In this document: in pieces, positions 1 to 38,031 of the stretch | Position numbering within the stretch: the first letter of the stretch is position 1 | Layout of the letters: each line of letters starts with the position of its first letter | From: Armatimonadota bacterium | Lineage (GTDB): Bacteria; Armatimonadota; Hebobacteria; Hebobacterales; Hebobacteraceae | Direction: 5' to 3' | NCBI GenBank assembly: GCA_015486155.1 | Contig: WFSF01000099.1 | Span: 1 to 38,031, forward strand | DNA: 38,031 bases | The notes under the pieces: model-generated | The model's database searches: none | What the model saw: only the letters and a program-made list of their open reading frames with translations | Told to the model about the DNA's origin: nothing | Made by a program: the position numbers and the translations under genes

Positions 1-2406
1 GTGGCGGGGCTGGCCCGCGGCCGGCTCACCTGGGTGCGCTCCCGGCTGAACCTGCTGGTGCTGATCTTTGCGGCATGGGCGGCCGTCTCCATCACCTATG
101 CGCAATTCCGCTATGTCGCGATCTCCGAGTTCGCCCGCCTGGCGGCCAATGTGGGCATCTACCTGCTCGCGGTCGTAACCCTGCGAAGCCTGCGCCAGGC
201 GACGCGGGTCATGATCGCGGCCGCGCTCGGCTCCATACCGGTGAGCGCCTACGCCTTTGCCCAGGCGACCGGCCACGACTTCATCTCCTACACCATGAAG
301 GAGATCACGCGCGTCTTCTCTTTCCTCGGCAACCCGACGTTTCTCGGTGGCTACCTGATCCTGTTGATACCGATCGCGGTCGCCCTCGCCTGGCCTCTCC
401 GGCCGGAGGGAGAAGGCGGCGGCCGTTGGAGGTGGGCGAGGACGCTCGTCTTTTCGCTGCTCGCGCTCGCCATGCTGGTCTCGCTCTTGCTTTCTTACAC
501 CATGTCAGGACTCATCGGCATGATAGTGGGAGCTCTGATCGCGGCGCTGATGGCACTCGCGCGCGGCGGGCGCAGGGTGATGCGTTGGGCGATTCCGGGA
601 CTGGCCGCGGGGGCACTGCTGGCGGGAGGAGCGGGGATGCTCGTCTACCGCCACATGCCACCCACACAGCAGGCGCGCGTGCAGAAAGTGTTGCACTTTC
701 AGGACCCCTACGCCAAGGAGCGGGAACTCCACTGGCGCACGGCCTACGCCATCTTCCGCGAGTCTCCCCTGGTGGGCCGCGGCTACGGCAACTTCAGGAT
801 GGTCTCGCTCCGGAAGATGGCCGCGGAATGGTATCGCCAGAGCCCCGCACAGAGGCAGGGGCTCTTCGCGCCGGCCTATGCCCACAACGAATACCTCCAG
901 GTGCTGTCAGGGCTGGGCCTCGTCGGCGGCATCCTCTTCCTCGCCCTGCTGGCGGCGGCCCTCGCCGCGGCCGTGCGGCTCTACTGGCGGGGCCGGGAGA
1001 CCGGCTGGCGCCGCGTGGGCCTGGCGATATTGATCGGCTACCTCGCCTTCCTTTTCCAGAACTTCTTCGGGGTTACTTTCCGGCAGACCGGCCCCGTCAC
1101 GTTCTTCTGGCTCTGGCTGGGGATGCTGGTGGTGGCGAACCGCGGGCAGAAGGAACTCACGCCCGCAGCGGAAACGCAACCGGCGGCCCCGGAACGAGCG
1201 AAGAGAGACGCGCGAAGGCGGAAGAAGAGAGGAGAAGGGCAACAGAGGGGCGCGGTGGGGCCCGTCGCCGAGTGGCGGTTTCACCCGCTGAGTGCGCCCG
1301 GGGTGGCGGTGGCGGCGGTGATAGGTATAGGAGTGTTCGCGATCTTGGCGTGGGTGGTGATCACCCCGGTGCAGGCCTCGCTGATGGTGCGCGCCTCGGA
1401 GCACGCGGCCGCCCTCTCCCAGAAGGCCGAGAGAGAGGGAAACGCGGCCGCCCGGCAGGGTGACAAGACGACCGCAGAGGCCAAACTGCAGGAGGCGCTG
1501 ACCTGGATACAGCTCTCCGCGGCGATGGCGAAACGGGCCACCGAGCTATCTCCCTACTCGGCCCTCGCCTACTATCAGCTCGCCTACGCCGAAGGCAAGA
1601 TGGGGGAGTATGCCCGGGTGTCGGAGGAGAGGCGCAAGCGGCTGGAGAATTCGGTCACGGCCAGCGAACGGGCGTTGGAACTCATGCCCGGAAGCGGCCC
1701 CATGTACTACAACCTGGGCGTAACCTACAAGGAACTGGGCAAGCTGGACAAGGCGGAGGCCGCCTTCCGAGAGGCGGTGCGGCTCTCTCCGACCCTCTTT
1801 CACCACCAGGCCGGCCTGGCCGAGGTGCTATACGACGAGGGCAAGCTGAAGGAGGCGGAGACCTACGCGCGCAAAGCCGCCAAGATCAACCCCAGGGAGC
1901 CAAAGATATTCTTGCTCCTGCGCGACATACACCAGCAGCAGGGCGACATCGACCAGGTGATAGAGGACATGCGCAATGCGGTCCGCGCCGACCCGAGCGA
2001 CGCCAAGCTCAAGGGGCAGCTCGCAGAATTTCTGCTCTCCACCAAGCGCTACCAGGAAGCGGTGGGCGCCTGCAAACAATGGGCGGCCGCGGATCCCACC
2101 TCCGGCCAGCCCTACTACGCCCTCGGGTTCGCCCAGTATCAACTCAAGCGGTATCGCGCGGCCCTGGGGAGCTTCAACCGAGCCCTGGCGCTGAATCCTC
2201 AGCTGCACAGGGCGCGCCTCCACCGCGCCTATACCCTCATCCGCCTCGGGCAGGTGAAGAAGGGCACGCAAGAATTGGAATGGCTGGCCCTGCGGGTCCC
2301 GAACACGGAGGAAGGGAAGGAAGCGCAATCAGTGTTGCGGGAGGCCGCGGGAAGGGCCGCCGCCCTGCAAGGCGGGAAGCGCGGGCGCGATAAAGGGAAG
2401 CGGTAG
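1..2406 (+). CDS. O-antigen ligase/polymerase-like membrane protein with C-terminal TPR repeats (probably 5'-truncated by the window edge)
   Basis: The frame is open from the first base, and the first codon (GTG) need not be the true start, so the N-terminus is probably missing. The first ~390 residues hold about nine hydrophobic segments with a large hydrophilic loop near 215-300. The segment after the loop begins AHNEYLQVLSGLGLVGG, the usual signature of the Wzy_C/O-antigen ligase family (H-N-x-x-L...G-x-x-G). A Lys/Arg-rich stretch (about 395-420), one more membrane span (about 435-455) and then roughly six TPR units (about 510-780, e.g. YYNLGVTYKELGKLDKAE) follow. Family members join or transfer undecaprenyl-linked glycans on the outer face of the inner membrane; the TPR tail presumably contacts partner proteins. 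The substrate cannot be told: it could be O-antigen, exopolysaccharide or glycoprotein glycan. Confidence 0.8.
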   Translation: MAGLARGRLTWVRSRLNLLVLIFAAWAAVSITYAQFRYVAISEFARLAANVGIYLLAVVTLRSLRQATRVMIAAALGSIPVSAYAFAQATGHDFISYTMKEITRVFSFLGNPTFLGGYLILLIPIAVALAWPLRPEGEGGGRWRWARTLVFSLLALAMLVSLLLSYTMSGLIGMIVGALIAALMALARGGRRVMRWAIPGLAAGALLAGGAGMLVYRHMPPTQQARVQKVLHFQDPYAKERELHWRTAYAIFRESPLVGRGYGNFRMVSLRKMAAEWYRQSPAQRQGLFAPAYAHNEYLQVLSGLGLVGGILFLALLAAALAAAVRLYWRGRETGWRRVGLAILIGYLAFLFQNFFGVTFRQTGPVTFFWLWLGMLVVANRGQKELTPAAETQPAAPERAKRDARRRKKRGEGQQRGAVGPVAEWRFHPLSAPGVAVAAVIGIGVFAILAWVVITPVQASLMVRASEHAAALSQKAEREGNAAARQGDKTTAEAKLQEALTWIQLSAAMAKRATELSPYSALAYYQLAYAEGKMGEYARVSEERRKRLENSVTASERALELMPGSGPMYYNLGVTYKELGKLDKAEAAFREAVRLSPTLFHHQAGLAEVLYDEGKLKEAETYARKAAKINPREPKIFLLLRDIHQQQGDIDQVIEDMRNAVRADPSDAKLKGQLAEFLLSTKRYQEAVGACKQWAAADPTSGQPYYALGFAQYQLKRYRAALGSFNRALALNPQLHRARLHRAYTLIRLGQVKKGTQELEWLALRVPNTEEGKEAQSVLREAAGRAAALQGGKRGRDKGKR

Positions 2407-2575
2407 CCTATTTTCAGGCCGCCGGATATGAGAGAAACGCGCTCTCGAGGTCCGGCCCCAGGGCTCGATGTTCGATCCACCCGGAACGAGGCGAAGAAAG
2501 CGGCGCTCATGCCCCCCAGATTGTATTTGTCCCGCGGCAAGATGGAAGGGGAAAGCCAGCAGTTCCTCCCCACCT

Positions 2576-2595
2576 GTTACCTTTGTCATGGTAAC
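2576..2595. promoter_or_regulatory. Perfect dyad upstream of rpmE promoter (possible operator)
   Basis: GTTACC and GGTAAC form perfect 6-bp inverted arms around an 8-base spacer, 25 bases upstream of the rpmE -35 box. It has no GC-rich stem or T-run, so it does not look like a terminator. It could bind a dimeric regulator of the L31 operon, but it does not match a Zur box that I recognise. Low confidence. Confidence 0.25.
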
Positions 2596-2620
2596 TCTAG
2601 ACGTACACCCCAGGGATTGC

Positions 2621-2650
2621 TTGACATCTCTCTCCCCTGTCGGGTATCAT
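2621..2650 (+). promoter_or_regulatory. Sigma-70 promoter of the rpmE-prfA cluster
   Basis: TTGACA (2621-2626) and TATCAT (2645-2650) are separated by 18 bases. The predicted transcript starts near 2657, about 35 bases before the rpmE ATG. This is the only good promoter seen before the six closely spaced genes that follow. Confidence 0.75.
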
Positions 2651-2691
2651 CGGGCTGGTGTGGGGCGGGTAATCACTGCGGGAGTCCGAAG

Positions 2692-2937
2692 ATGAAGCAG
2701 GGCATTCACCCCAAGTATGTTACGGCGCAAGTGAGCTGTGCGTGCGGCAATTCGTTCGTCACCCGGGCGACGGTGCCGAACATCCGCGTGGAGATTTGCT
2801 CCAAGTGCCACCCCTTCTACACGGGCAGGCAGAAGATCGTGGACACCGAGGGGAGGGTCGAGCGGTTCGTCCAGCGCTACGCAAGGTATCAGAAGAAGCA
2901 GGCCGAGGAAAAGGCCAAGAAGTCAGCTGGAGCCTAG
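2692..2937 (+). CDS. rpmE: Ribosomal protein bL31 (zinc-binding form)
   Basis: An 81-residue protein starting [10 protein letters not shown], the canonical start of L31. The ORF track begins upstream at 2428, but the in-frame ATG at 2692 has a GGGAG site and gives the family length. C16, C18, C36 and C39 match the four-cysteine zinc-binding (C+) form, and the core [10 protein letters not shown] is typical. L31 sits at the intersubunit bridge of the 70S ribosome. The C-terminal tail is Lys/Ala-rich. It is the first gene of a cluster with DUF1385, prfA, prmC and sua5, so L31 is made together with translation-termination factors. A C+ form is often zinc-regulated through a C- paralogue; no paralogue is in the window. 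Confidence 0.97.
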
Positions 2938-2952
2938 GGGGCGGCCCCGGCC

Positions 2953-3834
2953 ATGGCCGAGGAACATTTTTCCTATGGCGGCCAGGCCGTCATCGAGGGG
3001 GTGATGATTCGCGGGCGGAAGGGCTATGCCACCGCCGTGCGCCTGGCCGACGGGGAAATCGAGGTCCAGAAGAAACCCTGGATTCCCCTCACACAGCGCC
3101 ACCGCCTGTTGCGGCTCCCCATCATCCGCGGCACCCCGGCCTTGATCGACGCGCTGGTGGTGGGCTATCGCACCCTCATGTGGTCGGCCGACCGGGCGGC
3201 CGCGGGAGAGGGGATCAAACCTCCCACCACGTTCCAGTATATGCTCTCCATCGCCGCGGCGATGGCCATCGCCATCGGCGGATTCGTATTGCTGCCGAGC
3301 GCGGTCACCCCGAAGGTGGTGTCTAACCCGTTGCTGCTCAACTTGATCGAGGGGATGATTCGGCTGGTCTTCTTCGTGCTGTTCTTGCTGGTGGTCTCCC
3401 GGATGCCGGACATGCGCCGGGTGTTCCAGTACCACGGCGCGGAGCACAAGGTGATCCACGCCTTCGAGGAGCGGGGGAGCTACCGGCCGGAGGACACCAA
3501 GGATTTCAAGACCCTCCACCAGCGGTGCGGAACGAGCTTCATCTTCATGGTGTTGGTGGTGGGCATTCTGGTCCATGCGCTGGTGGGCTGGCCCTCCTTT
3601 GTGCTGAGGCTGGTCTCCCGTATTCTGCTGTTGCCGGTGGTGGCGGGGCTGGCCTATGAGCTGGTGAAATTGGCCGGAGCGCACAAGGGGAACCGGCTGC
3701 TGAACGCGCTGGTGTCCCCCGGCATGTTGCTCCAGCATATCACCACCAAGGAACCCACTCGGGATCAGATCGAGGTGGCGATTGCGGCGCTGGAGGGGGC
3801 GCTGGCGCTGGACAGGGAAGAGGAATCCACCTGA
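2953..3834 (+). CDS. DUF1385 (YqhQ-like) membrane protein
   Basis: A 293-residue protein with the family hallmarks [16 protein letters not shown] at the N-terminus, [13 protein letters not shown] in the middle and [14 protein letters not shown] further on. About four hydrophobic spans lie at roughly 95-120, 130-155, 200-225 and 228-245. The conserved His and Glu residues of the GAEHK motif lie close to the membrane and could coordinate a metal, but the biochemical role of the family (B. subtilis YqhQ) is not established. The gene starts 15 bases after rpmE and ends 5 bases before prfA, so it is almost certainly cotranscribed with them. The same neighbourhood is common in Firmicutes and related phyla. 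The assignment to the family is secure; no function is proposed. Confidence 0.92.
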
Positions 3835-3839
3835 CGGCC

Positions 3840-4907
3840 ATGTTGAAAGAGGAACTGCGGGACAAGTTGACCGCGATGTGCCGAGAGTACGATCACCTTG
3901 GGGAACAGATGGGCCGGCCCGAGGTGATCGGGGATCCCCGCCGGATGAAAGAGGTGGGGCGGGCGCGGGCGCGCCTGGAGCCGGTGGTGGAGAGCTTCCG
4001 GGAACTGGAGCGGGTGGAGGGAGACCTGGCGGAGGGGGAAGCGCTGCTGGCGGAGGAGCAGGATCCCGAGCTGGAGCGCGAGGTGGAGGGGTTGCGAAAG
4101 CGCAGGGAAGAGCTGGTCGCCACCCTGGAGGAGGAACTCGCCCCCAGGGACCCGGACGACGACCGGGACTGCATCCTGGAGATTCGGGCGGGCACCGGGG
4201 GGGAGGAGGCGGCCATCTTCGCGGGAGATCTGTTGAGGATGTATCTGCGCCACGCCGAGCGGGAGGGGTGGAAGACCGAGATCATGGACCAGAACCCCGC
4301 CGAGGTGTCCGGATTCAAGGAGGTTACCGTCTCGGTGCGGGGGAGACGGGCCTTCGGGCGGCTCAAGTACGAACGGGGCGTGCACCGCGTGCAGCGGGTG
4401 CCGGTTACCGAGTCCTCGGGCCGCATCCACACCTCCGCGGCCACGGTGGCGGTGCTGCCGGAGGTGGAGGAGATCGACATCGAGATAGACCCCTCCGACC
4501 TGGAGATGGAGGCCTTTCGCGCCTCCGGCCCGGGCGGCCAGCACATGCAGAAGAACGAGACCGCGGTACGGATCACCCACAAGCCCACGGGGATAACGGT
4601 CGCCTGTCAGGACGCGCGCTCTCAACTTCAGAACCGGGAGAAGGCGCTGCGGCTGTTGCGGGCCCGGCTCTACGAGATGGCGCGCGCGGAGCAGGAGGCG
4701 GAGATCGCGGCGGCGAGGCGGAGCCAGATCGGGAGCGGGGATCGCAGCGAAAAGATCCGCACCTACAACTTCCCCCAGAACCGGGTCACCGACCATCGGC
4801 TGGGGCGAAGCTGGCACAACCTCCCGCAAATCATGGATGGCGACCTGGCGGAGATTCTGGACGCGCTGGCCGAACAGGACCGGCTGGCGCGCATGAGCCA
4901 GTCCTAG
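3840..4907 (+). CDS. prfA: Peptide chain release factor 1
   Basis: A 355-residue class I release factor. The tripeptide decoding motif is P188-V-T190 inside [18 protein letters not shown], which is the RF1 type (UAG/UAA) rather than the SPF of RF2. The catalytic GGQ is at 232-234, in [14 protein letters not shown]. The region [22 protein letters not shown] is diagnostic of RF1/RF2. The residues just after GGQ (HMQKNE) differ from the common HVN(K/T)T(D/E), a mild variation. The gene follows DUF1385 by 5 bases and is followed after 8 bases by prmC, whose product methylates the GGQ glutamine. Confidence 0.97.
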
Positions 4908-4915
4908 GCGGCGCC

Positions 4916-5785
4916 ATGAGCGGTCGGGACCTCCAGCCGCAGGATTTGAGGGCTTCCGCGGCCGTCCGGCGCGCGGCGCGGACACTCGAAACGGCCGGCC
5001 TCGAGCGGGCGCGCGCGGAGGCCGAGCTGCTGGTGTGCGGGGCCGCAGGCCGTCCGCTGGAGTGGCTGCTCGTGCATCCGGAAGATATGCTCTCCCCGGA
5101 GCAGGCCGCCCGGCTGGAGGACATGGTGGGCCGCCGCGCCCGGCGCGAGCCCCTCCCCTATGTGCTCGGGCACGCCGAGTTCTACTCCCTTGATTTGTTC
5201 GTGGGCCCGGCGGCGATCGTTCCCCGGCCGGAGACCGAGGTCCTGGCGGAGGCGGCGCTTGCCCGCGCACCGGAGGCGCGCTTCGCGGTGGATGTGGGCG
5301 TCGGATGCGGCGCGCTGGCGGTGGTGCTGGCGCGGGAACGGCCGGAGATGATGGTGTTGGGCATCGACGTCTCACGGGAGGCGCTGCGCCTCGCGAGGCG
5401 CAACATCGCGCGCTACGGATTGGGGAGGCGCGTGGCGCTGGCGGCCGGGGACCTGCTGGACCCGGTGGGCAGAAGGGCGGATCTGGTGGTGGCGAATCTG
5501 CCCTACATCCGAACCGGGGATTTCCCGGATCTCGCCCCCGAGGTGAGCAGGTGGGAGCCGAGGATCGCCCTGGATGGCGGAGAGGACGGGCTGGCGTTGA
5601 TTCGGCGCCTGGCCGGGCAACTCGAACGCCATTTGTCGGCCGGTGGAATCGCGGCCCTGGAGGTGGGAGCAGGGCAGGCGGAGGAGGTGGCGAACCTGCT
5701 CAGGCGCGCGGGGCTGACGGAGGTCGAGGTGGTTCCCGATTACGCCAAAATCGACCGGGTGGTGATCGGTCGGAAACGGGGGTGA
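4916..5785 (+). CDS. prmC: Release factor glutamine methyltransferase PrmC
   Basis: A 289-residue N5-glutamine methyltransferase that modifies the GGQ glutamine of RF1/RF2 using S-adenosylmethionine. The ORF track starts at 3782, but that portion overlaps prfA; the ATG at 4916 (MSGRDLQPQDL) is the sensible start. The N-terminal helical domain contains YVLGHAEFYSL, and the Rossmann domain has VDVGVGCGALAVVLAR. The substrate motif, normally NPPY, is N194-L-P-Y here; N, P and Y are kept, which is enough for function in this fold. PIVPRPETE-type binding is present as IVPRPETEVL. Gene order prfA-prmC pairs enzyme with substrate. It ends 3 bases before the next gene. Confidence 0.95.
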   Translation: MSGRDLQPQDLRASAAVRRAARTLETAGLERARAEAELLVCGAAGRPLEWLLVHPEDMLSPEQAARLEDMVGRRARREPLPYVLGHAEFYSLDLFVGPAAIVPRPETEVLAEAALARAPEARFAVDVGVGCGALAVVLARERPEMMVLGIDVSREALRLARRNIARYGLGRRVALAAGDLLDPVGRRADLVVANLPYIRTGDFPDLAPEVSRWEPRIALDGGEDGLALIRRLAGQLERHLSAGGIAALEVGAGQAEEVANLLRRAGLTEVEVVPDYAKIDRVVIGRKRG

Positions 5786-5788
5786 GCG

Positions 5789-6451
5789 ATGACAGAGAAG
5801 ATGGAGACAGAGGTCGTCCCGGTTGACGCCGAGGAGCCGGACCCGGCGGTGATCGCACGGGCGGCCGAGGTGATCGCCGGCGGCGGACTGGTGGTGCTGC
5901 CCACGGACACCGTCTACGGGCTGGTGTGCGATCCCCGGCAGGAGCGCGCGGTGAGGGAGATCTACCGGGTGAAGCGGCGAGATCCGAGCATACCACTGCC
6001 GCTGCTCCTCCACGACATGTCCCAGGCGATGCTCTATGCTTCTGAGGCGCCGGAGCCGGCGGTGCGGGCGATGCAGCACTTCTGGCCCGGCGCGCTGACG
6101 GTGGTGGTGCGGGACCGCAGTGAGGAGACGGCGGCGGTGCGGGCAAAGAAGGATACCGTGGGGCTGAGATTGCCGGCCCACGTGGTGCCGCGGCTGGTGG
6201 CCGGGGAACTGGGGTGCGCCCTGGCCAGTACCAGCGCGAATCGCTCCCGGCAGGATTCGCCGATCACCGCGCGGCAGGCGCTGGGCGAGATGGAGGGGCT
6301 GGTGGCCCTGGTGCTGGACGCGGGCCGAACGCCCCTGGGCGAGGAGTCCACGGTGGTGAGCTTTGTGGAGGACCCTCCCAGGGTGTTGCGGGCGGGCGCG
6401 ATCCCGGAGGCGAGGCTGCGAGAGGTGCTGGGTGAGGTGAGGGAGGGCTGA
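5789..6451 (+). CDS. L-threonylcarbamoyladenylate synthase (Sua5/TsaC/YwlC family)
   Basis: A 220-residue protein with the YrdC fold. It makes threonylcarbamoyl-AMP from threonine, bicarbonate and ATP, the first step of the t6A37 modification in ANN-decoding tRNAs. Visible motifs are GGLVVLPTDTVYGLVCD, the basic patch VKRRDPSIPLPLLL, the core FWPGALTVVV and the ASTSANRS loop. At 220 residues it is the short TsaC-like form without the extra Sua5 C-terminal domain. It starts 3 bases after prmC, continuing the translation theme. A family member acting in another pathway (HypF-like) is unlikely, as the other HypF domains are absent. Confidence 0.93.
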   Translation: MTEKMETEVVPVDAEEPDPAVIARAAEVIAGGGLVVLPTDTVYGLVCDPRQERAVREIYRVKRRDPSIPLPLLLHDMSQAMLYASEAPEPAVRAMQHFWPGALTVVVRDRSEETAAVRAKKDTVGLRLPAHVVPRLVAGELGCALASTSANRSRQDSPITARQALGEMEGLVALVLDAGRTPLGEESTVVSFVEDPPRVLRAGAIPEARLREVLGEVREG

Positions 6452-6486
6452 TTCCGAATCAATTGGCAGAAAGGAGGCGGATTGCA

Positions 6487-7002
6487 ATGGCAAAGGACGC
6501 CATCAGCGTGATCATGGAGCGCCGAAGCGTGCGCAAGTATGTAGACAAGCCCGTCCCGGACGAAGACCTGAAGACCATCCTGGAGGCGGGGCGGCAGGCC
6601 CCCTCCGCGGCCAACCGCCAGCCGTGGCACTTCGTGGTGGTGCGAGACCCGGAGAGGAGAAAACAGGTGGCCGAGGCCTGCTCCAACCAAACCTGGATGG
6701 CCGATGCAGGCGTCATCATCGCGGGCATAGGCAAGCCGGCTGTGAGCGAGAAATGGTATCCGGTGGACGTGGGAATCGCCATGCAGAACATGATTCTCGC
6801 GGCCACCGCGCTGGGGTACGGCACCTGCTGGATAGGGGCCTTCGACGAGCAAAAGGTGGCGCAGTTGCTCGGCGTGCCGGACGACTGCAAGGTGGTGGCG
6901 CTCACCCCGGTGGGAGCGCCCGCCGAGCAACCCGCGGCCAGGCCCCGGCAGTCTCTCTCCGAGTTCGCCTCGGCTGAGCGATATGGAGACGAGTTCGCGT
7001 AG
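6487..7002 (+). CDS. Nitroreductase-family FMN oxidoreductase
   Basis: A 171-residue single-domain nitroreductase. The ATG at 6487 is preferred over the TTG at 6463 because AAAGGAGG lies just before it. RRSVRKY near the N-terminus and GRQAPSAANRQPWHF are the FMN-phosphate and isoalloxazine contacts of the family, and GYGTCWIGAFDE is the usual C-terminal half motif. Such dimeric flavoproteins use NAD(P)H to reduce nitro groups, quinones or other acceptors; the real substrate cannot be read from sequence. It is the last gene of the rpmE cluster, 35 bases after sua5, and a hairpin follows 36 bases downstream. Confidence 0.92.
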   Translation: MAKDAISVIMERRSVRKYVDKPVPDEDLKTILEAGRQAPSAANRQPWHFVVVRDPERRKQVAEACSNQTWMADAGVIIAGIGKPAVSEKWYPVDVGIAMQNMILAATALGYGTCWIGAFDEQKVAQLLGVPDDCKVVALTPVGAPAEQPAARPRQSLSEFASAERYGDEFA

Positions 7003-7038
7003 GCCAACCTGCGCGCGGGAATCCCAGGGGAAACCAAC

Positions 7039-7062
7039 GGGGTCCGCCTTTCGGCGGACCCC
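7039..7062. terminator. Perfect 10-bp hairpin between convergent genes
   Basis: GGGGTCCGCC and GGCGGACCCC flank a TTTC loop. It lies between the nitroreductase stop (7002) and the stop of the minus-strand gene (7092). There is no strong T-run on the plus side (GCGGCTATG follows); on the minus side a weak GTTGGTTT follows. It is best read as a bidirectional terminator or transcript-end stabiliser. Confidence 0.6.
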
Positions 7063-7091
7063 GCGGCTATGTGACCCTCCTACGCCTCAGG

Positions 7092-8858
7092 TCACGAATC
7101 GCGAAAGTCGCGATATCGGGGTCGTATCGGCTGCAGGGAGCTGCCCACGGCGACGATGTACCAGTCGCTCCCCAGCCGGCGCAAGCGATAGGAGACATAC
7201 ACGGTGTTCAGCTGCCCCTCCGGATCATAGAACACGTGACGGCCGGAGACAAAGATCTCGCGGGACGAGATCCAGATGGGCCGGTCGAAATCCAGGGAGA
7301 CGGTGGCGGTGGTGGACATCGCGTCCGCGGTCATCGCATAGTAGTCCGCGGTGCTGGTGGTGTAGTCATACTTGCCGTCGAAGTAGACCCGAATGTCCTG
7401 CTGATCGGTCAGGTGATCGGCGAGCAGGTCAATGTCGCTGCGCAGCCAGGCGACCCGGATGTCCTCGATCGCCCTCTCCGCGCCCGTCTGGTCCAGATCG
7501 TATCCGCTGTAATAGTACCGGTAGGGCGTTCTCGGAACGTACACGTAGTCCACCGGCGCGTAATACGCGCGCTCCGGGAAGATCCATCCCGGGCACCAAC
7601 CCCAGTAGTGGTATACGGAGGGGTAGAGGTCGGCGTACCAGAACGCCACCCATTGGGGATCGGAGTAGTAGTACGGGTAGTAGAAGTTGAGCACTACCGC
7701 AGTGTGCCGGTATCGGTTTGCCGCCCAGTATCCATCAGAGTAACCATCCCAGTATCCGTCCCAATAGGCGGCCGCGGTCCGGGGCAGGAACACGTAGTCA
7801 TAGGCCGGATCGCCGAGACTTATGTAGATGTTTTTGTAGCTCACGTTGACCCGAGGCACGCGCGCGCGGACGATCAACCGCGCATCCGCCGGCACGATGT
7901 TTCCGACCACGTCGCGCCTGAGGCCGCCATTAGGCCTGTGGTGACGAAGGTTCAGCTCGCGCACGCGCTTTCGGAACTCCCGCTTCACCCGGTCGCCTTC
8001 GCCCGCGGGCAACATGGAGACTCGCTTCTCGGCCTCCGGCCCGCGGAAGTTGGCGTTGGGGATGCGTTGTTGCAGCTGTTTGATGCGCGCGAGGACGGCA
8101 TCGTCCACGGGATGATGTCCGAGGGGTCGGATCAGGTTCTGCGGGCGGGAATCATCGGCTGCATCGCCCTTATTTCCCCGCGGGGTGCGTGTGAGTTGCG
8201 CGGGGACGGCGTACCCGCGCGCGCTCTCGCCGTTTTCGTTCGCCCTGGGCGCCGGCCGATTGGCGTTCCAGCGGTTTTCCTCACGGCGCGGGATGGGCAG
8301 GTACGGATTGGGCTGTTCGACCCGCTGCTCTCGCCGGTTGGACCACCGGTTGTTGGCGGCGGGAGCCTCGCGCCAGGAGGGCGTCTCCCAGGCCGTTCTT
8401 TCCTGCGGGACGCGGCGGTAGAGCCAGGAGTCGTTGGGGGGCTGATTGTCCTCCGGCGGACGCGCGGTGGGACGCCACGCTTCCACCTCCCGCGTCACCG
8501 GCCGGCCCCGGAAAAGACGATTCCCGGAGTTGGAGTCATTGCGCTCCCAGCGCCCGTTTCCCCGCGCGGGCTGCCATCGCGTCGCGACCGGTGGTGAAGT
8601 GCGTGGAGACCCCACGCTCGGGGCCGGTTCGCAGGGAGGATATGCCCACTGGCGCAGCACGGGAACGGGAAACCTCACGGCCGGCCCTGCGGGGCCGCGC
8701 CCCAGAGGTTCGACCTGGGCCTGTGGTGCGTTGGCGGCATCTTCATTCCCCTGGTTGGGGTGCCTCGCCAGCGCCGCAGATGCAACCAGGAGCAGACAGG
8801 CCGCCACCATCACTCCCACCAACACCCCACGCCATGAGCGAGACATGTGGCTCCACAT
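7092..8858 (-). CDS. Secreted Tyr/Trp-rich protein with NTF2-like C-terminal domain, function unknown
   Basis: A 588-residue protein that I do not recognise as a named family. The ATG at 8858 has AAAGGGAGG eight bases upstream. Residues 10-32 form a signal peptide or anchor (GVLVGVMVAACLLLVASAALA). Residues about 35-330 are a long, low-complexity Arg/Asn/Pro-rich stretch. Next comes a short hydrophobic-aromatic block with three DGY units (WDGYWDGYSDGYW) and dense Tyr/Trp patches (FYYPYYYSDPQW). The last ~140 residues (IEDIRVAWLRSDIDLLADHL to DWYIVAVGSS) look like an NTF2/SnoaL-like alpha-beta fold, as often seen at the ends of secreted or envelope proteins. It is a single gene with its own promoter. 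A cell-surface or matrix role is a guess. Confidence 0.75.
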   Translation of the reverse strand: MWSHMSRSWRGVLVGVMVAACLLLVASAALARHPNQGNEDAANAPQAQVEPLGRGPAGPAVRFPVPVLRQWAYPPCEPAPSVGSPRTSPPVATRWQPARGNGRWERNDSNSGNRLFRGRPVTREVEAWRPTARPPEDNQPPNDSWLYRRVPQERTAWETPSWREAPAANNRWSNRREQRVEQPNPYLPIPRREENRWNANRPAPRANENGESARGYAVPAQLTRTPRGNKGDAADDSRPQNLIRPLGHHPVDDAVLARIKQLQQRIPNANFRGPEAEKRVSMLPAGEGDRVKREFRKRVRELNLRHHRPNGGLRRDVVGNIVPADARLIVRARVPRVNVSYKNIYISLGDPAYDYVFLPRTAAAYWDGYWDGYSDGYWAANRYRHTAVVLNFYYPYYYSDPQWVAFWYADLYPSVYHYWGWCPGWIFPERAYYAPVDYVYVPRTPYRYYYSGYDLDQTGAERAIEDIRVAWLRSDIDLLADHLTDQQDIRVYFDGKYDYTTSTADYYAMTADAMSTTATVSLDFDRPIWISSREIFVSGRHVFYDPEGQLNTVYVSYRLRRLGSDWYIVAVGSSLQPIRPRYRDFRDS

Positions 8859-8932
8859 GTTGCTCGCCTCCCTTTGCCGGCGGCCGCCGTCGAAGGGCAG
8901 CCACCGGGAAGTGGCCCCGTCCGACCACTCTT

Positions 8933-8960
8933 ATTGTACCGCGAGCAGCGAGTAAGTCAA
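8933..8960 (-). promoter_or_regulatory. Promoter of the secreted Tyr/Trp-rich protein
   Basis: On the minus strand TTGACT (8960-8955) and TACAAT (8938-8933) are separated by 16 bases. This puts the transcript start about 65-70 bases before the ATG at 8858. Confidence 0.6.
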
Positions 8961-9018
8961 ACTGTCCCAGAGGGCGAAATCAGCGGCCGTAGGCCGCCGG
9001 AGACGCGTTCGCGGCTCG

Positions 9019-9048
9019 TTGACGGCCCCCGCGGCGCCGTGGTATCAT
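9019..9048 (+). promoter_or_regulatory. Promoter of tRNA-Pro
   Basis: TTGACG (9019-9024) and TATCAT (9043-9048) are 18 bases apart. The -10 ends 9 bases before the tRNA 5' end, so transcription would start almost at the mature end. Confidence 0.65.
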
Positions 9049-9057
9049 CGGTCTCGC

Positions 9058-9132
9058 CGGGGTGTAGCTCAGTTTGGCTAGAGCGCACGGTTCGGGACCG
9101 TGAGGTCGGCAGTTCAAATCTGCCCACCCCGA
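9058..9132 (+). tRNA. tRNA-Pro (anticodon CGG)
   Basis: A 75-nt cloverleaf. The acceptor arms are CGGGGTG and CACCCCG with A as discriminator; the D stem is GCTC/GAGC; the anticodon stem is CACGG/CCGTG around the loop TTCGGGA; the T arm is GGCAG-TTCAAAT-CTGCC. The anticodon is CGG (codon CCG), and G37 follows it, as expected for proline tRNAs. CCA is not encoded, so it must be added by the nucleotidyltransferase. Confidence 0.95.
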
Positions 9133-9259
9133 CGTCCATTTTCGCTCGGGCGGGATTCGTCGCTCAGACAGACGCGCGGCGCCTGCTTTTCGCCATCGTC
9201 CTGATGCAGGTGGTGAGATGCAGGCGTGTGTTGTTTCCGGCCCGCAGGAGGAATGTCTT

Positions 9260-10168
9260 GTGAAAATCGTCCCATTTCGACCTGATCTTGCTTCCCAGAT
9301 CGCTGCCCTCTACAACGAGGCGATCGCGCCGGTGCCAGACTGTCACCCGGTGGCCCAGGAGCGGTTTGGCTCCATGGAAGGCATCGCCAGCCGAAATCTG
9401 CGGGATGAGGCCCTCATGGCGGCTGCGGGTGAGGATGGAGAGTTGCTCGGGTTCGCGCACGTCGGGGTTTCCCTGCCCCCGACCGAGGACTGGCAGCCCC
9501 CGGCCGACCAGCCGGTGATCCGGTTTCTCTACTACCGCGCGGGCGCGCGGCGGGCCGGGCAGGCCCTGCTCGAATGGGCCGAGGACTGGGCGCGTGAGCG
9601 CGGCGACTCCATCATCGCATATCACCAGCACTTCCGGTATCCTTTCTATCACGCGCCCTATTGCCATCTGTCCGAGCACATGGGGCATGTGCGGGCGCTC
9701 TTCGGGATGAACGGGTATCGTGAGGATGCGATGGAGGTCTATCTTCGTTGGGTGGACTTCACGCCCCCGGAGCCGGTGCGCCCCGACCTGGACTTCGAGC
9801 TCACGCGCGAAGAGAGCGAGTGCTCCTTCGGGTCTCGGGTGCGCTACCGCGCGGTCCAGGGCGGCCGCACCATCGGCTCCTGCACCATGGACCGCGGCCA
9901 CTGGTCCGATCCGGAGGGAGACCTGTGGTGCTTCTGCGACGGGCTCGGCGTCGAGGAGGAGTTTCAGGGCAAGCGCCTGGGGATGTTCCTGCTCTGCACC
10001 GGGCTGAAGGAAATGCACCGCGCGGGCTGCCGCCACGCCTCCATCACCACCGGCTGGGAGAACCACCGGGCCGCGCTCATGTACACCAACATGGGCTATC
10101 GCCACGGGGACCGCACTTGCAGCTACCAAAAGGAGCTGAACACGGCAAAGGCGCAGGCGAAGGAGTAG
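9260..10168 (+). CDS. Tandem GNAT-family N-acetyltransferase
   Basis: A 302-residue protein. The ORF track starts at 9218, but the GTG at 9260 has GCAGGAGG eight bases upstream and opens with the natural VKIVPFRPD strand. The C-terminal half carries the acetyl-CoA signature: a beta strand then EEEFQGKRLGMFLLCTG (Q-x-x-x-L-G-type motif A) and TGWENHRAALMYTNMGYR (motif B, with the Asn and the G-Y/F end). The N-terminal half (LGFAHVGVS...) looks like a degenerate GNAT fold, as in two-domain GNATs such as MshD. The acceptor substrate is unknown. A SAM methyltransferase follows after 46 bases and may be cotranscribed. Confidence 0.85.
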   Translation: MKIVPFRPDLASQIAALYNEAIAPVPDCHPVAQERFGSMEGIASRNLRDEALMAAAGEDGELLGFAHVGVSLPPTEDWQPPADQPVIRFLYYRAGARRAGQALLEWAEDWARERGDSIIAYHQHFRYPFYHAPYCHLSEHMGHVRALFGMNGYREDAMEVYLRWVDFTPPEPVRPDLDFELTREESECSFGSRVRYRAVQGGRTIGSCTMDRGHWSDPEGDLWCFCDGLGVEEEFQGKRLGMFLLCTGLKEMHRAGCRHASITTGWENHRAALMYTNMGYRHGDRTCSYQKELNTAKAQAKE

Positions 10169-10214
10169 TCCGCCGCCTGAGAGGTGAACATCCTTCGTCC
10201 GGGGAGGAATCGGC

Positions 10215-11018
10215 ATGGCGCGAGGCCGCACCAGCGTGCAGCGGAAGTGGGACCTGATCTCGCCCTACTACCAGACGGAGCACAAGATCCCCACCGACTT
10301 CGTGCACTACGGGCCGCACTGCCCGAACGAAGACAAATTGCAACTGATCGGGGAGGTGCGGGGCAAGCGGGTGCTGGAGATCGGGTGCGGAGGCGGGCAG
10401 AACGCCATCGCCTTCGCCAAGCGAGGAGCGGTCGCCACCGGAGTGGACATCTCGAACAAGCAGATCGAGTTCGCCCGCGCGCTCGCGTCGCGGGAGGGGG
10501 TGGAGGTGACCTTCCTGCGCGGGAACGTCGAGGATCTGTCCGCCATCGCCGACGCCACGCAGGACGTGGTGTTCTCCGCCTACGCGCTCCAGTTCGTGGA
10601 GCATATGGACCGCTGTTTCGGGGAGGTCGCCCGTGTCCTACGGCCGGGCGGGATGTTCGTGTTCAGCCTCGACCATCCGTTCTGGTACTGCCTGGCCGAG
10701 AAGGAACTGGTGGTGGAGAGCAGCTACTTCGACACCGCGTACTGGTATGAATGGGAGCAGGCGGGCATGTCCACCCATCCCAGGATGACGGAATATCACC
10801 GCACCCTGGGGGAATGGTATCGCCTATTGCGCGGCGCCGGCCTCGAGGTGCTGGACATCATCGAGCCGGAGCCGGTGGAGTTGGGCAGCGGCCAGGACTG
10901 GGGCGGATACTATGCGCCGGAGCGCCAGAAAATGGTCCCCGCGACCATCATTTGGAAGGCACGGAAACCGGCACGATCAGAGCCCGGGGAGGCGGCTCAG
11001 GCGATCTCTGTGCGTTGA
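10215..11018 (+). CDS. Class I SAM-dependent methyltransferase
   Basis: A 267-residue Methyltransf_11/25-type protein, with ATG at 10215 after GGGGAGGA. The SAM-binding motif is VLEIGCGGGQNAIAFAKRGA, followed by the acidic VTGVDIS-like strand (ATGVDISNKQIEFA) and a DVVFSAYALQFVEHMDR segment, then FGEVARVLRPGGMFVFSLDHPFWY. The family methylates small molecules such as quinone precursors or secondary metabolites; the substrate is unknown. The preceding GNAT gene could modify the same metabolite. The gene's TGA stop lies inside the -35 box of the next promoter. Confidence 0.88.
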   Translation: MARGRTSVQRKWDLISPYYQTEHKIPTDFVHYGPHCPNEDKLQLIGEVRGKRVLEIGCGGGQNAIAFAKRGAVATGVDISNKQIEFARALASREGVEVTFLRGNVEDLSAIADATQDVVFSAYALQFVEHMDRCFGEVARVLRPGGMFVFSLDHPFWYCLAEKELVVESSYFDTAYWYEWEQAGMSTHPRMTEYHRTLGEWYRLLRGAGLEVLDIIEPEPVELGSGQDWGGYYAPERQKMVPATIIWKARKPARSEPGEAAQAISVR

Positions 11019-11043
11019 CTTCCCGCGCCTCTGATGGTATCAT
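11015..11043 (+). promoter_or_regulatory. Promoter of the Ig-like/LysM protein gene
   Basis: TTGACT (11015-11020) and TATCAT (11038-11043) are 17 bases apart. The -35 overlaps the stop codon of the preceding methyltransferase gene. The expected start is near 11050, about 55 bases before the GTG at 11106. Confidence 0.7.
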
Positions 11044-11105
11044 CCGGCCCCGTGAGGTGGAGCTGAAAACGGGGCAAAGTTCTCTGGCCGCAAAAGGAGT
11101 CTGCC

Positions 11106-13007
11106 GTGAAAGCAACCCTGGTTTTGCTCGCGCTGCTGACGGCTGTACTGGTCACTCCTGGACTACTGCTCGCCGAATCGGTCGGGCCCATGGCGGCGAT
11201 CACCGCGCCTCATCCGGGCATCACGGTCACCTCCGACACGGTGGACGTGGGAGTGGAATACGGGGCCGCGGACGGCCTCGAGGTCACGCGGGTGGCGCTG
11301 TTGGTGGACGGCGTGCAGGTGGGCGAAGCCGACTTCGACCCTCCCCGGACGACCGGCATGGCCTACTTCCCGTGGCGGACCGAGGAATATCAGGACGGCC
11401 ATCACGAGCTCACCGCGCGCGTGGTGGACTCCGAGGGGCGGGTGGGGACCCACACCATTTCGGTGCTCTTGCAGCGCGGCACCCTGAATCTCGACGACGC
11501 GTTGTATATCTCCTCCCCCCAGCCCGGCGCTACGGTGGCCGGCGTCACCGAGGTAAAGGTGGCCGGTGACCGGGAGGGCCAGGTGAAATACGTCATCTTC
11601 CTGGTGGACAATGTGTTCAAGGCGCTGACCAACGTGCGGCCCTTCACCTACCGCTGGGACACCTCGCAGTACCTGAACGGCTTGCATCGGCTGCAGGCGC
11701 GCGCATATCGAAATGACGGCACCCACTACTTGACTCCAGTGGTCGAGGTGAGGGTGGACAACCCGAGCGGGGCCACCACCCTTCGCCGGCCGGAGCCGGC
11801 CCCGGCGGCGCGGGTCACCCCGAAACCCGTCGTGCAGCTTCCGGCGCGCGCGGAGACCCCCTCCCTGCCGCCTCCCATGCATTCTGAGGCGCGCGCGCCC
11901 GAGTTGCAAACAGTAGAGGTGGCCGAACCGGAGGTGGCGCGGCCGGGAACGGCCCCCTTCGTGGGGCCCAGCGGGGACCTTATCACGCCGTCTGCAGCGG
12001 AGGTCACCGGGCGGAGCGGCGCAGTGGCTCCTCTGGAGATCGCGGCTCTCCCTCCGGCGGCGGAGAAGGTGGAGACTTCTACCCCTCGGACTAAGACCGC
12101 CGCGCTCAGCGCGAAGGCGGAGCAGAGCCCTCCGGCGCCCGAGCTGGCCGGCGCCGGGCTGATGGTGGAATCGATGCCAGAGCCGGCGGCGGTGGCGGTG
12201 GATTCGCTCCCTGCCCCGGCGGCGAAACCGGCTTCCGTCGCTTCCGCGGCGTCCCCTGTCGAGCCTATCGCGGCGGACGCGACCCCCGTCGAAGTCGCGG
12301 CGCTTCCGGGGTCCGGAGCAGCCAGCCCCACGACTTCAACGGCTCCCGCCCCGCCCGCACCGAAGGCGGTGGCGGCCGAGCATGTGGAAGAGGCGGTAGT
12401 CACCCAGATGCCCGAGGGCACGGTGAGAGTGCCCCACCCCGTCGTTCATTACGCCATGCTGCCTCCTCGCACCTCGGCGTCCGCCCCGGCCCCCAAAGTG
12501 GTTGCCGAACCCGCGTCCGACGCGGCCGGATACGTGGTGCAGGAGGGCGACTGCTTGTGGGAGATCGCCGCCAAGTACGGGGTCTCCGCGCGGGAGCTGG
12601 CCGAGGTGAACGGAATCGAGGATCCGAACCTCATCCACCCCGGCCAGAGGCTCCAGGTGCCCATCGTCAGGCTCTACGCCGACGGCAAGCCGATTGCCAC
12701 CGATGTGCCGGTTACCGTCGCCGATGGACGGACCATTGCCCCGTTCCGGAGTGTGGTGGAATCTCTGGGCGGCCAGGTGACCTGGGATGCCGCCGGCCGG
12801 CGCGCGGTCGGCTCCGCGCTGGGCCGCACCATCGCGGTCACCATCGGCAGCGAGGTGGCGCAGGTGGACGATTCCGAGATGACCATGGACGCGGCCGCGC
12901 AGTTGCAGGACAACCGCACGGTGGTACCGCTGAGGTTCCTGGGAGACGCGCTGAAGTTGAGTCTGAACTATGAGCCGGGCGCGGTGCACATCGCCCGCGC
13001 GAAGTGA
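11106..13007 (+). CDS. Secreted Ig-like / LysM / copper-amine-oxidase-N-like domain protein
   Basis: A 633-residue exported protein with a GTG start at 11106 behind AAAAGGAG. Residues 1-23 are a signal peptide (TLVLLALLTAVLVTPGLLLA). Two bacterial Ig-like modules follow (about 28-120 and 130-218, the second starting ISSPQPGATVAG). A Pro/Ala/Glu-rich linker occupies about 219-470. A LysM module lies at 476-519 (YVVQEGDCLWEIAAKYGVS ... IHPGQRLQVP), which binds peptidoglycan glycan strands. The C-terminal ~110 residues match the copper-amine-oxidase N-terminal-like domain (DGRTIAPFRSVVESLGG, DNRTVVPLRFLGDAL), a domain found in surface proteins and not a catalytic oxidase. A wall-attached role in the envelope is likely. 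It stands alone between its promoter and a strong terminator. Confidence 0.88.
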   Translation: MKATLVLLALLTAVLVTPGLLLAESVGPMAAITAPHPGITVTSDTVDVGVEYGAADGLEVTRVALLVDGVQVGEADFDPPRTTGMAYFPWRTEEYQDGHHELTARVVDSEGRVGTHTISVLLQRGTLNLDDALYISSPQPGATVAGVTEVKVAGDREGQVKYVIFLVDNVFKALTNVRPFTYRWDTSQYLNGLHRLQARAYRNDGTHYLTPVVEVRVDNPSGATTLRRPEPAPAARVTPKPVVQLPARAETPSLPPPMHSEARAPELQTVEVAEPEVARPGTAPFVGPSGDLITPSAAEVTGRSGAVAPLEIAALPPAAEKVETSTPRTKTAALSAKAEQSPPAPELAGAGLMVESMPEPAAVAVDSLPAPAAKPASVASAASPVEPIAADATPVEVAALPGSGAASPTTSTAPAPPAPKAVAAEHVEEAVVTQMPEGTVRVPHPVVHYAMLPPRTSASAPAPKVVAEPASDAAGYVVQEGDCLWEIAAKYGVSARELAEVNGIEDPNLIHPGQRLQVPIVRLYADGKPIATDVPVTVADGRTIAPFRSVVESLGGQVTWDAAGRRAVGSALGRTIAVTIGSEVAQVDDSEMTMDAAAQLQDNRTVVPLRFLGDALKLSLNYEPGAVHIARAK

Positions 13008-13033
13008 CGGAGCTCACGGAGCACGCGCCATTC

Positions 13034-13068
13034 ACGGCAGGCCGGCGCGTCCGGCCTGCCGTTTCATT
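13034..13068 (+). terminator. Rho-independent terminator after the LysM protein gene
   Basis: ACGGCAGGCCGG and CCGGCCTGCCGT form a perfect 12-bp stem around a CGCGT loop, followed by TTCATTTC. It sits 26 bases after the stop at 13007 and overlaps the end of the convergent cyclase gene. Confidence 0.8.
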
Positions 13069-13687
13069 TCAGCAGGAGCGCTCGCGCGGGCGCGGCCTCG
13101 CCGCCCGCAAGGCGCAGGGGGAGACAGATCAGGTGGTAGTCTCCCGGCTCGACCGCGGAGAGGTCCACGGCCTCCAGCAAGGGTATGCCCGCGCCGAGCA
13201 GCGCGAGGTGTGCCTCATGCCGCCCCGGCAGGTCAACGGAAAGTCCGTCCACGCCAACCAGAAGAGTCTCCCTCTCCACCAGATAGCGGGCGCCCTCCCC
13301 GGTGAGGTGGGCGGGGCGCTCCGGCATGGGGCCGCGGCGCACCCAGTTGGAGTTGTCCGTCCTCAGCAGCACGCGGGAGCGGGGCGCGATCTTCGCCGCC
13401 TCCAGCTCCGCGCGGCCGATTTCGATGTTCCCTCTCAGGTCCAGCACGCGCGCGGGGCCGATCAGCGCCTCCGGCGGGATCGCGTCCACCGTACCCTCAC
13501 CGGCGGAGAAGTGCAGGGGCGCGTCCAGGTGAGTGCCGGTGTGGGAGCCCAGCGCGAGGCGCGCGCCGAGTATGGTCGCGTCATGGCTCACATGCCGGCT
13601 GCGCTCGATCTTGACCCCGGGGTCTCCCGGCCACACCAGCATCTCCTCACAGATGGGCACGCTGATGTCGAAATATCGCACTCTCAT
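13064..13687 (-). CDS. Cyclase / kynurenine formamidase-like metal-dependent hydrolase
   Basis: A 207-residue protein from the ATG at 13687 (MRVRYFDISVPICEEM), the natural N-terminus of the family. A GTG at 13723 would add 12 residues, but its AAAGGAGG abuts the codon directly, so the start is uncertain. The metal-binding signature HTGTHLDAPLHF (H-x-G-T-H-x-D-x-P-x-H) is complete, and WPGDPG precedes it. The family hydrolyses amide or lactone bonds, the best-known case being N-formylkynurenine. There are no other tryptophan-degradation genes nearby, so the substrate is open. It converges with the LysM gene and is divergent from the alpha-2-macroglobulin gene. Confidence 0.85.
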   Translation of the reverse strand: MRVRYFDISVPICEEMLVWPGDPGVKIERSRHVSHDATILGARLALGSHTGTHLDAPLHFSAGEGTVDAIPPEALIGPARVLDLRGNIEIGRAELEAAKIAPRSRVLLRTDNSNWVRRGPMPERPAHLTGEGARYLVERETLLVGVDGLSVDLPGRHEAHLALLGAGIPLLEAVDLSAVEPGDYHLICLPLRLAGGEAAPARALLLK

Positions 13688-13890
13688 AGTGGGGCACAGA
13701 TTCGCCGGGGTGGGGCGGAACACCCTCCTTTCCGCCGCGGACTGACACGCGAACGAGGAGGATGCGGAACTTTATGTTCGGGGTCGTGGTCTAAGCAAGT
13801 GTTCACAGCCGAGACAGACTCGTCCTCGAAGCCAGTTCCGAGGCCCTGTCATGCGACACGCAGGGTAGTTCCCTAAAGGAGCGATCTCTC

Positions 13891-16800
13891 ATGTCAAGAG
13901 CGAAGGCTGGCATTCTCCGCCTGGCGGTATTGATTCTCGTCGCGATGCCCCTCATATTCGACCTGGGGTCCAGAGCAGCCCTATCCTCCAACGAGCTGTC
14001 GCCGCTCCAGACCATCGTCCGCGGGCAGAGCCGATGGCTTGCCGGAGGGCCCGCCTCGCTGCGGGTCATCGTCACCAACCACGAGACCGGACGCCCGGTA
14101 AGGGGGGCGGTCCACCTCACGCTCACCCCCACCGATCAGCAGGCGATCGGCACCCAGCGTCTCTACAGCGGGGAGCTGAAGCAGGGAACCATGGAGGCGG
14201 CCTTCGAGGTCCCGGAGCTGAACCCCGGCACCTACGAACTCGCCGTGCGGGTGGTATCGGAGCTGGGCGTGGATGTGGTGAAAAGACCCGTCACCATCGC
14301 GCGGGAGACGCGGGTGTTGCTCACCACCGACAAACCTCTCTATCAGCCGGGTCAGACCATGCACCTGCGCGCGCTGGCCCTGCGACTTCCCTCCATGCGT
14401 CCGGCGGCAGGAGACCCGGTCACCTTCGAGGTGGAGGACGCGAAGGGCAACAAGGTGTTCAAGCAGACCGCGGCGGTCTCCGAGTACGGCGTCGCCTCCG
14501 CGAAGTTCGTCCTCGCCGACGAGGTGAACATGGGGCGATACAAGGTGCGCGCCGTCACCCCCGACGGCCGCGCCGAGCGGACCGTGGAGGTGGAGCGATA
14601 TGTGCTCCCAAAGTTCAAGGTCACTCTCACCACCGACAAACCCTACTATCTCCCCGGAGAGCGGATGACGGGCAAGGTGCAGGCCGACTACTTCTTCGGA
14701 AAGCCCACCTCCCAGGCCGAGGCGCTCATCACGCTGTCCTCGTTCGACGTGAAGTTTCACGAGTTCTCCGAGATCAAGGGCAAGACCGATGAGAACGGCA
14801 CTTTCCGGTTCGAGTGCGCGCTGCCGGACTACTTCGTGGGACAGCCCCTGGAGCAGGGCAAGGCCTTCGTGAAGGTGGAGGTGGAGGTTACCGACCGCGC
14901 CGAGCACACCGAGAAGATCACTGAGATGGTGCCGGTGGCGAAGGATCCGATGCTCGTGACGGTGGTGCCCGAATCGGGGGAGTTGAAGCCGGGGCTGGAC
15001 AACATCGTGTACGTGCTGGTCTCCACCCCGGACGGAAAGCCGGTGGCGGGGGCAACGGTACTCGCGGGGGCCGGCCCGGGCAATATCACCTCCGTCGCTC
15101 CGGAGAACCGAGTGCGGGGCGTGACCGATGCGGCGGGGATGTTCGAGTGGCGCCTACGCCCGAAGCCGGAAGATCGAATGCTCAATGTGATCGTAAACGA
15201 CAGCCGGGGACATGAGGTGGAGCGATCGGTGGAGGCGGCCAACAGTGGCGGGCAGGCATTGTTGTTGCGGGCCGACCGCGCCCTGGCGAAGGTCGGCGAT
15301 AGCGTCCATTTCACCGTCCTTTCCACCAAGCAGAGAGGGACGACTTATGTTGACGTAATCCGCGACAAGCAAACGGTGTTGACGCGGACGGTGGAGGTGA
15401 AGAACGGGCGGGCGAAGTTCTCCCTTTCCCTCACCTCCGACCTCGCGGGCACCCTCCAGGTGCACGCGTACCAGATTCTGCCGGACGAGAACATCATCCG
15501 CGACACCCGCCTGCTCTACGTGTCGCCCGCCGACGATCTGGTGGTGGAGGTGAAACCCGATAAGGATACCTATCGGCCGGGAGACCCCGCGCGGCTGCGC
15601 TTCTTCGTGCGTGACCAGGAGGGACGGCCCGTGCAGGCCGCTCTGGGAGTGACCATCGTGGACGAGAGCGTATTTGCGCTCCAAGAGATGCAGCCCGGCC
15701 TCGAGAGGATCTATTTCGCGCTGGAAAAGGAGCTGATGAAGCCGCGCTACGAGATACACGGCTTCACCCCGGAGGGCGTCGTCACCGGCCAACTGCCGTT
15801 TCGCGCCCCCGCGCCGGCGGAGGAGGAGGCGCTGCGACAAAGGGCGGCCGCCGTGCTCTTCGCTGCCTCTCAGCCGCGGGACCCCTATACTCTCACGGCC
15901 GACAGCTACCAGGAGCGCGTGGAGAAGATGAAGGAGCGGTGGGCGAAGGAGATGGCGCGCGATGCGGAGCGGATAGACCGCGCGCTCAAGCGCTACTACG
16001 AGCGGCACCGCCGGTATCTCGCGGAGAAGGATGGCATCACCACCCTGGTGGACGAAGGCCTGCTCCATCGGCGCGATCTCAAGGACCGCTGGGGGCGTGA
16101 TTACCGGGTGCGGTGGTGGAGAACCAACTGCGCGCTGGACTCCGCGGGCCCGGACGGCCGGTGGAACACCAGCGACGACCTGCGGAACATCGGGCAGTGG
16201 GCGCTGGAGGGCAATATGCCCGGGCGGGCGGTCCTGGGCGCCAGAGGAGGCGGGGGCCGCCGCGGGGGAATCGCGATGGACATGATGATGGAGAAGGCGA
16301 TGGCCGCGCCGCCGGCGGCGGCGCGCGCGGCCGCCGCGGGCCAGCCCCAGGTCCGCCTGCGGCAGTTCTTCCCGGAGACCATGTACGTGAATCCATCGGT
16401 GATCACCGATGAGCGCGGCCGCGCCTCGGTCACCGTGCAGATGGCCGATTCCATCACCACCTGGCGGATGCAGACGCTGGCTTCGTCCCAACGCGGGCAG
16501 CTGGGCAGCGATACGAAGGGGTTGCGAGTGTTCCAGGACTTCTTCATCGACATCGATCTGCCGGTGGCTCTCACCCAGAACGACGAAATCTCCATCCCCA
16601 TCGCGGTCTACAACTACCTGCCGAAGAGCCAGACCGTGCGCCTGAGCCTGGAGCGAGATCCCTGGTTCGAGCTGGTGGGGGACAAAGCGGAGAAGTCGCT
16701 GGACATCGGCCCGTCGGACATCACCGTCGCGTATTACCGCATCCGCGCCAAGGAGATCGGGAACCACTCGCTCACCGTTCACGCGCAGGGATCCAGGTTG

Positions 16801-18450
16801 AGCGACGCCATCAAGCGCAAGATCGAGGTTCTCCCTGACGGCGAGGAGCACCGGGACACCTGGAACGACCGCCTGGCGGGGACCGTCGAGAGGACCGTCA
16901 CTCTCCCCAAGGCGGCCATCCCCCGGGCCTCCACCATCCTGGTGAAGATCTACCCCGGCCTGTTCAGCCAGGCGGTGGAGGGGTTGGATTCGCTGTTGCG
17001 GATGCCGTTCGGGTGTTTCGAGCAGACCAGCTCGGTGACCTATCCGAACGTGTTGGTGATCGACTACATGAAGTCCACGAACAAGATCACCCCCGAGATC
17101 CAGATGAAGGCCGAGCAGTACATCAACGTGGGTTACCAGCGTCTGGTCTCGTTCGAGGTGAAGGGCGGCGGGTTCTCGTGGTTCGGGAACGCGCCGGCCC
17201 ACAAGGTGCTCACCGCCTACGGGCTGCTCGAGTTCCACGACATGAGCCGCGTCCACGAGGTGGACCCGAACCTCATCACCCGCACCCAGAACTGGCTCGT
17301 GGGCCTTCAGCAGAAGGACGGCTCGTGGGAGCCGGACAAGGGCGGGATCGCCGAGGGCATCATCAACCGCCAGACCGACACCCTGCGGGTAACCGCCTAC
17401 ATCACCTGGGCGCTCGCCGAGTCGGGCTATCGGGGGGGTGCGCTCGATCGCGCCTTCGGATACCTCGATGCTCACTGGCGTGAAGCAAGGGACCCCTATG
17501 CGCTGGCGGTGCTCGCCAACGCGTACCTGAGCTCCGGCCGCGAGGGAGATACGACCGGGCAGGTGGTGGATGCGCTGGCCAAGGCGGCGACGGTGGAAAA
17601 GGATGTCGCCTACTGGCGCACCGAAGGCCCCACCTTCACCTCCGCCCAGAACGGCTCCGCGGACCTGGAGACCACCGCGCTGGCCGCCTATGCTCTGGTC
17701 AAATCCGGCCGGCATGTGCTCCTGACGAACAAGGCAATCACCTATCTCATCCGCTCCAAGGACAGCTTCGGCACCTGGCGCACGACGCAGGCCACCGTCT
17801 GGTCTCTGAAGGCGCTGCTGGCGAGCCTGAAGAAGGCGGCCGAGGACATTGACGCGACGGCCACCATAGAGGTCAACGGGAAGCGGGCCGGCGAGTTCCG
17901 CATCACCCCGAAGGACTACGAGGTGGTCAGACAGGTGGACGCCAAGCAGTTGATTCACGATGGCGACAACCAGGTGAAGATCACCCTCAAGGGAAAGGGC
18001 AGCGCGCTCTATCAGATAGTGGCGAAATACTACTTGCCGTGGGCCCTGGTGCGGCCGCCCCGACAGGAGCTGCTCTCCATTGACGTGTCCTATGACCGCA
18101 CCGCGCTGCGGACCGATGACCTCCTCACCGCGCGGGTGAGCGTGGTGAACAACGACCCGCGGACCTGCAACATGGTGGTGATCGACCTCGGAGTCCCGCC
18201 TGGATTCGAGGTGCAGACCGCGGACCTGGATCGGCTGGTGGAGAAGCGCGTGGTGCAGAAGTACACCCTGGCCGCCAGACAGATCATCGTCTACCTGGAC
18301 AAGCTCGCCTCCCGCAAGCCGCTGGAGTTCAGCTACCGCCTGCGGGCGAAATTCCCCATCAAGGCGGCCACGCCGGCCTCCCGAGTGTACCGGTACTACA
18401 ACCCCGAGGTCGAGGCCACGGCCAAGCCGGTAGAGTTGACGGTTCGATAG
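13891..18450 (+). CDS. Bacterial alpha-2-macroglobulin with thioester motif and unusual bait region
   Basis: A 1519-residue secreted protease trap, with ATG at 13891 behind AAAGGAG. Residues about 8-32 are a signal peptide without an obvious lipobox. MG-type domains fill the first half (TDKPLYQPGQTMHLRAL, an MG1/MG2 hallmark, and TDKPYYLPGERM). The A2M core begins about residue 824 (ETMYVNPSVITDERGRASV). The thioester motif is G1041-C-F-E-Q1045 (C1042 and Q1045 kept), followed by the alpha/alpha toroid (LITRTQNWLVGLQQKDGSWE) and a C-terminal receptor-binding-like domain. Residues about 670-765 sit where the bait region belongs and look like a pseudopilin C-terminal domain (see findings), followed by a Gly/Met/Ala-rich stretch. 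No penicillin-binding protein 1C gene, the common partner, is adjacent. It likely defends the envelope against proteases. Confidence 0.93.
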   Translation: MSRAKAGILRLAVLILVAMPLIFDLGSRAALSSNELSPLQTIVRGQSRWLAGGPASLRVIVTNHETGRPVRGAVHLTLTPTDQQAIGTQRLYSGELKQGTMEAAFEVPELNPGTYELAVRVVSELGVDVVKRPVTIARETRVLLTTDKPLYQPGQTMHLRALALRLPSMRPAAGDPVTFEVEDAKGNKVFKQTAAVSEYGVASAKFVLADEVNMGRYKVRAVTPDGRAERTVEVERYVLPKFKVTLTTDKPYYLPGERMTGKVQADYFFGKPTSQAEALITLSSFDVKFHEFSEIKGKTDENGTFRFECALPDYFVGQPLEQGKAFVKVEVEVTDRAEHTEKITEMVPVAKDPMLVTVVPESGELKPGLDNIVYVLVSTPDGKPVAGATVLAGAGPGNITSVAPENRVRGVTDAAGMFEWRLRPKPEDRMLNVIVNDSRGHEVERSVEAANSGGQALLLRADRALAKVGDSVHFTVLSTKQRGTTYVDVIRDKQTVLTRTVEVKNGRAKFSLSLTSDLAGTLQVHAYQILPDENIIRDTRLLYVSPADDLVVEVKPDKDTYRPGDPARLRFFVRDQEGRPVQAALGVTIVDESVFALQEMQPGLERIYFALEKELMKPRYEIHGFTPEGVVTGQLPFRAPAPAEEEALRQRAAAVLFAASQPRDPYTLTADSYQERVEKMKERWAKEMARDAERIDRALKRYYERHRRYLAEKDGITTLVDEGLLHRRDLKDRWGRDYRVRWWRTNCALDSAGPDGRWNTSDDLRNIGQWALEGNMPGRAVLGARGGGGRRGGIAMDMMMEKAMAAPPAAARAAAAGQPQVRLRQFFPETMYVNPSVITDERGRASVTVQMADSITTWRMQTLASSQRGQLGSDTKGLRVFQDFFIDIDLPVALTQNDEISIPIAVYNYLPKSQTVRLSLERDPWFELVGDKAEKSLDIGPSDITVAYYRIRAKEIGNHSLTVHAQGSRLSDAIKRKIEVLPDGEEHRDTWNDRLAGTVERTVTLPKAAIPRASTILVKIYPGLFSQAVEGLDSLLRMPFGCFEQTSSVTYPNVLVIDYMKSTNKITPEIQMKAEQYINVGYQRLVSFEVKGGGFSWFGNAPAHKVLTAYGLLEFHDMSRVHEVDPNLITRTQNWLVGLQQKDGSWEPDKGGIAEGIINRQTDTLRVTAYITWALAESGYRGGALDRAFGYLDAHWREARDPYALAVLANAYLSSGREGDTTGQVVDALAKAATVEKDVAYWRTEGPTFTSAQNGSADLETTALAAYALVKSGRHVLLTNKAITYLIRSKDSFGTWRTTQATVWSLKALLASLKKAAEDIDATATIEVNGKRAGEFRITPKDYEVVRQVDAKQLIHDGDNQVKITLKGKGSALYQIVAKYYLPWALVRPPRQELLSIDVSYDRTALRTDDLLTARVSVVNNDPRTCNMVVIDLGVPPGFEVQTADLDRLVEKRVVQKYTLAARQIIVYLDKLASRKPLEFSYRLRAKFPIKAATPASRVYRYYNPEVEATAKPVELTVR

Positions 18451-18468
18451 AATCACATAGCAATCGCA

Positions 18469-18488
18469 GTTTTACGAAGTTTTACGAA
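18469..18488 (+). repeat. Two tandem copies of GTTTTACGAA
   Basis: Two perfect adjacent 10-base copies lie just after the alpha-2-macroglobulin stop. No function is evident. Confidence 0.5.
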
Positions 18489-18510
18489 GCGTTGAATATT
18501 CGGAACCGAT

Positions 18511-18547
18511 AAAGGGGAACCGACGAGAGACCGTCGGTTCCCCTTTT
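18511..18547 (+). terminator. Strong rho-independent terminator after alpha-2-macroglobulin
   Basis: A 15-bp perfect stem (AAAGGGGAACCGACG and its complement) encloses the loop AGAGAC and ends in TTTT. It isolates the alpha-2-macroglobulin gene from the iron operon. The rest of 18451-18754 holds only the tandem repeat, this hairpin and the dtxR promoter and operator; I see no gene in it. Confidence 0.88.
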
Positions 18548-18678
18548 CGCCGTCATTGAGCCCGCAGGGCAGAGAGTGCATTCTACGTGGCACTCCCGGC
18601 CCTCCCGCCAGAGAACGTTCGTCCTCCGGAGAAGGCGCGTCGGCGGCCCATCTTCGGCCGGCCCCCTACGATATGTAT

Positions 18679-18708
18679 TTGACACGGTTGGGGGAAATGC
18701 TGTAAAGT
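18679..18708 (+). promoter_or_regulatory. Promoter of the dtxR-feoAB operon
   Basis: TTGACA (18679-18684) is followed after 18 bases by TAAAGT (18703-18708); TGTAAA at 18701 with a 16-base spacer is an alternative -10. The DtxR-type box begins at the 3' edge of the -10, so a bound repressor would block initiation. Confidence 0.6.
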
Positions 18709-18721
18709 TAGGCAAACCTAA
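18708..18721. promoter_or_regulatory. DtxR/IdeR-type iron box
   Basis: TTAGGCAAACCTAA has perfect TTAGG/CCTAA arms around a 4-base centre. It differs at one position from the right-hand 14 bases of the known IdeR/DtxR consensus (TTAGGCTAACCTAA). It overlaps the promoter's -10/start region, 33 bases before the dtxR start codon, implying metal-dependent autorepression of dtxR-feoA-feoB. Confidence 0.75.
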
Positions 18722-18754
18722 ACGTGAATCTTGTCTTCCCTAAAGGAGGGAGAG

Positions 18755-19453
18755 GTGGCGCCCGGCGCGGAGACGCTGTCACAGACGATTGAGGAATACG
18801 TGGAGACGATCCACCGCTTCAGCCGCAGGCCGGAGGGCGCCTCCACGACCGGACTCGCCAAATACCTTGGAGTGAGGCCGGCCACGGTGAGCGGGATGTT
18901 GAGGCGGCTGTCCGCGCTGGGGCTCGTCACCTATCGCAGATATCGTCACATCGCGCTGACCGAGAAGGGCGAGCGTCTGGCCAGGGATGTGATCAAGCGG
19001 CATCGTCTGGCGGAGCGATTGTTGACCGATCTGCTGAAGATGCCTCTTGCGGAGGCCCACGAAGAGGCGCGCAAGCTGGGGCACGCGGTGTCTCCGAAGG
19101 TGGCCGCCCGCCTTACGGAGGTCCTCGGCTCGCCCAAATCCTGCCCTCACGGGCATCCGGTGGATGTATCCGGCAGGGATGCCACCATCCCCCTGACGGA
19201 CGCGCCCACCGACCGGCCGATGACCATATCAAGGCTGGATGACGAGACCGCGGAGGTGGTGCGCTATCTTGCCGATCGAGGTCTTCTTCCGGGTCGGAAG
19301 GTCATTCTGCGCGAGGTGGATCCGCTGAACGCGACGGTGGCGCTTGAAACCGAGGGGGGAAGGTATACGGTGGGTTATTCACTTGCCGCAAACATCCGAG
19401 TGGACAGGCCGAAGCGCAGGGAAAAGGGCTCCACAAGCAGAAGCAAGGACTAG
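18755..19453 (+). CDS. DtxR/MntR-family metal-dependent transcriptional regulator
   Basis: A 232-residue regulator. The track starts at a TTG (18731), but AAAGGAGGG stands 4 bases before the GTG at 18755, which is the better start. A winged helix covers about 8-70 (TTGLAKYLGVRPATVSGMLRRL), a dimerisation/metal domain about 75-140, and an SH3/FeoA-like domain about 155-222 (LADRGLLPGRKVILREVDP). By eye the N-terminal ligands resemble MntR (E14 and E17 in EEYVETIH; H83), but the usual primary-site residues in the second helix are replaced: ARKLGHAVS stands where DtxR has ACRWEHVMS, so C/E102-type and E105-type ligands are R106 and G109 while H110 is kept. It heads the feoAB operon, so it most likely controls iron uptake. 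Confidence 0.92.
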   Translation: MAPGAETLSQTIEEYVETIHRFSRRPEGASTTGLAKYLGVRPATVSGMLRRLSALGLVTYRRYRHIALTEKGERLARDVIKRHRLAERLLTDLLKMPLAEAHEEARKLGHAVSPKVAARLTEVLGSPKSCPHGHPVDVSGRDATIPLTDAPTDRPMTISRLDDETAEVVRYLADRGLLPGRKVILREVDPLNATVALETEGGRYTVGYSLAANIRVDRPKRREKGSTSRSKD

Positions 19454-19505
19454 CGCGGGAGTGGACCGAGGGAGCGTGGTGGGCAGTGCTTGGAGCAGGA
19501 GAGAG

Positions 19506-19775
19506 GTGCCAGTGGTAAAGCAGCCGGATGCGATGTCTTTGATCTCTCTCGCGCCGGGGCAGCGCGCGCGAGTCGAGGCCATATGTTGCGGCCAGGGATT
19601 TCGCATGCGGCTGGCGGCCCTTGGGATCATTCCGGGGACCGTGATCACGGTGTTGCGCAATGCAGGCGCCGGCCCGGTGATAGTGGAGGCGAGAGGAGGA
19701 AGGTTGGCGCTCGGACGCGGGCAGGCGGCGAAAATCGAAGTGCGGCCGACCTCCGGCGAGACGAGGGGAGGCTAG
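19506..19775 (+). CDS. feoA: Ferrous iron transport accessory protein FeoA
   Basis: An 89-residue SH3-fold protein from the GTG at 19506, which has AGGAG just upstream; an ATG at 19533 (MSLISLAPGQ) would give 80 residues. The longer ORF in the track runs back into dtxR and is not real. Family motifs are LAPGQRARVEAI, GFRMRLAALGIIPGTVITVLR and GRGQAAKIEV (usually L-x-x-x-x-A-x-x-I). FeoA is a small cytosolic partner needed for FeoB-dependent Fe(II) uptake. Its TAG stop overlaps the feoB GTG by one base, so translation is probably coupled. Confidence 0.93.
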   Translation: MPVVKQPDAMSLISLAPGQRARVEAICCGQGFRMRLAALGIIPGTVITVLRNAGAGPVIVEARGGRLALGRGQAAKIEVRPTSGETRGG

Positions 19776-21784
19776 TGGCGAGCGGACCGAAGGCGTCTCC
19801 AAAGGTCATCCGGGTGGCGCTGGCCGGCAATCCCAATGTCGGCAAGAGCACCATCTTCAACATTCTCACCGGCCTCCATCAGCATGTGGGCAACTGGCCC
19901 GGCAAGACCGTCGAACGCAAGGAGGGCGCCTGCCGTCTGGAGGGCTATCTCCTGGAGTGCATGGACCTGCCGGGAACCTACTCGCTGACCGCTCACTCGG
20001 CCGAGGAGATAGTCGCCCGCGATTATGTGCTGAAGGAGCGGCCGGACGTCGTAGTGGTGATCCTCGACGCCTCGAACATCGAGCGCAACTGCTATCTCTT
20101 GGTACAGGTGCTGGAGCTCACCGACCAAGTGGTCGTGGGGCTGAACATGATGGACCTGGCGGGGGTCAAGGGCTATCGCATCTTCCCCGACAAACTCGAA
20201 GAGATCCTGGGCGTCCCCGTGGTTCCCATGGTGGCGCGCAGAGCGGAAGGGTGCCAGGAACTCCTGAAGGCGATCATAGAGGTCGGCACCGGTCAACGCG
20301 CCACCTCTCCCCGCCCCATCCGCTACGGGGCGGCGGAGAGCACTCTGGCCAGGCTCCAGGAGCTCCTTGCAGGAGAGAACCTGGAGGGGCTGCCGGCTCG
20401 CTGGGTGGCGCTGAAGATGCTCGAGGGGGACGAAGAGGTTGAGCGGTTGGAGGAGCGGGCCGTTTCCCCGGAGACGCGGGAGCGGATACACGCCTTCCTG
20501 CGGCAGCATGAGTATGGGCCCGCGGTGATCGCGGATGCGCGTTACGCCTGGATCGAGGAGGTGCTGGCCGAAGGCATGGAGCGCCCCGCGCGCTCGGTGA
20601 TCACCTTCACCGACCGGATCGACCATGTGGTCACCCATAGATTTCTCGGCCTGCCCATCTTGCTGGCGATCTTCGTCTGCGTATTCTGGCTGACTTTCAA
20701 GGTGAGCGCCCCCCTCTCCGACTTGCTGGACGCCGGGTTCGGACGGTTGAGCACATGGACCGCGGCGGCGCTGGCCTCCTACCCATCCTGGTTCGTCAGT
20801 CTCTTGTCCGACGGCGTGATTCCCGGGGTCGGCGGCGTCCTCAGCTTCCTGCCCATCATCCTCATTCTCTTCCTCTTCCTGGGGCTGCTGGAGGACAGCG
20901 GATACATGGCGCGCGCCGCCTTCGTGACAGACCGCATCATGCACGCCATGGGGCTGCACGGCAAGGCGTTCCTCTGTCTGCTGGTGTCATACGGGTGCAA
21001 CGTCCCCGGGATCATGGCGACGCGCATCCTGGAGAGCGAGCGCGACCGGCTGCTGGCAATCCTGGTCAATCCCCTCATCCCATGCGCCGCGCGCATCGCG
21101 GTGGCCGCGTTCTTCGTCGGGGCCTTTTTCCCCTCACCCAAGAACACCTTGGTGATGGGGTCTCTCTACGCGCTCAGCCTGGCGATGGTGGTGTTCGTCG
21201 GCTTCGTGCTCAGGCGGGTGGTGCTTCCCGGCGAGGAAGCGCCCTTCATGATGGAGCTGCCGCTCTACCGCAAGCCGAACGTGCGCAATTTGGCCGTGTA
21301 CACCGGGTGGCGTCTCTTGGCCTTCCTGAAGAAGGCGGGGACGGTCATCCTGGGCGCCTCGGTCGTCATCTGGCTCCTCTCCTCCTATCCCGTGGGCGCC
21401 GATCTCCCGCACACCTACCTGGGGCGGCTGGGGTTCCTGCTCCAGCCTGTGGGAAGGCTGGTGGGATTCGATTGGCGGATGAGCGTGGCCCTGCTGACCG
21501 GATTCGCGGCCAAGGAAACTTCCCTTGCCACCCTTGCCGTGTTGTACCACGCGGAGGGGGAAAGTCTGGTGCAGACCCTGCAGCAGAACATGAGCCCCCT
21601 GGTGGCGCTGGTGTTCGTGGTGGTGCAGCTCCTCTACATACCCTGCCTGGCGACGGTGGCGGTGATGCGCAGCGAAACCAACAGCTGGAAATGGCCGTTG
21701 GTCGCCATGGCCTATTCCTTGCTGCTGGCGGGAGGGCTCGGGTTCCTCATCTTCCAGGTGGGCCGCGCCCTGGGTCTGGGCTAG
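19775..21784 (+). CDS. feoB: Ferrous iron transporter FeoB
   Basis: A 669-residue transporter. The GTG at 19775 overlaps the feoA stop and follows GAGGGGAGG; the track's 764-residue frame includes feoA sequence read out of frame. The cytosolic G domain has G1 GNPNVGKST, G3 DLPGTYS and G4 NMMD. A helical GDI-like domain follows, and then the membrane part with two Gate regions and YGCNVPGIMATRILESERDR, the FeoB core motif that includes the proposed iron-path cysteine. A second conserved stretch is LVNPLIPCAARI. It imports Fe(II) across the inner membrane. It is shorter than the E. coli protein (773 aa). No feoC is present. Its stop codon overlaps the stop of the convergent protease gene. Confidence 0.96.
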   Translation: MASGPKASPKVIRVALAGNPNVGKSTIFNILTGLHQHVGNWPGKTVERKEGACRLEGYLLECMDLPGTYSLTAHSAEEIVARDYVLKERPDVVVVILDASNIERNCYLLVQVLELTDQVVVGLNMMDLAGVKGYRIFPDKLEEILGVPVVPMVARRAEGCQELLKAIIEVGTGQRATSPRPIRYGAAESTLARLQELLAGENLEGLPARWVALKMLEGDEEVERLEERAVSPETRERIHAFLRQHEYGPAVIADARYAWIEEVLAEGMERPARSVITFTDRIDHVVTHRFLGLPILLAIFVCVFWLTFKVSAPLSDLLDAGFGRLSTWTAAALASYPSWFVSLLSDGVIPGVGGVLSFLPIILILFLFLGLLEDSGYMARAAFVTDRIMHAMGLHGKAFLCLLVSYGCNVPGIMATRILESERDRLLAILVNPLIPCAARIAVAAFFVGAFFPSPKNTLVMGSLYALSLAMVVFVGFVLRRVVLPGEEAPFMMELPLYRKPNVRNLAVYTGWRLLAFLKKAGTVILGASVVIWLLSSYPVGADLPHTYLGRLGFLLQPVGRLVGFDWRMSVALLTGFAAKETSLATLAVLYHAEGESLVQTLQQNMSPLVALVFVVVQLLYIPCLATVAVMRSETNSWKWPLVAMAYSLLLAGGLGFLIFQVGRALGLG

Positions 21785-24700
21785 CCGCCGGATCCCTTTG
21801 ACTTCGGCTCCGGTCGGGCTTCCTCTGCCGCCTTCTCGACGTTCACCTCCGTCCGATCCGTGGCGCTGTTGCCCGCGGCGTCGAAGGCGCGTACTTCGAT
21901 CTCGTGCGCGCCCGCCGAGAGAGGGTCGGTGGACACCGAGAAGTCGGCCAGAGAGTACTCGATCATCGGCAGGGGCAAAGACCGCCAGGGGCCGTCGCCG
22001 ACGCGATACTCCACGCTGCGGATGGGGGAGAGCGCGTCCGCCGCCATTCCCTTGAGGTGCGCCCGCCCATCGCCTGTGACCGAGACGGAGGAGTCGAAGA
22101 TCATCACCGTGGGCGGAGTGTTGTCCACCACCACTGGCGCCAGCGCCTCCGCCTCCATGGGTTCATCGGGGCGGCTGTGCGCGTCGGTCGCCTTCACCCG
22201 CAACAGGTATTGCCCGTCCTCCTTGTTTGTGGTATCCCACTCGTATTGGGTGGAGGAGAGATCCTTCTTCAAGTCCTCCCAGGTCTTCCCGGCGTCGTCG
22301 GATACGGACACTTGATACACGAGTCTGTCCTTGTCCGGGTCCTTCGCGCTCCACTTGATCTTCAGCTTCTTCGCCACTCGATCCCCGGGGAGCGGAGATT
22401 TCAGAGTGCAGGTGGGCGGGCGGTTCTGCGGGAGGCGGGAGACGCGCACCGAGGTCACCTCGGGGGTGACGCTGCGGTTTTCGGAGGTCAAGGTGAGGCG
22501 ATACTGGAGATAGCGCGCGGGTGGGCTGGCGATCATCCCGTCCACCACAGGCACCCAATCGCTCCAGTGATCTTTGGGGTCGGGCGAGTCTCCGGAGCGG
22601 GTCTCCGCCTTGACCGCCGTTCCCTCAGGCGCGGCCGCCGCCCACTCCAGCCGCCCCCAGCGGGCGGTGCGGCCGGCGTCCAGGGGCGCGGATTCGAGGC
22701 GGCCCGAGCCCGCGTAGCCCGGCCCGAGCTCCTGCAGTACACACGGCCCGGTAAATCCCACGTATACTTTCCCCTCGGATTCCGCGATCGCGGTGGCGAG
22801 ACCGGCCTCCGGTTTGAAAATCACCTTCGGGCGCGCGTCGGGGCCGACGGCGATTACCCGCCCATCGGAGCCGGTCGCCGCGACGACGCTGCCGTCCTCC
22901 ATGGTTGCCAGTCCGTACACCGCGCGCTGGTCTGTCTTGCCCCAGGCGGAGGGCAGACCGTGGGAGGGAATGCGGTAGATATCGCCACCGGGCGCGCCCG
23001 CCGCGTAAAGGGTCCCATCGCGGGCGAGCGCCAGCGCCTCCACCGAAGCGGCGTGCAGGCGGCAGACGGTGGAGACGGAGCCGTCGGGCGCGATGCGGTA
23101 GACGAGGCCCGCGTTCGCGGTGCCCGCGTACAGGTCGCCGGAGGGAGCGCGGACCAGGGAGACCACATTCGCCGCGGGCAGGGTCGCAAGTAATCGCCCG
23201 GTGAAAGCGCCATCCGCTCCGGGGCGGATGGCGTACACCCGTCCGGGCACCCCCGAGCCCGCGTAGATCGTGCCCCCGGGGCCCATCGTCAGACACCAGA
23301 GATAGGTATCGCCGGAACTGTAGATGACTTCACCCTTACCGTCCGGCGTGATCCGAAAGAGTCTGCCGTGGGGCGAGGTCGCCGCGTAGAGGTTCCCCTG
23401 TTTGTCGAACGCGAGGTCGTGTACGTTCATCTCGCCGGTGGCGAAGAACTCCTTGACCTCGCCGTCGGGGGAAACCGCGTAGATCTTTCCCTCCGTACCG
23501 GTGCCTACATAGGCGACGCCGCCGCGCACGGCCACACACCAGATCACCTCCGCGTCGAGCCGCGCCACTTCGTGGTCGGAAAGGGCCAGCGTGACGCGGC
23601 CGTCCGAGCGCACTGCGATGTCCTGCATCTTCGCCCGCGCGTAATCCCGCTTAGAGCGATGCACCCATGTGTCTGGCGCCTTGGTGAGGGGTCTGGCCGC
23701 CTTCTCCTGTTCGTTCTTCTTCGGCTGTTCGTCTCCGTCGCCGGCATTCTCGACGGCCAGCGGAAGCATCCAGTCGGTCACGGGCACGGAATCCAGCGAA
23801 TATGCGCTCGTCTCCTCCCCTCCCGCTTCCGGTCCCGGCTCTTCCTCCGGTTGCTCCACCGGAGGCGAAGCCCCGTGGGGGGCCGCGCCCATGGCGCTCT
23901 CCACCAGCAGCGTCGTCGTCTGGCGGCCGAGCAGTACCCATTGAGTGGGTTTCACCAGCTTCAGGATTCTCGCCGCCGGCCTCAAGTCCGTAGGGTGGGT
24001 GGCCCGCAACGCGGCCATGGCGCCGGCCGGCAGCTCCGGCAGTTCCTCGCCGAGCAATCCTACGCCCCTCCTCGAGAGCCCTACCTGGACGACCAGCTGG
24101 GAGGCATTGCCGCGCTCTAGATACCGGTCGATCAACTGGTCCAGCGACACCGCGCGCGGGCGGTGCGCTCCCAGTGAGGCGCGCGCCTGCTCCTCCAGGC
24201 TGCCGCTGCTCACCGCAACGCGGACCGAACCGCGGGGCAGGTCGGGCGGGAGCGGAATCTCCACCGGCACTTCCACAGGGGGCTCCCCGTGGGGGCGAAG
24301 AGTCACCAAGAGCGTGGCCGTCTCCCCGGCCTTCACCCGGGACTTGACCGCCCGCACCCGCTCGATGGTCGCCGTGCGCCGCTGTTTCGTCACCTCCACC
24401 TGAATGTGGATGGATTTAAACCGGAGGGAGCCGAGAGGGTTGTCCGTGAAGGCCGTCAGCGGCTGAAGCACCAGGGGAAGCACGGTGAGGCCGGCGTCGT
24501 TGTCATCGTAGGCCCACTCCTCACGGACCAGCGGCTCCCTGCCCGCGACGTCCAGCTCGATGCGCACATGAGTGGTGCCCCGGGTCACCCTGCCGCGCAC
24601 CTCGTCGAGGGCGGTCAGCGAGGACACGGCCACCAGAGAAGGCATCAGCTCCTTGGTTCTCACCACCTGAAGCGAGTATTTGCGGGTCTTGCCCAGGTCC

Positions 24701-25689
24701 TCGTCGGTGACCTCCATGGTCACGGGCAGGAGGTCCGCCTTCTTCCCCAATTCCCCGGCGATCGCCGCCTGATTATCGCGGTAGACGACGCCCACTGGCC
24801 TGGTGGGAGCCATGATCTTGTTGGACATCTGGAGGTTGGGCATGATGTCGTACACGTAGGCCCCGGTGAGAGGCAGGTCCACCGCCCCGAGCTGCATCAA
24901 GGGATGCCCGAAAGCGAGGATGCGCTTTCCGTCGTTGAGGGTGACCGTACCCAGCGCGCTGATGTCGAAGTCTCCGCTCACCAATTTCACACCAACCCCG
25001 GCCCCCGGCACCAGGGGAGGGTTGAGCTCCTCTTCGCTCCCTCCGGCTCCCTGCATCACTTGCAGACCATAGGGGGCGAGGAGCTTGGAGAGCCTGGACA
25101 CCGCTCGCTGATTGTAGCCGGAAACCTGCACCATTCCCCCGAGGGGGGCGAGGGTGATCACCCCCGGCGGGTCGCCCTTGCCCCGGGCGGGCAGGCCCAC
25201 CCGCACCCGGGTGACCGGCCGGCCGTCCACCATCACGGGCTCGACGGGCCTTCCGCCGGAGGCGACGGCGGGGGCTTTCGTGGTTCCCTCCTGCCATACC
25301 TTCAGCATTTCCTCGATGGGGGTGATGCCGGTGATGGGCTCCTTGCTGAAGGTCCAGCCGAGGGCGATCGCCCCGACCAGTTTCCCATCGATGTAGACCG
25401 GGCTTCCGCTCATGCCCCCGATGATTCCGCTCTTGCGCTCCACCACCGGTCCGTTCAGCACCTTGGCCAGGATCACGCTGCGGGTGCCCTGGAACTTGTG
25501 GAGCACGCCAATGATCTCCAGGTCGAAAGACTGAATCTTGGTGCCGCGGAAGACGGACTTGCCCACCGCGCGCTGTCCGGCCTTGACCTGACTCAGGGGA
25601 TAAATGGGAACCGGCGGCTCGGCGCCGGCGCTGGTGACCGCCAGAGCAATGACGGCCGTCGCCAGCAAGAGGCGAAAGCGGTGCAACAT
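21781..25689 (-). CDS. Secreted SpoIVB-type (S55) protease fused to a beta-propeller and Ig-like domains
   Basis: A 1302-residue exported protein; the ATG at 25689 has AGGAG eight bases upstream, so the six extra residues in the track are dropped. Residues 1-23 are a signal peptide (LLLATAVIALAVTSAGA). The S55 domain spans about 25-270, with GMSGSPVYIDGKLVGAIALGW (Ser near 94) and GTVTLNDGKRILAFGHPL (His near 262). The middle (about 270-640) contains beta-rich segments without a clear match. A propeller of NHL/PQQ-like blades lies at about 683-985 (e.g. YVGTGTEGKIYAVSPDGEV). Then come a discoidin- or FN3-like part and two Ig-like modules (PPTCTLKSPLPGDRV; NTPPTVMIFDSS) up to a Lys-rich end. 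B. subtilis SpoIVB is a sporulation signalling protease, but this large soluble version is more likely an envelope or extracellular protease. Substrate unknown. Confidence 0.85.
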   Translation of the reverse strand: MLHRFRLLLATAVIALAVTSAGAEPPVPIYPLSQVKAGQRAVGKSVFRGTKIQSFDLEIIGVLHKFQGTRSVILAKVLNGPVVERKSGIIGGMSGSPVYIDGKLVGAIALGWTFSKEPITGITPIEEMLKVWQEGTTKAPAVASGGRPVEPVMVDGRPVTRVRVGLPARGKGDPPGVITLAPLGGMVQVSGYNQRAVSRLSKLLAPYGLQVMQGAGGSEEELNPPLVPGAGVGVKLVSGDFDISALGTVTLNDGKRILAFGHPLMQLGAVDLPLTGAYVYDIMPNLQMSNKIMAPTRPVGVVYRDNQAAIAGELGKKADLLPVTMEVTDEDLGKTRKYSLQVVRTKELMPSLVAVSSLTALDEVRGRVTRGTTHVRIELDVAGREPLVREEWAYDDNDAGLTVLPLVLQPLTAFTDNPLGSLRFKSIHIQVEVTKQRRTATIERVRAVKSRVKAGETATLLVTLRPHGEPPVEVPVEIPLPPDLPRGSVRVAVSSGSLEEQARASLGAHRPRAVSLDQLIDRYLERGNASQLVVQVGLSRRGVGLLGEELPELPAGAMAALRATHPTDLRPAARILKLVKPTQWVLLGRQTTTLLVESAMGAAPHGASPPVEQPEEEPGPEAGGEETSAYSLDSVPVTDWMLPLAVENAGDGDEQPKKNEQEKAARPLTKAPDTWVHRSKRDYARAKMQDIAVRSDGRVTLALSDHEVARLDAEVIWCVAVRGGVAYVGTGTEGKIYAVSPDGEVKEFFATGEMNVHDLAFDKQGNLYAATSPHGRLFRITPDGKGEVIYSSGDTYLWCLTMGPGGTIYAGSGVPGRVYAIRPGADGAFTGRLLATLPAANVVSLVRAPSGDLYAGTANAGLVYRIAPDGSVSTVCRLHAASVEALALARDGTLYAAGAPGGDIYRIPSHGLPSAWGKTDQRAVYGLATMEDGSVVAATGSDGRVIAVGPDARPKVIFKPEAGLATAIAESEGKVYVGFTGPCVLQELGPGYAGSGRLESAPLDAGRTARWGRLEWAAAAPEGTAVKAETRSGDSPDPKDHWSDWVPVVDGMIASPPARYLQYRLTLTSENRSVTPEVTSVRVSRLPQNRPPTCTLKSPLPGDRVAKKLKIKWSAKDPDKDRLVYQVSVSDDAGKTWEDLKKDLSSTQYEWDTTNKEDGQYLLRVKATDAHSRPDEPMEAEALAPVVVDNTPPTVMIFDSSVSVTGDGRAHLKGMAADALSPIRSVEYRVGDGPWRSLPLPMIEYSLADFSVSTDPLSAGAHEIEVRAFDAAGNSATDRTEVNVEKAAEEARPEPKSKGSGG

Positions 25690-25771
25690 GATCGTAGCTC
25701 CTGTCACGGGGGCGCGGGGCGCCCGCCCGAGGCGAGTTCGTGCCCGAGAAACGCACGGGGAAAGCGCGGAG

Positions 25772-25801
25772 AGGATAGCATTTGACGCGGGCCGCGGTCA
25801 A
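25772..25801 (-). promoter_or_regulatory. Promoter of the S55 protease gene
   Basis: Minus strand TTGACC (25801-25796) and TATCCT (25777-25772) are 18 bases apart. The start would fall about 75 bases before the ATG at 25689. Confidence 0.6.
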
Positions 25802-25887
25802 GGAAAACGCGGCCCCACCGCGCGTCGAGTCGGCAACATGCACCGTAAGAGGAGTGAATCGGCCGCGCCCTCTGCAGGGGCGAACGG

Positions 25888-27804
25888 CTAGGCCGGCTGG
25901 GGCTGCTCTCCCGGAAGCGGAGGCTCGGTTTCCCTCTCCTGGGCCGGCTCGGTCTCTTCGTCGTGCTCCACGGGTTCCGAGCGGTCGGGCGGCCGCGCGG
26001 GGAGGGTTTCGCCGCGCATGATGGCCCGCACCTCGTCCCCGGAAAGGGTTTCCCTCTCCAGCAAGGCCGCCACCACCGCGCGCAGTTCATCGGCGTGATC
26101 TGTCAGCAGCTGCTTGGCCCGCTGGTAGCAGTCCTCGATGATGGTGGAGACCTCCCGGTCAATGGTGGAGGCGACCTGCTCGGAATAGTTGCGGTCCTCC
26201 ATGATGTCGCGCCCCAGGAAGGGCTGTTCGTACTTGCGCCCCAGGCTCACCGGCCCCAGGGCCTCGCTCATGCCGAAGTCCGTGACCATGCGGCGGGCCA
26301 GTTCGGTGGTCTTCTTCAGGTCGTCGGTGGCGCCGGTGGTGCTCTCCTGGAAGAAGATCTCCTCCGCCACCCGCCCGCCCAGGAAGACGGTGATCTGGTC
26401 GAGCAGCTCGCTCCGGGTCATGATGTAGCGGTCCTCGGTGGGGAGCTGAAGGGTGTACCCGAGGGCCATCCCCCGCTGGATGATGGACACCTTGTGCAGG
26501 GGATCGGCGTTCGGGAGCAACTCCGCGAGCACCGCGTGCCCCACCTCGTGATGCGCCAGGATGCGCCGCTCCCGGCTGGACATGATCCGGCTCTTGCGCT
26601 CCGGCCCGGCCAGCACCCGCTCGATGGAATCCTCGCAGTCGGCCATGGCGATCTTCTTGCGGTTCCTGCGGGCGGCGAGCAGCGCCGCCTCGTTCACCAT
26701 ATTCGCCAGGTCCGCGCCGGAGAATCCCGGCGTGCGCCTCGCCAGAACGGAGAGGTCAACGTCGTCGTCGAGGGGCTTGTCCTTGGTGTGGACCTTGAGG
26801 ATCGCCTCCCGCCCCCTCAGGTCCGGATTGTCCACCTGGATACGTCGGTCGAAGCGCCCCGGCCTCAGCAGCGCCGGGTCCAATACGTCCGGGCGGTTGG
26901 TGGCGGCGATCAGGATGACGCCGGAGTTGGGGTCGAATCCGTCCATCTCCACCAGCAACTGGTTGAGGGTCTGCTCCCTCTCGTCGTGGCCGCCGCCCAG
27001 GCCGGCAAACCGCTGTCTTCCCACCGCGTCTATCTCGTCGATGAACACGATACAGGGCCGGTTGGCCTTCGCCTGCTCGAAGAGGTCCCTCACCCGCGAG
27101 GCCCCGACCCCCACGAACATCTCCACGAACTCCGAGCCGCTCATGTGGAAGAAGGGCACACCGGCCTCCCCGGCCACCGCGCGCGCCAGGAGGGTTTTCC
27201 CAGAGCCCGGCGGCCCCACCAGCAGAACGCCCTTGGGGATGCGCGCGCCCAGCGCCTGGAACTTGCGCGGGTTGCGCAGAAACTCCACCACCTCCTGCAG
27301 CTCCGCCTTCGCCTCGTCGCCGCCGGCGAAGTCGTCGAAGGTGACTTTCTTGTCGGTTTCGGAGCTGCGCCGCGCCCGACTCCGTCCGAACGACATCGCC
27401 TGGCTTCCGCTCGACTGGGTCTGCCGCATCACGAACACCCAGAAAGCGACCACCAGCAACACGGTCAAAGCGAGGTAGAAGAGCCCGCTCACCCACACAT
27501 CCGAGATGGAGGGCTGCTTGAGATTCACCGTTGCCCCGCTCGCGATCACCTTGTCCAGGTAGATCGACTCGTCAGAGGGAAGGGTCACGCGGTACTGGAC
27601 GGTCTTGCCCCCCACCACGCGCTCGCCCTCGCCGACCGATTTGTAGATGGTCAGCGACTTGATCTCGCCCTTGTCCACCGCGCGCATGAACTCGCCGATG
27701 CCGATGGGCTTGCGAGATTGTCTTTGGGTCACCGACTGCTGGATCAGCACCACCGCCAGCACGATGAGCGAAATCCAGATCAGCGCTCTGAAGAAACGAG
27801 CCAA
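25888..27804 (-). CDS. ftsH: ATP-dependent zinc metalloprotease FtsH
   Basis: A 638-residue membrane protease of the AAA family. The start is a TTG at 27804 with GAGGAG eight bases upstream. Residues 6-22 and 107-126 are the two membrane spans around a short periplasmic domain. Walker A is GPPGSGKT (197-204), Walker B IVFIDEID (about 252-259), the pore loop MFVG (229-232), the [22 protein letters not shown] (301-319), and the zinc site HEVGH (419-423). The C-terminal tail is acidic and Pro-rich. FtsH degrades misfolded membrane proteins and specific regulators using ATP. It lies alone, with its own promoter and no terminator visible before the downstream protease promoter. Confidence 0.98.
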
Positions 27805-27920
27805 CTTGTCTTCTCCTCAGCGCCCCCGGAGGGCCGCTTCCAGGCGGAAGCCGCCGCCGATCGGGAGGGAATACGAAGGCCCCACCCGACACGCGACAAT
27901 ATCCGCCCGCCACCAACGCT

Positions 27921-27950
27921 ATTGTACCACAGGGCCGGAGATATAACCAA
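27921..27950 (-). promoter_or_regulatory. Promoter of ftsH
   Basis: Minus strand TTGGTT (27950-27945) and TACAAT (27926-27921) are 18 bases apart. The -10 is excellent, the -35 weaker. The 5' leader would be about 110 nt. Confidence 0.5.
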
Positions 27951-27982
27951 GGAGCCCCGCCCGCCGCCCGCGGGGAGAGATG

Positions 27983-29020
27983 TCAGCGCTCCGGGTCCGC
28001 GGAGGCTGTGGTCGGCGGGCGGGAGGCCTCCAGGCGGGCGGCCTCCCGCGCAGCCAGCGCTGCCGCGCCGATCACGCCCGCGTCATCGCCCAGTTGGGAT
28101 GGCACCAGCCGGCAGGTGGCGGCCGGCACCATGTGGGCCCGGGCCCGCACGGTGCGCAGGATGGGCTCGAAGAGCCAGCGCCCGGCCTGCGCGATGCCTC
28201 CTCCGATCACCAGTATCTCCGGGTTGTAGAGCTGAATCAGGTTGGCGATGCCGATCCCCAGGTAGTAGCCGGTCTCCTCCAGCACCTCCACCGCCAGCTC
28301 GTCTCCCTGCTCGGCGGCGTGGGCGATCAGAGCGGGCGTAACCGAGGCGAGCCGGAAGTCCACCATATCGGTGATAATGGTCTTGTTTCCCTGCTGGATC
28401 TTGCCGATCGCCCGCCGCACGATGGCGTCGCGGCCGCACAGCGCCTCCCAACATCCCCGGTTCCCACAGGTGCAGAAGGGGCCGTCGGGGAGGATGGTCA
28501 TGTGCCCCACCTCTGCGAAACCCTCGGTGGAGCCGATGCGCAATTCCCCGTCGATTATCGCCCCGCCCCCGATGCCGGTGCCGATGGTGATCATCACCAT
28601 GTTGCTGCAGCCGCGGCCCGCTCCGAACCTGTGCTCGCCCAGGGTCTGTACCGCGACATCGTTCAACATCACCGCGGGCAGCCCGAAGGCCTCCCGGAAG
28701 GGCCCCAGGATTTGCACCCCGCGGGAATCGGCGAAGTTGGGGGAGAATATGCAAATGCCCTCACGGGAGCGAAGCGCGCCGGCCACCCCCAACCCAACCG
28801 CGGAGATGTCTTTGACGGTGTAGCCCGCGTTCTCTATCGCCTCCGCCGCCGCATCCACCGCCCGCGCGATGGCGGCCCGCATTCCCGCGTCGGCCAGGGA
28901 CGGCCTGCGAGCTTCGCCCTGGATGTGCCCAGTGCTGTCCACTACCCCCGCGCGGATGTTGGTGCCTCCGATATCCACGCCCACGTAGCGCCGCGCGCTC
29001 TTGGGCAAGGCCTCCTCCAC
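27983..29020 (-). CDS. ROK-family sugar kinase (glucokinase-like)
   Basis: A 345-residue kinase with a GTG start at 29020 after AGGAGG and a 5-base spacer. The phosphate loop is D16-I-G-G-T-N (VGVDIGGTNIRAG), the catalytic Asp is D121 in MLNDVAVQTLGEH, and TIGTGIGGGAI follows. The ROK zinc site is complete: H173 plus C183, C185 and C190 in FCTCGNRGCWEALC. These features mark a sugar kinase rather than a ROK repressor, since there is no N-terminal helix-turn-helix. It phosphorylates glucose, N-acetylmannosamine or a similar sugar with ATP; the exact sugar cannot be assigned. It follows dynamin on the same strand but has its own promoter about 300 bases upstream. Confidence 0.92.
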   Translation of the reverse strand: MEEALPKSARRYVGVDIGGTNIRAGVVDSTGHIQGEARRPSLADAGMRAAIARAVDAAAEAIENAGYTVKDISAVGLGVAGALRSREGICIFSPNFADSRGVQILGPFREAFGLPAVMLNDVAVQTLGEHRFGAGRGCSNMVMITIGTGIGGGAIIDGELRIGSTEGFAEVGHMTILPDGPFCTCGNRGCWEALCGRDAIVRRAIGKIQQGNKTIITDMVDFRLASVTPALIAHAAEQGDELAVEVLEETGYYLGIGIANLIQLYNPEILVIGGGIAQAGRWLFEPILRTVRARAHMVPAATCRLVPSQLGDDAGVIGAAALAAREAARLEASRPPTTASADPER

Positions 29021-29391
29021 TCACACCTCCTGCGCTGAAAAGAACTTGTCGCCCATAGTAAACACACACTGGCAAGCCGTGTAAACCGCCGTCCGCTCAG
29101 GCGTCCGATTCGCACAGTGCAACTCCGCCGGCCTGCACTCGCCGATATTGTTCCCGCTTTTGCGCTCTTTCACGCTCGATGGAGTTCGCTGTTTTCCACA
29201 ATTGCGCCAGGCGATATGGGCCGACACTCGATTCGGTTACTGCTGATCCGGAAAACTCCTGCAGGGGCCGGGGATGCGATGGTTCCTGTAATGACGCCTG
29301 GCGAGGCCGGCTCACCTATTGTAGGCTTACTAGGCTGCATGTCAAGTCGCAATTGGCCGTCGCTGGACTCTCCAGCCGCGGCCAGCACACG
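29021..29391 (-). other. 371-base gap between dynamin and ROK kinase genes: promoter plus ~290-nt leader
   Basis: The promoter at 29318-29345 would produce an unusually long leader before the ROK gene. Two short minus-strand frames (29097-29315, 29021-29227) lie in it. The second ends with a TGA immediately before the ROK GTG (GTGTGAGTG), which could couple translation, but neither frame has a recognisable product or good start. A second possible promoter, TTTACA-N18-TTACTA, is weak. No riboswitch class was recognised. Confidence 0.35.
29318..29345 (-). promoter_or_regulatory. Strong promoter upstream of the ROK kinase gene
   Basis: Minus strand TTGACA (29345-29340) and TACAAT (29323-29318) are 16 bases apart. 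It lies 46 bases after the dynamin stop, so it starts a separate transcript. Confidence 0.65.
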
Positions 29392-31176
29392 CTATCCTGC
29401 GCCCGTCTGAGGCGCAGTGGGGCGTTCCAGCTCGGCGGACGCCGAGAGCAACGAACTTTCCTGGGCCGCCAGCTCTTCCCGCCGAGTGGATATTCCCTCC
29501 GCGGCCGCGCGCCTCTGCTCTATAGCGCGCTGGATGGCGTCCTCGATGCCCGCGATGGTGGCGTCCATCGCCTCGATGATTCCGCTCTCGTACCTCCGCA
29601 GGCTGCTTTGGAGCCTGCGGACGAAGTCATAACGCATGCGGCCGCCATGCATATCCAGCTGCTCCGCGAGTTTGGCGCGCACCGCGGCCAGCAGGCGCCG
29701 GCGCACCCATCGGCCTGGCAGCAGATGGAGCAGGGAGCCGGCGAGAATATCCGGCGACACCTGCATCTGCCAGGGGGCGAAGAAGAATTCCCGGGGACCG
29801 GAGAGAGCGGCGGTCACCGTCAAATCCCCCACATCGGCGTGGAAGAGTTCGCTGGAAATGCGGGCCAGGTCGCGCAACGCGGCGTTGATCTGCGAATTGA
29901 AGCGCGCGATGGCCTGCTGGAGAGCCTCAGTGACCCGCTTCTCCTCCTCGGCCACCCATTCGCGGTATACGGCCTCCAGGCTGGCGCGGGTGTAGGCGTT
30001 GAGTTTGTCCAGCAGCGCCCTCCCTGACAAGTGTTCGTTCTCCCGCGCCGTCTGCTCCAGCCCGGAGAGCAGGCCCGGAAGTTTCCTCTTCTGCAATTCG
30101 GCCAGATCGCGGTCCACCACCTCGTGCACGAGCCGCTCGCCCGCCGCGCGGAGCAGGTAGCGGTTGTCGTCACGGGCCTGGCGGAGCTGCCGCAGGTAGG
30201 CCTCGAAGCGGGCGCGCTTTTCCTCCAGCTCATCCAGAGGCATGGTGAGCACGGAGCGCTCCACCGCGATGGCGGCGCGCTGCTGCTGCAAGAGCACGGC
30301 GGCGGTGCTGAGGGCGGCTTCGAGGGCGGCCTCGGATTTCTCCGCCCGCGCGAACTCCGCCAGGGACTGCTCGAAGGCCGGGAATCCGCTGGCCGCAAGC
30401 CGCGCCTCATCCCCCGACATCTTCGCCTCCAGCGCCTCCTTGGCCGAGAGGGAGAAGACTGTTATCTGATCCCGCTCCATGGCCTGGGCCAGCTGCGCGC
30501 GGGAGAACTCCAGCGACTCCTCGCGCTCCTCCTCCGGGACCTGGTCCGCCTTGTTCTGCACGAAGAATATCCGCTTCACCTCCCCGTGGAGATCGCGCAG
30601 GAACTGGACCTCCGCCTGGCTGATGGGGGGGTCCGCGGTGACCAGAAAGACCGCGCCGTCCACGTGCGGGATGAAGGAATACGCGGCCTCCGTGTTGTGG
30701 ACATGCACCGAGCCCACGCCCGGCGTGTCAATCACCCGTAGGCCGCTCTGAAGCAGCGGACAGGGAACGCGTACGGTCGCCCCCGAGACCTTCTTTCGAT
30801 TTCCGGGGTTGCCGCGCTCGGTGACATAATCCCCCAATTCATCGAAGGATATTGCGCGTTGCGAGCCGTCCAGGAAATGTACGACCGCCTCCTCCTGTCC
30901 GCCGTACTCGATCACGGTCACCACCGAGGTGAGGGGAACCACCGCGGCCGGCAGCAGGTTCCGCCCGAGCAGGGCGTTGATGAGGGTGGTTTTCCCCCGC
31001 TTGAACTGCCCCACCACCGCGAGGTTGAACAGGTCGGCCTGGAGGCGGGAGATGATGCCGCGGGCGCGCTCCGCGGCGGCGCGTTCCCCGCGCTCCGAGG
31101 CCACCTGCGCCACCCGCTCCAGAGCCGCTATCACCGCGTCCCGGGTCCAGTTTCTCTGTTCAGCAGTTGTCTCCAT
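29392..31176 (-). CDS. Bacterial dynamin-like GTPase
   Basis: A 594-residue dynamin-family GTPase. The P-loop is GQFKRGKTT (56-64), G2 lies in PLTSVV (81-86), G3 is DTPGVG (149-154) and G4 is NKAD (207-210). A long helical region from about 290 onward forms the expected neck and trunk; the stretch about 455-500 (REFFFAPWQMQVSPD..LLHLLPGRW) is amphipathic and could be a membrane paddle. No clear transmembrane hairpin is seen. Family members remodel membranes with GTP. The ATG at 31176 has only a weak upstream site. A DUF6062-like gene ends 27 bases upstream, so both are likely on one transcript from the promoter at 31968-31997, which suggests a joint function. Confidence 0.9.
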   Translation of the reverse strand: METTAEQRNWTRDAVIAALERVAQVASERGERAAAERARGIISRLQADLFNLAVVGQFKRGKTTLINALLGRNLLPAAVVPLTSVVTVIEYGGQEEAVVHFLDGSQRAISFDELGDYVTERGNPGNRKKVSGATVRVPCPLLQSGLRVIDTPGVGSVHVHNTEAAYSFIPHVDGAVFLVTADPPISQAEVQFLRDLHGEVKRIFFVQNKADQVPEEEREESLEFSRAQLAQAMERDQITVFSLSAKEALEAKMSGDEARLAASGFPAFEQSLAEFARAEKSEAALEAALSTAAVLLQQQRAAIAVERSVLTMPLDELEEKRARFEAYLRQLRQARDDNRYLLRAAGERLVHEVVDRDLAELQKRKLPGLLSGLEQTARENEHLSGRALLDKLNAYTRASLEAVYREWVAEEEKRVTEALQQAIARFNSQINAALRDLARISSELFHADVGDLTVTAALSGPREFFFAPWQMQVSPDILAGSLLHLLPGRWVRRRLLAAVRAKLAEQLDMHGGRMRYDFVRRLQSSLRRYESGIIEAMDATIAGIEDAIQRAIEQRRAAAEGISTRREELAAQESSLLSASAELERPTAPQTGAG

Positions 31177-31203
31177 CGTTTCTTCCGGCCGTAACCGTCT
31201 CGG

Positions 31204-31827
31204 CTAGACTTCCGTCGAATCCCCCGCGAGCTTGCGGGTGGCTCTGATCCAGGCGTCCTTCTCATCGCCCCACGGCTCCTCGCGGAACCGGTAATCGTTC
31301 TTGCGCACGATCTCGTCCAGCTCCGCCGCCAGTCCGGAGAGCTTGCGGGACTCCGCCTCCAGCAGAAACCGCCTGGCCTCTCCCCGGCTCCGGGGCAGGG
31401 CCTCCGCCAGATGCGGCAAGCAGAGCCCGTCCGACGTCTCGTATTCCTCCCGCAGGCCGCCGGCGCCGAGGTGTTCGAACAACACCTCCAGGTATCGCTT
31501 TTCCGCCTCCTCCGCCACCTCGCAGGCCGGACAGGCTGACGAGCCCCGCCGGCCGCTGGCGGTGAGCGGCAGGCGCAACAGGTCGCGCCAGAGAATCGAA
31601 ATCCCCAGCGGGTCGCCGAGGCGCTGCAGTCGCCACGAGTGCCGGGGGCAGAAGCCGCCCGAGGCGCGCAGCCTCTCGCGCACACCCGCGTCATTCACGA
31701 ATTCATGCAGCAGCCCCCGCAGGTAGCGCTCCACCGCGCGGGCAGAAAGCCGGCACAGCGCGCACCCTCCCAGGGCCAGCGCCTCCTTCAACTCGTGATA
31801 CGTCATATGCATACTGGCGGCGCGCAT
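31204..31827 (-). CDS. Cysteine-motif protein resembling DUF6062, function unknown
   Basis: A 207-residue protein. The ATG at 31827 (MRAASMHMTYHEL) has GAGG upstream and is preferred over the longer track start. It contains two similar halves: CALCRL (22-27) with GGFCPRHSWRL, and CPACEVAEEAEKRYL with GLCLPHL. Each half has a C-x-x-C pair and a later C-x-x-H, a pattern expected for two zinc-binding knuckles, and the halves look like a duplication. This fits the family I know as DUF6062, which has no known biochemical role. It is the first gene of a two-gene unit with the dynamin-like GTPase, so it may regulate or recruit it; that is inference only. Confidence 0.75.
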   Translation of the reverse strand: MRAASMHMTYHELKEALALGGCALCRLSARAVERYLRGLLHEFVNDAGVRERLRASGGFCPRHSWRLQRLGDPLGISILWRDLLRLPLTASGRRGSSACPACEVAEEAEKRYLEVLFEHLGAGGLREEYETSDGLCLPHLAEALPRSRGEARRFLLEAESRKLSGLAAELDEIVRKNDYRFREEPWGDEKDAWIRATRKLAGDSTEV

Positions 31828-31967
31828 CGTCGGCCTCGCTTTCGGCGTGGAGGGGCCACACAAAAGCCCCCGACCCTGACACCGCGGGGTGCAGAGCAGG
31901 AGCCATCAGCCGAAAAGCAGTTCAGGCCGCACGCGCGGCCAGGGCGGCCTCCATCGCCACTAGTGAT

Positions 31968-31997
31968 AATATACCCAATTCCACGGCCATGGGTCAA
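31968..31997 (-). promoter_or_regulatory. Promoter of the DUF6062-dynamin unit
   Basis: Minus strand TTGACC (31997-31992) and TATATT (31973-31968) are 18 bases apart. The transcript start would be about 135 bases before the DUF6062-like ATG. Confidence 0.6.
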
Positions 31998-32036
31998 ACG
32001 ACCCGATCAGGTGGGGACGACGGACGGCGGATCATG

Positions 32037-32477
32037 TCAGGACTGCTGACGCGCCAGTTTCACGCATTCCAGCAACCACTTCTTCCGCCCAGGTGGAATA
32101 GTGGGGTCTTTCTTGATGGCGACCTCGACTCCCATAGGTCCACCGGTCTCCTCCAGCGCGCTGACGAACTCCTCGTCGGCGCTGTCCGTCGTCCACGCAT
32201 GGGCGCGGCTGACTGCGGCCAGCCTCATCAGGTGCTCGACATCCACCTCCAGCGCCTTCGCGAGCTTCCTCAGTGTGGCCGCGTGCGCGCTGACCTGCTT
32301 GGCTCCCTCCAGTCGGCTCAACTGGGAGCGATCCACCTTCGCCAGACGCGCCAGCTCGTTCAAACCCAGCCCCTTCGCCATTCGGTAGCGCGCCAACGCC
32401 AACCCCAACGGGCTCCGCAGACGCAGAGCCGGCAGCCTATCAGTTTGCTTGCGCTTCGCCCGCACCTTGGTTACCAT
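32037..32477 (-). CDS. XRE-family helix-turn-helix regulator
   Basis: A 146-residue DNA-binding protein. A basic N-terminal tail (RAKRKQTDR) precedes a Cro/C1-type HTH at about 28-84 (LGLNELARLAKVDRSQLSRLEGAKQ...). The C-terminal part ends with KKDPTIPPGRKKWLLECVKLA, a pattern I associate with XRE regulators of small accessory modules. The gene lies 28 bases after an unknown 170-residue gene on the same strand, and both have lower GC and less biased codons than the neighbours. The order (unknown first, XRE second) is the same as in HigBA-type toxin-antitoxin pairs, but the first product does not look like a HigB toxin. It probably represses its own operon. Confidence 0.85.
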   Translation of the reverse strand: MVTKVRAKRKQTDRLPALRLRSPLGLALARYRMAKGLGLNELARLAKVDRSQLSRLEGAKQVSAHAATLRKLAKALEVDVEHLMRLAAVSRAHAWTTDSADEEFVSALEETGGPMGVEVAIKKDPTIPPGRKKWLLECVKLARQQS

Positions 32478-32505
32478 TTCAAATTACTCTTTCCATCAAC
32501 AGACA

Positions 32506-33018
32506 CTATCGAGCGTCAACAATTCTCACAAGACCCACGCTCTCGTCCTTCAATTTGGCTCGATTCTCGACCGTCACGCTGAATTGCCTCGCCCCCTGGA
32601 TCCTGACCACCCACACATAACCGGGCGGGGGCACTGCGATCCTTTCAGCCTCGCGTTTTCGCACCTCACGCCCGATGAGCACATCCTCTCGTTCATCGTG
32701 CTTATCCGACTCTTGTACGATGACGTCCAACGCCATCGCCGCTACAGGCAGGGGGACATCCTTTCCGAACAGCAGACCCAGCACTTCGCGCAAGGGCCGC
32801 CCGCTTTGCAGTAATGCCGGCGCTTTCCGCCACGCGTCTTTATGGTGTCGCATGGCATGTCGGATGATCTGGGCGCAGAGCGCGTACTCAACATACAATT
32901 GAATCTCGGCCGAGCGCAGTAAGGCGTCATGCCAGATCTGCCGGTACGGCTTTAGCAGCGCCTCCAGAGTGCCTGTCCAGGCGTTGAACCACTGCTGCTG
33001 TGACTTGATCTTTTCCAT
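32506..33018 (-). CDS. Unknown protein paired with the XRE regulator
   Basis: A 170-residue protein starting MEKIKSQQQWF at 33018, where AAGGA lies 7 bases upstream; the track's 187-residue version adds an unlikely N-terminus. I do not recognise the family. The N-terminal ~100 residues are helical (LEALLKPYRQIWHDALL, VEYALCAQIIRHAMRHH); the C-terminal part is mixed (PPGYVWVVRIQGARQFSVTVENRA, likely beta strands). There is no signal peptide or membrane span. Context suggests the effector half of a two-gene regulated module, possibly toxin-antitoxin-like, but no catalytic motif supports that. Base composition is visibly more AT-rich than the flanking serS. Confidence 0.65.
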   Translation of the reverse strand: MEKIKSQQQWFNAWTGTLEALLKPYRQIWHDALLRSAEIQLYVEYALCAQIIRHAMRHHKDAWRKAPALLQSGRPLREVLGLLFGKDVPLPVAAMALDVIVQESDKHDEREDVLIGREVRKREAERIAVPPPGYVWVVRIQGARQFSVTVENRAKLKDESVGLVRIVDAR

Positions 33019-33085
33019 CTTTCTGTCCTTATATTCATCCTGGCACCTCCCTTGGCGGGACTTCCCCACTCACTAGGCAATGAGA

Positions 33086-33114
33086 ACCATACTACAATTC
33101 GCAACAATTGTCAA
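33086..33114 (-). promoter_or_regulatory. Promoter of the XRE module with overlapping dyad
   Basis: Minus strand TTGACA (33114-33109) and TATGGT (33091-33086) are 17 bases apart. A perfect dyad ACAATT-N6-AATTGT (33094-33111) lies in the spacer and reaches the -35, a natural operator position for the XRE protein. The start would be about 60 bases before the ATG at 33018. Confidence 0.7.
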
Positions 33115-33118
33115 CACC

Positions 33119-33147
33119 TTGACCGCGCCCTCCGAGGCGGCTAGAAT
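33119..33147 (+). promoter_or_regulatory. Promoter of serS
   Basis: TTGACC (33119-33124) and TAGAAT (33142-33147) are 17 bases apart, about 30 bases before the serS ATG. Its -35 lies only 4 bases from the -35 of the divergent XRE-module promoter. Confidence 0.7.
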
Positions 33148-33176
33148 GCAAAGAACAGGCTTCTTGGAGTTCCGAC

Positions 33177-34454
33177 ATGCTCGATCTTCGATTCATTCGC
33201 GCCAATCCCGACACGGTCCGCGCCGGCATCCGGAAGCGGGGGCAGGACACGGCCGTCGTGGATTCCCTGCTCTCGGCCGACGAGAAGCGGCGCGCGCTGC
33301 TCACCGAGGTGGAGGAATTGAAGGCGCGGCGAAACCGCGTCAGCGACGAGATCGCCGCCATCAAGCGGAACAAGGGGGACGCCTCCGACCTCATCGCCGA
33401 GATGCGCGAGGTGAGCGGCCGCATCAAGTCCCTCGACGCGCAGGTGCGGGAGGCGGAGGCCGAGGTGGAGCGCCTGGCGCTCCTGGTGCCCAACCTCCCC
33501 GACGACTCCACCCCGGAGGGCGACAGCGAGGAGCAGAACGTCATCGTCCGGGAGTGGGGGGAGCCGCGGGAGTTCCTGTTCGAGCCGAAACCCCACTGGG
33601 AGATCGCGGTCAACCTCGACATCGTGGACTTCGAGCGCGCCACCCGGATCGCGGGGGCCAACTTCGAGGTGTTCAAGGGCGCGGGCGCGCGGCTGCGGCG
33701 GGCGCTGATCAACTTCATGCTCGACCTGCACACCCAGGCGGGGTTCGTGGAGACCGCGCCTCCGGTGCTCGCCCGCCGGGACGCGCTGGTGGCCTCCGGC
33801 CACCTGCCCAAGTTCGAGGAGGAACAGTTCCACGTCCGCGAGAACGACATGTTCCTCATCCCCACCGCGGAGTCCGCCCTGGCCAATCTCCACCGGGACG
33901 AGATCCTGGACGGTGACTCGCTCCCCCGGTACTACTGCGCCCACACCCCGTGTTTCCGCTACGAGAAGTTCGGCGCGGGCAAGGAGTCGCGGGGGCTCAT
34001 CCGCCAGTTCCAGTTCGACAAGGTGGAGCTGTTCAAGTTCGTCCTCCCGGAGACCTCGGCCGAGGAGCTGGAGTCCCTGGTGCGGCAGGCGGAGCTGGTC
34101 TACCGGAAACTCGGGATTCCCTATCGCCTGGCGCTCCTGTGCGCGGGGGAGATGAGCATGGCCGCGGCCAAGGCCTACGACCCCCTCGCCTGGTTCCCCG
34201 GCACCGGCCAGTGGATGGAGTTGAGCTCGTGCTCGAATTGCCTGGACTGGCAGGCGCGGCGGGCCAATGTCCGCTTCCGGCGCAAGCGGGAGGCGAAACC
34301 CGAGTTCGTCCACACCCTCAACGGCTCCGGCCTGGCCGTGGGCCGCACCCTCGCCTGCATCCTGGAGAACTACCAGAACGAGGACGGCTCCGTCACGGTG
34401 CCGGAGGCCCTGGTGCCGTACATGGATGGGGTGAAGGTGATCGGAGGGGAGTAG
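33177..34454 (+). CDS. serS: Seryl-tRNA synthetase
   Basis: A 425-residue class II synthetase that charges tRNA-Ser (and the tRNA-Sec precursor where present). The N-terminal coiled-coil arm that grips the tRNA covers about 28-105 (LLTEVEELKARRNRVSDEIAAIK). Motif 2 is in CFRYEKFGAGKESRGLIRQFQF, motif 3 in NGSGLAVGRTLACILENYQ, and the serine site includes TAESALANLH. ATG at 33177 follows GGAG with 8 bases between. The gene starts from its own promoter and converges with etfA, with a hairpin repeat in the 56-base gap. Confidence 0.97.
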   Translation: MLDLRFIRANPDTVRAGIRKRGQDTAVVDSLLSADEKRRALLTEVEELKARRNRVSDEIAAIKRNKGDASDLIAEMREVSGRIKSLDAQVREAEAEVERLALLVPNLPDDSTPEGDSEEQNVIVREWGEPREFLFEPKPHWEIAVNLDIVDFERATRIAGANFEVFKGAGARLRRALINFMLDLHTQAGFVETAPPVLARRDALVASGHLPKFEEEQFHVRENDMFLIPTAESALANLHRDEILDGDSLPRYYCAHTPCFRYEKFGAGKESRGLIRQFQFDKVELFKFVLPETSAEELESLVRQAELVYRKLGIPYRLALLCAGEMSMAAAKAYDPLAWFPGTGQWMELSSCSNCLDWQARRANVRFRRKREAKPEFVHTLNGSGLAVGRTLACILENYQNEDGSVTVPEALVPYMDGVKVIGGE

Positions 34455-34459
34455 GGGAT

Positions 34460-34515
34460 TGTAGGGCTGGCGTTCCTACGCCAGCCGAGGCGGGCATGGG
34501 AATGCCCGCCCTACA
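34460..34515. repeat. Three-stem palindromic repeat (also likely terminator) between serS and etfA
   Basis: An outer stem TGTAGGGC/GCCCTACA encloses two hairpins: GGCTGGCG-ttccta-CGCCAGCC and GGCGGGCAT-ggga-ATGCCCGCC. The second hairpin plus the CCTACAG end recurs at 35742-35769. The element contains the etfA stop codon (CTGTAG on the minus strand). It may end both convergent transcripts. Confidence 0.75.
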
Positions 34516-35698
34516 GTCCCTTCAGCTTCTCCGTCAACTTGGGCACGATCTCGAAGAGGTCGCCGACGATGCCGTAGGTGGCGATGTTGAAGATGGGGGC
34601 GGCGGGGTCCTTGTTGATGGCGACGATGACGTCGGAGGACTGCATTCCCGCGAGGTGCTGGACCGCGCCGGAGATGCCGCAGGCGATGTAGAGCTTGGGC
34701 TGGACGGTGCGGCCGGTCTGGCCCACCTGGTGGTAGGCGGGGATCCAGCCCGCGTCCACCGCGGCGCGGGAGGCCCCCACGGCCCCGCCCAGCGCCTCGG
34801 CGAGCTCGCGGATGATGGCGAAGTTCTCCGGTTTCCCCAGGCCGCGGCCGCCGGAGACGATGATCTCCGCGTCCTGGAGGTTCACCTGCCCGTCGCTCTC
34901 CTGCTGGACGATCTCCACGATCTTGGTGAGGATGGCGCGCTCGTCGAGTTTGACGGGGACCTCCACCACCTCGCCCTCGCGGCTCGGGTCCGGATCCAGC
35001 GCCTTCATCACCCCGGGGCGCACGGTGGCCATCTGGGGCCGCGCCTCCCGGCAGACGATGGTGGCCATCAAATTCCCGCCGAAGGCCGGGCGGGTCTGCA
35101 CCAGAAGCCGGTCGTCCTCGTCGATGTCGAGGCCGGTGCAGTCCGCGGTGAGCCCCGCGCTCACCCGGGCCGCCACCCGGGGCGCGAGGTCCCTGCCCTG
35201 CGGGGTGGCCGACACCAGCACCACCTCGGGGCGGTACTGGTTGATCATCCCGGAGAGAACGTCGGTATACGGGCCGGTGCGGTAGTGGGCGAGCGCGGGG
35301 TCTTGCGCGAGATACACCTTGTCCGCGCCGTGCGCGATCAGGTCGGGCGCGACCCCCTCCACGCCGTCGCCGAACAGCACGGCCGCGAGCTCCACGCCCA
35401 GCTTGTCGGCCAGCCGCCGGCCCTCGCCCAGCAGCTCGTAGGTCCCCCGCCTCATCTGTCCGTGCAGGTGCTCGGCCACCACCCAGACCCCGCGGTACTG
35501 GTCCACATCCACGTCGCGGGTGAAGGTCACCTCCAACACCAGCGCGCCGAACTTGCAGGAGGACACACAGGCCCCGCACTGGGTGCACTGGTCGTTGAAC
35601 CGGGCCTTTCCCTCCACGATCTCGATCCCGCCATAGGGGCAGGCCCGCAGGCAGAGTTTGCATCCGGTACACTTCTCGGTTATCAGACGAACCGCCAT
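34511..35698 (-). CDS. etfA: Electron transfer flavoprotein alpha subunit with N-terminal two-[4Fe-4S] ferredoxin domain
   Basis: A 395-residue protein; the ATG at 35698 has GGAG upstream and begins [13 protein letters not shown]. Residues 1-60 are a ferredoxin domain with C10-x2-C13-x2-C16-x3-C20-P and C38-x2-C41-x2-C44-x3-C48. The rest is a full EtfA with QVGQTGRTV and the C-terminal FAD domain ([34 protein letters not shown]). Such ferredoxin-fused EtfA proteins are known from anaerobes, e.g. the A. woodii caffeyl-CoA reductase (CarE). With EtfB and the acyl-CoA dehydrogenase gene upstream it carries electrons from acyl-CoA oxidation, or supports flavin-based electron bifurcation. The stop codon lies inside a hairpin repeat. 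Confidence 0.95.
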
Positions 35699-35741
35699 TG
35701 ACTGTCTCCGCAAGCCCCGCATCCCACAGCCGCTGAGGAGT

Positions 35742-35769
35742 GGCGGGCCTGGGTAGGCCCGCCCTACAG
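35742..35769. repeat. Hairpin repeat between etfB and etfA
   Basis: GGCGGGCCT-gggt-AGGCCCGCC followed by CTACAG. It shares stem architecture, GGGN loop and CCTACAG end with the repeat at 34460-34515. It lies 8 bases past the etfB stop, in the 79-base gap before etfA, and could reduce read-through or protect the etfB mRNA end. Confidence 0.65.
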
Positions 35770-35777
35770 CACGCGCG

Positions 35778-36566
35778 TCACCGCGGGGCGATATTCAACT
35801 CCTTGATGATGCCGGCCAGCCGCTCCGCCACCTCGTCCGGCTCTCCCTCCAGCAGCTGCCCGCTGGAGCGCTTCTGGGGAGGCCACACCTTGAGCACCTG
35901 GGTGGGGGAGCCGTCGAAGCCGACCTGGGTGGGATCGGCCTCCAGGTCGGCCGCCGTCCACTTGGTGATCTCCGCCCTCTTCGCCTTGAGCACGTTCCTC
36001 ATCCCCGGAAGGCGGGGTTCGTTGATCTGTTTCACGACGGTGACCACCGCGGGCAGTTTCACCTCGATCACCTCGAACAGGTCGTCCAGCACCCGCCGGG
36101 CGCGCAACTTTCCATCCGCGATCTCCAGCTCGATGGTGAAGGTCACCTGGGGGAATCCCAGTCGCTCCGCCATCCCGGGCCCGACCTGGCCGGTGTCCCC
36201 GTCGATCGCCTGCTTTCCGCAGAGCACCAGGTCAACGTCCCCGATCTTCTTCACCGCGGCCGCCAGCGCGTAGGAGGTGGCCAGGGTGTCGCTGCCGCGG
36301 AAGCCCGCGTCCGTGAGCAGGATCGCCTCGTCGGCCCCCATGGCCAGCGCGTGCCGCAAGGCCTCCTCGGCCTGGGGCGGGCCCATGGAGACGACCGTCA
36401 CCTTGCCTCCGTGCGCCTCTCGGAGCTGCAGAGCGGCCTCGATGGCGTTCTCGTCGAAGGGGTTGACGATGCCCTTGATGCCCTCGCGGATCAGCGCGTT
36501 GGTCTCCGGGTCCACACGCACCTCGGTGGTCTCCGGAACCTGCTTGATGCACACTACGATGTTCAT
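35778..36566 (-). CDS. etfB: Electron transfer flavoprotein beta subunit
   Basis: A 262-residue EtfB starting MNIVVCIKQVPET. The nucleotide-binding signature is VLCGKQAIDGDTGQVGPGMAE; VSMGPPQAEEALRHALAMGAD and the C-terminal EITKWTAADL are typical of prokaryotic EtfB. In the Etf heterodimer it binds AMP or, in bifurcating types, a second FAD. The GDTGQVGP form resembles short bacterial EtfBs from anaerobes more than the mitochondrial type, but this is not proof of bifurcation. It lies 58 bases after the acyl-CoA dehydrogenase gene in one operon with etfA. Confidence 0.96.
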   Translation of the reverse strand: MNIVVCIKQVPETTEVRVDPETNALIREGIKGIVNPFDENAIEAALQLREAHGGKVTVVSMGPPQAEEALRHALAMGADEAILLTDAGFRGSDTLATSYALAAAVKKIGDVDLVLCGKQAIDGDTGQVGPGMAERLGFPQVTFTIELEIADGKLRARRVLDDLFEVIEVKLPAVVTVVKQINEPRLPGMRNVLKAKRAEITKWTAADLEADPTQVGFDGSPTQVLKVWPPQKRSSGQLLEGEPDEVAERLAGIIKELNIAPR

Positions 36567-36624
36567 GGCTGCGACGCTCCGCCTCTGAAGTGAAGTCCGC
36601 CGTGCTTTCGGGTGTCGCCCGCGC

Positions 36625-37770
<1,146 letters not shown>

Positions 37771-37839
37771 GCTGTCATCTCCTGGAATGGCACGGAATGG
37801 GCATGTGACCGCCATGCCCGTCGGCCTCGCCTCGGCGAG

Positions 37840-37868
37840 ATGTTATCGGAAACGCGGGGACACGTCAA
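37840..37868 (-). promoter_or_regulatory. Promoter of the acyl-CoA dehydrogenase-etfBA operon
   Basis: Minus strand TTGACG (37868-37863) and TAACAT (37845-37840) are 17 bases apart; the start is about 65 bases before the ATG at 37770. Confidence 0.65.
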
Positions 37869-37920
37869 CGCGGGCGGCCTCTGACGGTTACCCAGTTTTG
37901 GTGGGAGGAGAAAGAAGGAA

Positions 37921-37976
37921 GGGCTGCTCGGCTCGCGAACGATTAGCGGAAACCATCACAGCACGAGGAGCAGCCC
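37921..37976 (+). promoter_or_regulatory. Inverted repeat able to sequester the RBS of the last ORF
   Basis: GGGCTGCTC (37921-37929) and GAGCAGCCC (37968-37976) are perfect 9-base arms. The right arm covers part of the GAGGAG ribosome site and abuts the ATG at 37977, so in a read-through transcript the start would be masked. Confidence 0.5.
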
Positions 37977-38031
37977 ATGACCCAGCCCAATGTTACCCGA
38001 TTTGTCAGCAGACTCCTTCCCGAATGGCGCA
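37977..38031 (+). CDS. Start of an unidentified ORF, cut by the window end (possible transposase)
   Basis: Eighteen codons (MTQPNVTRFVSRLLPEWR) follow GAGGAG seven bases upstream of ATG. The frame runs off the window, so the family cannot be read. The upstream hairpin that masks the RBS is a device known from insertion sequences such as IS10 and IS50. That and the position in an otherwise empty gap make a transposase plausible, but this is inference. Confidence 0.4.
   Translation, partial: MTQPNVTRFVSRLLPEWR

What the first reader, a model, noticed from the sequence alone, without database searches (positions are those of the whole stretch)
15880..16320. Pseudopilin (GspG)-like module in the bait region of an alpha-2-macroglobulin
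Residues about 670-765 of the alpha-2-macroglobulin run as a long charged helix, then LVDEGLLHRRDLKDRWGRDY, RVRWW and DSAGPDGRWNTSDDL. This matches the order of the C-terminal part of type II secretion major pseudopilins, seen in E. coli GspG as a DPWGNDYQY strand followed by a LGADG...ADI calcium loop. It sits between the MG domains and the A2M core, where the protease bait belongs, followed by a Gly/Met/Ala-rich stretch that could be the actual cleavage segment. A folded, perhaps calcium-binding insert would change how proteases trigger the thioester. The similarity is by eye.
Basis: partly seen in the sequence, partly recalled or inferred. Interest (0 to 1): 0.75.

Follow-up and report, generated by a model that had tools for sequence, protein, structure and literature searches.

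The report
Pseudopilin-head domain in macroglobulin bait
A bacterial protease-trapping protein of the alpha-2-macroglobulin family carries, beside its protease tripwire, a folded domain homologous to the head of a secretion-machine filament protein (GspG); the same architecture recurs in related proteins from several bacterial phyla, and I found no description of it in the papers I could search.

Summary
Residues about 673-770 of the A2M (window 15907-16200) form a GspG-type pseudopilin headpiece: a long helix, the D-x-W-G strand and an S-x-G-P-D...D-D loop. Pfam T2SSG scores 22.6 bits on the fragment (cut-off 21). A profile of 50 A2M-only homologues finds GspG as its eight best PDB hits (5e-8 to 0.0035). 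AlphaFold models it well, and Foldseek's eight best PDB hits are GspG-type pseudopilins. The module lacks the prepilin signal and membrane helix.

It lies between the linker after MG6-beta and the alpha'NT plug, where complement C3/C5 carry the anaphylatoxin domain. A predicted-disordered, poorly conserved linker (38-78 residues in most relatives) follows and is the probable true bait. Module-bearing A2Ms form one supported clade spanning several phyla; module-free A2Ms of the same phylum have short baits.

Best mechanism (inferred): proteases cut the linker and free the plug, exposing the thioester, while the module acts as a compact spacer holding the bait. Calcium binding and every functional step are untested. 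Twelve of 50 module-bearing genomes lack a GspG hit above the curated cut-off, which weighs against docking on the cell's own T2SS. New variant of a known kind.

The parts
13891..18450 (+). alpha-2-macroglobulin, 1519 aa, N-terminal hydrophobic segment (residues 7-25), eukaryote-like (CD109/A2ML1/TEP-like) type
   Evidence: ORF; Pfam domains; hydropathy; Foldseek best hits CD109, A2ML1, A2Moo, TEP1r ahead of E. coli/Salmonella A2M
15265..15681 (+). A2M_BRD Pfam domain (MG5/MG6-beta side), residues 459-597
   Evidence: Pfam E=1.2e-15
15751..15906 (+). linker after MG6-beta: EIHGF motif then a helix (residues 642-658) leading to the module
   Evidence: EIH invariant in 50 homologues; helix in both AF2 models
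15907..16200 (+). pseudopilin-head (GspG-like, T2SSG) module, residues 673-770; helix 673-706, strands 739-743, 746-751, 764-768
   Evidence: Pfam T2SSG; profile vs PDB; AF2 pLDDT blocks mostly 90-98 alone and 71-90 in context; Foldseek
16084..16095 (+). D-R-W-G motif, residues 732-735 (DPWG of GspG)
   Evidence: D732 34/35, W734 35/35; D and W invariant in 50 homologues
16141..16179 (+). putative calcium loop S751-A-G-P-D755...D762-D763
   Evidence: S751 33/35, G753 35/35, D755 33/35, D762 34/35, D763 34/35; aligned to the SPGPDGVPNTEDDI loop of EHEC GspG 3g20
16213..16350 (+). Gly/Ala/Met/Arg-rich linker, residues 775-820: probable true bait segment
   Evidence: AF2 pLDDT 24-35; least conserved segment, 0.31 majority fraction; 38-78 residues in most short-linker homologues (one of 102), A 19.5%, G 15.3%
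16354..16380 (+). alpha'NT plug, residues 822-830 (RLRQFFPET)
   Evidence: R824 and F827 35/35; aligned to human A2M VRKYFPET, R732 and F735
16393..16650 (+). A2M (PF00207) domain, residues 835-920
   Evidence: Pfam E=2.1e-20
16966..17817 (+). thioester domain, residues 1026-1309
   Evidence: Pfam E=8.9e-47
17014..17025 (+). thioester motif C1042-F-E-Q1045
   Evidence: C, E, Q invariant columns in 35 homologues
18166..18423 (+). A2M_recep domain, residues 1426-1511
   Evidence: Pfam E=2e-16

Best explanation
The bait site of this A2M (between the linker after MG6-beta and the alpha'NT plug) holds a captured pseudopilin headpiece, homologous to GspG but without prepilin signal or membrane helix, followed by a 46-residue flexible linker that is the working bait. 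Shown by computation: the homology, the fold, the position, the conserved loop, the disordered linker and the invariant plug residues. Inferred: an exogenous protease cuts the exposed linker, the alpha'NT plug is released from its channel and the Cys-Gln thioester is exposed to bind the protease. The headpiece itself is not the cleavage target. It is a compact, probably Ca2+-stabilised, protease-resistant spacer that shortens the effective length of a 200-residue segment and holds the bait outward, as the anaphylatoxin domain sits between linker and alpha'NT in complement C3/C5. After a single cut it would stay on the N-terminal half.
For: Homology and fold; in reverse, the A2M-insert profile recovers canonical GspG proteins (FTLIELLV..., about 150 aa) at E down to 3e-11. 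Position and plug: alignment to human A2M, R824/F827 invariant. [quoted passage not shown] Module under purifying selection in five pairs (dN/dS 0.04-0.27), linker laxer in three of the five. Linker disordered and least conserved. One supported clade with the module in Armatimonadota and other phyla.
Against: No functional data. The domain arrangement in the 1195-residue model is uncertain (pTM 0.59; global superpositions of 20 A and more for most best hits). Acidobacterial members add a CarboxypepD_reg domain to the linker, Chloroflexi members have several membrane-like segments at the bait site instead and one acidobacterial member lacks the loop, so no single spacer design is required. A degenerate A2M paralogue without an apparent CxEQ or MG7 keeps the module, which suggests some role beyond setting a thioester trap.
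Confidence: 0.6

Rival explanations
1. The module is a recognition domain: its surface binds a protease, a cell-envelope polymer or another protein and so brings the bait to its target.
For: Purifying selection, long retention across phyla, duplication in L070 (two significant copies) and retention in a thioester-less paralogue.
Against: The conserved positions are fold positions (DxWG, loop Asp residues); most other positions are poorly conserved (majority fraction 0.40-0.44), so no common binding face is evident.
Confidence: 0.17
2. The module docks on the cell's own T2SS or type IV filament, so that the A2M guards that export route or captures proteases leaving through it.
For: The domain is homologous to the major pseudopilin; all 50 module-bearing genomes tested have pilin-like matches and 38 have a GspG hit above the curated cut-off.
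Against: 12 of 50 have no GspG hit above the curated cut-off, including single-contig genomes G012 and G087. The module lacks the N-terminal helix by which pilins polymerise (sequence). No gsp genes were found among the neighbours tested.
Confidence: 0.07
3. Proteolysis on both sides releases the module as a free fragment that acts as a signal, as C3a is released from C3.
For: Same position as the anaphylatoxin domain (PMC9352918); low-confidence segments lie on both sides of the module (residues 594-621 and 775-818).
Against: No receptor known; the segment directly before the module is helical and moderately conserved.
Confidence: 0.06
4. The module itself is a calcium-gated bait: it is cut when calcium is low and the headpiece loosens.
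For: Near-invariant loop Asp residues; GspG is known to need calcium (general knowledge of the family, not read here).
Against: A separate linker of about human-bait length or longer is present in all the short-linker homologues; one member lacks the loop.
Confidence: 0.05
5. Chance resemblance or an ordinary MG domain.
For: Whole-protein T2SSG score is below its cut-off (16.1 bits).
Against: all point to GspG.
Confidence: 0.01

Closest known systems
[quoted passage not shown] PDB 3g20, 1t92, 5o2y, 3gn9, 4lw9)
   Same: Helix, DPWG strand and GPDG...DD loop in the same order; homologous by sequence profile and predicted fold
   Different: No class III signal or membrane helix; a domain inside an A2M; below the TIGR01710 equivalog cut-off (16 vs 88.85 bits)
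Human A2M, A2ML1, CD109 and insect TEP1
   Same: MG-TED-receptor-domain order, CxEQ thioester, alpha'NT R..F plug
   Different: Human bait is a 39-residue unstructured stretch (PMC9352918); here a folded module precedes the disordered linker
Complement C3/C4/C5 with anaphylatoxin (ANA) domain
   Same: A folded domain between the linker and alpha'NT, in the same superfamily position (PMC9352918)
   Different: Unrelated sequence and fold; the module here has one cysteine and no ANA match
E. coli/Salmonella A2M (YfhM, ECAM)
   Same: Bacterial A2M superfamily
   Different: Lower-ranked fold match than the animal proteins
Short-bait A2Ms of the same phylum (e.g. L118, L120, L129, L144)
   Same: Same superfamily, same phylum
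   Different: No module, short bait; outside the module clade (100*)

Membership tests
Alpha-2-macroglobulin with thioester | MG domains, TED and receptor-binding domain | tested here: met
   Pfam
Alpha-2-macroglobulin with thioester | CxEQ thioester motif | tested here: met
   C1042-F-E-Q, invariant columns in 35 homologues
Alpha-2-macroglobulin with thioester | exposed flexible bait before the alpha'NT plug | tested here: met
   pLDDT 24-35 over residues 775-818; plug R824/F827 invariant. Prediction only.
Alpha-2-macroglobulin with thioester | protease-triggered conformational change and covalent trapping | not testable with these tools
   needs purified protein
T2SSG (PF08334) domain homologue | score over the curated cut-off | tested here: met
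   22.6 and 22.9 bits on the fragment, 21.1 in the genome search; but 16.1 on the whole protein
T2SSG (PF08334) domain homologue | pseudopilin headpiece fold | tested here: met
   AF2 and Foldseek, (probability 1.00, TM 0.51-0.57 on target length for the first four hits)
GspG, functional major pseudopilin | class III prepilin signal and hydrophobic N-terminal helix | tested here: not met
   absent upstream of the module; the only hydrophobic segment is at residues 7-25
GspG, functional major pseudopilin | TIGR01710 equivalog cut-off | tested here: not met
   16 vs 88.85 bits
GspG, functional major pseudopilin | calcium bound in the loop | not testable with these tools
   loop Asp residues conserved; binding not measured
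Complement anaphylatoxin domain | ANA fold with its disulphides | tested here: not met
   no ANA hit; one Cys in the module

The most novel reading that the evidence does not exclude
A bacterial lineage evolved, independently of complement, an A2M with a folded domain in the anaphylatoxin position by capturing a pseudopilin head, and the released or exposed head has its own function (signal, decoy or filament contact) once a protease has cut the bait.
Probability: 0.12. Interest if true: 0.85.

Novelty: new variant of a known kind. Interest (0 to 1): 0.6.

Why it matters
It shows a pilin-family head used outside filaments, as a part of a protease trap, and a second case beside complement of a folded domain at the A2M trigger site. 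It gives a natural test of the plug-in-channel model: in human A2M, adding 10-20 residues to the bait favours the collapsed form (PMC9352918), yet here about 200 residues separate EIHGF from the plug. It also shows the bait site as a place where different domains (pseudopilin head, CarboxypepD_reg, membrane-like helices) have been accepted.

Tried and rejected
Chance or MG-domain reading: rejected. Own-T2SS docking as the main role: weighed down by 12 of 50 genomes without a GspG hit over the cut-off. Conserved operon: the tblastn of five window neighbours found only the LysM-type protein (three loci) and DtxR/FeoB (two loci), no shared gsp gene. Extending the distribution search to the WOR-3 phylum failed because 'of' takes only G handles. 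One empty call was wasted. Papers: none holds both 'macroglobulin' and 'pseudopilin'; 'macroglobulin' with 'GspG' gave three unrelated papers; the primary paper on calcium in GspG is not held. The library lacks most subscription journals, so absence there is weak evidence of novelty. The loci were fetched partly with patterns from the insert itself, so they are biased towards module-bearing A2Ms; the A2M family search is free of that bias.

Full report
Observation. The window ORF 13891-18450 (+) encodes a 1519-aa A2M with MG2, MG3, MG4, A2M_BRD, A2M, TED_complement and A2M_recep domains and a C-F-E-Q thioester motif. On the fragment 15880-16320 Pfam T2SSG scores 22.6 bits (cut-off 21, E=1.1e-4); in the whole protein it scores 16.1 and falls below the cut-off.

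Homology. I fetched 76 loci encoding relatives of residues 564-950. An alignment of 50 inserts has D, W, S, G, D and D of the D-x-W-G strand and the S-x-G-P-D...D-D loop as invariant columns beside the E-I-H anchor. Scanned singly, 31 of 50 match T2SSG at E<=0.1, best 7.5e-9; the next family matches 4. A profile of these A2M sequences alone ranks eight GspG chains first in the PDB, E 5e-8 to 0.0035. Searched over the window's phylum, it also recovers 130-180 aa ORFs at E down to 3e-11; the best-scoring ones that I read are canonical GspG pseudopilins with FTLIELLV-type prepilin starts. Reversed ORFs give no hit at E<=10 with a module HMM.

Fold. AlphaFold2 on the module alignment gives pLDDT blocks mostly of 90-98 over a long helix (local 53-86) and three strands. 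Foldseek's eight best PDB matches are GspG, EpsG and PulG, the first four with probability 1.00, though E-values are modest (8.5e-3 at best). In a 1195-residue model the module keeps its elements (helix 673-706, strands 739-743, 746-751, 764-768; pLDDT blocks 71-90), while residues 775-818 have pLDDT 24-35. The domain arrangement in that model should not be trusted (pTM 0.59). Overall the model is closest to CD109, A2ML1, A2Moo and TEP1r.

Anatomy. The order is A2M_BRD, EIHGF anchor, linker helix, pseudopilin head, disordered linker, alpha'NT plug, PF00207 domain, TED, A2M_recep. The plug RLRQFFPET aligns with human VRKYFPET, so R824 and F827 correspond to human R732 and F735 (numbering in PMC9352918); both are invariant in 35 homologues. 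The linker is the least conserved segment (majority fraction 0.31, against 0.58 for the strand/loop part and 0.80 for the plug). In 29 homologues with short linkers it is 38-78 residues long apart from one of 102, rich in Ala, Gly, Pro, Arg, Glu and Met; the human bait is 39 residues (PMC9352918). Pairwise dN/dS is 0.04-0.27 in the module in five pairs; in the linker it is higher in three pairs and slightly lower in two. These are short segments and rough estimates.

Distribution. In 151 genomes of the window's phylum, 120 have a PF00207 match and I count 51 module matches at E<1e-16 in ORFs of 850 aa or more, in 50 genomes; one of these is the degenerate paralogue below. The nearest named relatives are Candidatus Hebobacteria, a class of Armatimonadota. 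The loci add titles from Poribacteria, WOR-3, TA06, Hydrogenedentota, Planctomycetota, Omnitrophota and Acidobacteria; these are metagenome bins, so single names may be wrong. In a quick tree of the PF00207-to-TED region, the module-bearing A2Ms plus one Chloroflexi sequence form one side of a fully supported branch against 12 short-bait A2Ms. Long branches and the quick method limit this; it is compatible with one gain but does not prove it.

Mechanism. [quoted passage not shown] By position the pseudopilin head is analogous to ANA. I infer that the disordered linker is the bait and that the head is a compact spacer that remains on the N-terminal half after one cut. TIGR01710 over its cut-off is found in 38 of 50 module-bearing genomes and not in 12, two of them single-contig assemblies; this weighs against docking on the cell's own T2SS, though weaker pilin-like matches are present in all.

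Variation. Acidobacterial members add a CarboxypepD_reg domain after the head. L070 has two significant tandem heads and a marginal third. L041 has lost the loop. A 1412-aa paralogue (L175) has T2SSG above cut-off and a weak TED match but no MG7 match and no CxEQ that I could see. Two Chloroflexi A2Ms have six to seven hydrophobic segments at the bait site.

Verdict. A new variant of a known kind: an A2M with a captured pseudopilin head at the bait site. The sequence and fold claims are strong; calcium binding, cleavage site and function are untested. I found no paper that joins the two families in the library searched, which lacks most subscription journals.

Noticed in passing
L039:3327-8264 and L029:3291-6782 (Chloroflexi bins): A2Ms with six to seven hydrophobic membrane-like segments at the bait site instead of the pseudopilin head.
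   Followed up: partly
L070:2481-8309: A2M of a group 4 acidobacterium with two significant and one marginal tandem GspG-like modules plus CarboxypepD_reg at the bait site.
   Followed up: partly
L175:1746-5984 (-): Degenerate A2M paralogue: T2SSG module over the cut-off, weak TED match, no MG7 match and no CxEQ seen.
   Followed up: partly
L114:1116-3276: Three neighbouring small proteins with hydrophobic segments and a GspG-like strand and G-x-D...DD loop (one with two copies), without a prepilin start.
   Followed up: no
L174, L178, L180, L181: Other proteins with a GspG-like loop module that do not look like pilins (ORFs of 218, 159, 644 and 377 aa): the module may be widely mobile.
   Followed up: no
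L041:919-6513: Acidobacterial A2M whose module lacks the S-x-G-P-D...D-D loop.
   Followed up: no
window 11106-13007: Upstream protein with Big_7, LysM and Cu_amine_oxidN1 domains, also beside the A2M in L006, L007 and L008.
   Followed up: partly
window 18731-21784: DtxR-type repressor with FeoA domain, then FeoB; also beside the A2M in L005 and L009.
   Followed up: no
window 15154-18456 (-): 1100-aa antisense ORF over the A2M gene, probably a shadow of its codon usage.
   Followed up: no
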